From Planctomycetia bacterium (lineage in GTDB: Bacteria > Planctomycetota > Planctomycetia > Pirellulales > UBA1268), in assembly GCA_014192425.1 (NCBI GenBank), contig BJHK01000026.1:1-47333 (forward strand): a stretch of DNA of 47,333 nucleotides. The letters run 5' to 3'. Positions within the stretch are counted from its first letter, which is position 1. Each line of letters begins with the position of its first letter. The notes beneath the pieces were generated by a model, which saw only the letters and a program-made list of their open reading frames with translations, did no database searches and was not told where the DNA came from. The position numbers were made by a program, and so were the translations under genes. Shown here one piece after another: positions 1-47,333 of this stretch.

Positions 1-105
1 CCCGCTCACATCTGCGACGCCGCCAGAAGCAGCCGGGGGTCGTTCGCAACTTCTTCGAAGAAGAACACGTTCAATACGCGGCGGCTGCCGGGTAGAAAAC
101 GTCAA

Positions 106-681
106 CTATTGGATGCTCCCCGTAGTAACGCTGCCGTCGGGGAGGTTCGGATCGCGGAGATTCTCGTGGGCGATCGGCGAGAAGAAGACGAGCCGCGCTG
201 GCGACCGGCCGTCGTACTTCTGCCCGCGCATGCCGTCGATTGTGTTCGCCAGATCGGTCTTGAAGCCCGCGACTCCCCCTGGTCCGCGCAGGGCCTCGTT
301 ATGGCCGAAGCAGGCGAAGACCACGCTCGCCTGCACCTTGCCGAGCCACTGGTCCGGCGTGCCGAAGTTCTCCTCGCGCGGCCGCACGGTGAGCTCGTCG
401 CCGGCGAAGCCGAGGTTCCGAAACACGAGCTCCAGGCCGGGGTGTGCGGCGTGGATCCGCGTCTCCAGCCAGCCGGCGTGCTGCATCCGGTCGGCGAGCG
501 TGTTGCCGATGACGGCGATGCTGTCCCCCTTCTGGAGCACGAGCCTGGGCTCGGCGGCTCCGACGGGCAGGATGGCACCGGCGGCCAGTACGGCGGCGGT
601 CAGCCAGGCCCCGCAATGCCGCGCCATCCGGGGCCGCGGGTGTCGCATCCCGGTCGAAAGCGCGTTTCCAGAACGGCTCAT
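106..681 (-). pseudogene. Truncated PVC-type SGNH-hydrolase domain protein
   Basis: The product is 191 aa with a basic N-terminus, a hydrophobic signal segment (about residues 20-36, ending near VGAAEP) and then the SGNH/GDSL-like domain that sits at the N-terminus of large planctomycete membrane-bound heme-binding (CxxCH) proteins. Recognisable blocks are KGDSIAVIGN, NLGFAGDELTVRPR, FGHNEA and FFSPIAHENLRDPNLPDGS. In full-length relatives known to me this domain continues and is followed by several hundred residues of propeller/HEAT/cytochrome. Here the homology stops abruptly after LPDGS and the frame ends seven codons later. The start at 681 is chosen because AGGAG lies seven bases upstream; longer starts run back into purM. 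A TACACT element near 768-773 could be its -10. It is most likely a decayed gene copy, but a free-standing SGNH domain cannot be excluded. Confidence 0.7.
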
Positions 682-802
682 CGGCTGCTCCTGGGAAATG
701 ACCACCGGGCAGTCTGCGGCTGGATCAGCGCGGCCTCCGGTCACAGTCGGCCGCCGGAGAAGTGTAGCACCGCCGTCGCCCGATGCCGTCGGCGTGTGAC
801 CG

Positions 803-1873
803 TCAGCGCAGGTGCACGCGTGCCGCGTCGCCGGGAGCGTCGCGCACGCTGCCGATCGGCCACGACTCGTGACCGGCGTCGGCGAGCAGTCGCTGCGCCT
901 CCGCGGCGACGGCCGGTGCGACGACCACCACCATGCCGACGCCCATGTTGAAGACCCGGTCCATCTCGTCGGCCGCGATCGATCCCAGCCCCTGGATCCA
1001 GGGAAACACCGCAGGCACCGGCCACGCGCCCCGTTGGAGGACGACCTGCACACCGTCCGGCACGATGCGGGCGAGGTTCTCGACCAGCCCGCCGCCGGTG
1101 ATGTGGGCGATACCGTGCACCTGCCCCGCGGCGCCGAACGCGTCGAGCAGGGCCTTGATCGGCCGGGCATACAGCCGGGTCGGCTCGAGGAGGATCTCGG
1201 CCACGGTCCGGCCGCCGCAGGCCTCGACCCGGTCCGCGCAGGCGAGGCCGCCGATCTCGAAGACGGCCTTGCGGGCCAGGCTGAAGCCGTTGGAGTGCAG
1301 GCCGCTGGAGGCGATTCCCAGCGCCACGTCGCCGGGGGCGATCGCCCGGCCGTCGACGAGCCGGCTGCGCTCGACGACGCCGACGCAGAACCCGGCGAGG
1401 TCGTACTCCCCGCGCTGGTAGACGTCGGGCAGGATCGCCGTCTCGCCCCCCACGAGGCTGCAGCCGCACTCGACGCAGGCGTCAGCGATGCCGCGGACGA
1501 TCTGCTCGAGGAGGTCGGGATCGTCGTGCGACAGGGCGACGTAGTCGAGGAAAAAGAGCGGCTCCGCCCCGGTGCACAGGGCGTCGTTGACGCTCATCCC
1601 CACGAGGTCGATGCCCACGGTGTGGTGGATGCCGGCCTGCACGGCGACCTTGAGTTTGGTCCCCACGCCGTCGGTGCAGGAGACGAGCAGCGGATCCTCG
1701 TAGCCCCGCGCGAACAGGCCCTTGAGGTCGAGGTGAAACAGCGCGGCGAAGCCCCCCTCGGCCCCCAGCACCCGGGGGCAGTGCGTGCGGCGCATGTGGG
1801 CCGGCAGCCGGGCCATTCCCTCACGGTACAAGTCGAGGTCCACCCCCGCGCTCGAATAGGTCGCTCCCGCCAC
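803..1873 (-). CDS. purM: Phosphoribosylformylglycinamidine cyclo-ligase (AIR synthetase)
   Basis: PurM converts FGAM plus ATP to 5-aminoimidazole ribotide in de novo purine synthesis, in the cytoplasm. The 356-aa product has the usual PurM length and order: an N-terminal half with SCTDGVGTKLKVA, VGIDLVGMSVND and LVGGETAILP (glycine-rich ATP/substrate loops of the PurM/ThiL/SelD superfamily), and a C-terminal half with ASSGLHSNGFSLARK, HITGGGLVENLAR and the FNMGVGM motif. The start is GTG at 1873 with GGGAG about nine bases upstream. It is transcribed divergently from glgX across a 71-bp gap and convergently with nothing; the truncated SGNH gene lies 121 bp downstream on the same strand. Identification is secure. 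Confidence 0.95.
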   Translation of the reverse strand: MAGATYSSAGVDLDLYREGMARLPAHMRRTHCPRVLGAEGGFAALFHLDLKGLFARGYEDPLLVSCTDGVGTKLKVAVQAGIHHTVGIDLVGMSVNDALCTGAEPLFFLDYVALSHDDPDLLEQIVRGIADACVECGCSLVGGETAILPDVYQRGEYDLAGFCVGVVERSRLVDGRAIAPGDVALGIASSGLHSNGFSLARKAVFEIGGLACADRVEACGGRTVAEILLEPTRLYARPIKALLDAFGAAGQVHGIAHITGGGLVENLARIVPDGVQVVLQRGAWPVPAVFPWIQGLGSIAADEMDRVFNMGVGMVVVVAPAVAAEAQRLLADAGHESWPIGSVRDAPGDAARVHLR

Positions 1874-1929
1874 GGTCCTGCGCTCCCGGAGAAACGTTTC
1901 GCCGCCGGGTGTCCGCCCGGTCCGGATGG

Positions 1930-1935
1930 TATCAT
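1930..1935 (+). promoter_or_regulatory. Putative -10 element (TATCAT) just upstream of glgX
   Basis: The hexamer TATCAT ends nine bases before the glgX ATG, and there is no Shine-Dalgarno sequence between them. If it is a -10 box, the transcript would begin almost at the start codon. No convincing -35 is seen. The same arrangement occurs upstream of the gluconokinase gene (14937-14942) and of a small ORF (24947-24952). This is inference from spacing and recurrence. Confidence 0.4.
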
Positions 1936-1944
1936 CGCCGCACC

Positions 1945-4149
<2,205 letters not shown>

Positions 4150-4219
4150 CGGCTACGATTGCGAATCTGGGCCATCCGGCCCGCCGCTCCCCCTTCGCTC
4201 ACCTGCCGGAGACGTTCGC

Positions 4220-4738
4220 ATGCTTCGCCCCTCCTTTCTCGTTCGCCCGTCCTTCCCCTGCGTCGTCGCCGTCGGCATGGTCTGCGTCGGCTGCGCTCCC
4301 GCGCCGGCCCCCGTAAAGCCCGCCGCCAGCCAGGGGCAGAAGGCCACACACGACGATCATCACCACGGCCACGGTCATGAGGACCATGCCCATCCGGAGA
4401 CCCTGGCGGCCGGCCTCGCGGAGCTCGAGGGGATCGCGACGGCCGTCAAGACGCACCTCGACGCCGGTGCCCGGGACAAGGCCGACAAGGCGGTCCACAT
4501 GGTCGGGCATCTGGTTGAGGATCTGCGTGGTCTCCTGCCGAAAGAGAATCTGTCGGCCGAGGCACAGGCGGCGGCCGGCAAGGCGCTCGACGAGATTTTT
4601 GACGCCTTCGACACGCTCGATGTCGCGTTGCACGCGGCCGAGGGAAAGTCGAAGCCGCCGGCCGAGGTCCATGCCTCGGTGGCGGAGAAGATCAACGCCG
4701 CGATCAAGACCCTGAAGGGACTCAAGGAGGGACCGTGA
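4220..4738 (+). CDS. His-rich exported lipoprotein
   Basis: The 172-aa product has a signal peptide with a lipobox-like ending (VGMVCVGC, Cys about residue 24), so it is probably lipid-anchored outside the cytoplasm. Directly after it comes a His/Asp cluster (HDDHHHGHGHEDHAH), which suggests divalent-metal binding, then a helical region (about 60-172) rich in Ala, Leu, Lys and Glu with no family I recognise. GGAGA eight bases upstream supports the ATG at 4220. Its stop overlaps the GTG start of the next gene (GTGA), so the two are translationally coupled. It is the first gene of a four-gene run with the exported CxxC protein, DUF1802 and YIP1 genes. Metal handling is inferred only from composition. 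Confidence 0.75.
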   Translation: MLRPSFLVRPSFPCVVAVGMVCVGCAPAPAPVKPAASQGQKATHDDHHHGHGHEDHAHPETLAAGLAELEGIATAVKTHLDAGARDKADKAVHMVGHLVEDLRGLLPKENLSAEAQAAAGKALDEIFDAFDTLDVALHAAEGKSKPPAEVHASVAEKINAAIKTLKGLKEGP

Positions 4739-5274
4739 ACGGACGAATTTCCCGCCGTGTGTTCGGCTCGTCGTGCTGCCTGCTGCTCGGGGCCTGCGGT
4801 GCGCTGGTTTCGGCCGCGGCCCCCGACGCGGTCGCGGTCCGCAAGCAACTCCTCCTCGACGCCGAGCCGCAGGGGGCCCTGTCGCTCACGGCCGCCAAGG
4901 AGAAGCTCACCACCACGCCGCAGCCTGTGGTGATCGCGGGCCGGATCGGCGCCAAGGGGATGGACCCGTTCCTGGCGGGCAAGGCGTCGTTTTCCCTGCT
5001 CGAGATTCCGGACGACGATCATGCCTCCAAGCCGGGCCACGACGACGACAACTGCCCGTTCTGCAAGAAGCGGGCCGCCAAGGCCCCGATCGCGGCGGTG
5101 CAGTTCGTGGGGGCCGACGGCAAGCCGATCCCCATGGACGCACGGGAGTTGTTCGGCGTGGCCAAGGGAAGCGACGTCGTGATCCGCGGCAGCGCGGTCT
5201 TCGATCCGAAGCTCGGCATCCCGGTGCTGCAGGTCACGGCCGAGGGCATTCACGTCCGCAAGCCGGCCAAATGA
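4735..5274 (+). CDS. Exported protein with CPFC motif, possible OB-fold
   Basis: The 179-aa product starts with GTG inside the stop of the preceding lipoprotein gene. The first ~28 residues (SRRVFGSS plus a hydrophobic stretch ending in VSAAAP) look like a signal sequence, possibly twin-arginine type. The rest alternates short beta-like segments (VVIAGRIG, FSLLEIPDDD, IAAVQFVGADGKPI, DVVIRGSAVFD, IPVLQVTAEGIHV) reminiscent of an OB-fold; this is a visual judgement. A CPFCKKR motif about residue 104 sits after a His/Asp-rich loop (DDDHASKPGHDDDN), so zinc binding or a redox dithiol is plausible. It ends in ATGA overlap with the DUF1802 gene. No specific function can be assigned. Confidence 0.72.
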   Translation: MNGRISRRVFGSSCCLLLGACGALVSAAAPDAVAVRKQLLLDAEPQGALSLTAAKEKLTTTPQPVVIAGRIGAKGMDPFLAGKASFSLLEIPDDDHASKPGHDDDNCPFCKKRAAKAPIAAVQFVGADGKPIPMDARELFGVAKGSDVVIRGSAVFDPKLGIPVLQVTAEGIHVRKPAK

Positions 5275-5759
5275 CCGTGCCAGAGGACGTCCCCCGCGTC
5301 GCCTTCAAGGAGTGGGCGGCGATCTGCCGGGCCCTGGCGACCGGCCGGCAGGACGTGATCCTGCGCAAGGGCGGGATCGTCGAGCCGGGGGGCGGTTTTC
5401 GCCCCGACCATGCCCGGTTCCTCCTCCTGCCGACGTTCCTTCATCAGGCGCCCGACAGCCTGGTGCCCGAAGCGCGAGACCTGCTCGACGACATCGACGC
5501 CGACCGACCTGTGGAGGGGAGCGTCGTGCTGCGACACATGGCCACGGTCCATGCCGCGCGGCGGATCGTGCGGCTCGAGGATCTCGCCCCCTACCGATCG
5601 CGGCACGTCTGGTCCGACGCGGTCGTGGCCGAACGGTTCCACCGCTGGCAGGACGAGCTCCACGTGCTCGAGGTCGCCGTGGCACCGCTGGCCGAGCCGC
5701 TCGTCCTCCCCTGGCGGGACGCCTACGGCGGCTGCAAGTCGTGGGTCGACTTGGCGTGA
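5271..5759 (+). CDS. DUF1802 family protein
   Basis: The 162-aa cytoplasmic protein shows the DUF1802 signature: FKEWAAICRALATGRQDVILRKGGIVE near the N-terminus, followed by RFLLLPTFLHQ and, near the end, the EPLVLPWRDAYGGCKSWVDL block. The family occurs in archaea and bacteria and has no established biochemical role. The ATG at 5271 overlaps the TGA of the exported CxxC protein (ATGA), which indicates coupled translation with an exported protein although this product has no signal peptide. Its own stop is 58 bases before the YIP1-like gene. Confidence 0.82.
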   Translation: MTVPEDVPRVAFKEWAAICRALATGRQDVILRKGGIVEPGGGFRPDHARFLLLPTFLHQAPDSLVPEARDLLDDIDADRPVEGSVVLRHMATVHAARRIVRLEDLAPYRSRHVWSDAVVAERFHRWQDELHVLEVAVAPLAEPLVLPWRDAYGGCKSWVDLA

Positions 5760-5817
5760 TGCGGGCCGGTATGCTCCCGTCACCCCCCTGCCCAGTGGGT
5801 GCACAGGAGCAAGACCC

Positions 5818-6546
5818 GTGAGCGATCCCAGCGACCAGTTCGATGCCGTCAATCCGTTTGCCGCGCCGCAGGCCAACGACTTGTTGCCCCCACCGGCGAG
5901 CGGCGACGAGGAAGGACTGCCGTTCCAGCCCTTCCGCACGATCTGGACGGCGCCCCGGCGGACGATTCGCCAGATCGTCCGCCGCAATCGATACCTGCAC
6001 GTGATTCCCCTGCTCTGCCTCGGCGGGGTGGCCCAGGCGCTCGAACGTGCTGCAAAGCGGAGTGTCGGTGACAGCATCGGGCCGCAGACGCTGTTCGCGA
6101 TCATCGTCTTCCTCGGCCCCCTCGGCGGCCTGTTCGGTGGCTGGTTGGTAGCGATGCTCCTGCGGGTCTCCGGCGGCTGGATCGGCGGCCGGGCGGACTT
6201 CACCCGACTTCAGGCGGCTGTTGCCTGGTCCTCGCTGCCCAAGATTGTCGGCCTGGCACTCTGGCTTCCGCTGATCGCACTTCTCGGAATGCGGGCATTT
6301 ACCTCCGTGCAGTTCCAGGTCGAGTCAGCGCCAACTCTCGTCGGAGTCGTGCTCGCAATGAGCGTGGCGCTGCTCGTGCTATCCATCTGGGGCCTCGTGC
6401 TCCTCTGCAACACGGTCGCGGAGGTGCAGGGCTTCCGGTCGGCATGGGCGGGCCTGGGCAACGTTCTTCTCGCCGTCCTGCTCCTCATCGTCCCGCTTAT
6501 CGCCATCGTGATGATGGCGGTGGGGATCGGCGTGATCACGAGTTGA
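5818..6546 (+). CDS. YIP1-like multi-pass membrane protein
   Basis: The 242-aa product has a soluble N-terminus of about 50 residues rich in Pro, Asp and Glu, then RTIWTAPRRTIRQIV, which matches the entry helix of YIP1-domain proteins (DUF1282-like). About five hydrophobic segments follow (roughly residues 63-76, 95-124, 150-172, 183-206 and 218-240). Bacterial YIP1 proteins are inner-membrane proteins of unknown role. The start is GTG at 5818, backed by AGGAG eight bases upstream; a longer open frame extending to 5410 overlaps DUF1802 and is a shadow. A TATGCT at 5770-5775 could be a separate -10, so it may be transcribed both with and independently of the preceding three genes. Confidence 0.75.
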   Translation: MSDPSDQFDAVNPFAAPQANDLLPPPASGDEEGLPFQPFRTIWTAPRRTIRQIVRRNRYLHVIPLLCLGGVAQALERAAKRSVGDSIGPQTLFAIIVFLGPLGGLFGGWLVAMLLRVSGGWIGGRADFTRLQAAVAWSSLPKIVGLALWLPLIALLGMRAFTSVQFQVESAPTLVGVVLAMSVALLVLSIWGLVLLCNTVAEVQGFRSAWAGLGNVLLAVLLLIVPLIAIVMMAVGIGVITS

Positions 6547-6568
6547 CCGCCATCCTGGCCGCCCAGGT

Positions 6569-7666
6569 CTATCTCACGACCCGGGCGCCGCCACCCTCGA
6601 TGAGCTTCTCGACCTCGGCGCGGATGGCCATCGAGGTGTCGCCCGGCGTCGTGCTCGCCAGCGCGCCGTGGGCGGCGCCGTACTCGACGGCTTTCTGCGG
6701 GCAGTTGAACTCCAGGAACCCGAACGCCAGGCCGCTGGCAAAACTGTCGCCGCCGCCGACGCGGTCGAGGATCTCCAGTTCGGGATACTTCCGGCTGTCG
6801 TAAAACTTCCCCTCGTGCCAGCAGATCGCGCTCCAGTCATTCTTCGTCGCCGTGATCACCCGGCGCAGCGTCGTCGCCGCCACCTTGAAGTTGGGAAACT
6901 CCCTGACCGCTGTCTCGATCATGCGTTTGAAGGCATCGGTCTCGATCGTGCTCAGAGCATGGTCCACGCCCGCCACCTCGAACCCGAGCGACGCCGTGAA
7001 GTCCTCCTCGTTGCCGATCATCACGTCCACGTGCCGGGCGATCTCCCGGTTCACCGCGCGGGCCTTGGCCTGGCCGCCGATGCTCTTCCACAGGCTCGGC
7101 CGGTAGTTGAGGTCGTAGGAGACGATCGTGCCATGCCGCTTGGCCGCCTGCACCGCCTCGATCGTCAGGGCCGCCGTCGTCTCCGACAGGGCCGCGAAGA
7201 TGCCGCCGGTGTGGAACCAGCGCACGCCGAGCTCGCCGAACAGCCTGTTCCAGTCGACGTCGCCCGGCTTCATCTGGCTGGCCGCCGTGTTGCCCCGGTC
7301 CGGCACCCCCACCGCCCCGCGGATGCCGAAGCCGCGCTCGGTGAAGTTCAGCCCGTTGCGGACCGTCCGGCCGATGCCGTCGTCCGGCCGCCAGTGGATG
7401 AAATCGGTCGACACGCCCCCCTGCATGATGAAGTCCTCGACGAGGTGCCCGACCTCGTTGTCGACGAAGGCCGTCACGACGGCGGTCTTCAGGCCGAAGC
7501 ACTTCCGCAGGCCGCGGGCCACGTTGTATTCACCCCCGCCCTCCCAGACGGTGAACTCCCGGGCCGTGCGGATCCGCCCCTCGCCCGGGTCGAGCCGGAG
7601 CATGATCTCACCGAGCGAGACCTCGTCGAAGCTGCATGAGTCCTTGGGCTTGAGGGGGAGCGGCAT
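6569..7666 (-). CDS. kdgK: PfkB-family sugar kinase, probably 2-keto-3-deoxygluconate kinase
   Basis: The 365-aa ribokinase-fold kinase has the glycine-rich sugar-binding region near the N-terminus (EGGGEYNVARGL), the central SYDLNYRPSLW block typical of KDG kinases, and the C-terminal phosphotransfer/anion-hole motif DRVGGGDSFASGLAFGFL. The general base Asp is in the GGGD segment, where most family members have GAGD. The NYRPSLW motif is what favours 2-keto-3-deoxygluconate over ribose or fructose. Such kinases form KDPG-type phospho-sugar acids for aldol cleavage. AGGA about eight bases upstream supports the ATG at 7666. It lies downstream of the Ldh-family and D-2-hydroxyacid dehydrogenase genes on the same strand, which fits sugar-acid breakdown. 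Substrate remains inferred. Confidence 0.78.
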   Translation of the reverse strand: MPLPLKPKDSCSFDEVSLGEIMLRLDPGEGRIRTAREFTVWEGGGEYNVARGLRKCFGLKTAVVTAFVDNEVGHLVEDFIMQGGVSTDFIHWRPDDGIGRTVRNGLNFTERGFGIRGAVGVPDRGNTAASQMKPGDVDWNRLFGELGVRWFHTGGIFAALSETTAALTIEAVQAAKRHGTIVSYDLNYRPSLWKSIGGQAKARAVNREIARHVDVMIGNEEDFTASLGFEVAGVDHALSTIETDAFKRMIETAVREFPNFKVAATTLRRVITATKNDWSAICWHEGKFYDSRKYPELEILDRVGGGDSFASGLAFGFLEFNCPQKAVEYGAAHGALASTTPGDTSMAIRAEVEKLIEGGGARVVR

Positions 7667-7937
7667 GGGCGGGTCCTGTCGGGGTTAAGGGGGGGAGGGT
7701 GCTTGGCTTCGGGGTTCGGTGACGCGCCGCCTGGCCGGCGGCTGGCTCCTCGCTGGGATATTTCGCCGCGACGTTCGCGGGCGGTGCATTCCGTTTCCGG
7801 TCGAGGCGAAATCTCCAACGCTCGTCACGCAGCCGCCGGCCAGGCTCCGTCGAGGTGGCCACGCGGGCCATGGGTGGTCGTGCAATGGGTGGCAGCACGG
7901 GTCTTGTACCCATGCCGCCGGGGGTGCGGGGGTGATG

Positions 7938-9026
7938 TCACGCCGTCTTCAGGCTGGCGATGTCGAGCGGAGGCAGGGCGGCTTCTGCAGCGATGTGATT
8001 GAGGGCCTCGACCTCGGCCGTCGAGAACAGCAGGCCCCCGGCCCGCCAGGTCCGCGCCGCCGCGTCGGCCTCCAACTGGCCGGGAAGCATGCAGCCCTCG
8101 TTGCCGTGGCCGAGAATGTCGCCGAGCACGGCCTTGACGTTCTCCACCTGCGAGCGGCCGGCCGCGAACACCCCCGCAGACAGGGCGTCGGGATGGATCA
8201 CCTGGAAGAAAAACGCGCATGACTGCTTCTCGCCCGGCACGGCCGTCCGGCTGCGGATCGTGGGGAGCGAGCCGCCGATGAAGGCCGCGACGAGCTCGTT
8301 GATCAGCGACAGGCCGTAGCCCTTGTGGTCGCCAAAGGGAAGGAGCGAAGCCGCCTGCGCCGGATCGGTCGTCGGCCGCCCCTCGCGGTCGACGGCCGCA
8401 TTCGCCGGCAGTTGCTTCCCTTCGCGGGCGAGCTGCTGCACGCGGCCCATCGCGATCACCGACGTGGCCCAGTCGATCACGATCGGATAGCCGACCGCTG
8501 CCGTCGTGGGAAAACCCCACGAGTGCGGGTTCGTTCCCAGCGTGGGACAGCGGCCCTTGAAGGGAACGACCTCGGCGAGCGAAGCCGTGCAATTCGTGTA
8601 GGCGATGTAACCGCGGTTCGCCGCCTCCATCACGTAGCCCCCGCCCCACAGGTAGTGGAAGGCGTTGTCCACCGACACCGTCCCCGAGCCGTGCCGGTCG
8701 GCGAGCTGGATGCAGGTCTCGATCGCCTCCCAGGCCACGGCCTGGCCGAGCTTCTTTCCGGCGTCCCAGACCTCGCAGGCGTCGAACCGGCTCGGCAGCC
8801 GCCGGATCGCGGCCCGCGGTACGCAGCCACCGGCCTTCGAGCCGAAGAGCTCGTCGAGGTGCAGGGCCTTGATCGCGTTGTGGGTGCGGATGCCGTGGGT
8901 GGTGGCGGCCGTGGCCAGCTTCGCGGCCTGCTCGGCCTCGACGGCGTCGAAGCCGCGGTGCAGGTAGGCCCCGCGGACGATCTCCTCGTGCCGCTCGACC
9001 GGGACGACGTGGAATGTTTCGGCCAT
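7938..9026 (-). CDS. Ldh/malate dehydrogenase-family NAD(P)H oxidoreductase
   Basis: The 362-aa product belongs to the type-2 malate/L-lactate dehydrogenase family, which includes 2,3-diketo-L-gulonate reductase, ureidoglycolate dehydrogenase and L-sulfolactate dehydrogenase. It is a family with a non-Rossmann fold. Visible blocks are THGIRTHN near residue 50, NCTASLAEVVPFKGR, LGTNPHSWGFP, and FGDHKGYGLSLINELVAAFIGG, which together form the cofactor and substrate site (conserved His in THGIRTHN). GGGGAG about nine bases upstream fits the start at 9026. It lies 51 bases after the D-2-hydroxyacid dehydrogenase gene and before the KDG-kinase-like gene, so a keto-acid/hydroxy-acid substrate in sugar-acid catabolism is likely. 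The exact substrate cannot be read from the sequence. Confidence 0.85.
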   Translation of the reverse strand: MAETFHVVPVERHEEIVRGAYLHRGFDAVEAEQAAKLATAATTHGIRTHNAIKALHLDELFGSKAGGCVPRAAIRRLPSRFDACEVWDAGKKLGQAVAWEAIETCIQLADRHGSGTVSVDNAFHYLWGGGYVMEAANRGYIAYTNCTASLAEVVPFKGRCPTLGTNPHSWGFPTTAAVGYPIVIDWATSVIAMGRVQQLAREGKQLPANAAVDREGRPTTDPAQAASLLPFGDHKGYGLSLINELVAAFIGGSLPTIRSRTAVPGEKQSCAFFFQVIHPDALSAGVFAAGRSQVENVKAVLGDILGHGNEGCMLPGQLEADAAARTWRAGGLLFSTAEVEALNHIAAEAALPPLDIASLKTA

Positions 9027-9077
9027 CTGTCTCGCTCCCCTGGACTCCGCGCGTCTTGCTCCCCTGCTCCGGTCACC

Positions 9078-10061
9078 TCAGACCACGCGGCGCACCGGCA
9101 CCGCGGGATTGACCTGGGCGAGCGGCGGCTCGCCGTGCATGGCGCGGATCAGATTCGTGACCGCGGCCATGGCCTGCCGCTGCACGCTTTCCAGCGTCCG
9201 CGACCCGACGTGCGGCGTGACGATGCAGTTCGGCAGGCCGGTGAGCGGATGGTCGGCCGGGGGCGGCTCGACGTCGAGGACGTCGGTGCCGTAGCCGCGG
9301 ACGCGGCCCGCGCGGAGCGCGGCCGCCATGTCGGCCGAATTGACGATCTCGCCGCGGGCGCAGTTGATGACGATCACGTCCGGCCTCATCCTCGCGATCG
9401 TCTCGGCGCGGACCAAGTCGCGGGTTTCCGGCGTCAGGTTCGTGTGCAGAGACACGTACTCCGCCGCGGCGAACAGGTCGTCCAGCGTCGTCGCCCGCTC
9501 GATCCCGTTGGCGGACGCGAAGGCGTCGTCCCAGTACAGGTCGTAGCCGATCGGCCGCATCCCGAAGGCCCGGGCCCGCAGCGCGACCTCACGGCCGATC
9601 CGTCCCATGCCAACGATGCCGATGCGCTTGCCGAGAAGTTCCCGCCCCGTCTGCCGCTTCCAGCTGCCGGCCCGGGTCGAGTCGACGTGAAACAGGAAGT
9701 TCTTCTCCAGCGCCAAGAGGAGCAGGAAGGCGTGCTCGGCGACGGTCGTGTGGTTGACGCCCGGCGTGAACAGCACGGGGATGCCGAACTCCGTGCAGGC
9801 GGCGACGTCGATCTTGTCGACGCCGATGCCGTACTTGCTCACCACCCGCAGCCGGGGCCGGGCCTTCTCCAGGACGGCCCGCGTGATCTGGTCATCGCCG
9901 CAGATCGTGGCATCGACGTCGCCGACGAGGGCCGCCGTGTCCGCCTCGGAGAGCGGCCCCCGGGCCGTGACGATCTCCCAGCCGGTCGCCGCCAGCGCGG
10001 CGTGATGCTCGCCAGGGGTGTCCTGGAACGACGTCGTGGTCAGCAGGATGCGCGGTTTCAT
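9078..10061 (-). CDS. D-2-hydroxyacid dehydrogenase (PGDH-like)
   Basis: The 327-aa NAD-dependent dehydrogenase has the complete family signature: Rossmann motif GMGRIG (151-156), catalytic Arg236 in NCARGEIV, Glu265 in DVEPPPADHPL, and His284 in TPHVGSRT. The N-terminal substrate-binding half contains SKYGIGVDKID, a phosphoglycerate dehydrogenase-like block. At this length it lacks the ACT regulatory domain of many SerA proteins, so glyoxylate/hydroxypyruvate reduction or another 2-hydroxyacid is as likely as 3-phosphoglycerate. It is the first gene of the minus-strand trio with the Ldh-family oxidoreductase and KDG-kinase-like gene. A TACCTT element near 10096 could be the promoter -10. Confidence 0.85.
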   Translation of the reverse strand: MKPRILLTTTSFQDTPGEHHAALAATGWEIVTARGPLSEADTAALVGDVDATICGDDQITRAVLEKARPRLRVVSKYGIGVDKIDVAACTEFGIPVLFTPGVNHTTVAEHAFLLLLALEKNFLFHVDSTRAGSWKRQTGRELLGKRIGIVGMGRIGREVALRARAFGMRPIGYDLYWDDAFASANGIERATTLDDLFAAAEYVSLHTNLTPETRDLVRAETIARMRPDVIVINCARGEIVNSADMAAALRAGRVRGYGTDVLDVEPPPADHPLTGLPNCIVTPHVGSRTLESVQRQAMAAVTNLIRAMHGEPPLAQVNPAVPVRRVV

Positions 10062-10151
10062 CGAACTCTGATGGACGGGTCGGAGCCCGAGAAGGTAGCC
10101 GACGGCGGCCGGTGCGACAATCGCGGTCCCGACCGCCGGCTTTGCGGCGGC

Positions 10152-11465
10152 CTACAGTCCGCGCAGCGGACCGGCGCTGTCGCCGAACGAGCGGGTGTCG
10201 AGGCCGTATCGGCCGGCGAGGGAGACGTACAGGTTGCAGAGCCGGCGGTCGGCCTCGGGCTCGCGGGCGAAGGTCAGCGTGCGGCCCGTGCGGAGCGTAC
10301 CTCCGAGCCCGCCGGCGAGGAGGACGGGCATCTCGGTGCGATCGTGAACCCCTCCCGCCATCAGGCTGGAGCAGAACATGATGCACGAATTGTCGAGGAC
10401 GCTTCCCTCCCCCTCCTGCATGCCCTGCAGCCTGCGTACGAGCGCCGCGTACATCTCCACGTGGAACCGGTTCATCAAGGCGTAGTCCGGTCCGCCGGCG
10501 TGCGACATGCCGTGCATGTTGGTGAGGTCCGTGCTCCCCGGACGGAGGAAACCGAAGTCCATCCGGGAAAGATCGTTGTTGAACATCAGCGTGGCGAACC
10601 GCGTGGCATCGGTGGCAAGTGCGATGGCCAGCAGGTCGAGCATCAGCCGCATGTGGTCGGGCAGCGCGGCCGGCGCATCGGCGGACGGCGGCTGGATGAG
10701 CGCGGCGACCCGCGAACCGGGCCCGGCACCATCCGCCGGGAGCCTCGCCAGCCGCTGCTCGACCTCGCGGACGCTCGCCAGGTATTCGTCGAGCCGCTGC
10801 CGGTCCCAGGCGCTCAACTCAGGAAGGATGCCCCGGGCATCCTCGCGAACGAGGTCCAGGGCGCTAATCGCCTTGCGGATTCCGCGCGGATCGCCGACGA
10901 GCCGGTCGTAGAGCCCGCGCGGGGTGTTCTCACGCGGCACGGGCGTCTGCGGCGTGCTCCAGGAGATGTGGCCACTGTAGATGCAGGAATAGCCCTTGTG
11001 CGTGCCCAGGGTCGGCGGCTCGATGCCGAGCACGAGGCTGGGAAACGGCGTCGTGGCCCCGAGTTCCCCGGCCAGCAGTTGGTCGAAGCTCGTGCCGACT
11101 AGCAGGTCCGATGTGCTTTCGCGGACATGGGCCCCGGAGAGCACGTTCGGTGCGGCCGCGATGTGGATGTTGCCCCTGAGCGCCTGGGGGTTGTAGAGGC
11201 CCTCGAGCACGAGCAGCCGCTCCTTGAGGTCCTCGAGCGGCTGCAGTGATCCGCCGAGCACCATTTTCGGCCCGTCGCCCGTCGCCCCCCACTGCGCCGG
11301 ATCGACGCCATTGGCCATGAACAGGCAGGCGAAGCGGCGTGGCGTCTGGGGTGCCGACTCCCGGGCCAGCGCCGTCCGCCGGGCCGCGACCGACTCCAGC
11401 CACGGCAGGCCGAGCGTGACTCCCATGCCGCGCAGGAATGTCCGGCGTTCGGTCTTGCCTGTCAT
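10152..11465 (-). CDS. DUF1552 family exported protein
   Basis: The 437-aa product begins with a twin-arginine-like leader (TERRTFLRGMGVTLGLPWLES), then the DUF1552 blocks RRFACLFMANGVDPAQW, YSCIYSGHISW, LMLDLLAIALATDATRFATLMFNND, HGMSHAGG and the C-terminal LAGGLGGTLRTGRTL and LCNLYVSLAGRYG. DUF1552 proteins are very common in planctomycetes, related in layout to DUF1501, and are encoded beside DUF1592 cytochrome-like proteins; function is unestablished. The ATG at 11465 overlaps the TGA of the upstream DUF1592 gene (ATGA), so the pair is translationally coupled. A longer open frame to 11795 would run inside the neighbour and is rejected. Confidence 0.9.
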   Translation of the reverse strand: MTGKTERRTFLRGMGVTLGLPWLESVAARRTALARESAPQTPRRFACLFMANGVDPAQWGATGDGPKMVLGGSLQPLEDLKERLLVLEGLYNPQALRGNIHIAAAPNVLSGAHVRESTSDLLVGTSFDQLLAGELGATTPFPSLVLGIEPPTLGTHKGYSCIYSGHISWSTPQTPVPRENTPRGLYDRLVGDPRGIRKAISALDLVREDARGILPELSAWDRQRLDEYLASVREVEQRLARLPADGAGPGSRVAALIQPPSADAPAALPDHMRLMLDLLAIALATDATRFATLMFNNDLSRMDFGFLRPGSTDLTNMHGMSHAGGPDYALMNRFHVEMYAALVRRLQGMQEGEGSVLDNSCIMFCSSLMAGGVHDRTEMPVLLAGGLGGTLRTGRTLTFAREPEADRRLCNLYVSLAGRYGLDTRSFGDSAGPLRGL

Positions 11466-14233
11466 GGCTGGCTCTCTCCGGGGGACGTGGCGGGCTCGAA
11501 CCGCAGACTGGCGAACTGGGCGCTGGTCACGATGCCTTCGATGATCGTCGAAAACCGGCCGTCCGTCGACCACAGACGGTCCTCGATCGCATCCAGCAGC
11601 GGGCGGTCGCCGGGCTGCACGCTGCGGCCGAGGGCGTAACCCAGCAGTTTGCGACACAGCCGACGGACGAACAGCCGCTCCTGCCGCTCCTCGTTGAGGA
11701 AGGCGACCAGGCCGGCCATCCCCTCCAGCCGGCGCTCGTCGCCGAGGCGGGACGTGCTCTCGATCGGCCGCCCGTTGACGTCGTGGGTCCGCCACCGGCC
11801 GACGGGATCGAAATTCTCCAACGCGATCCCGAGCGGGTCGATCCGCTCGTGACAGGCGGAGCAGGCGGCGTCCGCGCGGTGCTTGGCCAGCAGTTGGGCG
11901 ACGGTCTGGCCGGCCTCGTTGCGCTCGTCATCCGGCAGGTCGGGGACGCCCTCGGGGGGTGGAGGCGTGGGCATGCCGAGCAGTTCGGAGAGGATCCAGT
12001 TGCCGCGCAGCACCGGGCTCGTCCGCAGCGGATGCGACGTGGCCGTGAGCGCCGCGCCCCAGCCGAGCATGCCGCGGCGTGGCGTCCCGGCGAGCGACAT
12101 CCGCGGCCCCGTCACGACACCGTCCGGCTGGCCCACCTGAGCCGACCAGGCATCCTTGCCGGGCGGGCCGAGGTCGGTGAGCCCGTAGTGTTCGGCGAGT
12201 TGTCGCGACGGCAGGAAGGCGTAGTCCGCCCGGAGCAGGAGCCGCACGTCACGATCGTTCGCCACGAGGTCGGTACAGAAGTCGACCGCCTCCCCGTGCA
12301 TGGCCCTCCGCAGATCGGCGTCGAACATCGGAAACCGGTCGGCGTTCGGCCCGGAGAACTCGTCGAATCGGTAGAAGCCCAGCCACTGTCCGAAAAACTC
12401 GGCCGCGAACCGCCTGATTTTCGGATCGCGCAGCATTCGCCTGGCCACGGCAACGCGGCCGGCGGGATCGGCAAGGTCGCCGCGGTCCGCCGCCGCACGG
12501 ACCGCCTCGTCCGGCGGCGAAGACCAGAGGAAGTACGACAGCCGGGCTGCCAGCTCGTGGGCGCCGAGCGGGCGAATCGCGCTAGGCTGGTCGGGCCGCG
12601 GGCTGATGCCGCGCTCGATGCGATAGAGGAAGTTCGGCGACATGAACAGGTGCACGAGCGTCTCCTGCACCGCTTCCGTGAGCGTCTGGCCATCAGCGAC
12701 GGCGGCGTCACAGCGGGCGATCAGTTCGGACGCTTCCCGGTCGGAGAGCGGCCGTCGCCAGACCCGGGTGGCGAACTCGACGAGTGACTCTCGACAGGCC
12801 GCACGGACCTGGTCGCGCCACACCGTCGCACGCTCGTCCAACTCCCGCCATTCGGCCTGCATCCCCTCCGGAGGCGTCTTTCCCAGCCGCCGCGCCAGAT
12901 CGCTCCGCGGATCGCAGGCCAGTCGCCAGACGGCCTCGAGCTGCTCGTCGCTGAGGAAGGCGTGAAGAAACGCGTCGAAGGCGTCGTGATTGGGGGCCAT
13001 CGTCCCCATGCTCTCGCCATCCGCCGAGTTCTGAATGTTTTCGTAGTCGGCGAGCTCGGCGGCCGAGAAGCCGCGCACCTCGCGGATCAGCCCGGCCAGC
13101 GACATCACCGTGAACGACAGGTCGGCGGGCACCGCGAGCGGCCGCTCCCCCTTCCAGGCGGCGATCCGGGCCTCGAACTCCGGGTTGTCGCCGACGGCGT
13201 AGGGCTGGAACGAGAGCCAGCGGTGAAGCAGCGACACCTTGAACGGCCTGGCATACCCGGTGGTGTGCCGCAGGTCGAGCCAGAGCCGCTCCCAGTGCCG
13301 CGCGGCGTCCGCGTCGGCAGCCTGCCCGGCGATCGTCTTCAGCGTTCCCTGCGGCACGGCGAAGGTCTGCGGTGACGGGCAGAGCCGCTCGTTGCGGTAG
13401 AACAAACGGAACGAGGTGAGGAGGAACTGCAGCGGATCCCCCGGCCGCTTGGCTGCATAGGGCTTGTAGCCCTGGAGTCCGGTCTTGGAAAAGTCGAGCG
13501 TCGGCCGCTTCCCCTGCGGATAGGCGTAGCTCATCAACTGCTCCGCGGGAGTGGCGTCCTCGTAGCCGACCCTGCGGGCGGTGCAGAATGCGTCGAGACG
13601 CTCCAGCGCCAGTCGCGGCCATTCGGCCGCCGTCGTCGGAGCGGGGGTGAATGTCGGACCGCTGGCGGGAAAGACGACGGCCGCGGATGCGAGCCGCTGG
13701 GCCAGGTCGAGGTACTTCTCAATCTGGCCGGCGGACATCTGCAGCGTCTGACCGGTGTTGGAAAACCCCTCGCCACCGCTGCCATCCCGGGGCAGGTCCC
13801 GGGCCCAGTCGCGGGCGAAGCCGGTGAGATCGGCCAGCGTGTAGTTGAGTTCGGCGTTGGTCAGGCGCCGCACGACCACCCGACCGGGGTCGCCGGCCTG
13901 GGCACGGGCCGCGGCGTCGATGCGATCCTCGAGCCAAGCGACGATCGTCCGCCGATCGGCCGCGGGCATCGGCTCCGGGGCATCCCCCGGCGGCATGAAC
14001 CCCTCGCCCACCACCTCGAGAAGCGTCTCCACGAGCGGACCGTCGGCGGCGAGCGCGGCACCGGTCTTGAACCGGGCCAGATCGACGTCCCCCTTGGCCG
14101 CCGCCCCGTCGTGGCAGGACTGGCAATGCCGTCGCAACAGCGGCCCCACGACCGTATCGAAATCGGGCGCCGCGGCGAAGGTCGACCGCACGACGCAGAC
14201 CGCGACGACCAGCACGGGAACAAGGCGGCTCAT
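11462..14233 (-). CDS. DUF1592-family exported cytochrome-like protein (DUF1587/1592/1595/1588/1585)
   Basis: The product is about 923 aa with a short signal peptide (residues 1-21). A PSCyt-type c-heme motif CQSCH (37-41) is followed by GFMPPGD and the DUF1587 region (RRLTNAELNYTLADLTG). The middle holds DUF1592/1595 blocks (LVHLFMSPNFLYRIE, LAARLSYFLWSSPPDEAV), then DUF1588 with a second CxxCH (CSACHERIDPLGIALENFDPVGRWR near residue 815), and DUF1585 at the end (LCRKLLGYALGR). This is the standard planctomycete architecture; the proteins are thought to be exported and their substrates are unknown. A TTG two codons upstream (14239) is an alternative start; no good ribosome binding site is visible for either. 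It is coupled to the DUF1552 gene by a 4-bp overlap. Confidence 0.9.
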   Translation of the reverse strand: MSRLVPVLVVAVCVVRSTFAAAPDFDTVVGPLLRRHCQSCHDGAAAKGDVDLARFKTGAALAADGPLVETLLEVVGEGFMPPGDAPEPMPAADRRTIVAWLEDRIDAAARAQAGDPGRVVVRRLTNAELNYTLADLTGFARDWARDLPRDGSGGEGFSNTGQTLQMSAGQIEKYLDLAQRLASAAVVFPASGPTFTPAPTTAAEWPRLALERLDAFCTARRVGYEDATPAEQLMSYAYPQGKRPTLDFSKTGLQGYKPYAAKRPGDPLQFLLTSFRLFYRNERLCPSPQTFAVPQGTLKTIAGQAADADAARHWERLWLDLRHTTGYARPFKVSLLHRWLSFQPYAVGDNPEFEARIAAWKGERPLAVPADLSFTVMSLAGLIREVRGFSAAELADYENIQNSADGESMGTMAPNHDAFDAFLHAFLSDEQLEAVWRLACDPRSDLARRLGKTPPEGMQAEWRELDERATVWRDQVRAACRESLVEFATRVWRRPLSDREASELIARCDAAVADGQTLTEAVQETLVHLFMSPNFLYRIERGISPRPDQPSAIRPLGAHELAARLSYFLWSSPPDEAVRAAADRGDLADPAGRVAVARRMLRDPKIRRFAAEFFGQWLGFYRFDEFSGPNADRFPMFDADLRRAMHGEAVDFCTDLVANDRDVRLLLRADYAFLPSRQLAEHYGLTDLGPPGKDAWSAQVGQPDGVVTGPRMSLAGTPRRGMLGWGAALTATSHPLRTSPVLRGNWILSELLGMPTPPPPEGVPDLPDDERNEAGQTVAQLLAKHRADAACSACHERIDPLGIALENFDPVGRWRTHDVNGRPIESTSRLGDERRLEGMAGLVAFLNEERQERLFVRRLCRKLLGYALGRSVQPGDRPLLDAIEDRLWSTDGRFSTIIEGIVTSAQFASLRFEPATSPGESQP

Positions 14234-14270
14234 AATCAATCAATAGTCGACGGGCAGCATGGCGTCCAAG

Positions 14271-14882
14271 TCAGCCGGCCGGTGCTCCCGGCCGGTCGCG
14301 GACGAAGGTCTGGAGGAGTGCCGCATGCCGGCCGTTCCACTTCCAGAGATGGCAGTCGCGGCGGTCGGCCTCCCCCGTGCCGACGCTGCCGGTGCGATGC
14401 AGCCAGTAACACTCCCCCGCGCCGAGCGGGTGCGCGGCAAACTCGGCATGCCGCTGCGGGGGAACGTCGGTCTTGAGCCAGTTCCAATGGTTGACGTGCA
14501 GGCGGAACGCCTCGTCGGGGTTGCGAATGCACCACAGCCGATACTCGAGCTCCGTCACGGCGACGAACCGCGAACGGAGCAACGCCACCGGCGTTCCCGC
14601 CATCGCGCCCATGTCGGCCGCCGCCTCGATGCCGACGGCCGAGGTGGTGAGCACGATCGCCGGCTCGGCGTCGGCGCCGGACCGGCTGGCGGCGAAGGCC
14701 CGGCGGGCCGACGTCCACGCCTCCATGCCGGCGAGCCAAGAGACGAGATGCGCGGCGAGGACCGCCCGCTCGGCCGCCCGCTCCGCAGCCGGGCGTTCCA
14801 CCTCCGCAGGCTTTCGGCGGGCGCGGTGCTCCGCCGCGAAGCTGCTCAGTCCCTCCAGCCACTCTCGCGTCTCGCGGTGCAT
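14271..14882 (-). CDS. Hypothetical protein
   Basis: The 203-aa product is not recognised. It starts at MHRETREWLEGL, 66 bases from the divergent gluconokinase gene. The N-terminal third is Arg/Ala/Glu-rich and probably helical (about residues 14-55), followed by a moderately hydrophobic stretch (AIVLTTSAVGIEAAADMGAMAG) and a C-terminal half rich in Trp, His and Cys (YRLWCIRNPDEAFRLHVNHWNWL, GECYWLHRTGSVG, DCHLWKWNGRH). No signal peptide is evident. The composition and sensible end suggest a real gene, but the start is uncertain because the ribosome binding site is weak. It is followed within 40 bases by the DUF1592/DUF1552 pair on the same strand and could be co-transcribed with it. Confidence 0.55.
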   Translation of the reverse strand: MHRETREWLEGLSSFAAEHRARRKPAEVERPAAERAAERAVLAAHLVSWLAGMEAWTSARRAFAASRSGADAEPAIVLTTSAVGIEAAADMGAMAGTPVALLRSRFVAVTELEYRLWCIRNPDEAFRLHVNHWNWLKTDVPPQRHAEFAAHPLGAGECYWLHRTGSVGTGEADRRDCHLWKWNGRHAALLQTFVRDRPGAPAG

Positions 14883-14936
14883 GAAGGCTGCCCGTGCGCA
14901 GATGGGTGTTCGTGGTGGGGGACGCCGCCGACAGGG

Positions 14937-14942
14937 TATCAT
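14937..14942 (+). promoter_or_regulatory. Putative -10 element (TATCAT) just upstream of gluconokinase
   Basis: TATCAT ends six bases before the gluconokinase ATG, inside the short divergent gap with the 203-aa hypothetical gene. Transcription from it would start at or next to the ATG, consistent with the absence of a Shine-Dalgarno sequence. It matches the element before glgX base for base, including the preceding GG. Confidence 0.42.
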
Positions 14943-14948
14943 CCGGTC

Positions 14949-15485
14949 ATGTCAGAGCCCGTCCATTCCGCAGCAGCCGTGCCCGTCAGAGCCGTGGTCC
15001 TGATGGGCGTCTGCGGCTGCGGGAAGACCGAGATCGGCCGGCGGCTGGCGGCCGCCCTCGGCTGGACGTTCCACGACGGCGACGATTTTCATCCGCCGGC
15101 GAACGTCGCCAAGATGCGGGGCGGCACGCCGCTCGACGACGACGATCGCTGGCCGTGGCTCGACGCGCTCTCCCGGTTGCTCCATGACGCCGTCCGTGAC
15201 GGCCGCGGGGTCGTCGTCGGCTGCTCCGCCCTCGCCCGACGCTATCGTGAGCGGCTCGGTCTGCCGCATCCCGGGATCATGCTCGTGCATCTCGACGGCA
15301 CGGCCGACACGGTCCGCAAACGACTCGAGCAGCGGGCCGGACACTTCATGCCGACCACGCTGCTCGACAGCCAGTTCGCCACGCTCGAGCGACCGACGTC
15401 CGCCGAGGCAGCGGTCGTCGTGGACGTCGACGCGGATCCGGACGCCATCGTGCGGCGGATCAGCGCGGCCGTGATGCCGCGCTGA
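14949..15485 (+). CDS. gntK: Gluconokinase
   Basis: The 178-aa shikimate-kinase-like P-loop kinase phosphorylates gluconate to 6-phosphogluconate. The Walker A motif is GVCGCGKT (residues 20-27), followed by the gluconokinase signature DGDDFHPPANVAKMRGGTPL and DDDRWPWLD, and then CSALARRYRERL and the lid-region block RAGHFMPTTLLDSQFATLE. Length and motif order match GntK throughout. The start is fixed by the short divergent gap and the -10-like TATCAT; there is no ribosome binding site. A GntP-type permease is encoded 10 kb away (25280-26632) and a KDG-kinase-like gene 8 kb away, so the organism probably takes up and catabolises gluconate, although the genes are not in one operon. Confidence 0.92.
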   Translation: MSEPVHSAAAVPVRAVVLMGVCGCGKTEIGRRLAAALGWTFHDGDDFHPPANVAKMRGGTPLDDDDRWPWLDALSRLLHDAVRDGRGVVVGCSALARRYRERLGLPHPGIMLVHLDGTADTVRKRLEQRAGHFMPTTLLDSQFATLERPTSAEAAVVVDVDADPDAIVRRISAAVMPR

Positions 15486-15513
15486 TCGCCGTCCGAGGCT
15501 GTCTGTGGAATGC

Positions 15514-15693
15514 TTAGCGGCTCTGGAACCGCTGCCGCAGCCACTCGTTCTTGCGGCGCTCGAGCTCGATGAGCTTGGCGACCGGTCCGTTGCGGGTGGC
15601 GGAGGCACCGGCCTGGCCGCGGGAGGCCGCGAAGGCCGAGGCGGTGGAGACAAAGCAGCCGAGAACGACGGCGACGAGCAGGAGGCGTTTCAT
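15514..15693 (-). CDS. Small exported peptide
   Basis: The 59-aa product has a clean signal peptide (MKRLLLVAVVLGCFVSTASAFA, with an A-x-A cleavage site near residue 20). The predicted mature peptide of about 37 residues is very basic and ends in KLIELERRKNEWLRQRFQSR, which is likely one amphipathic helix. GGAG eight bases upstream of the ATG supports expression. It stands alone, convergent with gluconokinase (28-bp gap). No family recognised. Confidence 0.6.
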   Translation of the reverse strand: MKRLLLVAVVLGCFVSTASAFAASRGQAGASATRNGPVAKLIELERRKNEWLRQRFQSR

Positions 15694-16126
15694 CGAGGAG
15701 ACTCCGGGGAGGGCACGAGGGGACGGCGGGTGGACGGCGGCACGCTGCCGATTCGTCCATCGCCGGCGATGAGCATCGGACGGCTTGTCGGCAGCGCTTG
15801 AGAATCCGTATTGCGAGCCGCTAGGCGAGGCACAACCGCCGTTTCGCGTTTTTTTCCTGCCCGCGGAGCATCCGCTAGAACGCGTCCGCAGCGGACTGAA
15901 AACCGATCGTCGGAGCGGCACGGCGGCTTGACGCACGCCGATTGATGTGCCCTCGGGGCTTGACGATTCCGCGCGCTGCCGGAGCTTCGCCAGCCACGAC
16001 TCGGCGGCGCAGCGGATGTGCCGTCGCGAATGCAGCGGCCCGCCAGCGGAAGCGGGAGGTGGACTCGGTGTGCCCATGCCTCGCGGGCACGCCTCAGTCG
16101 CCCGGCGGACGAAACGTGTCTCCGGA
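15694..16126. other. 433-bp intergenic region, no gene identified
   Basis: This stretch lies between the small exported peptide and the end of hrpB, both on the minus strand. Short frames in it have no ribosome binding site and look like shadows. It holds one run of seven T at 15849-15855, preceded by GC-rich sequence, but I could not find a strong stem next to it. It presumably contains the hrpB terminator and the promoter of the small peptide gene. Confidence 0.4.
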
Positions 16127-18670
16127 TCAGCGTCTGGCCGCGAGCGGATCGTCGGGCCAGGCGTGCTTCGGATATCGGCGCCGCAGCTCCTTCTTCACGC
16201 TCGGATAGGTGGTGGTCCAGAACCCGGCCAGGTCGGAGGTGACCTGCTGCGGCCGGTGGTTCGGCCCGAGCAGGTGGAGCACGACGGGCACCCGGCCCGC
16301 GGCCACCCGCGGCGTGTCGCGGACGCCGAACAGTTCCTGGATTCGCACCGCCAGCACCGGCGGGCCGGCAGCCTCGTACGAGAGCCGATGCCGTTTGCCG
16401 GTCGGCAGTTCGATCTGTGCGGGGGCGAGCCGCTCGATCTCCGCGACCGTGGCGTGCCCGACCGCCGCATGAAACGCCGACAGCCAGTCGGCCTGCCGCA
16501 GTTCGTCGAGCGACCGCCGGTCCCGGCAGAGCTCCGGCAGGAGGCTGGCGATGACGGCGTCGTCGAGCACCGACAGGCCGAGTTCGGGAACCGCGTTGGC
16601 CAGCCAGTGGACGCGGGCGCGAAAGCCGCCGGCCGCGGTGTCGGCGCCGGGGACGAGCCGGTCGAGCCGCGTCGCCGCCTCGCGGGCGAGGATCTCCGCG
16701 GCCGCCGCGGCGTCGGCGATCGGCACCGGGGTCTCGTCGAGAACGAGGTCGAGCCACGTCGTGCGCAGCCGCGCCTCCACCTGGCCGCGAGACGGGTGAA
16801 AGAGAAGCTCCGGCGCGGACCGGAGGTTGGCCGCGGCGAGCTCGGGCAGGTCGAGCCAGGCACGGTCGACCGCCGACGCCATGCGCACGCCCGCCTCGCC
16901 GCCGGAGTCGGTCAGGTCCACCGCCAGGAAGAGTGGCTCGCCGCGGACCCGTGAGCCGGCATCGAGCCGCACCCCCCGGCCGCCGACCATCGTGCCGCGG
17001 TCATTGGCCCCGGGCCGCAGCCGCGCGAGCCGATCGGGAAACGCCTCCACCAGCGCGAGCATCAGCGCCGCCGCCGGGTCGGCGGCGCGGGCCGCCAGTG
17101 GCTCGTCCATGATCGCGTACAGCTGCTCGGCGACCCGGAGGATATTCCGGGCCGCGCCAGGGTGGAGTTCCAGATCGGCGTCATCGACGCCATGGCCGGC
17201 ATGAAAAACCTGCAGGGCGAGGACGCGATCGACGACGTCGGAGCGGCTGCGCACCGAGCGTCGGTCGCGCGGCCCGGTGCCGGCATGCCGCGCGGGCCGG
17301 AACGGGTCCCGCTCCGAGAGGAGTGCCGCCGCGATCGACGCCTCGCGCATCACGCCGTGCCGGGCCCCGGCGAGCAGCAGCCGTGCCAGCCGCGGATGGG
17401 CCGGCAGGCGGACGAGCGCGTCCCCCAGCGGCGTGAGCCGCTCGGCCCCGGCCCCTCCCACGATCGCACCGAGGCGGGCGAGCAGATCGCGGGCGTTGGT
17501 CAGCGCGTCTTCGGTGGGCGCATCGAGCCAGGGAAAATCCCGCTGCTCGCCGAGGGCGATGAGCTGGAGGAGCGGCCCGGCGAGATCGCCGCGGACGACT
17601 TCGGGAGCCTCGGCCTCGGCCCGCCGGTGGTGCGCGGCCTCGTCCCACAACCGCCAGCAGACGCCGGCCGCCGTCCGGCCGGCCCGCCCGGCCCGCTGCT
17701 CCGCCGCGGCCTTCGAGATCGGCACCAGTTCCAGCCGCGGCAGGCCGGTGGCGGGCGAGACGAGCAACTGCCGCGCGAGCCCCGAATCGATGACGGCCGT
17801 GACGCCGGGAATGGTGAGCGACGTCTCCGCCACGTTCGTCGCCAGGATCACCTTGCGGCCGCCCGTGTCGTCGAGAACGCGGTCCTGGCGCTCGGGCGGC
17901 ATGTCGCCGTACAGTGTCATGACGGCATGCCCCTGCCGCTCGACGTCCGCCGCGATCGCCCGCTCGCACTGCATGATCTCGCCGACGCCGGGCAGGAACA
18001 CGAGCACGTGGCCGTCGGTGGTCCGCAACGCCTCGGGCAGCGTCGCGGCGACGAGGTCGATCGTGTCGCGCCGGTCGCCGTGGCGGAGGTGGACGGTCCG
18101 CACGGGAAACACGCGCCCCGCCGCGGAGACGACCGGGCATGGCGTCGCGCCGCCGAGAAGCCGAGCCACCGGGCCGGTGGCGAGCGTGGCGCTCATGACC
18201 GCGATCCGCAGGTCGGGCCGGACGGTCTCACGGAGCCGGACGAGGAGGCCGAGGACGATGTCCATCTCGATCGTCCGCTCGTGGAACTCGTCGAGGATCA
18301 CCGCGCCGATCCCCTCCAGGCCGAGATCGCCGAGCAGGCGTCGGAGCATGATCCCGGTGGTCTCGACGACGAGCCGTGTGTCGCGGCCGGCACGGGTGTC
18401 GAAGCGGACGCGGTAGCCCACCTCGCCCCCCACCGGGCCGCCGCGGATGGCGGCGATCTGCCGGGCCACGGCCCGGGCCGCGAGCCGGCGCGGCTGGAGG
18501 AGGACCACGCTCCTGTTCGGCGACAGGTCGTCGAGGATTGCCGCCGGCACGAGCATGGTCTTGCCCGATCCGGGCGGCGCGGTGACGACGACCGCGCCGC
18601 CACGCGAGGCAGCCACGGCGTCGGCGAGGACGGACGCGACGGGAAGGTCGGCGGGAAGCCGGGCGAGCAT
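16127..18670 (-). CDS. hrpB: ATP-dependent helicase HrpB
   Basis: The 847-aa product is a DExH RNA-helicase-like protein of the HrpB family. Walker A is PGSGKT (33-38), the DEAH-equivalent box is DEFH (127-130), motif III is SAT (160-162), and the C-terminal helicase domain contains VLVFLPGVGEI, TNVAETSLTIPGVTAVIDSG and EQRAGRAGR. The C-terminal HrpB-specific domain follows, ending in the block WPDDPLAARR. Length agrees with the family (about 820-850 aa). HrpB is widespread and its cellular role is poorly defined. The ATG at 18670 has no ribosome binding site. The insertion sequence begins only 50 bases upstream of this start, so part of the original promoter may have been displaced. Confidence 0.93.
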   Translation of the reverse strand: MLARLPADLPVASVLADAVAASRGGAVVVTAPPGSGKTMLVPAAILDDLSPNRSVVLLQPRRLAARAVARQIAAIRGGPVGGEVGYRVRFDTRAGRDTRLVVETTGIMLRRLLGDLGLEGIGAVILDEFHERTIEMDIVLGLLVRLRETVRPDLRIAVMSATLATGPVARLLGGATPCPVVSAAGRVFPVRTVHLRHGDRRDTIDLVAATLPEALRTTDGHVLVFLPGVGEIMQCERAIAADVERQGHAVMTLYGDMPPERQDRVLDDTGGRKVILATNVAETSLTIPGVTAVIDSGLARQLLVSPATGLPRLELVPISKAAAEQRAGRAGRTAAGVCWRLWDEAAHHRRAEAEAPEVVRGDLAGPLLQLIALGEQRDFPWLDAPTEDALTNARDLLARLGAIVGGAGAERLTPLGDALVRLPAHPRLARLLLAGARHGVMREASIAAALLSERDPFRPARHAGTGPRDRRSVRSRSDVVDRVLALQVFHAGHGVDDADLELHPGAARNILRVAEQLYAIMDEPLAARAADPAAALMLALVEAFPDRLARLRPGANDRGTMVGGRGVRLDAGSRVRGEPLFLAVDLTDSGGEAGVRMASAVDRAWLDLPELAAANLRSAPELLFHPSRGQVEARLRTTWLDLVLDETPVPIADAAAAAEILAREAATRLDRLVPGADTAAGGFRARVHWLANAVPELGLSVLDDAVIASLLPELCRDRRSLDELRQADWLSAFHAAVGHATVAEIERLAPAQIELPTGKRHRLSYEAAGPPVLAVRIQELFGVRDTPRVAAGRVPVVLHLLGPNHRPQQVTSDLAGFWTTTYPSVKKELRRRYPKHAWPDDPLAARR

Positions 18671-18720
18671 TGTTGATGCGGACGGGAGCGGGTGCAGTCA
18701 GAAAAGAAAAGGGTCAATCG

Positions 18721-18744
18721 GGGATTTTTGTGGGTAGCTCCGTA
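18721..18744 (+). repeat. Left inverted repeat of the ISL3 element
   Basis: The 24-bp terminal sequence carries the core TGTGGGTAG and CCGTA. It aligns with the reverse complement of 19990-20013 with seven mismatches. The three bases ATC at 18717-18719 also match outward on the other side, so the true terminus may be slightly further left. Confidence 0.75.
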
Positions 18745-18779
18745 GTGGAGAATGCGGCTTTCCCCCGGAGGCAAATCGC

Positions 18780-20006
18780 ATGTTCGACACGGAACTCCAT
18801 CAGCAGGTTCTTGGCTTGACCGCTCCTTGGAAGGTGACGGACGTGAGGCTCGATGTCGAGTCGACCGAGATCCATGTCCACGTTGAGCACCCCGAAGGCT
18901 GCCGCTGGATCTGCCCGCATTGTAGCCGTGAGTTGGCCTGCTACGACCACGCCCCCGAGCGGCAATGGCAGCATCTCAACACCTGCCAGTTCCACACGCT
19001 GGTCCATGCCCGTGTCCCACGGGTCGAGTGCCCGGAGCACGGAGTGGTGCAGGTCAAGGTGCCGTGTGCAGAGCCCCATGGCCGCTTCACTCTGCTCATG
19101 GAGCGGTTCGTGATCGACGTTCTCCAAGCCTGCCAGGCCGTGAAGGGAGCCTGCACGCTCGTCGGCATCAGCTGGGATCAGGCTTGGCACGTCCTCGAGC
19201 GAGCCGTCGCTCGCGGGCTGGCCCGCAAGCAAGCAACCGCCATCGCCCGCATCGGCGTCGATGAGAAGGCGTTCCGCAAAGGCCATCGGTATCTGACGAT
19301 CGTCAACGACGTTGACCGCGGAACCGTCGAGTTCGTCGCGTAAGGCCGGGAAAAAGCGAGTGTGGCGGCATTCTATGAGTCCCGCACCCCAGATCAGCTC
19401 GCGGGCATTGAGGCAGTCGCGATGGACATGTGGGAGCCGTACATCCAATCCACTCTCGAAGCCGTTCCTCTGGCTTCCTCCAAGATCGTCTTCGACCGCT
19501 TCCATGTCATGCAGCACATGACCCAAGCTGTAGACGTCGTGCGTCGCCGTGAGAATCGGCTGCTGATCACCGAGGACGATGACCGCCTCAAGGGCACGAA
19601 GTACCTGTGGATCTCCTCCAAGGAGAACGTCCATCCCAAACGCCGGGCCGAGCTCCGCTTCCTCCGGGGAAGCGATCTCAAGACTGCCCGTGCCTGGGCC
19701 ATCAAGGAGAACCTGCGGCACCTGTGGTCGTTCCGTGTCGAGGGCTGGGCTCGGCGCTTCTTCTCTCAATGGAGCGGCTGGGCGATGCGGAGCCGCCTCG
19801 AGCCGATAAAGGCGGTAGCCCGATTGATCGACCGCCGCCTCGACAACATCATCACCCACTGCCGCCATCAACTGACCAACGCGGTCGCCGAGGGCCGCAA
19901 CAGCAAGATCATGGCCATCAAGCGTCGGGCCGGCGGCTACCGCAACGTCGGAAACTTCAAGGACGTGATCTACTTCTACTGCGGCGGATTACGGCTCTAC
20001 CCATGA
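18780..20006 (+). pseudogene. ISL3-family transposase interrupted by an in-frame TAA
   Basis: The frame from 18780 to 20006 is continuous except for one TAA at 19341-19343 (codon 188), splitting it into 187 and about 220 codons. Both halves are in the same frame, so this is a nonsense change, not a frameshift; relatives have a short V-[AG]-[ED] stretch here, which suggests GAA to TAA. The N-terminal zinc finger (CRWICPHCSREL, then VECPEHG), the helix-turn-helix region and the complete catalytic triad are visible: Asp161 (GVDEKAF), Asp216 (AMDMWEPY) and Glu371 (VAEGRNSKI). A GTG at 19362 could restart the second half. Apart from the stop the gene looks undecayed, so the mutation is probably recent, or the stop is read through. 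Confidence 0.85.
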
Positions 20007-20013
20007 AGTTCCC
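19990..20013 (-). repeat. Right inverted repeat of the ISL3 element
   Basis: Read on the minus strand it begins GGGAACTTCATGGGTAG and pairs with 18721-18744. It overlaps the last codons and stop of the transposase gene. Confidence 0.75.
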
Positions 20014-20028
20014 GGATGGACCTGTTCC

Positions 20029-20361
20029 ATGACTGCTCTGCTTGTCCGCACGCTCATCGCGGCGATCGTCATCGTCGCGGCCTCGGAGTTCGGCCGTCGG
20101 TCACCCCGCCTGGGAGGATTCATCCTCTCGCTGCCGCTCGTCAGCATGCTGGCCATGCTGATGGCGTGGTTCCGCGACCATGACATCGTGGCGCTCTCCC
20201 GGTTTGCACGGGAGACGCTCGTGTTCGTCGTGTGCGGGCTGCCCTTCTTCGTGCCACTGGCCTTCGCCCAGCAGCTTGGCTTGGGCTTCTGGGCGGCCAT
20301 GGTGGCCGGAACGGCCCTGGCGGCGGCGACGACCGCCGTTGGCCTGTTCCTCTTGAGCTAG
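20029..20361 (+). CDS. DUF3147-like small membrane protein
   Basis: The 110-aa product has four hydrophobic segments (about residues 4-20, 28-47, 63-82 and 85-108) joined by short charged loops (FGRRSPRLGG and FRDHDIVALSRFARE). The arrangement GGFILSLPLVSMLAMLMAW and LGFWAAMVAGTALAA resembles DUF3147 proteins, which are short inner-membrane proteins of unknown function. The ATG lies 16 bases after the right end of the ISL3 element and has no Shine-Dalgarno sequence, so the insertion has probably removed its own promoter and leader. Expression may now depend on the insertion sequence. Confidence 0.65.
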   Translation: MTALLVRTLIAAIVIVAASEFGRRSPRLGGFILSLPLVSMLAMLMAWFRDHDIVALSRFARETLVFVVCGLPFFVPLAFAQQLGLGFWAAMVAGTALAAATTAVGLFLLS

Positions 20362-20393
20362 CGTTCGTTGGCTCCTGCAGGAGGTGACGACGC

Positions 20394-20624
20394 TCACTCC
20401 CTCATCGCCCTGCAGGCATCGCGGCATGCCTTGCAGGCCGCCGCACACGCCCGGCACGTCCCGATGCAGGTCAGGCAGGTTTTCTCGCAACTGGGGCAGT
20501 CACAGCCCACGATGCATTCGCGGCAGGCCCGGAGGCACTCGTTGCAGGCCTTGATGCACGCAGCCTTGGCGGCGGCATGGGCATGTGGGGCGTCCGTGGC
20601 GTAGGCGGCAGCCGGCAGCGTCAC
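20394..20624 (-). CDS. Cys-rich four-helix-type metal-binding protein (Csp/DUF326-like)
   Basis: The 76-aa product contains 15 cysteines in about 50 residues, arranged as helical CxxxC and CxxC repeats (CIKACNECLRACREC, CPSCEKTCLTC, CRACAAACKAC), with a short His-containing N-terminus (APHAHAAAK). The pattern matches DUF326/four-helix-bundle copper-binding proteins such as Csp, which store Cu(I) with inward-facing Cys. The start is GTG at 20624, 16 bases after the TauE stop; no better start exists because the frame is closed upstream at 20652-20654. It is shorter than typical Csp proteins (about 110-130 aa). As the last gene of the sulfide operon it may bind metal or carry sulfane sulfur; neither is shown by sequence. 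Confidence 0.75.
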   Translation of the reverse strand: MTLPAAAYATDAPHAHAAAKAACIKACNECLRACRECIVGCDCPSCEKTCLTCIGTCRACAAACKACRDACRAMRE

Positions 20625-20640
20625 GGGAAACGGCCCGCAC

Positions 20641-21519
20641 TCAGATGCCCGTCATGGTCTTGAAGATGATGAACGTCGCGACGAGGACGATCGCGATGGA
20701 AAAACCGCGGGCCAGCGTCGGGCCGCCGATCCGACGACCGATCCACGAGCCGACGAACAGGGCGGGCACGCCGCCGCCCACGAAGCTGCCGACAATGTCG
20801 AGCGGAATGCTGCGGCCGGCAGCGATCTGGGCGGCCACCGCCGCGGCGCCGACGAGCGTCATCACGAACAGCGACGTGCCAATCGCTCGAAAGACATCCA
20901 TCGTGGCGAAGGCGACCAGCGCCGGCACGATCAGGAACCCGCCCCCCACGCCAAACAAGCCGGAGAGCAGTCCGACCATGAGCCCCACGAGCGTGAGCAG
21001 CACGAAGCACCGCGTGGTCATCCGCAGCCGGCCCACCGCGTCGCGACTGCAGGTTGGGCCGACGCCCGCGGCAAACACCCCAGCCGATACCCGCTCGTTC
21101 CGATCAGCCGCCTTGCGCCACATCCGGCCCGCGATCAGCAGCATCAGTCCGGCGAACGCGACCATGAGCGTCTGCGGCGGCAACTGGCCGCCGAGCCAGC
21201 CGCCGGCCGGGGCGGTCACCATTCCCGCAGCCGCAAAGAGCAACCCCGTGCGGACTTCGACCTGGCCGTACCACCACCGCTCGACCGCGCCGACGAGCGC
21301 CGTCGCCGCCACCGTGACGAGCGAGATGCTCACGGCCGTCCGCGGATCGACGCCGATCCAATAGACGAGCAGCGGCACCGCGAAGATCGCGCCGCCACCG
21401 CCGGTCAGGCCCAGTGACAGGCCGACGAGGCCGCCGGCCGCCACCGACGCAGCCGACGCCCACGAGAGGGACTGTGAGTCCGCGACGGCGCCGACGATCG
21501 CCAGCAGAGCAGCATTCAT
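20641..21519 (-). CDS. TauE/SafE-family sulfite/sulfur-anion exporter
   Basis: The 292-aa inner-membrane protein has the two repeated TauE/SafE halves: the first with VAAGGLVGLSLGLTGGGGAIFAVPLLVYW and the second with LTLVGLMVGLLSGLFGVGGGFLIVPALVAF. About eight hydrophobic segments are present, separated by a basic cytoplasmic loop near residues 133-165. Family members export sulfite, sulfoacetate or related sulfur anions. Its ATG overlaps the stop of the MBL/rhodanese gene (ATGA), and the Cys-rich protein follows 16 bases after its stop. In the BigR-type operons known from other bacteria, a TauE-like exporter removes sulfite made by persulfide oxidation, and the context here says the same. 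Confidence 0.88.
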   Translation of the reverse strand: MNAALLAIVGAVADSQSLSWASAASVAAGGLVGLSLGLTGGGGAIFAVPLLVYWIGVDPRTAVSISLVTVAATALVGAVERWWYGQVEVRTGLLFAAAGMVTAPAGGWLGGQLPPQTLMVAFAGLMLLIAGRMWRKAADRNERVSAGVFAAGVGPTCSRDAVGRLRMTTRCFVLLTLVGLMVGLLSGLFGVGGGFLIVPALVAFATMDVFRAIGTSLFVMTLVGAAAVAAQIAAGRSIPLDIVGSFVGGGVPALFVGSWIGRRIGGPTLARGFSIAIVLVATFIIFKTMTGI

Positions 21520-22919
21520 GGAGGCAGCTTCGTCGCGAGCCAGGCCTTGTAGCCGCCCACCATGTCGTGCACGTCGCGGCGGCCGAGCTTCTGCAGCAGG
21601 CTGGCGGCGATGGCGGAGCGGTAGCCTCCCTCACAGTGCACCACCACGGGCCGGCCGGCCGGAATCGCGTTGATCCGCTCGTCGAGATGCGTGAGCGGGA
21701 TGTTCAGGGCGGCCGCGATGTGGCCTCCCGCATGCTCCGCCTCGCTTCGCACGTCGACCACGATCGGTGCCGCACCGGCGTCGGGCCGCCTGCCGGCGAG
21801 CCACTCGGCGAGGGCCGGCGCGGTGATCCGTTCCGTCCGCTCCACCAGGTCGTCGCGGGCTGCCAGGGCAGTCATGCCGCCGGCGAGGTAGCCGGCCACG
21901 TTGTCGAAGCCGATGCGGCCGAGCCGCATCACTGCCACCTCCTCGCCCCCTTCCTCGGCGATCACCACGATCGGCGCGTCATGGGCGAGCATCGACCCGG
22001 CCCACGTGGCGTACTTGCCGCTCAGGGCGATGTTGAGGGTTCCCTTCAGGTGCCCCCCTTCGAAGTCGATGCCGTCGCGCACGTCGAGCAGCTGGGCGCC
22101 CGACTTCCCGAGGGCGAGCACTTCGTCGAGTGACAAGGGCTTCAGCGTCTTCTCCATCGCCGCGCCGAGCGACACCCGCTCCTTGCGATTCAGGATCGCG
22201 TCGTGAACGAAGTAGTCCGGCGCCTCCGGCTGGTCGGCCGTGACGATCTTTTTGAAGGCCTCGCGGCTCATCGGCTGGAGGGCGTAGTTGAACTTTTTCT
22301 GCTCGCCGATCGTGGACACGGTCTCCTTCGACAGGCTCTTGCCGCACATGCTGCCTGCTCCGTGGGCGGGATAGACGAGCGTGGCGTCGGGCAGCGTGAC
22401 GAGCTTGTTCGTGATGCTGTCGTAGAGCATGTCGGCGAGTTCGTCGGCCGTCACGCCGATGCTCGCCAGGAGGTCGGGCCGGCCCACGTCGCCGATGAAG
22501 AGCGTGTCGCCGGTGAGCACGGCCAGCGGCTCGGTGCGGCTCTTGGCAAGATCGTAGACGAGGATCGAGATCCCCTCGGGCGTGTGGCCCGGCGTCTCCA
22601 TGATCTCGAGCCTGACGTCGCCGAACTCGATCACATCGCCGTCCTTCATGTGGACGCACTCGAACTCCGCCTCGGCCCGCCGGCCGAGGTGGATCGTCGC
22701 CCCGGCCCTGTCGCGGAGCTCGATATGGCCGGCGATGAAGTCGGCGTGGAAGTGCGTGAGGAACACGTGCGCGATCGTGTACCCGCCGGCCGTGGCGTCG
22801 GCGATGTATTGATCGATGTCGCGCTGGGGATCGACCACCGCGGCCGTCTTCGTCTTGTCGTCGGTGATCATGTACGACGCGTGCGACAGGCACGCGAGGT
22901 AGTACTGCTGGATCTTCAT
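21516..22919 (-). CDS. Persulfide-dioxygenase-like MBL-fold protein with two rhodanese domains
   Basis: The 467-aa product has an N-terminal metallo-beta-lactamase domain (1-240) with the ETHE1-type iron/zinc motifs THFHADF (His56, His58, Asp60), PGHTPEG (His112), TGDTLFIGDVGR (Asp138) and PAHGAGS. Two rhodanese domains follow. The first (about 270-355) has no catalytic Cys: the position expected for it reads VVIAEEGGEEV. The second (about 370-467) has the active loop HCEGGYRS with Cys429. Such proteins oxidise glutathione or other persulfides to sulfite and transfer sulfane sulfur. GGAGA eight bases upstream fits the start at 22919. It is coupled to TauE (4-bp overlap) and lies 43 bases after the rhodanese fusion gene. 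Confidence 0.88.
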   Translation of the reverse strand: MKIQQYYLACLSHASYMITDDKTKTAAVVDPQRDIDQYIADATAGGYTIAHVFLTHFHADFIAGHIELRDRAGATIHLGRRAEAEFECVHMKDGDVIEFGDVRLEIMETPGHTPEGISILVYDLAKSRTEPLAVLTGDTLFIGDVGRPDLLASIGVTADELADMLYDSITNKLVTLPDATLVYPAHGAGSMCGKSLSKETVSTIGEQKKFNYALQPMSREAFKKIVTADQPEAPDYFVHDAILNRKERVSLGAAMEKTLKPLSLDEVLALGKSGAQLLDVRDGIDFEGGHLKGTLNIALSGKYATWAGSMLAHDAPIVVIAEEGGEEVAVMRLGRIGFDNVAGYLAGGMTALAARDDLVERTERITAPALAEWLAGRRPDAGAAPIVVDVRSEAEHAGGHIAAALNIPLTHLDERINAIPAGRPVVVHCEGGYRSAIAASLLQKLGRRDVHDMVGGYKAWLATKLPP

Positions 22920-22962
22920 GGCGATGTCTCCGCTGCTGGCGTGGGGATGGGGAGCTGGCGCA

Positions 22963-23922
22963 TCACTTGCCGACGACGGCAGGGAAGCCGGCCTTCAGGA
23001 GTTGTGGGTAGCCGGGCTTCAAGGCCCGCCCGTCGTAGCCGAGACGCTTGAGCATCTCGGCGGCTTCCATGGATCGGCCGCCGGCCAGACAGTAGCAGTA
23101 GATGACCTTGTCCTTCGGCAGGATCTTGGCGAGTTCCTGCGGGGGCGCGCCGCGCTCGAGTGCGCTCAAGGGCAGCAGGCTGGCGCCGGCGAGGTGCCCC
23201 TCCTGCCACTCGTCCGGCTCACGCACGTCGATAATCACGGCCTTCTGCCGGGCGACGGCCTGCTTCACCGTGTCGAGCGAGTCCTTCGTGTGCTCGGCGA
23301 CCACGGTGCCGGAAGCCGCCCCGAGCACGAACCCGAGGAGGATGACCCGCGAGCAGGTGGTAGCCGTGCGGCAGGAGCCACCAGACACCTGGTTCCATGG
23401 CATCCGGGCAAGCAGCATCGCCATTCCGCAGGTGTCCGTGATCCCGGCGAACATGAGTCCGCAGCCCACGAAGCCCGCCAGACCCGCGCCAATCGCCTTC
23501 CAATTCATCGGCGCCTCGGGGCCAAAGGCGGCCAGCGCCGCCCCGACGGCGACCAGCGCCCCCGCGGCGATTCGCACCTGCCGCTCGAGCGACATCACCT
23601 TCCGTCCGCGCACCACCGGCACCCCGGCAGCCTCGCAGGCGGCCGTGCCCCCTTCGACGCTGATCACATCCTTGAGGCCCGCGGCGACCAGTTTCTCACA
23701 GGCTTTCTGACTGCGGCTGCCCGACTTGCAGACGAAATACACGGGCCCATCGCCGCCAAGGGCCGTCACGGCCTTCGCGTCGAGCCGGTCGAGCGGGATG
23801 TTGTGGGCGAAATCGACGTGCACCTCGCCGAACTCGGCGGGCGTGCGCACATCGATGAGCATGACGTTGTCGCCCTTGCGGCGAAGGTCGGCGAGCATCG
23901 CGGGAGAAATCGTGGCGATCAT
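22963..23922 (-). CDS. Rhodanese - DUF2892 membrane domain - rhodanese fusion
   Basis: The 319-aa product carries an N-terminal rhodanese (1-105, active loop CKSGSRS, Cys65), then a YgaP-type DUF2892 membrane hairpin (about 117-133 and 143-161, with ITDTCGMAMLLARMPWN), a third hydrophobic segment (about 191-208, RVILLGFVLGAASGTVVA) and a second rhodanese (about 212-319, loop CLAGGRS, Cys278; Cys276 adjacent). The first 178 residues are a complete YgaP-like protein; the remainder looks like a separate secreted rhodanese with its own signal sequence. With three membrane segments the two catalytic domains would lie on opposite faces of the inner membrane. A strong GGAGGA eight bases upstream supports the ATG at 23922. 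It follows arsR by 105 bases. Confidence 0.87.
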   Translation of the reverse strand: MIATISPAMLADLRRKGDNVMLIDVRTPAEFGEVHVDFAHNIPLDRLDAKAVTALGGDGPVYFVCKSGSRSQKACEKLVAAGLKDVISVEGGTAACEAAGVPVVRGRKVMSLERQVRIAAGALVAVGAALAAFGPEAPMNWKAIGAGLAGFVGCGLMFAGITDTCGMAMLLARMPWNQVSGGSCRTATTCSRVILLGFVLGAASGTVVAEHTKDSLDTVKQAVARQKAVIIDVREPDEWQEGHLAGASLLPLSALERGAPPQELAKILPKDKVIYCYCLAGGRSMEAAEMLKRLGYDGRALKPGYPQLLKAGFPAVVGK

Positions 23923-24027
23923 GAAAACATCCTCCGTGGGGTCAGGAACAGGACTGGGGAATCAGCATGTCGCGATCTATCGATACGTTGTCGACAATGA
24001 CGGGTGGCGACGATATCACGTGCGATT

Positions 24028-24381
24028 CTAGGCGGACACGCCGGTTCGCGGCGACTTCAGTCCGCCGAATCGGGCCTCGATGCAGGCCATGATGTCGGCG
24101 AGGTGGGGCTCGGCGATCGTGTAGTAGACACACCGCCCTTCCTTCTCCACCGCGAACAGGCCGCACCGCTGCATAAGCCGCAGGTGCTCGGAGGCCATGT
24201 GGCTCGGTATCTCGCAGGCCGCGGCCAGTTCGCCCACCGTGTAGCGTCCGCTGAGCAGCATCTGCACGATGCGCAGCCGGTGGGGATGGGCGAGGGTCTT
24301 GAGGCATTCGGCCGCCTGGCCCAGGCTCTCGAGGCTCGTGAGCTTCGGCGGACGGGCGGCTTTTCGCTTGGTGTCGACCAT
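24028..24381 (-). CDS. ArsR-family transcriptional repressor (BigR/SqrR-like context)
   Basis: The 117-aa winged-helix regulator shows the ArsR core: LKTLAHPHRLRIVQMLL, YTVGELAAACEIPSHMASEHLRLMQRCGLF (recognition helix) and EKEGRCVYYTIAEPHL (wing). Cysteines at AACEIP, QRCGLF, EGRCVYY and IMACIE are candidates for metal or persulfide sensing; the two-Cys switch of BigR/SqrR is known, but I cannot confirm that these positions correspond. GGGAG lies about ten bases upstream. It is the first gene of the operon that continues with the rhodanese fusion, persulfide dioxygenase, TauE and Cys-rich protein, so repression relieved by sulfide or persulfide is the natural reading. Confidence 0.85.
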   Translation of the reverse strand: MVDTKRKAARPPKLTSLESLGQAAECLKTLAHPHRLRIVQMLLSGRYTVGELAAACEIPSHMASEHLRLMQRCGLFAVEKEGRCVYYTIAEPHLADIMACIEARFGGLKSPRTGVSA

Positions 24382-24400
24382 GACGGCATGGCTCCCGCGG

Positions 24401-24431
24401 CAGGCGGCAGGCGGCAGGCGGCAGGCGGCAG
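24401..24431 (+). repeat. 7-bp tandem repeat (CAGGCGG x about 4.4)
   Basis: Four perfect copies of CAGGCGG plus a partial fifth lie 20-50 bases upstream of the arsR ATG, in what should be its leader or promoter. Such short perfect arrays are prone to slippage and can change spacing between promoter and start. Confidence 0.85.
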
Positions 24432-24444
24432 CGCTGCCCCCCGC

Positions 24445-24684
24445 TCACCCAATATATCGGCATGTTCCGATGAATCCATGAGATTCTTCTGCGGGCGACC
24501 CGTCGCCGCCGCCCAGCCCGCGCGGGTGCGGGACCTCGAGGCCGAGTGGAAGCGGATTCCCGCCGCGTGCCGCGGGGTCCTCCGCCACCTTGACCCAGTG
24601 GGCGACCCCGCGATGGACCACGATGTCCGCCCAGCGTTTCGCGTCGCTGAACCGACGACTCCCGCTCATGTCATCCAGGCCCAT
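24445..24684 (-). pseudogene. Possible RidA-like fragment
   Basis: The frame encodes 79 aa. Residues near the N-terminus (RFSDAKRWADIVVHRGVAHWVKVAEDP) resemble the first strands of YoaB-type RidA proteins (a W-S/A-D-V-V-I/V-H block), then the sequence changes to a Gly/Pro-rich tail ending at the probable arsR operator. A complete RidA would be about 115-150 aa, so this is at most a remnant. A complete, different RidA gene is at 26637-27104. The similarity is by eye and short; it may also be a chance frame. Confidence 0.3.
24456..24471. promoter_or_regulatory. Inverted repeat ATCGG-N6-CCGAT, candidate ArsR operator
   Basis: A perfect 5-bp dyad with a 6-bp spacer lies within an AT-rich patch (AATATATCGGCATG) about 75-90 bases upstream of arsR. 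Dyads of this size near AT-rich -10-like sequence are typical ArsR-family operators. The assignment is by position only. Confidence 0.4.
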
Positions 24685-24710
24685 TCACGGCCCGCACGAC
24701 CGCCTCCGGT

Positions 24711-24938
24711 TCACAGCCCGTCCGCCGCGAGTCGCGCCTCCACGACGTCGGCCATCTCCCGGGCCTGATCTTCCAGCTCCTCGAGGAGTTCGACGTCGTC
24801 CGCGTCACTGGCCCGCCGTGCGAGGTACAGCAGGTAGTTGGCCTCGTTCCGCCATGCCTTGAGCCAGTCCGGGCGGGTCGATACGGGCCGGTAGATCAGG
24901 CTTTCGAGCCGCAGGAAGTCGTCGCCGGCGAGCGTCAT
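24711..24938 (-). CDS. Small hypothetical protein
   Basis: The 75-aa acidic product (MTLAGDDFLRLESLIYRPV...) is predicted mostly helical, with a Leu/Glu/Asp-rich C-terminal half (SDADDVELLEELEDQAREMADVVEARL) that could form a coiled coil. No signal peptide or family recognised. There is no ribosome binding site, but TACACT (minus strand, 24947-24952) ends eight bases before the ATG, the same layout as at glgX and gluconokinase. Confidence 0.5.
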   Translation of the reverse strand: MTLAGDDFLRLESLIYRPVSTRPDWLKAWRNEANYLLYLARRASDADDVELLEELEDQAREMADVVEARLAADGL

Positions 24939-24946
24939 GGCACCAC

Positions 24947-24952
24947 AGTGTA
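24947..24952 (-). promoter_or_regulatory. Putative -10 element (TACACT) upstream of the 75-aa gene
   Basis: On the minus strand GGCTACACTG places TACACT eight bases before the start codon at 24938, without an intervening Shine-Dalgarno sequence. It is the third case of this spacing in the window. Confidence 0.35.
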
Positions 24953-25039
24953 GCCGGGCTCCGTCTCGTACCACGGCATTCAGCGCCGGAGTTCTTCTCG
25001 CTCGTGCTGCCAGGCCTGGAGCGTCAAGCCGCTGAGGAT

Positions 25040-25189
25040 TCAGTGAAGGCCGACGTGGAGGGCGACGATGGCCAGCCACAGCGAAGCGGCCATCGTCCGC
25101 AGGGACCGGCCTGAGAAGCGGGTTGCCCAGAGTGAGATGGCCCAGATGACCAGGGCGATCCAACCGAGTTTCTCGAGCTCGAGGGTCAC
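25040..25189 (-). CDS. Small membrane protein
   Basis: This 49-aa frame begins with GTG at 25189 and is too short for most gene callers. It reads as two hydrophobic helices, LGWIALVIWAISLW and AASLWLAIVALHVG, separated by a basic turn (RFSGRSLR). A GAGAAG about eight bases upstream is a possible ribosome binding site. It occupies the otherwise empty gap between the GntP gene and the 75-aa gene, on their strand, so it may be the distal gene of the RidA/GntP operon. The hydrophobic pattern is unlikely to be antisense noise, but there is no family support. Confidence 0.4.
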   Translation of the reverse strand: MTLELEKLGWIALVIWAISLWATRFSGRSLRTMAASLWLAIVALHVGLH

Positions 25190-25279
25190 GCGAGGCGCTT
25201 CTCGACCGACGGCACGCTGCAGCCGACGCGGGCCATGGACCGGACTATCCCCTCCCTCGGAGGCGAGCGGACGTCCCCG

Positions 25280-26632
25280 TCACCCCAGCAGACGGGAAAG
25301 CACGAGCGTCCCGGCCAGACCCACCACCGCGACGATCGTTTCCATCACCGTCCAGCAGCGGAGCGTGTCGCGGATGCTGCAGTTGAAATACTCCTTGAAC
25401 AGCCAGAAGCCGGCGTCGTTGACGTGCGACGCCGCCAGGCTGCCCGAGCCGACGGCCAGCACCATCAGGTTGGGATCGACCCCGGAGTCCGGGGCGGCCA
25501 CCATCGGTGCCAGGATGCCGGCCGCCGCCAGACCGGCGACGGTCGCCGAGCCCACGCACACCCGGATGGCCACCGTCACCAGCCAGGCGAGGATCAGCGG
25601 GTCCAGCGCGAAGCCCGTCAACTGTCGCGCGATCTCCTTGTCGACCTGCGTGGCCGTGAGCACCTCCTTGAACGGCCCCGAGCCGCCGATGACGAGCAGA
25701 ATCGGGCCCACGTCGACGAGGGCCGCCGTGTAGATCCCCATCACGTCCGCCAACGATCGGCCCCGGGCCAGCCCGAGCGTCACGGTGGCCACGACGAGCG
25801 TGATCAGCATCACGATGTCGGAGTTCGAGGCGAAGGCGAGCAGCGGGCCGACCCGGCTCTCCGGCCAGACGGTCAGCTTCGGATCCAACAGCTGCGGGGC
25901 CACGATCTGCACGACGGTCGCGGCGATCAGCAGCAGCGCCGGCAGCAGGGCCGTGAGCAGGCTCGTCCACAATCCCGGCAGCCGGTCCTCGGGGAGGAGT
26001 TTCGCGTTCAGGCTGGCCGGCGGCCGGGCCGGAACGGATGCGACGAATCGGGCATACACGGGCCCGGCGAGCACGAGCGCCGGAATCGCGATGATCGTGC
26101 CGTAGAGGAGCGTGAGCCCGAGGTTCGCGCCGAACTGCGCGACCAGGCCGGTGGGACTCGGGTGCGGCGGCAGCAGGCCGTGGGCCACGCTCAGCGCGGC
26201 GAGCGCCGGCAGGCCGACGCCCACCGCCGGGAGCCCGTACCGTCCGCTGACCGCGAAGATCAACGGCACGAGGAGCACGAAGCCGACGTTGTAGAACAGC
26301 GGCACGCCGACGATGAATCCCGTGGCCGCCATCGCCCAGCCGATTCGCGCGGTGCCCGTGCCGGCGACGAGCGCCCCGGCGATCCGCTGCGCAGCCCCCG
26401 ACTCGACCACCAGCTTGCCGAGCATCGCCCCGACCACGATCACGGTCGTGAGCGAGCCGAGGATGCCGCCGAGGCCCTTCTGCACGAGCGCGGGCACCGC
26501 GTTCGGTGCGACGCCGAGCGCCAGTGCCATGCCGATCGAGACCACGACGAAGGCCAGGAACGGATGGAGCTTGGCCCACGCCACGAGCAGGACGAGGACG
26601 GCGATCGCGACGAGAACGACGAGGAGGCTCAT
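25280..26632 (-). CDS. gntP: GntP-family gluconate:H+ symporter
   Basis: The 450-aa protein has about 12 hydrophobic segments and GntP-family blocks: KLHPFLAFVVVSIGMALALG, GSLTTVIVVGAMLGKLVVESGAAQRIA, GVPLFYNVGFVLLVPL, HGLLPPHPSPTGL, GGSGPFKEVL, and the C-terminal SLAASHVNDAGFWLFKEYF and RCWTVMETI. Length matches GntP/GntU/DsdX transporters. Gluconate is the most likely substrate because a gluconokinase gene is nearby, but other family members carry D-serine, fructuronate or idonate. It follows the RidA gene after only four bases, so the two are in one operon. Confidence 0.9.
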   Translation of the reverse strand: MSLLVVLVAIAVLVLLVAWAKLHPFLAFVVVSIGMALALGVAPNAVPALVQKGLGGILGSLTTVIVVGAMLGKLVVESGAAQRIAGALVAGTGTARIGWAMAATGFIVGVPLFYNVGFVLLVPLIFAVSGRYGLPAVGVGLPALAALSVAHGLLPPHPSPTGLVAQFGANLGLTLLYGTIIAIPALVLAGPVYARFVASVPARPPASLNAKLLPEDRLPGLWTSLLTALLPALLLIAATVVQIVAPQLLDPKLTVWPESRVGPLLAFASNSDIVMLITLVVATVTLGLARGRSLADVMGIYTAALVDVGPILLVIGGSGPFKEVLTATQVDKEIARQLTGFALDPLILAWLVTVAIRVCVGSATVAGLAAAGILAPMVAAPDSGVDPNLMVLAVGSGSLAASHVNDAGFWLFKEYFNCSIRDTLRCWTVMETIVAVVGLAGTLVLSRLLG

Positions 26633-26636
26633 GCGG

Positions 26637-27104
26637 TCAGGCCAGTTCGAACATCGCCTCGACCTCCACCGGCACGCCGAGCGGCAGTGCGGCGACGCCC
26701 AGCGCGCTGCGGACGCCGACGCCCCGGTCGGGCCCCCAGACGGCGGCGAACAGCTCGCTGACGCCGTTGACGACGTGCGGTTGCCGCTCGAAGTCCGGCG
26801 TGCAGTTGACGAAGCCGACGAGTTTCACGACGCGACCGATGCGGTCGAGGCTGCCGAGGCTGGCGACGAGCGTGGCGAGGATCGCCAGGCCGGCCCGCCG
26901 GGCCGCATCCTTGCCGGCATCGGCGTCGAGATCGGCACCCACGCGGCCGCGGACGAGCGACCCGTCCGGCTGGAGCGGCAGGTGGCCCGACACCAACGCC
27001 TGCGTGCCGACGACGAGGCAGGGCTTGTAAAGGCCGGCGGGTGGGGCGGTCGGCGGCAGGGCCAGGCCGAGGGCGGCGAACCGTGATTGGGGCGTGTCGG
27101 ACAT
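26637..27104 (-). CDS. RidA/YjgF-family protein
   Basis: The 155-aa product matches the longer RidA subgroup: AGLYKPCLVVGTQALVSGHLPLQPDGSLVRG at the N-terminus, the helical AARRAGLAILATLVASLGSLDRIGRVVKLVGFVN block, and the terminal RSALGVAALPLGVPVEVEAMFELA with the family Arg. RidA enzymes hydrolyse reactive enamine/imine intermediates released by PLP enzymes. It is the first gene of an operon with gntP (four-base gap). TACTCT on the minus strand near 27164 could be the promoter -10. A link to D-serine or amino-acid-like GntP substrates is possible but unproven. Confidence 0.87.
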   Translation of the reverse strand: MSDTPQSRFAALGLALPPTAPPAGLYKPCLVVGTQALVSGHLPLQPDGSLVRGRVGADLDADAGKDAARRAGLAILATLVASLGSLDRIGRVVKLVGFVNCTPDFERQPHVVNGVSELFAAVWGPDRGVGVRSALGVAALPLGVPVEVEAMFELA

Positions 27105-27240
27105 GCGAGCGGTCCTCGGGCAATGCGGTCACCGGGCCGTACGCGACGGCCACGACCGCCGGGCAGAGTACCGCATGGGCGAGGCATATGACCACTGCCC
27201 CGACCGTCGAGTTGTCGCCGCCGGCTCGCTCTACCCGCGG

Positions 27241-28668
27241 TCAGCTCCGATACTCGAACTTGAACCGGCCCGGCATCGGCACCGGATACGCGCCCTTGTC
27301 GTCGCGCTGGAGCGGTGCCGGCGAGTCGTCCTTGAGCGCGTCCACGCCCGCCGTCAGGTCGTCGGGAGAGGCGAGCATGTCGTCGAACGTGATCACCTTG
27401 CCGGTGTGGGCCGCCACCCGCCCCATCGCCGTCACCAGGCTGGCCTCGGCGCCGCGGACCACCTCGTTGTAGGGCAGGTTGTTCACGATCGCGTCGACGA
27501 GATGCTCCCATTCCATCTTGTAGGGGTGCGGCGGTTCCGGCTCCTCACCTGACCAGAGGATGTTGTCCTTGGCGATCCGCTGGCTCTTGTAGATCGCCGG
27601 CTTGGCCGGATGGTGGCCGATGGAGATCGTGAACGCCCCCTTCGAGCCCATGCCGTGGAGTTCGAACCGCTGGAACGTGTTGGGCATGTGGCGGCCCGTG
27701 TAGAAGAACTTCGTGCCGTCCGGGAACGTGTACTCCACGGCGTAACTGTCGAAGTTCTGGTCGTCGATCTTGCCGTGGTAGTGGCGGCCGCCGACCGCCT
27801 CGGCCTTCTCCGGCCAGGCCCCCTTCATCCAGCAGGCCTCGTCGATCTGGTGGATGTAGTAGTCGCTGAACAGGCCGCCGCTGGCCCAGAGGAAGTTGTG
27901 GAACCGCTTCGCCTGCCAGAGCAATTCGCTGGCGGTGACACGGCCGTCGGCGTTGCGGACGAGGTCCGGCGGTCCCGGCGCCAGGTCCATGTTGGAGTAG
28001 GCCGGATGCATCCGGTAGCCGCGGAACATGAGCAGGTCGCCCGCCGCGCCGTTGCGGAGCCGGTCGAGGAGTTGCTTGCGGGCCTCGCAGTGCCGGCACA
28101 TCAGCCCGACGCCGACCTTGAGGTTCTTCTCGTCGGCCCGCTTGGCCAAGGCGATCATCCGGTTGGTGCTCGGGCCATCGATCGATACCGGCTTCTCCAT
28201 GAACACGTGGAGGCCCTTCTCGATCGCCGCCGCGAAGTGAACGGCTCGGAAGGCGGGAGGCGTGGTGAGGATGAGGATGTCGCCGGGCCGCAGGGCGTCG
28301 ATCGCCTGCCGGAAGGCCTCGACGCCGACGAAGGCCCGCTCGTCGGGGACGTCGATTCGGTCGCCGAACTGCTCCCCCAGCGTCCGCTTCAGGCCGTCGA
28401 TCCGCTCCTTGAAGATGTCGGCCGCCGCCACGAGCCGGACCGGGGCCGCCTTCGCCCCCTGGATCGCGTCGCGGACCGCGCCCGAGCCGCGGCCGCCGCA
28501 GCCGACCACGGCGAGCCTGATCTCCTCGCTGCCGGACGCATGGGCGTTCACGAGGCCGGTCGATCGCACGGCCGCCGCGAGCGCACCGACGCGGGCCGCA
28601 CCGTCGAGCAACCCGCGACGCGAGAAGTGGGCAGGACCCGAGGGGCCGATCGGATCGTGAGCCTGCAT
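27241..28668 (-). CDS. Exported Gfo/Idh/MocA-family oxidoreductase
   Basis: The 475-aa product starts with a twin-arginine leader (HFSRRGLLDGAARVGALAAAV), followed by the Rossmann motif VVGCGGRGSGAV, the EKP signature (FMEKPVSIDG) and the C-terminal dehydrogenase half with FDSYAVEYTFPDGTKFFYTGRHM. These proteins oxidise or reduce sugars with tightly bound NAD(P), and the twin-arginine leader fits export of the folded protein with its cofactor. AGGAG upstream supports the start at 28668. It stands alone, 136 bp from RidA. Substrate unknown. Confidence 0.88.
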   Translation of the reverse strand: MQAHDPIGPSGPAHFSRRGLLDGAARVGALAAAVRSTGLVNAHASGSEEIRLAVVGCGGRGSGAVRDAIQGAKAAPVRLVAAADIFKERIDGLKRTLGEQFGDRIDVPDERAFVGVEAFRQAIDALRPGDILILTTPPAFRAVHFAAAIEKGLHVFMEKPVSIDGPSTNRMIALAKRADEKNLKVGVGLMCRHCEARKQLLDRLRNGAAGDLLMFRGYRMHPAYSNMDLAPGPPDLVRNADGRVTASELLWQAKRFHNFLWASGGLFSDYYIHQIDEACWMKGAWPEKAEAVGGRHYHGKIDDQNFDSYAVEYTFPDGTKFFYTGRHMPNTFQRFELHGMGSKGAFTISIGHHPAKPAIYKSQRIAKDNILWSGEEPEPPHPYKMEWEHLVDAIVNNLPYNEVVRGAEASLVTAMGRVAAHTGKVITFDDMLASPDDLTAGVDALKDDSPAPLQRDDKGAYPVPMPGRFKFEYRS

Positions 28669-28716
28669 GGCTGTATCTCCTGGCGGTGACGGAGTGGACG
28701 ACGGACGCGGAACGGT

Positions 28717-29778
28717 TCAATCGCCGTAGGCGGAGGCCGTCGGTGACCGGACGAGATCTGCCTCGAGGTCCCGCAGCGGCTGAATCCCGAGTTTACCAAG
28801 GTCGGCGTGGTACAGGCGCACCCCCTCGGCGGCGGCCAGTTCCCCGTCGGCCACATGGCGGAGGATCCTCACGAATGTCGGCTGGTGCTCGGCGGCGTTG
28901 ATCTTACGGCCGTACAGGGCGACGCGGGCCCCGTGCCGACGAGCCTCCTCCAGCAGGCCGAAGGCATCGTGTGTCGTGCCGGCGCCGCCGCCGAGGATGC
29001 CGACGATCAGCGAGCGGTCGTAAGCGGCCAGCTGCTCGGTGACCTCCGGGCCCAAATAGGGGATCTTGAGGAACACCGGCCGGCCGGCCCGGGGCACGCC
29101 GGCCAGCGCGCGAACGACGTGGTCGGCGAGGAACCGTGCCATGTCGCGGGGTCGCTCCGCGTCGGGCCTGCCGGGGATCCGGCCGACCGCGTTCGGGAAG
29201 AACATCTCGAGGAAGTGGCGAAAGCCCTGCCGCTCTGCCTCGAGGCGGAAGTCGCGATACGCCGTGAGCATGTCGCGGTCGAGCCCGGCGTCGTCGTTGA
29301 GCGTCAGCGAGAACAGGCCGAGGTCCGCGCCGCGGGCCGGGCCGGTGCCGTCGACGCGGCCGGTGCGGGCCTGGCCGATCGTGGTCGTGGAGAAGGGCAA
29401 CGCCGGCTGGCGGCCGTAACTGCCCGTGCCGGCGGCCAGCCAGATGTCGGTGGTGTCGTTCATGCGCACCGCCGGCGTGATCGCCGTGCCGGTGAACAGG
29501 CCCTCGTCGATCGCCAGCCGTTCGCAGGTGCTGGCGCTCATGAGCATGATGTCGACGAGCCCCTGGGCGACGAGTTCGCGGATTGCGGCCTCGTAGTCGG
29601 CCATCGTCTTGTAGGGGCCGCGGGCCGGATCGCCCCCGCGCTGCACGCCGGGGGAGGCGAGCCCGAAGGCCATGTCGGCATCCTTGGCGTCGGCGAGAAT
29701 GAAGTCGCCGCAGCCGGGATCGGCGCGGAGCCGGGCGAGTTTCCGGTCGAGTGACTTCTGCGGGGGCGTGACGGTCAT
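28717..29778 (-). CDS. Putative TIM-barrel aldolase (DeoC/LacD-like)
   Basis: The 353-aa cytoplasmic product reads like a class I aldolase barrel: FILADAKDADMAFGL near the first strand, LVDIMLMSASTCERL, SLTLNDDAGLDRD, LEMFFPN, PVFLKIPYLG with Lys238 as a candidate Schiff-base residue, VGILGGGAGTTHDAF resembling a phosphate-binding loop, and ARVALYGRKI at the last strand. Identification as an aldolase rests on this pattern and on the divergent PfkB kinase 60 bases away, a frequent kinase/aldolase pairing. The ATG at 29778 is chosen; a very long open frame extending to 31662 is antisense shadow. No substrate can be named. Confidence 0.6.
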   Translation of the reverse strand: MTVTPPQKSLDRKLARLRADPGCGDFILADAKDADMAFGLASPGVQRGGDPARGPYKTMADYEAAIRELVAQGLVDIMLMSASTCERLAIDEGLFTGTAITPAVRMNDTTDIWLAAGTGSYGRQPALPFSTTTIGQARTGRVDGTGPARGADLGLFSLTLNDDAGLDRDMLTAYRDFRLEAERQGFRHFLEMFFPNAVGRIPGRPDAERPRDMARFLADHVVRALAGVPRAGRPVFLKIPYLGPEVTEQLAAYDRSLIVGILGGGAGTTHDAFGLLEEARRHGARVALYGRKINAAEHQPTFVRILRHVADGELAAAEGVRLYHADLGKLGIQPLRDLEADLVRSPTASAYGD

Positions 29779-29838
29779 CGGTGTGTCGGGTAGGGTGTTC
29801 GCGAGGCGATCCGGGGTCCGGCTGACGAGGAGGAGCGC

Positions 29839-30798
29839 ATGACCGCGTCCGGGAAAAACGGCGAGTGTATCGTCTGCGGGACCTGCGTGGCAGACATCCT
29901 CGTGCGGCCGGTCGATCTGAGCGGCCCGATCGGCGGCGGCCGGCTGTTTCACGTCGAGCCGATCGAGGTCACGACCGGCGGCATCGTCTGCAACACGGGC
30001 ACCGGCCTGCGCCGGCTCGGGGTGGACGTCGCAGCGGCGAGCCTCGTCGGCGACGACCTGTGGGGCAGGCTGATTCGCGAGCGGCTGGCGGCGGAGGGCA
30101 TCGACGCCACGGCCGTCGACGTGCACGACACGCTGGCGACCAGCACGACCGCCGTGCTGATCGAGGCGGGCGGGGAACGGAGTTTTGCCCATCATGTCGG
30201 CGCCCCGCAGGCGATCGATGCCGCCTTTATCCGCCGGCAGGCAGGGGTGTTCGCCCGCCACCGCCTGGCGATCGTCGGCTACGTCGGACTCCTCCCGGCG
30301 CTCGAGCCCGCGCTTGCCGACGCCCTGGGAGTGATCAAGGCCGCCGGATGCCGGGTGGCCCTCGAGACCGGTGGCTCGGGCGGCACGCTCGCCGCGGTCG
30401 CCCCCGCCCTGCCCCTCGTGGACTATTACGTGCCGAGCCTCGACGAGGCCCGGCACCAGACCGCGCTCGACGATCCGCGGGAGATCCTCGCCTGCTACCG
30501 CAGCCACGGGGCCGCGGGCCTCGTGGGCGTGAAGCTCGGTGCCCGGGGCGTGCTCCTCTCGCCAGCCGCGGGCGAGTTCGTGGAGATTCCCTGCATCCCC
30601 GCCCCGGGACCGGTCGCCGACACGACGGGCGCCGGTGACGCCTTCCTCGCCGGCCTGTTCACCGGGATCCTGCGCGACATGCCGATCCGCGACGCCGGGC
30701 TCCTGGGCGCGGCGACGGCGGCCTGCTGCGTCACCGGCCTCGGGGCGACGGCGGGCCTGCGATCCCTGGCTGAGACCCGCCGGCTGGCGGGCGTCTGA
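29839..30798 (+). CDS. PfkB-family carbohydrate kinase
   Basis: The 319-aa ribokinase-fold protein has the N-terminal VCGTCVADILVRP segment, the sugar-binding TTGGIVCNTGTGLRRLG motif, VASLVGDDLWG-like strand, and the C-terminal DTTGAGDAFLAGLFTGI motif with the catalytic Asp of GAGD. GAGGAG lies just upstream of the ATG at 29839. It is transcribed divergently from the aldolase-like gene and is followed 33 bases later by the FGE-like gene. It probably phosphorylates the sugar that the aldolase-like protein then cleaves, but this is inference from gene order. Confidence 0.82.
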   Translation: MTASGKNGECIVCGTCVADILVRPVDLSGPIGGGRLFHVEPIEVTTGGIVCNTGTGLRRLGVDVAAASLVGDDLWGRLIRERLAAEGIDATAVDVHDTLATSTTAVLIEAGGERSFAHHVGAPQAIDAAFIRRQAGVFARHRLAIVGYVGLLPALEPALADALGVIKAAGCRVALETGGSGGTLAAVAPALPLVDYYVPSLDEARHQTALDDPREILACYRSHGAAGLVGVKLGARGVLLSPAAGEFVEIPCIPAPGPVADTTGAGDAFLAGLFTGILRDMPIRDAGLLGAATAACCVTGLGATAGLRSLAETRRLAGV

Positions 30799-30831
30799 TA
30801 CGGATTTCCCCGACCCCGCGGAAAACGAACC

Positions 30832-31887
30832 ATGAGCCGATCCGCCTGCCCGCTCCTCGGCGCCCTGCTCACGGTCGCTCTCGGCGTTGTCGCGGCCGGC
30901 GCCGCCGAACCGAATCCCCGGCTCATGACCGCCCGCGATCCGAAGCTCGACCGGGAGTTCGAGTATCTCGTCCTCGATCTCGGCGCCGGCGTCGACCTGC
31001 GGCTCGTGAAGGTCCCCGCTGCGGGAAAGACGTTCACGATCGGCTCGACGCCCGAGGAGCAGGCGCGGGTCGTGGAGCGCTACCACGCCGGCAAGCGGCC
31101 GGCCACGCTCGACTTCGAGGAGCCGGCCTCCGTCACGCTCAGCGACGATTTCTTCATCGGCCAGTTCGAGGTCTGCCGGCAACAGTTTCGCCGGTTCGTG
31201 ACCGAGACGGGCTACGTCACCGACGGCGAGCGTGCCGAGGGGGGCTACGGCTTCAACGAGGCGACGCTCAAGGGGGAGGGCCGCGAAAGGAAGTACACCT
31301 GGCAGAACACGGGCATCACGAGCGCCGGCGAGCAGCACCCGGTGACGAACGTGTCGCGGGACGACGCGCAGGCCTTCTGCGCATGGCTGCGGAAAAAGTG
31401 CGACGGCACCGTCCCGATCCGGGAGGTGAGGCTGCCGGGCGAGGCCGAATGGGAATTCGCCTGCCGCGCGGGGAGCGAGAGCCGGTTCTGCACCGGTGAC
31501 GATGACGAGGCCCTGGCCCGCGTCGCCAACGTCGCCGATGCCGCCTGGAGGGAGAAGCTCGGCGGACCGAATGCCGCGGCGATTGCGGCCAACGACGGCC
31601 ACGTGTTCGCCGCACCCGTCGGCCAGTTCGCCCCCAACGCCTTCGGCATCTACGACATGCACGGCAACGTCTGGGAGTGGTGCGCCGATTTCTACGGCAG
31701 GTACTCGGCGCTCCCGAAGACGGGCAACGCCTTCCAGACCGTCAGCCAGGGGGAGGGGCGGCCGGTGCTGCGCGGCGGGTCGTGGGGCTTCTCGCCCGTC
31801 GCCTGCCGCAGCGCCAACCGTTGGCTCGTCGGTGCCGGGCCGAGCCGCTACGGGTCGGCCGGGTTCCGCGTCCTCGTCCTGCCGTAG
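30832..31887 (+). CDS. Exported formylglycine-generating-enzyme (SUMF1)-like protein
   Basis: The 351-aa product has a signal peptide (1-25, ending VVAAGAAEP) and a C-terminal FGE/SUMF1 fold: FFIGQFEVCRQQFRRFV, HPVTNVSRDDAQAFCAWL, VRLPGEAEWEFACRAG, GIYDMHGNVWEWCADFYG, VLRGGSWGFSPVACRSANRW and SAGFRVLVLP. True formylglycine-generating enzymes use a Cys pair in the segment after the GGSW motif; here only one Cys (ACRSANR) is present, so sulfatase activation is unlikely. Planctomycetes have many such SUMF1-domain proteins of unknown function. Its 33-bp distance to the PfkB kinase suggests co-transcription. Confidence 0.85.
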   Translation: MSRSACPLLGALLTVALGVVAAGAAEPNPRLMTARDPKLDREFEYLVLDLGAGVDLRLVKVPAAGKTFTIGSTPEEQARVVERYHAGKRPATLDFEEPASVTLSDDFFIGQFEVCRQQFRRFVTETGYVTDGERAEGGYGFNEATLKGEGRERKYTWQNTGITSAGEQHPVTNVSRDDAQAFCAWLRKKCDGTVPIREVRLPGEAEWEFACRAGSESRFCTGDDDEALARVANVADAAWREKLGGPNAAAIAANDGHVFAAPVGQFAPNAFGIYDMHGNVWEWCADFYGRYSALPKTGNAFQTVSQGEGRPVLRGGSWGFSPVACRSANRWLVGAGPSRYGSAGFRVLVLP

Positions 31888-31905
31888 GGCGGCACGGGCT
31901 GCCCG

Positions 31906-32862
31906 TCAGTCGCCGACGCCGGCCAGCGATGCGGCCCGCTCGGGCTCGCTGATGTCGACGCCGAGTTTTTCGAGCAGCCCCCGGACACGGTCCGCGACCC
32001 GGCCGCGCTCCGCCCGCTGCTCGTCGGCGAGCGGCTGGCGGGACGCCCCCATGCGGAAGCCACGCAGCTCGCTGCCGGCCCGGAACCCTTCCGGAAAATC
32101 GATGCCGGCGAAAAGTGCGTCGAAGAGTTCCGTCAGCCTGTGCTGCATCCGCCGGGCGGCCTCGAGCCGTCCCGCCCGGACCGCATCGAAGATCGCCCGC
32201 GTGAGCTCGGGGGCGACGTTGCTCGTGGCGTGGGTGCCGCCGTCGCAGCCGGCGGCGAGCATCGGCACGAGCGCCGGGTCCCAGCCCGTGAGAAAGGCGA
32301 AGTCGGGCCGCACCGGCCGCACGGCGGCGATCAGCCGCATCATGTGGGACACGTCGCCGCTGGAGTCCTTGATGCCGATGATCCGGGGAAACTCCTCCGC
32401 CAGCCGCCGGACCGTCGGCACGTCGATCGGCGAGGCGAGCATCGGGATGTTGTAGAGCGTGACGTCGATCGGGCTCTGGCGGCCGATCTCCCTAAAGTAG
32501 GCGAGCACGTTCGCCGGCGACAGCCGGTAATAGAACGGCGACACGACCGCCACGGCCCGGGCGCCCGCGGCGAGCGCCGCCTCGCAGGCCCGGATCGTCT
32601 CGCCGACGTTCGCCTCGGCAGCCCCGGCCACGACCGGCACGCGGCCCCGGGCCTCGTCGCAGACGATGGCCGTGATCCGCCGGCGCTCCTCGACGGTGAA
32701 CCGCAGGAACTCACCCGTCGAGCCGTTGGGGTAGAGGCCGTGGATGCCTCTGTCGATGAGCCAGGAGACGTGGCGGCGCAGTTCCGGCTCGGCGATCTGG
32801 CCGCGGTCGTCGAGCGGCACCATGTGGGGGGAGAGGATTCCGCTGATCGATGGCGCGGCCAT
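31906..32862 (-). CDS. DapA/N-acetylneuraminate lyase-family aldolase
   Basis: The 318-aa class I aldolase of the DHDPS/NAL superfamily has [11 protein letters not shown] (44-52; the GSTGE loop binds the carboxylate), Tyr137 in TLYNIP and the Schiff-base Lys165 in [10 protein letters not shown]. The family includes dihydrodipicolinate synthase, N-acetylneuraminate lyase and KDG aldolase. Divergent orientation to a cellobiose-2-epimerase-like gene and the general sugar-acid context favour a catabolic sugar-acid lyase over lysine synthesis. A C-terminal extension ([11 protein letters not shown]) follows the usual end. A minus-strand TACAAT near 32987 is a candidate -10. Substrate unresolved. 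Confidence 0.85.
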
Positions 32863-33158
32863 GTCGGGGAGGGCTCCGTGAAAGGCACGCCCCGTGGAAA
32901 CGCGATTCGCGCGAGCCGCGCCAATCGGGGATCGTCACCAGCGACGACCACGATCTCTCCCATCCAGGGTCATGACGGGCCGGATTGTAGCGGACCGCGG
33001 CCCGGGGATGTGAGGGCCATGCGGGCCGAACCCTGCAACCCCCGCGCGATTCGGCAGCCGATTGCCGGCCAGTCTTCCACTGGAGTACCCTTCGCCTGCC
33101 GCCGGCCGAGACGAGGTCGGAGGGGTTCGACGGCATTCATGTCCCGGGAGTCCACGCC
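32863..33158. other. Divergent intergenic region of about 296 bp
   Basis: This region separates the lyase gene (minus) and the epimerase gene (plus). The minus-strand TACAAT at about 32982-32987 is the only clear promoter-like hexamer. GGGAG about ten bases before the epimerase ATG is a ribosome binding site. I see no further gene. Confidence 0.4.
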
Positions 33159-34430
33159 ATGCACGCTGACACCAAGCCGCTCGCCGCCGCCCGCGACCAA
33201 CTTGCCGAGCATCTCGAGAACGGCATCATTCCCTTCTGGATGAGCCGGGGCATCGACGCGGAACTCGGCGGCTACCTCACCTGCTTCGACGCCGAGGGGC
33301 GGCCGACGGCGGACACCGACAAGTCGATCGTCACTCAGACGCGGATGATCTGGGGCCTGTCGGCGTTCCATCGCCGCTATCCGGACCACCCCGACCTGCG
33401 GCTGGCGGCCCGGCAGGGGGTCGATTTCTTCCTCGACCACTTCTGGGACCGGGCCCACGGCGGCTGGCACTGGCGGACCAACCGGGCTGGGCGGACACTC
33501 GACGACGGCAAAGTGATCTACGGACAGAGCTTCGCCATCTACGCGCTCGCCGAGTACACGCTCGCCACCGGCGACGACCGCGGCCTCGACTACGCATCGC
33601 GGACGTTCGACCTGCTGCAGAAGCACGCCGCCGACACGCTGCACGGCGGCTATTACGAGAACCTGGAGCGCGACTGGAGCATCTCGGCCCCCGGCTTCGC
33701 CGCCGGCGACCGGAAGTCGCTCGACATCCACATGCACTTGCTGGAGGCGTTCACAACGCTGGCCACGGCCTCCGGGGAGGAGATCCATCGGCGCAAGCTC
33801 CGCGAGGTTGCCGGCGTGATCCTCGCGCGGATGGTCAGCCCCACGAGTGGCTGCGGCCTGAACCAGTTCGGCATCGACTTCACGCCCCGGCCGGCGATCG
33901 CCATCCGGCGCACCTGGAACGCCGACCGCAAGGCGGGCGAGGCGATCGCCCAGCCCATGGACACGACGTCCTACGGCCACAACCTCGAGCTCGCCTGGCT
34001 CCTGCACCGGGCGGCCGAGCCGCTCGGCGAATCGCCCTCGATGTTTCATGCGGCGACCCGCCGGCTCGCCGAGCATGCCCTGCAATACGGCCTCGATCCG
34101 GAGCATGGCGGCGTCTATCGGGACGGGCCGCACACCGGGCCCGCGCTCGTCCGCGACAAGGAGTGGTGGCAGAACTCGGAGGCCCTCGTCGGCTGGCTCG
34201 ATGCCTACGAGCAGTTCGCCGACCCGCGGTTCGCCGCCGCGTTCCTCGGCAACTGGGAGTTCGACCGGAAGTTCTTCATCCATCCGCAGCTCGGCGAGTG
34301 GCGACAGCTGCTCGCCCGCGACGGGTCGGTGCTCGTCGGCGACCTCGGCAATCCCTGGAAGGCCTGCTACCACAGCGGCCGCTCGGTGCTGGAGTGCGTC
34401 GAGCGGCTCGACCGGCTGCTTGCCCGCTGA
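33159..34430 (+). CDS. N-acylglucosamine/cellobiose 2-epimerase family protein
   Basis: The 423-aa alpha6/alpha6-barrel epimerase has the conserved histidines of cellobiose 2-epimerase: DIHMHLLEAFTTL (His191 and His193), TTSYGHNLELAWLL (His274) and the C-terminal KACYHSGRSVLE (His405), together with KVIYGQSFAIYALAEY and WWQNSEALVGWLDAYE. These blocks are closer to cellobiose 2-epimerase than to renin-binding N-acylglucosamine 2-epimerase. The reaction would interconvert glucose- and mannose-type residues at the reducing end of a disaccharide, in the cytoplasm. The amidohydrolase gene follows after 26 bases and is probably co-transcribed. Confidence 0.85.
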   Translation: MHADTKPLAAARDQLAEHLENGIIPFWMSRGIDAELGGYLTCFDAEGRPTADTDKSIVTQTRMIWGLSAFHRRYPDHPDLRLAARQGVDFFLDHFWDRAHGGWHWRTNRAGRTLDDGKVIYGQSFAIYALAEYTLATGDDRGLDYASRTFDLLQKHAADTLHGGYYENLERDWSISAPGFAAGDRKSLDIHMHLLEAFTTLATASGEEIHRRKLREVAGVILARMVSPTSGCGLNQFGIDFTPRPAIAIRRTWNADRKAGEAIAQPMDTTSYGHNLELAWLLHRAAEPLGESPSMFHAATRRLAEHALQYGLDPEHGGVYRDGPHTGPALVRDKEWWQNSEALVGWLDAYEQFADPRFAAAFLGNWEFDRKFFIHPQLGEWRQLLARDGSVLVGDLGNPWKACYHSGRSVLECVERLDRLLAR

Positions 34431-34456
34431 CCGCGTTTCCACCGGAGAGACCCCTG

Positions 34457-35398
34457 ATGTTGCGTCGCACCTTCCTCGCCGCCGGCGGCTGCGGCTTGGC
34501 CCTGCCGGCCCTCGCCCCGGTCAGCGCGTCGGCCGCCGCGGCCGGGCCGGAGATCATCGACACCCACACGCACTTCTACCGCACGCCCTGGCCGGAGACG
34601 ATGCCGCAGAAGCAGCGGGACGCGCTGTTCACGCGGCCCTGCCTGCCCGCGGACCTGATCCCGGCCGCCCGCGCGGCAGGCGTGACCGGCACGGTGGTCG
34701 TCGAGGCGAGCCCCGACCTGGAGGACAACCAGTGGCTTCTCGACCTCGCCGCCAAGGAGCCGTTCATCCTCGGCGTCGTCGGCCGGATCGATCCTGCTGC
34801 CGAAGGGTTCGAGAAGCATCTCGAGCGGTTTGGCGCCGATCCGCTGTTCCGCGGCATCCGCATCTACCAGGGGGAGATCGAGGCCGGGCTGAAGGGGGAC
34901 GCGCCGCTCGTGTCGCGGTGCAGCATGCTCGCCGACCGCGGCCTGGCCCTCGACGTCGTCGGCGATCCCGGGGTGATCGGGCTGGCGGCGCGGCTGGCCG
35001 CGGAGGTGCCCACGCTGCGGGTCGTCATCAACCACGTCGGCAACATGCGGATCGACGGCCAGCCACCCAAGCCCGGCCTGCGCGAGGCCCTCGAGGCAGC
35101 GGGGAAACAGCCCAACGTCCGCTGCAAGGTGTCGGCGATCGTGGAGAACACGGCCGCGACCCCGGCCCCGCGGGAGGTCGCCTACTACGCCCCCGTGCTT
35201 GACCTGCTCTGGGCGGCCTTCGGTCCCGATCGGCTGCTGTTCGGCAGCAACTGGCCGATCTGGACGCGGAAGAACTCGTTCGCCGGGGTCGTCGATCCGG
35301 TCCGCGGCTACTGGGCCGCCAAGGGGCCGGACGCCGCCGGCAAGTTCTTCCATGCCAACGCCCGGGCCGCGTACGGCCTGCGCCGCGGGGCGCCGTGA
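34457..35398 (+). CDS. Exported amidohydrolase-2 (TIM-barrel metal-dependent hydrolase)
   Basis: The 313-aa product has a twin-arginine-like leader (RRTFLAAGGCGLALPALAP) followed by the amidohydrolase-2 signature IIDTHTHFYR (metal-binding His-x-His), TGTVVVEASPDLEDNQWLLDLA, LRVVINHVGN (conserved His of strand 6) and LLFGSNWPI (Asp is replaced by Asn at the usual GSDWP position). The GSNWP form is common in the lactone-hydrolase-like branch of this family. The family includes sugar lactonases such as L-fuconolactone or L-rhamnono-lactone hydrolases, which fits the sugar context. It lies 26 bases after the epimerase. It was given this start because GGAGAG lies upstream of the ATG. Confidence 0.82.
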   Translation: MLRRTFLAAGGCGLALPALAPVSASAAAAGPEIIDTHTHFYRTPWPETMPQKQRDALFTRPCLPADLIPAARAAGVTGTVVVEASPDLEDNQWLLDLAAKEPFILGVVGRIDPAAEGFEKHLERFGADPLFRGIRIYQGEIEAGLKGDAPLVSRCSMLADRGLALDVVGDPGVIGLAARLAAEVPTLRVVINHVGNMRIDGQPPKPGLREALEAAGKQPNVRCKVSAIVENTAATPAPREVAYYAPVLDLLWAAFGPDRLLFGSNWPIWTRKNSFAGVVDPVRGYWAAKGPDAAGKFFHANARAAYGLRRGAP

Positions 35399-35472
35399 GG
35401 GCGGCGGGGCGACCGGGTGCAGCGCTGACGGGGAAAAAACGACTGTTTGTCGGCCAAGAACCGATACAAAAG

Positions 35473-35502
35473 TTGTGGCGATCGCGGGGCGGGAGCTATA
35501 AT
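35473..35502 (+). promoter_or_regulatory. Sigma-70-like promoter for the DUF1501 operon
   Basis: TTGTGG (35473-35478) and a perfect TATAAT (35497-35502) are separated by 18 bases, in an otherwise GC-rich gap. Transcription would start near 35509, leaving a leader of about 76 bases before the DUF1501 ATG at 35585. It is the clearest promoter of the window. Confidence 0.65.
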
Positions 35503-35584
35503 CGATCTCGAAAGTCCCTCGGGTGATCCCCAATTCGGCCTGGCGGGGCCGATCCGGCGGGACAACGGCGCGGAGGCATGCACC

Positions 35585-36994
35585 ATGGCCGGCAGAACCA
35601 TCTGCCCCGGACCGGTCACGAGGAGAATGGCCCTCCAGGTGGGTGCCATCGGCGGCACGGGCCTGGGCCTGGGGGATTTGTACCGGCTCCGGGCCGAGGC
35701 CGGACTGCCAGGTGCCCCGGGTGATACGGCCGTGATTTTCGTCTGGCTGGCCGGGGGCCTGTCGCACATCGACACCTACGACATGAAGCCCGACGCCCCG
35801 GACGAGTACCGGGGAATGTTTCGGCCGATCAGGACGAACGTCCCGGGGATCGAACTCACCGAACTGTTCCCCCGGCACGCGACGATCGCCGACAAGTTCA
35901 CGATCATTCGCTCGATGCGGCACCGGTTTTCCGACCACGGCGGCGGGTCGAAGCGGGTGATGACAGGCCGTGAGCCGAAGGCGCCGACCGGCACGATCAA
36001 CGACTCTCCCGCCGTGCCCTCGGTGGTGGCGAAGTTTCGCGACGGCGCGGGGGGCGCGATGCCCGCCAACATCATCCTCGGTGATTCCGGGCGGACGACG
36101 GCCGACACCTACGCCCTCGGCTCCGCCTGGCTCGGCTCGGCCTACAACCCGTTCGAGGTCGCAGGCGATCCGTCCAATAAGAACTTCAAGGTCGGCAGCA
36201 TCTCGCTCAAGGAAGGAATGGCCGAGCGATTGTCCGGACGCTGGAAACTGCTCGAGAAACTCGACCAGGTCCGCCGCGACATCGACGCCAGCGGCTCGAT
36301 GGCGGCGATGGACACGTTCAATGCCAAGGCCTGCCAGCTGTTCTCGGCGCCGGAAACGCGGGCGGCGTTCGACGTCACGCTGGAGGACGAGCAGACCCGC
36401 GAGCGGTACGGGATGCATTCCTGGGGCCAGCGCTGCCTGATGGCCCGGCGGCTCGTCGAGGCCGGCAGCAGCTTCGTCACCGTGGCGCTGGAGAACCCGC
36501 CGGAGACGCCCGCCGCCGGCAAGAGCCGTGACGACGTGTTCTACAACTGGGACTGCCATGCGGTGAACTGCGACGTGTTCACCGACATGAAGTATCGGGC
36601 GCCTTCCTACGACCAGGCGCTGACGGCCCTCATCGAGGACGTCTACGCCCGCGGCCTCGACAAGAAGGTGCTGATCGTGGTCACCGGAGAGTTCGGCCAC
36701 ACGCCGCGCCTGGAATACAAGGACTCCAAGGGGAGGAAGCGTCCGGGCCGCGACCACTGGCCGCACGCCTTCTCCGTGCTCGTTTCCGGCGGCGGTCTGC
36801 GGGTTGGCCAGGTCATCGGATCCACCGATCCGCGCGGCACGTACCCCAAGGATCGCACCCTGACGCCCGAAGACCTGTGGGCGACGGTCTATCGGCACCT
36901 CGGCATCGACACGTCGCATTTTCTCCACGACCTGTCCGACCGGCCGATCCCGATTCTCCCCGGCGGATCGCCGATCAAGGAGTTGTACGGATGA
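35585..36994 (+). CDS. DUF1501 family exported protein
   Basis: The 469-aa product begins with a twin-arginine-like leader (VTRRMALQVGAIGGTGLGLG) and contains the DUF1501 (sulfatase-superfamily-like) blocks AVIFVWLAGGLSHIDTYDMKP, FPRHATIADKFTIIRSMRH, DHGGGSKRVMTGR, GQRCLMARRLVEAGSSFVTV, YNWDCHAVN and LIVVTGEFGHTPR followed by GRDHWPHAFSVLVSGGG. GGAGG nine bases upstream supports the ATG at 35585; an in-frame ATG at 35447 would precede the promoter and is not used. Its TGA overlaps the ATG of the DUF1549/1553 gene. DUF1501 and DUF1549/1553 pairs are characteristic of planctomycetes; biochemical function is unknown. Confidence 0.92.
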   Translation: MAGRTICPGPVTRRMALQVGAIGGTGLGLGDLYRLRAEAGLPGAPGDTAVIFVWLAGGLSHIDTYDMKPDAPDEYRGMFRPIRTNVPGIELTELFPRHATIADKFTIIRSMRHRFSDHGGGSKRVMTGREPKAPTGTINDSPAVPSVVAKFRDGAGGAMPANIILGDSGRTTADTYALGSAWLGSAYNPFEVAGDPSNKNFKVGSISLKEGMAERLSGRWKLLEKLDQVRRDIDASGSMAAMDTFNAKACQLFSAPETRAAFDVTLEDEQTRERYGMHSWGQRCLMARRLVEAGSSFVTVALENPPETPAAGKSRDDVFYNWDCHAVNCDVFTDMKYRAPSYDQALTALIEDVYARGLDKKVLIVVTGEFGHTPRLEYKDSKGRKRPGRDHWPHAFSVLVSGGGLRVGQVIGSTDPRGTYPKDRTLTPEDLWATVYRHLGIDTSHFLHDLSDRPIPILPGGSPIKELYG

Positions 36995-39243
36995 TCCGGC
37001 TGTCGCGTCTGTCGCTGGTCGGCGTCTTCTGCATGCTGGTCGTTCCGGCGCCGGCGGACGCGACCGAGGCGACCGGATCGACCGCCGTTGTCGAGCGGGA
37101 CATCGACTTCGCCAGCCGAATCCTTCCGATCCTCACCCGGCACGGCTGCAACTCGGGCGGCTGCCACGGTGCGGGGGGCGGGGCCGGCCAAAACGGCTTC
37201 TACCTGTCGCTGTTCGGCTTCGAGCCGGTCAAGGACCATGCCCGGATCGCGGAGGCCGCCCGTGGCCGGTTCCTAGACTTCGCGGCCCCCGACGAGAGCC
37301 TGCTCCTGCAGAAGCCGAGCGGCATCTATCCGCACGGCGGTGGCATTCGCCTTCCCGCCGAGTCGGCCTCCTACGCGACGCTGCGGCGCTGGATCGCCGC
37401 CGGCGCGCCGCTGGGCGACCCGGACAAATACCCCGTCACATCGATCGACGTGGAGCCTGCTGCGCGGGTCGTCCGCCCGGGCGAGTCGGTGAGAATCAAA
37501 GTCACGGCGGTGTATGAGAACGGCACTCGCGAGGACGTCACCGACACCTGCCGCTTCGAGTCGAATGACGCCGGCGTGGCCGCGGTCGATGCCGAAGGCA
37601 CGGGGCTGGTGACCGCCGGGACCGTTCCCGGAGATGTGGCGATCGTCGTCCGCTACCGCGACCAGTGCGGCTTCATGTCGCTGACGATTCCCCGGCAATC
37701 GCGGTCCCCGGCGAAGTTTCCGGCCCCGGCGAATTTCATCGACACCCACACGTTCGCGAAAATGGAACAGATGGGGGTCGGCCCGGCGGCGCCGGCCGAT
37801 GATGGGGCGTTCCTGCGCCGGATGATGGTCGACGTCGGCGGTCGCGTGCCGACGGCGGAGGAGGCGGCGGCGTTCCTCGCCGATCCCGCACCCGGCAAGC
37901 GGGCCGCCTGGGTCGATCGCGTGCTCGATAGCGGCGACTATGCCACCACCTTCGCCGACAAGTGGGTCGTGCTCCTGCGCAGCAACCGCGAGGTGGCCGG
38001 CTTCGCCGCCACCAACGCGCTGCACCAGTGGCTGCGGCAGGCGTTCCAGGACAACATGCCGTACGACGCTTTCGTTCGCGCACTGCTCACGGCCAGCGGC
38101 GCCACGGGCGAGAACCCGGCGGTGGGCTGGTGGCGGTCGCAGCAGAGCCTGAACAACAAGGACTTCGCCACCAATGCCGCCGAGCGGGTCAAGGACGTCG
38201 CCGAGGACTCCGCGATGCTGTTCCTCGGCCAGCGGATCGCCTGCGCGAAGTGCCACCAGCACCCCTTCGACCGCTGGAGCCAGGCCGACTACCACGCCTA
38301 CGCCGCCTACTTCGCCCGCGTTCAGGTGAAGCCGTCGGTCGGCCTGGCCGGGACGCGGATCGTTCACGGCCGGGGCGACGCCCGGATCCAGCATCCCTCG
38401 TCGGGCGAGTCCCTGGGCCCGCGGCCGCTCGGCGGCGCGGCCGTCGAGATCGCGCCCGACGAGGACCCGCGGCAGCGGCTCGCCGACTGGGTCACCTCCC
38501 CGGACAACCCGGTCTTCGCCCGGGCGATCGTCAACCGGATGTGGGCCCACTTCTTCGGCCGCGGCCTCGTCGATCCCGAGGACGACCTGCGCGAGACGAA
38601 TCCCCCCTCCAATCCAGCGCTGCTCGACGCCTTGGCGGCCGATTTCGTCGCCCACCGGTTCGACCTCAAGCATCTCGTGCGCACAATCTGCGCGTCGGCC
38701 ACCTACCAGGCCGGCTCGACCCCGGACGAGTTCAACCGCGACGACACCCGGAACTTCTCCCGGCACCTGCCGCGTCGGCTCAAGGCGGAGGTGCTGCTCG
38801 ACGCCATCGACGCGCTCGCCGGCACGCGCACCACGTTCAAGGACGTGCCTGTCGCGACCCGGGCGATGGAGCTCCCCGACGACCGCTCGGGGACCACCTT
38901 CCTCGGCGTATTCAACCGGCAGCGCGGCGTGGCCGCCTGCGAGTGCGGCCGCAACTCCGCCTCGCCGAGCCTCGGCCAGAGCCTGCAGCTGATCAACGCC
39001 GACGAGATCCAGGGCAAGCTCGGCGCCACCGGCAGCCGGGCCAAGCGGTTCGCGGAGGAGAAGTCCCGGTCGGTCGACAGCCGGATCGAGGAGCTGTTCC
39101 TGGCGGCCTATTCGCGGCGGCCGACGGACGCGGAGCTGACCGACGTCCGAGCCCACCTCGACGAGCGGCAGCAGTCGGTGCCGGCCTACGAGGACGTGAT
39201 CTGGGTGCTGATCAACAGCAAGGAATTCCTGTTCACGCGTTGA
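36991..39243 (+). CDS. DUF1549/DUF1553 exported cytochrome-like protein with Ig-like domain
   Basis: The 750-aa product has a signal peptide (1-24), an unusual heme-like motif CNSGGCH (53-59) with GGCHG following RHG, then a bacterial Ig-like (Big_2) domain (about 150-235, SIDVEPAARVVRPGESVRIKV to VVRYRD), the DUF1549 domain (260-470) with CAKCHQHPFDRW (Cys418, Cys421, His422), and DUF1553 (500-750) ending LINSKEFLFTR. This is the standard planctomycete PSCyt2/PSD1 arrangement with a Big_2 insertion. It is coupled to DUF1501 by an ATGA overlap and is followed 73 bases later by the PPC protein. Confidence 0.92.
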   Translation: MIRLSRLSLVGVFCMLVVPAPADATEATGSTAVVERDIDFASRILPILTRHGCNSGGCHGAGGGAGQNGFYLSLFGFEPVKDHARIAEAARGRFLDFAAPDESLLLQKPSGIYPHGGGIRLPAESASYATLRRWIAAGAPLGDPDKYPVTSIDVEPAARVVRPGESVRIKVTAVYENGTREDVTDTCRFESNDAGVAAVDAEGTGLVTAGTVPGDVAIVVRYRDQCGFMSLTIPRQSRSPAKFPAPANFIDTHTFAKMEQMGVGPAAPADDGAFLRRMMVDVGGRVPTAEEAAAFLADPAPGKRAAWVDRVLDSGDYATTFADKWVVLLRSNREVAGFAATNALHQWLRQAFQDNMPYDAFVRALLTASGATGENPAVGWWRSQQSLNNKDFATNAAERVKDVAEDSAMLFLGQRIACAKCHQHPFDRWSQADYHAYAAYFARVQVKPSVGLAGTRIVHGRGDARIQHPSSGESLGPRPLGGAAVEIAPDEDPRQRLADWVTSPDNPVFARAIVNRMWAHFFGRGLVDPEDDLRETNPPSNPALLDALAADFVAHRFDLKHLVRTICASATYQAGSTPDEFNRDDTRNFSRHLPRRLKAEVLLDAIDALAGTRTTFKDVPVATRAMELPDDRSGTTFLGVFNRQRGVAACECGRNSASPSLGQSLQLINADEIQGKLGATGSRAKRFAEEKSRSVDSRIEELFLAAYSRRPTDAELTDVRAHLDERQQSVPAYEDVIWVLINSKEFLFTR

Positions 39244-39316
39244 CCGCTGCGGCTGCGGCCGGGCGTGCCCCGCGGTCCCGCGTCGTTCCCCCGGACACGT
39301 CCCGAGGTCGGCCATC

Positions 39317-41860
39317 GTGCGCTCCCCCTGCTTCGGTCTGATCGTCGCTCTGACGGCCCTGGGGCTCGCGGCCGGCCTGCCGGCTCGGCCCGCGGACGGG
39401 CAGCTCCCCAACCCGCGCCTGGCGGGCCTCGTGCCGTCGGGTGGCTCGGTCGGCAGCACGTTCGACGTCGTCGTTCGGGGTGAAGACCTCGACGAGCCGG
39501 AGGCGATCGTCTTCTCTCATCCGGGCATCAGCGGAACGTGCAAGGCCGGCTCCGTTCCCGGCTGGCAGCGGCCGCGTGAGACGCCCTTCGTCGTGACGAT
39601 CGCCGCCGACGTTCCCGACGGCGTCTACGAGGCCCGCGTCGCCGGCCGGTTCGGGCTTTCGACCTCGTGGCCGTTTTTCGTCGGCGACCTGCCGGTCGTG
39701 CAGGAGGCGGCGGGCAACGATTCCCCAGCCAAGGCGATGGCCATCGAGCCCGACACGGTCGTCGAGGGGCAGCTCCTCGGCAACAAGGTCGACTATTACA
39801 GGATCCAGGGAACGCCCGGCCAGCGATTCCTCGTCCTCTGCGAGTCGCGCGGGCTGCACGCGCGGCTCGATCTGATGCTCCAGGTCACGGGCCCGGGCAA
39901 CAGGCTGCTGGGGTCCGCCCTGGCGACCAAGAGCGGGGATCCGCTGCTGCCCTTCACCGTTCGCGACGGCGGCGAGCATGTCATCCGCGTCACCGATTCC
40001 TCGTTTCGCGCCGGCGATCCGAAGGACGGTCCGACGGACCGCTACCGGCTCACCGTCTCCAGCCGGCCGCATCTCGTCAGGATCTGGCCACCGGTCGTGG
40101 CGAGCGGCGGATCGGGCACACACCGCCTCCTCGGCCACCTGCTGCCGGGCGGCCGGCCGATCGGCAGCCGCGGCCTCGAGGAAATGGACGTGGTCCTGCC
40201 CCCGCTGCAGGTCACCGGCAGCCGCTCCGGCCCGGACCATCCGCTGAGCGGGCTCGCGTCCATCGGCATCGATGCCGCCACCTTTCGACTGCCGGGTCCG
40301 GCCGGGCCTTCGAATCCGATTCCTGTCGTCGTGGCGGCGGCGCCGCCGCTCCTCGAGATCGAGCCCAACGATCGATCGTCGCCACAGCGGGTGTCGCTCC
40401 CCTGCGACGTCGCCGGGCGGTTCGACGGCCCGGCCGACACGGATTGGTACGCCTTCGACGCCGCCGCGGGAGATCGCATCGCCGTCGAGGTGACGTCCGA
40501 GCGGCTGCAGGCCGGCACCGACGTCGGCCTGGTCATCGAGCAGGTAGGAGCCGATCCGCAGGGAAAGCTTCAGGTGCGGACGGTCGCGGAGCAGGACGAC
40601 CCGCCGCGCCGGTTCACCCATCCCCCCTGCGATTTCGAGTCGTCCGATCCCCGACTGCTGTTCACGGCCGATCGCGACGGCGGGTACCGGATCGGCGTTC
40701 GCAACCTTGCCGGCGGCTCGTACGCCGAAACGGGCGCGGTGTACAGGCTCGTCGTCAGGCCGGCCAGTGCCGATGTTCGGCTTCTCGCCGCGGTCGGCGA
40801 TCTGGGAGCGAATCCCGGGGAGGGCAACGACGCCACCCTGAGCGTGCCCACGATCCCACGGCTGCGTCGCGGCGGGCGGGTCCCGATCGTCGTGCAGTTG
40901 CATCGCATCGACGGCTTCGACGGACCGGTGACGATCGCCGCCGAGGGACTGCCGGCGGGGGTCACCTGCACCCCGGTGGCGATCGCCGCCGGCCTGAACG
41001 AGGGATCGGTCATCCTCGAGGCGGCCGAGGACGTGGCCGCCTGGCGCGGGCCGATCCGCGTGATCGGAACCGCCCGCATCGGCGACGAGGATCGGCGCCG
41101 CGAGGCGGCCTGGGCCGCGGTGACGTGGCCGAAGAAGCAGAACGACCAGACCTCCGCGCGGCTCCTCGACGACATGCCGCTGGAGGTGCTCGGCGAGCCG
41201 GCGCCGCTCCGGGTAAGCCTTCCGCAGTCCAGCCTGGGGCCGATCCCGGCCGGCGGCAAGGTGACGATCCCGTTCGCCGTGGCAGCGGCGGCGGACATGA
41301 AGTCCCCCGTGCGCGTCGAGGTCCGCGACATACCGGCGGCCAAGGTCGGCCCCCCCTACCCCAAGACGCCGACGAAGTCGCTGGAGGCGGGTGAAACCGC
41401 GGGTGAGATCGAGGTCACGATCCCGGCCGACACGCCGCCGGGCGAGCATGCGATCCATCTCGTGGCCCAGGCGAGCCTGCTTGTCTCGCGCACTCCCGCC
41501 GCGCTGGCCGCGGCGCAGTCGGCCCTGGCCGACTTCGAGGCGCGCACGTCGGCCCTCCAGGCGGCGGCGGAGGCCGCGAAGCAGAAGGCCGAGACGGCGG
41601 CCGCGGACGTGCAGGCGGCGGAGGCGGCCGTGCAGGACTCGGCGGGCGAGGACGCGCAGGCCGCGCTCGCCGGCGCCGCCGCGGCCAGGAACGAGGCCGA
41701 CGCGGCAAGCGCCGCGGCGAAGGCCGCGGTCGACGAGCACCTCAAGGCGGAGAAGCCGTTGAAGGAGCAGGTGGCGAGCGTCACGAAGGCGAACGAGCCC
41801 AAGCCGACCGGCGTGTTCGCCGCATCGGGGCCGATCCGGTTGACGGTGACGAAACCGTGA
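39317..41860 (+). CDS. Secreted PPC-domain protein with Ala-rich C-terminal coiled coil
   Basis: The 847-aa product has a signal peptide (1-28) and several beta-rich modules: an N-terminal IPT/Ig-like segment (PNPRLAGLVPSGGSVGSTFDVVVRG), two bacterial pre-peptidase C-terminal (PPC) domains (about 138-245, with DYYRIQGTPGQRFLVLCES, and 345-500, with DTDWYAFDAAAGDRIAVEV), further Ig-like modules, and then a highly Ala/Glu/Lys-rich region (about 720-815) predicted as a long coiled coil. The final residues return to beta structure (PIRLTVTKP). It starts at GTG 39317 with GAGG upstream. Such proteins accompany DUF1501/DUF1549 pairs in planctomycetes and are thought to bind surface polymers; function unproven. 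Confidence 0.85.
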   Translation: MRSPCFGLIVALTALGLAAGLPARPADGQLPNPRLAGLVPSGGSVGSTFDVVVRGEDLDEPEAIVFSHPGISGTCKAGSVPGWQRPRETPFVVTIAADVPDGVYEARVAGRFGLSTSWPFFVGDLPVVQEAAGNDSPAKAMAIEPDTVVEGQLLGNKVDYYRIQGTPGQRFLVLCESRGLHARLDLMLQVTGPGNRLLGSALATKSGDPLLPFTVRDGGEHVIRVTDSSFRAGDPKDGPTDRYRLTVSSRPHLVRIWPPVVASGGSGTHRLLGHLLPGGRPIGSRGLEEMDVVLPPLQVTGSRSGPDHPLSGLASIGIDAATFRLPGPAGPSNPIPVVVAAAPPLLEIEPNDRSSPQRVSLPCDVAGRFDGPADTDWYAFDAAAGDRIAVEVTSERLQAGTDVGLVIEQVGADPQGKLQVRTVAEQDDPPRRFTHPPCDFESSDPRLLFTADRDGGYRIGVRNLAGGSYAETGAVYRLVVRPASADVRLLAAVGDLGANPGEGNDATLSVPTIPRLRRGGRVPIVVQLHRIDGFDGPVTIAAEGLPAGVTCTPVAIAAGLNEGSVILEAAEDVAAWRGPIRVIGTARIGDEDRRREAAWAAVTWPKKQNDQTSARLLDDMPLEVLGEPAPLRVSLPQSSLGPIPAGGKVTIPFAVAAAADMKSPVRVEVRDIPAAKVGPPYPKTPTKSLEAGETAGEIEVTIPADTPPGEHAIHLVAQASLLVSRTPAALAAAQSALADFEARTSALQAAAEAAKQKAETAAADVQAAEAAVQDSAGEDAQAALAGAAAARNEADAASAAAKAAVDEHLKAEKPLKEQVASVTKANEPKPTGVFAASGPIRLTVTKP

Positions 41861-41889
41861 CCAGCAGCCGACGGGACCGCTCGCTGTCC

Positions 41890-41954
41890 GTGGACACAAC
41901 CCTCCATGGCTTTTGTCCACGTGGCCGACCGGTGGAAACGCCACGGGTTTCCAC
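41890..41954. terminator. Two hairpins between convergent genes
   Basis: GTGGACACAA pairs with TTTTGTCCAC (41890-41899 with 41911-41920, one mismatch), and GTGGAAAC pairs with GTTTCCAC (41932-41939 with 41947-41954, perfect). They lie in the 142-bp gap between the PPC gene (plus) and the alpha/beta hydrolase gene (minus). There is no long U-tract, so the role as bidirectional terminators is by position. Confidence 0.55.
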
Positions 41955-42002
41955 GGGCGGCATGCCGCGCATCCTGCTTCGGCAGACGTGTTTCACTGCC
42001 TG

Positions 42003-43307
42003 CTACCGGCGGCCCAGCTGGCCGTCGAGCCAGGCGAAGGCTTCTCCCTGCATGTCGCGGTCGAAGCGGTGCGTGCCCGGGTAGAACGAGCAGCGGTAGC
42101 GGCTCTCGGCCCCGGCCTTCTGGTAGATCTCGGCGAGCATCCGGTCGGCGCGGTCGACCTCGGGGGGGGAGAAGAGCGCGTCCTGCCGGCAGTTCTGCAC
42201 GAGCGTCGGCAGCGGCGCCCGGAGGCCGAGGATTTCGGGATAGTCGAGGTCCCGGGGCAGTCCGGGCGGATAGATCATCCACGTGTGCGTGTAGGACTTC
42301 GAGAAACAGAAGTCCCGCCACGTCGTCAGCATGCCCACGCAGACCGCGGCGGCGATCCGGTCGTCGAGGCCTGCGAGGTACAGGACCCGCAGGCCGCCGC
42401 TCGACAGGCCGCAGCAGCCGACGCGTCCGGGATCGACCTCCGCGCGGGAGCAGAGGTAGTCGAGGGCGCGCTGGTCCTCGCCGAGGACCACGCCCGGCAG
42501 CGTCGTGCCGGCGCAGAGCAGGCTCTTGGCCACCACGTGCTCGTGCTGCGCCGCCCAGCGGTTGTAGCCGACGATCTCGCGGCCCTCCTCGGGATCGGGG
42601 GGCTCGACGAGCAGGCCGGAGAGCACCCGCGGCACGTCGGGCAGCCGCACCCGTCGGCTGCCGAACAGGAACGCGTCCGGGGCGAGCACCGCGTAGCCGC
42701 GGCGCGCGAGCTCGTTGGCCCACCACAGCCCGCCGTAGTTCTCAGTGACGTGCTCGCGGACCAGCGGGTGCACGTCCTCGTCGAGGCGGGCGACCTTGCG
42801 ATGGCCGAAATACTTCTTGCCGGAGTGGTCGTGGAGCGCGAGCACCGCCGGCAGCCGCTCGCGGGCGCCGGCCGGCTTGAGGAACACCGCCTCGCTCGGC
42901 GGGCCATAGGGCAACTGCCAGCGCAGCAGCTCGGCCTCCACGCCGTCGAGGACGGCCTTGCGCACGACCTCGGCCTTGGGCACGCCGCCCGACTCGGGGC
43001 TGGCGATGCAGTCGCGGACGCGGGCCCGCGCCTTGGTTCGCCAGTCGGCGATGCCGCGCCGGTCGAACTCGGGGCGGCGGAAGGAGAGCCGCGCCGGCGC
43101 CTCGCCGATCAGGTCCCGGGCCCAGGGGCCGAATTCGCCGAGCATGTTTTGCGGCACGGGCAGCGGACCGGCGGCCGGCGGGAGCGGACCGCTGCCCGGC
43201 TTCGCGGCGGCCCGTTCCGCGGCGCCGGCCACCTGCAGGCCGACCGCCGCCGCGGCGGCGGCCTGGAGAAATGTCCTCCGATCCACGTCCGACTCGGGAG
43301 TATCCAT
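42003..43307 (-). CDS. Exported alpha/beta hydrolase (acetyl-xylan-esterase/dienelactone-hydrolase type)
   Basis: The 434-aa product has a twin-arginine leader (DRRTFLQAAAAAAVGLQVAG), then an alpha/beta-hydrolase core with LPAVLALHDHSG (oxyanion-loop strand), GYAVLAPDAFLFGSRR and the nucleophile elbow GCCGLSSGGLR (catalytic Ser), followed by PTLVQNCRQDALFSP (acid region) and SFYPGTHRFDRDM (catalytic His in GTHRF). Esterase activity on acetylated sugars or polysaccharides is the usual guess for this group. Its start at 43307 is 27 bases downstream of the NagB-like stop, so it is probably the third gene of the PIG-L/NagB operon. Confidence 0.85.
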   Translation of the reverse strand: MDTPESDVDRRTFLQAAAAAAVGLQVAGAAERAAAKPGSGPLPPAAGPLPVPQNMLGEFGPWARDLIGEAPARLSFRRPEFDRRGIADWRTKARARVRDCIASPESGGVPKAEVVRKAVLDGVEAELLRWQLPYGPPSEAVFLKPAGARERLPAVLALHDHSGKKYFGHRKVARLDEDVHPLVREHVTENYGGLWWANELARRGYAVLAPDAFLFGSRRVRLPDVPRVLSGLLVEPPDPEEGREIVGYNRWAAQHEHVVAKSLLCAGTTLPGVVLGEDQRALDYLCSRAEVDPGRVGCCGLSSGGLRVLYLAGLDDRIAAAVCVGMLTTWRDFCFSKSYTHTWMIYPPGLPRDLDYPEILGLRAPLPTLVQNCRQDALFSPPEVDRADRMLAEIYQKAGAESRYRCSFYPGTHRFDRDMQGEAFAWLDGQLGRR

Positions 43308-43334
43308 GGGTTTCCTCTCCTGCGGCGTCCGCCG

Positions 43335-44264
43335 TCAGTGCATCTCGACGGCACACGTGCCGAGGCCGCCCCGATAGTAGTTGAACTGCACCTGCGGGTG
43401 ATCGGCGAGCAGCGACATCGGCACGGACGTGTCGACGATGCGCCGGGAAATCATCAACGCCGTGAGCCGCTGTCCGAGCGGGTTGTCGTGCATGCCCGCC
43501 TGCCAGATCGAGACCTTCTCCGCCCGCCACGTCTGCAGCGGGCCGACGGTGATCGCCTGCATCGGAACCATGGTGATGTTGCCCCCGCCGCTCGTCCGCG
43601 CGTTCTGCGCGAGCGTCACCGGGTGCAGGTCGACGACGCGCGTGGAGAGGGCGCGGTACTCGGCCGCAGGCGGCGGGGCATCCTGGTGACGGCCGCCGCG
43701 CCGTGGCGGATCGTTGAACGCCCAGTGCTTGATGTCTCCCTGCCCCCCCTGCATGACGACGCACCGGGCGGCATCCCAGCTGGCGACGTACGCCGCCGTG
43801 TCGGCCTTCGGAAAATGCAGGTTCGCCTCCGGCATGCGCAGGTCGGGGCGGATGCGGTCGAAGCACAGTTCGCGGTCGGCCCGCTCGAAGGACAGCGGAT
43901 GCGTGACCGGGACTTCGCGGCCGTTTTCGTACCACTCGTCCATGCCCCAGAAGTGGGCGTGCCGAAGGTCGAGCTCCAGTTCGTTCACGAGCCGGGCGAC
44001 GAGCGGCAGCTGCTCGGTCGGCCCGATCGGCCCGCAGATGCCGGCCGGCGCGTCCGGGGTCGCCTGCCGCCAGGCGTTGATGTATTCGAGCGCCTCGGCG
44101 AGGTAGAAGTCCTCGAGCGTGTCGTGAAGGACGACGCGAAACCCGGGGCGGGAAAGCCGCTCGAGGTCTGCCACGGACAGGGCCGCGGCCTCGCGGATCA
44201 GGTCGGCATCGAGCGTCGTGTAGTCCCACCAGTCGGGGGCGATGCGGCTCAGCGGTCTGGTCAT
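43335..44264 (-). CDS. Glucosamine-6-phosphate deaminase (NagB)-like protein
   Basis: The 309-aa product resembles the NagB/SugI/RpiA-like fold: [22 protein letters not shown] at the start, [22 protein letters not shown] (equivalent of the FNMDEY loop), [17 protein letters not shown], and [15 protein letters not shown], which corresponds to the NagB GxGxDGHIAFNEP catalytic loop but with DGH replaced by D-I-K-H. The altered loop means the substrate or chemistry may differ from glucosamine-6-phosphate. It is coupled to the PIG-L deacetylase by an ATGA overlap, which supports a deacetylate-then-deaminate pathway for an amino sugar. Confidence 0.78.
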
Positions 44265-45088
44265 GCCTGGCTCCTGGGGGCGGTGGCGGTCGGGGCGCTG
44301 CAGAATGCACCGAGGGCTTCGATCAGCGGGTCGTCGTCACGGGAAGACAGCCCCAGATGGAGGTGCCGCCGCCAGCCCTCGCCGTGGCCGTCGCGGCCCG
44401 CCATCCGGGCGACGGCCCGCGACATCTCGTCGCCGGCGTCGAGATAGCTCCCCATGCCCTGCGTGGCGTCGAGCCAGTCCCGCTGGCTGGCATGCGCCGC
44501 CAGCGCCCGGCGCTTCACGTCGTGAACCGAGGTCGTGTCCACGATGAGGCCGGGCGTGACGCTGCGTCGCAGGCCATCGCGGAGGCCATGCGGCATGCCA
44601 TGGTAGACCGTGACGTCTGCGGCATACGCCGGCACTGGTGGCTCGGTGACGAAGTGGGGAATGCCGCGGGCGAAGACCGCCGACACGGCGAGCCGCGCCG
44701 TGTTCATGTGGTCCTCCATGTAGTCCTCGGGGGAATGCGTGAGCACGATCCGCGGCCGGACGCGGCGGATCACGGCCGCCAGCCGGCGCAGCAGCCGCTC
44801 CTCGTAGAAGATGCACAGGTCGTCGGCGATGCTGGGGTGGAACGTGGCGCCGAGGATCGCCGCCGCCGCCCGCCCCTCGGCGGCGCGAATCTGCCGCGTC
44901 TCGTTGCGGTCGCTGGTCATGCTGCCCAGGTCGCCGCCCGACAGGTTCAGGCAGTGCAGCGCCCAGCCCGCCTCGCGCAGCAGGAGCAGCGTGCCCGCCG
45001 CGATGAACTCGATGTCGTCGGGATGGGCGACGACGGCGAGCACGGCGGGCGAGCCGGGGCCGCGACCGGGAGTTTCGATTGAGGGCAT
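44261..45088 (-). CDS. PIG-L/LmbE-family deacetylase
   Basis: The 275-aa zinc deacetylase shows the family motif [11 protein letters not shown] (His22, Asp24, Asp25), [27 protein letters not shown] and the second metal site [17 protein letters not shown] (His127). PIG-L enzymes remove N-acetyl groups from GlcNAc conjugates. The start at 45088 is chosen because it leaves a compact domain without an upstream extension; the longer frame to 45286 overlaps the divergent gene. Its stop overlaps the start of the NagB-like gene by four bases, so both enzymes are made together. An amino-sugar salvage role is inferred. Confidence 0.88.
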
Positions 45089-45252
45089 AAAGACCACTGA
45101 ATCCTCGTACCTTATCCGCCGTCGCGTGGGGGGGCAATGACCGGGGCTGGGCGACCGGGCACCTCCCCGCCGCGTGGCGCGCCCGTGTATCCTGTCGGGA
45201 CCGGAGTCGGTCGCCCCGCCCGGCCTCCATACCCCGAACCGCGAAGGCCCGT

Positions 45253-46596
45253 ATGACCTCATCCATGCCAGCCAGTCAGCCTGCATCGACAGCCATCACG
45301 CGCCGCCGGTTCGCGGCCGGCAGCGCCGCCGTCGCATCCCTGGTCACCGACGCTGTCACCCGCACCGCCCATGCCGCCGGCAGCGACCGGCTCAAGGTCG
45401 GGCTCGTCGGCTGCGGCGGCCGCGGCCTCGGCGCCGCGGTGCAGGCGATGGCGGCCGATGCCGGCAACGTCCTCTGGGCGCTGGCCGATGCGTTCCCGGA
45501 TCGCCTCGAGCAGGGCGCGAACACGATCGCCCGGACCGTCGCCGACAAGGCGCAGGCCGACGCGACATTCGCCGCCCGGTTCGACTGCCCTCCGGAGCGC
45601 CGCTTCAGCGGGCTCGACGGCTACAAACGGGTCATCGAGGCGTGCGACGTGGTCCTGCTCGCGGCTCCGACCGCCTTCCGCCCCGCGCACCTCCGGGCGG
45701 CCATCGACGCCGGGCGGCACGTGTTCTGCGAAAAGCCCGTGGCGGTCGACGCCACGGCGCTGCGGCACGTTCGCGACAGCCTGCAGACCGCCCGCGATCG
45801 GAAGCTGAACGTGGTCTCGGGCTTCTGCTGGCGGTACTCGTCGCGGATGCGCGACGTCTTTCGGCGGATCGCCGCCGGGGCGATTGGACCGGTCCGGTCC
45901 GCGATCACGACGTACAACGTGCTCGGCTACCGGGGCGAGGTGCCGCGGAAGCCCGGCTGGACCGACATGGAATACCGGCTCCGCAACTGGCAGTACTACA
46001 CCTGGCTGTCCGGCGACCACATCACGGAGCAGGCGATCCACTCGCTCGATCGGATGCTCTGGGCGTTCGGCGACCAGCTGCCCGTCTCCGTGCTCTGCAC
46101 CGGCGGCCGGCAGCTCCGCGGCCCGGCCCCCGAGGGGAACAACATCTACGACCACTTCACCGCCATCTTTCAGTTCGCCGACGGCCGGCGGGGCGTGCAC
46201 ATGTGCCGGCAGTTTCCCAACGCGGCCAACGACAACTCCGACTACATCACGGGCACGACCGGCACGGCGGAGATCAACGGCTTCCAGCACGTGCAGCGGC
46301 TCCTGACCGGCGCCGGCACGTGGAACAGCGACGTTCCCAAGAACGAGCCGTACCAGCAGGAGCACGACGAGTTGTTCGCGAGCATCCGCGCCGGCGGGCA
46401 GATCGACGACGGCAACATCCTCGTCAACAGCAACCTGCTCACGTTGATGGCCCGGGCCAGCGCCTACACGGGCCAGGTGATCACGGTCGAGCAGCTCTGG
46501 GCCTCGCGGGAAAACCTCGTTCCCGACCCGCTCGCGCTCGACATGCCCCCGCCGGCGTCGCCGATCGCCGAGCCGGGCACGACGAAGTTCGTCTGA
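45253..46596 (+). CDS. Exported Gfo/Idh/MocA-family oxidoreductase
   Basis: The 447-aa product has a twin-arginine leader (TRRRFAAGSAAVASLV, cleavage near HAAG), Rossmann motif VGLVGCGGRGLGA, and the EKP motif CEKPVAVDA, followed by the C-terminal half with the catalytic-region GDHITEQAIHSLD and GTTGTAEINGF. It differs clearly from the other Gfo/Idh/MocA protein of the window (27241-28668). A TATCCT element at 45187-45192 is a possible -10. It is divergent from the PIG-L gene and borders the insertion-sequence remnants on the right. Confidence 0.88.
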   Translation: MTSSMPASQPASTAITRRRFAAGSAAVASLVTDAVTRTAHAAGSDRLKVGLVGCGGRGLGAAVQAMAADAGNVLWALADAFPDRLEQGANTIARTVADKAQADATFAARFDCPPERRFSGLDGYKRVIEACDVVLLAAPTAFRPAHLRAAIDAGRHVFCEKPVAVDATALRHVRDSLQTARDRKLNVVSGFCWRYSSRMRDVFRRIAAGAIGPVRSAITTYNVLGYRGEVPRKPGWTDMEYRLRNWQYYTWLSGDHITEQAIHSLDRMLWAFGDQLPVSVLCTGGRQLRGPAPEGNNIYDHFTAIFQFADGRRGVHMCRQFPNAANDNSDYITGTTGTAEINGFQHVQRLLTGAGTWNSDVPKNEPYQQEHDELFASIRAGGQIDDGNILVNSNLLTLMARASAYTGQVITVEQLWASRENLVPDPLALDMPPPASPIAEPGTTKFV

Positions 46597-47047
46597 CGTC
46601 GCGTGCGGCCCTGAGCCGCGATCCAGCACGTGTCAACGATCGGATGCTCGGGGAAATATCAGCCGCTCAGGTCAGGTGGCGGGAGCCGATGGGGCATTGC
46701 CCTCGAGAAAGGGAGGTTCCTCAGCAGAATCTGTGGGTAAAAACGCTTACTGAATAGGCCTCGGCGTTGCGGGTCCGAGTTGCGTGCCGCCACGACGCAT
46801 GCGTTGGCCGTGGCGATCCTCCGGTTGCAGAGTCACGCGATCGCTGGCGCGAGATCGGCCCCCGCGTGGCGGTCTCGGCGACTTGATGCGGTCCGCCGCT
46901 TCGCGGCACAGGCCAGCGTGCGGCGGCGTTCCGCCGCCTGGAAGCGCCGCCCTGCCGGGCGGGCCCTGAGGGAAAGGAGCATCCTGCGGCGCTTTTCGGT
47001 AGAAGATGCGGTTGCTTGGTCCTTGTCTCAACCGGCGCCACCGCAGG
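46597..47047. other. 451-bp intergenic region with IS remnants and hairpins
   Basis: No gene is supported here. It contains a GTGGGTAAAAACGCTTAC sequence (46733-46750) whose reverse complement begins GTAAGCG, like IS66-family ends. Three GC-rich hairpins follow in tandem within 67 bases: GCCGC-TTC-GCGGC (46895-46907), GGCGGC-GTTCC-GCCGCC (46922-46938) and CGCCC-TGCC-GGGCG (46948-46961). The stretch leading to 47048 should also hold the left end of the ISL3-type fragment. Confidence 0.5.
46733..46750 (-). repeat. Possible IS66-type terminal sequence
   Basis: On the minus strand the sequence begins GTAAGCGTTTTTACCC. IS66-family elements typically start with GTAAGCG. No IS66 transposase adjoins on the left, so it would be a solitary end left by deletion. 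Confidence 0.35.
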
Positions 47048-47233
47048 ATGCACCTCAAGAGTATTCTCAATCGCGTCGAGCCGCTCAAGTCCTTCGTCTA
47101 CAAAGAGCAGAGACTGGTCGAAGTCGCGGGACAACAGCCCTTTCTGGAGGTGGACATCGAGCCCCGGGCGAACGGCCGGCCGTTCTGCTCGGGGTGCGGC
47201 AAGAAGGTGTGCGCCCACCACAACCAATCTTGA
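47048..47233 (+). pseudogene. ISL3-family transposase, N-terminal fragment
   Basis: This frame gives 61 aa. Residues 1-52 (MHLKSILNRVEPLKSFVY, EVDIEPRANGRPFCSGCG) match the N-terminal zinc-finger region of a second, distinct ISL3-family transposase. After the first CxxC pair the sequence diverges (KKVCAHHNQS) and stops at 47233, where a full transposase would run about 400 aa. The break is at about 47200-47215. The remainder is absent, apparently replaced by another insertion or by rearrangement. It is not closely similar to the ISL3 copy at 18.7 kb. Confidence 0.7.
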
Positions 47234-47290
47234 CGGCCCAGATAGCCTCGCGGGTGGCCCTTGTTCATCCCGTTTCAAAGGAGGCTGGCT

Positions 47291-47333
47291 ATGGCTCGGC
47301 AGGTAGATCAGCGGAAGTGTTCGGAGTGGCAGC
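47291..47333 (+). CDS. Start of a gene cut by the window edge, possibly an IS66-type accessory protein
   Basis: Only 14 codons are visible (MARQVDQRKCSEWQ). The ATG has a near-perfect Shine-Dalgarno, AAAGGAGG, six bases upstream (47277-47284). The K-x-x-E-W pattern after a short basic start is similar to helix-turn-helix TnpA-like accessory proteins of IS66-type elements, and the setting among IS remnants fits, but the piece is too short to assign. Confidence 0.45.
   Translation, partial: MARQVDQRKCSEWQ

Follow-up and report, generated by a model that had tools for sequence, protein, structure and literature searches.

A lipoprotein and OB-fold protein pair of Planctomycetia as a candidate extracytoplasmic zinc-capture module

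Introduction

How planctomycete cells gather scarce metals is poorly known, while zinc-regulated exported zinc binders are, as a kind, already described. In the zinc-uptake system ZrgABCDE of Vibrio, ZrgC is the ATPase, ZrgB the permease and ZrgE a DUF3299 protein (PMC9817125). ZepA is a zinc-uptake exoprotein with experimental support (PMC10957091), and the motifs seen in its description are for cyanobacteria, proteobacteria and Luteolibacter, with none among them for planctomycetes; in our literature search on planctomycete Zur regulons, this study was the sole directly relevant find. Zur typically controls COG0523 genes and zinc importers (PMC6103462, PMC2770081).

Here we analyse four genes, A to D, in a window of 47,333 nucleotides from a Planctomycetia bacterium (contig BJHK01000026.1). 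Like ZrgABCDE, genes A and B would belong to a zinc-starvation regulon in which a zinc binder outside the cell is combined with an ABC ATPase, its permease and DUF3299; they differ in that neither is a DUF2796/ZrgA protein by HMM, and in that A-B usually lies apart from the ABC genes. The PF10986 (DUF2796, ZrgA) model did not match A or B of the window at E 1, and it matched weakly in 3 of 51 A homologues (best E 8e-4). ZepA, like A and B, is an exported protein; it has a His motif, belongs to the Zur regulon and is present in planctomycetes too (PMC10957091). However, there is no detectable sequence relation, and ZepA ends in PEP-CTERM, whereas A is a lipoprotein with a helical bundle and B has an OB-fold. 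Neither A nor B showed a PEP-CTERM match or the motif H-X2-9-H-F/Y-H. A flexible His-rich stretch in an exported protein also recalls the periplasmic zinc binders of the ZnuA/ZinT type, although A and B have no Pfam match to such families and are predicted to be a four-helix bundle and an OB-fold, respectively.

Results and Discussion

Locus layout

All that the initial annotation had listed is indeed present: the four genes, the GTGA and ATGA overlaps, the 58 bases between C and D, the His/Asp cluster and the CPFC motif (Table 1). B overlaps the stop of A by 4 nt (GTGA), C overlaps the stop of B by 4 nt (ATGA), and D follows C after 58 bases, while the flanking upstream gene, of the glycogen-debranching type, stops 70 nt before A. 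Searches of A and B against Pfam and NCBIfam returned no family above its cut-off, and both families appear undescribed in the libraries searched. On the minus strand downstream lie a PfkB sugar kinase (6569-7666), an Ldh_2 dehydrogenase (7938-9026), a 2-hydroxyacid dehydrogenase (9078-10061) and a large exported protein that has a CxxCH motif early in its sequence (11462-14239). Together these genes suggest sugar-acid metabolism, with no relation to A-B.

Table 1. Positions of the genes and protein features discussed, numbered from the first nucleotide of the window.
Feature	Position	Strand	Basis
Gene A, exported lipoprotein, 172 aa, His/Asp-rich linker and four-helix bundle (start ATG at 4220, TGA ends 4738)	4220-4738	+	Translation, homologues, AF2
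A, signal peptide and lipobox ending at Cys25	4220-4294	+	Cys in 51/51 homologues
A, His/Asp cluster, residues 44-58, HDDHHHGHGHEDHAH	4349-4393	+	Sequence
A, putative metal ligands D89, H93, H97, helix 2	4484-4510	+	Conservation, AF2 helix 85-108
A, putative metal ligands D134, H138, helix 3 and its end	4619-4633	+	Conservation
Gene B, exported OB-fold protein, 179 aa, CPFC loop (start GTG at 4735)	4735-5274	+	Translation, AF2, VIA-align
B, metal-type loop, residues 93-112 (H96, H102, D105, CPFCK 107-111), between OB strands 2 and 3	5011-5070	+	Conservation, AF2
Gene C, DUF1802, 162 aa, lineage-specific operon neighbour (start ATG at 5271)	5271-5759	+	Pfam PF08819, 142 bits, E 2e-41, above cut-off; adjacency counts
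Gene D, Yip1-domain membrane protein, 242 aa, private to the window's genome at that position (start GTG at 5818)	5818-6546	+	Pfam PF04893, 52.7 bits, E 6e-14, above cut-off
Glycogen-debranching-type enzyme (CBM48 and alpha-amylase), outside the system	1942-4149	+	Pfam

Conservation of the A-B pair

In a set of 40 genomes, made up of the window's own and those of relatives, homologues of A were found in 24, of B in 28 and of C in 20, so these genes are not chance open reading frames; D occurs in two, the window's own and one with an unlinked copy. A GTDB-wide scan for the CPFC motif, with one genome for each of 84,980 species, gave 80 B loci. Of these, 77 have room for an upstream A, and in 74 of them profile searches found A immediately before B. 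The three B loci without A (L257, L263, L267) belong to the Rhodopirellula group, and their upstream gene is glycosyltransferase-like. Across the phylum, full-length A was found in the same class, Planctomycetia, only, where B adjoins A in other families as well (G304, G063, G329, G126, G175, G232, G312). Short phylum-wide matches covering only residues 8-60 of the A query were discarded as His-rich low complexity.

DUF1802 follows B in 36 of the 46 loci with room in the window's family and in 0/29 elsewhere, and in G012 and G024 it lies on another contig than A-B. From these adjacency and homologue counts, A-B is the conserved unit, C a local neighbour and D private. The idea that all four genes are one functional envelope or metal module draws on the overlaps of A, B and C and on the persistence of C behind B within the family; it is largely refuted by the adjacency counts, namely the absence of C behind B outside the family, and by the single unlinked homologue of D in other genomes, and we regard it as very improbable. 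Judged by gene adjacency, the DUF1802 and Yip1 genes are bystanders to A-B. The conserved neighbourhood that the initial annotation had envisaged therefore holds for A-B, and for DUF1802 only in the window's family.

Gene A: lipoprotein with a His-rich arm

A has the predicted signal peptide and lipobox cysteine of a bacterial lipoprotein. Its lipobox is VGC with Cys25, and the cysteine is invariant (51/51, homologue starts having been picked relative to the lipobox, which bears on this count), with Gly before it in most homologues. The cluster HDDHHHGHGHEDHAH holds eight His, and the suspected His-rich character is kept in the 51 homologues, whose linker arm has a median of 8 His and a minimum of 2. 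The AF2 model, built with a 51-row alignment, shows a flexible N-terminal arm and then a four-helix bundle (helices 62-81, 85-108, 113-137 and 147-166; pLDDT about 98 over residues 60-166). Putative ligands on the bundle are strongly conserved, with D/H89, H93, D134 and H138 each present in 51/51 sequences and H97 in 42/51. By helix counting, H93/H97 and D134/H138 lie about 9-15 Angstrom apart along the axis, so that they may not form one site.

In fold comparison, A matched cytochrome b562 and PsbQ bundles with VIA Z 11.6-12.3 (12.3 for cytochrome b562), a range that is common among helical bundles by chance, and weak HMM matches were seen in 17/51 homologues for PsbQ and 4/51 for cytochrome b562; these proteins have the same up-down bundle as A, but another gene context. 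Sequence comparison of A with solved structures gave weak matches only, to designed bundles and low-complexity stretches. CnrX-type periplasmic sensors have a comparable HxxxH helical pattern, and A, as an exported helical protein whose successive helices carry HxxxH and DxxxH, recalls them; on this view A-B would sense or signal metal rather than carry zinc, with the bundle of A as the sensor and B as its partner. We consider this very unlikely, since A, a lipoprotein, has a long His arm and no Pfam sensor-family match, and no regulator or histidine-kinase gene was seen recurring beside A-B.

Gene B: OB-fold protein with a CPFC loop

B carries DDDHASKPGHDDDNCPFCKK. The structure prediction proposed earlier for this 179-aa protein gave an OB-fold, a five-strand barrel of beta1-2-3-alpha-beta4-5 topology (strands 63-71, 85-89, 119-125, 147-156 and 164-174; core pLDDT about 97; AF2 with alignment), and the best structural matches by VIA-align were OB-folds as well (Z 9.2, rmsd 3.3, 103 residues). 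In its five-strand topology B is like the OBody and the anticodon-binding domain of AspRS, from which it differs in being exported, in having a Cys/His loop between strands 2 and 3 and in the lack of a detectable sequence relation. In this loop, C107-P-F-C110-K111 is present in 52/52 sequences, H96 in 51/52 and H102 in 39/52. Searching solved structures by sequence gave no match to B, and DUF2946 (PF11162) reached 15.7 bits over the CPFC loop only, under its 23.7-bit cut-off.

Distant relatives of B, here B', have a CPxPWDYCC loop in which Cys replaces His in the alignment, an exchange that is common in metal sites. Their genes stand in operons of the order FtsX - B' - HlyD - ABC ATPase - FtsX. 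At loci L101-L106, L186 and L188-L190, B' sits between FtsX permease and HlyD-like genes in MacAB-like operons, and in G037 the B' operon is preceded by the palindromic box described below and by a Cys-rich exported protein.

A palindromic box and its predicted regulon in relatives

In several lineages, A-B or the operon that contains it stands behind a palindrome, WTGCAA-N5-TTGCAW. The A promoters of G175 and G232, which belong to the same genus, hold TTGCAACCCAATTGCAA. Genome-wide, G232 has a single copy of the exact form TTGCAA-N5-TTGCAA, and it lies upstream of A; G175 has two, one of them at the A promoter, and G190 has one, ahead of an ABC ATPase and FtsX permease. At least 11 of the 12 box positions were matched in 11 of 78 non-redundant A-upstream regions, where first-order shuffles predict about 0.1, and these 11 amount by our count to about seven independent lineages when related loci are merged.

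Genome-wide the box is rare (0-5 sites per genome in 20 genomes). In these first 20 genomes it precedes COG0523, ZIP, MerC, ABC-FtsX and a ZepA-like gene; an exact box (12/12) heads a MerC-A-B operon in G032, and at L098 B has an 11/12 box ahead of it. Thirty further genomes gave 52 box sites versus 9 for the reversed pattern, and there the box precedes COG0523, ZIP, ABC-FtsX, ZepA (G020, of the window's genus), a distant B' operon and also an A-like lipoprotein with an ArsP permease. ZepA-like genes with the box come from G175, G232 and G020, and in G027 and G243 the box lies upstream of the Fur-family regulator itself. In both genome sets together, 18/75 boxes have the start of a zinc-type gene within 350 nt, by a gene list that was set after the first genome set and before the second.

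Since the box stands on COG0523 and zinc importers, which are the standard Zur targets, and on ZepA, its regulator is most likely Zur, as the regulon content and the autoregulation-type sites suggest. The genes behind the box are, as predicted from their content, a zinc-starvation (Zur) regulon. The box also resembles the Nur (nickel) box of Streptomyces, tTGCaa-N5-ttGCAA, and this likeness leaves some room for nickel; in a non-systematic look, however, neither a nickel transporter nor a nickel superoxide dismutase was recognised behind the box.

Gene neighbourhoods and the probable direction of transport

In G063 (L180), COG0523 lies directly upstream of A-B. A Zrg-like ABC cluster, located via DUF3299, is found in G032 with the order COG0523 - B - ABC ATPase - FtsX - DUF3299 - Fur, so that B adjoins equivalents of Vibrio ZrgC, ZrgB and ZrgE (PMC9817125). 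By analogy, an exported zinc binder should occupy just this position beside the ABC genes.

The main rival to zinc capture is that A-B handles copper or nickel, or that it serves efflux or tolerance, with the arm and the CxxC loop buffering excess metal for an exporter of the ArsP/SO_0444 or RND type. A-like His-rich lipoproteins adjoin ArsP_1-type permeases at L196:5782-7933, L197:7277-9409 and L373:1346-1801, RND pumps (L095) and an HMA-type protein (L100) occur in the vicinity of B copies, and the ArsP-type permease and MerC neighbours could point to efflux, as the Nur likeness of the box could to nickel. Against this, the box precedes ZIP, ZepA, COG0523 and the Zrg-like ABC genes, which is a zinc-starvation set, and we judge the copper, nickel or efflux reading unlikely. 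At L196 and L197, MoxR-type ATPase genes lie near the pair of A-like lipoprotein and ArsP_1-type permease, a pairing that gives A-like proteins a second gene context.

The window's own genome

The Zur/Fur-type site suspected upstream of 4220 did not materialise in the window, where the best match to the box is 8/12, a background level, although such a site is present in several other lineages; most members of the window's genus likewise have no box at the A promoter. The window's genome has two Fur-family genes and one COG0523 gene, whose promoter carries TTGCAACGCTATTGCGT (11/12). Operators in this genome were checked in separate genome pieces and by exact pattern, and the exact pattern did not occur. 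A-B of the window could be constitutive, or it could be read through from the upstream gene.

The same genome holds a conserved Zrg-like cluster (L407:2021-6995, on G000:C21; also seen at L408, L411, L413 and L418) in the order ABC ATPase - FtsX permease - exported CPFC protein - DUF3299 - second DUF3299-like protein. No box precedes this ABC cluster in the window's genome (7/12).

Proposed function

Because A and B travel together, and because the box is often common to them and to zinc-uptake genes, they probably catch zinc outside the cell. With a probability of roughly 60%, we propose that A-B is an undescribed extracytoplasmic pair for capturing and buffering zinc, which would feed the importers of the same regulon. 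Of the undescribed metal-handling module that the initial annotation had suggested, the A-B part is thus supported by pairing, ligand conservation and the zinc-type regulon of relatives, and the part that included C and D fell to the adjacency counts. The pairing, the export signals, the predicted folds, the conserved ligands and the shared box are results, while we infer zinc as the metal from regulon and context; uptake as the direction, a hand-over within the pair and what the pair does in the window's genome are likewise interpretations.

In the proposed mechanism, A would be anchored to the membrane by its lipidated Cys25 and would offer both the flexible His/Asp arm and a metal site on the helical bundle (D/H89, H93, H97, D134, H138), while B, small, exported and OB-folded, would provide a second site through its H-H-C-C loop. 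In box-carrying lineages, zinc limitation would lead a Fur-family repressor (Zur) to release the operon, after which A and B may act between the membranes to capture zinc, buffer it and deliver it to the Zrg-like ABC and ZIP importers that belong to this regulon too. More tentatively, with the odds somewhat against it, A-B could be a hitherto undescribed zinc-acquisition module of Planctomycetia, in which the His-armed lipoprotein and its OB-fold partner replace ZrgA/ZnuA as external zinc binders. They would serve importers of the Zrg-like ABC and ZIP kinds, and their operator, WTGCAA-N5-TTGCAW, would be one not reported before.

If true, this would give a function to two class-wide conserved families with no Pfam or NCBIfam match, as well as an operator sequence for a planctomycete zinc regulator that is open to testing, with a predicted regulon of COG0523, ZIP, ZepA, MerC, ABC-FtsX, A-B and the regulator itself. 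Cultured relatives allow a direct test of this prediction.

Further genes behind the box

At box-centred loci, 16/75 boxes lie at most 350 nt upstream of DUF1559-like pseudopilin genes with the sequence RRGFTLIELLVVIAII (L307, L309, L313, L318, L319, L323, L344, L362, L370, L371, L374, L378, L380, L381, L384 and L385), compared with 0.13% of random positions in other loci, and these surface proteins may truly be under zinc control. Boxes also occur in pairs, 20-86 bases apart: ahead of a Fur-family regulator (L348:2016/2102), ahead of an operon with COG0523 (L363:2022/2067) and ahead of another gene (L341:2005/2025); such paired operators would fit autoregulation. QueC is a zinc enzyme family, and at L375:1209-1907 a box lies 63 nt upstream of a QueC-like gene of 7-deazaguanine synthesis.
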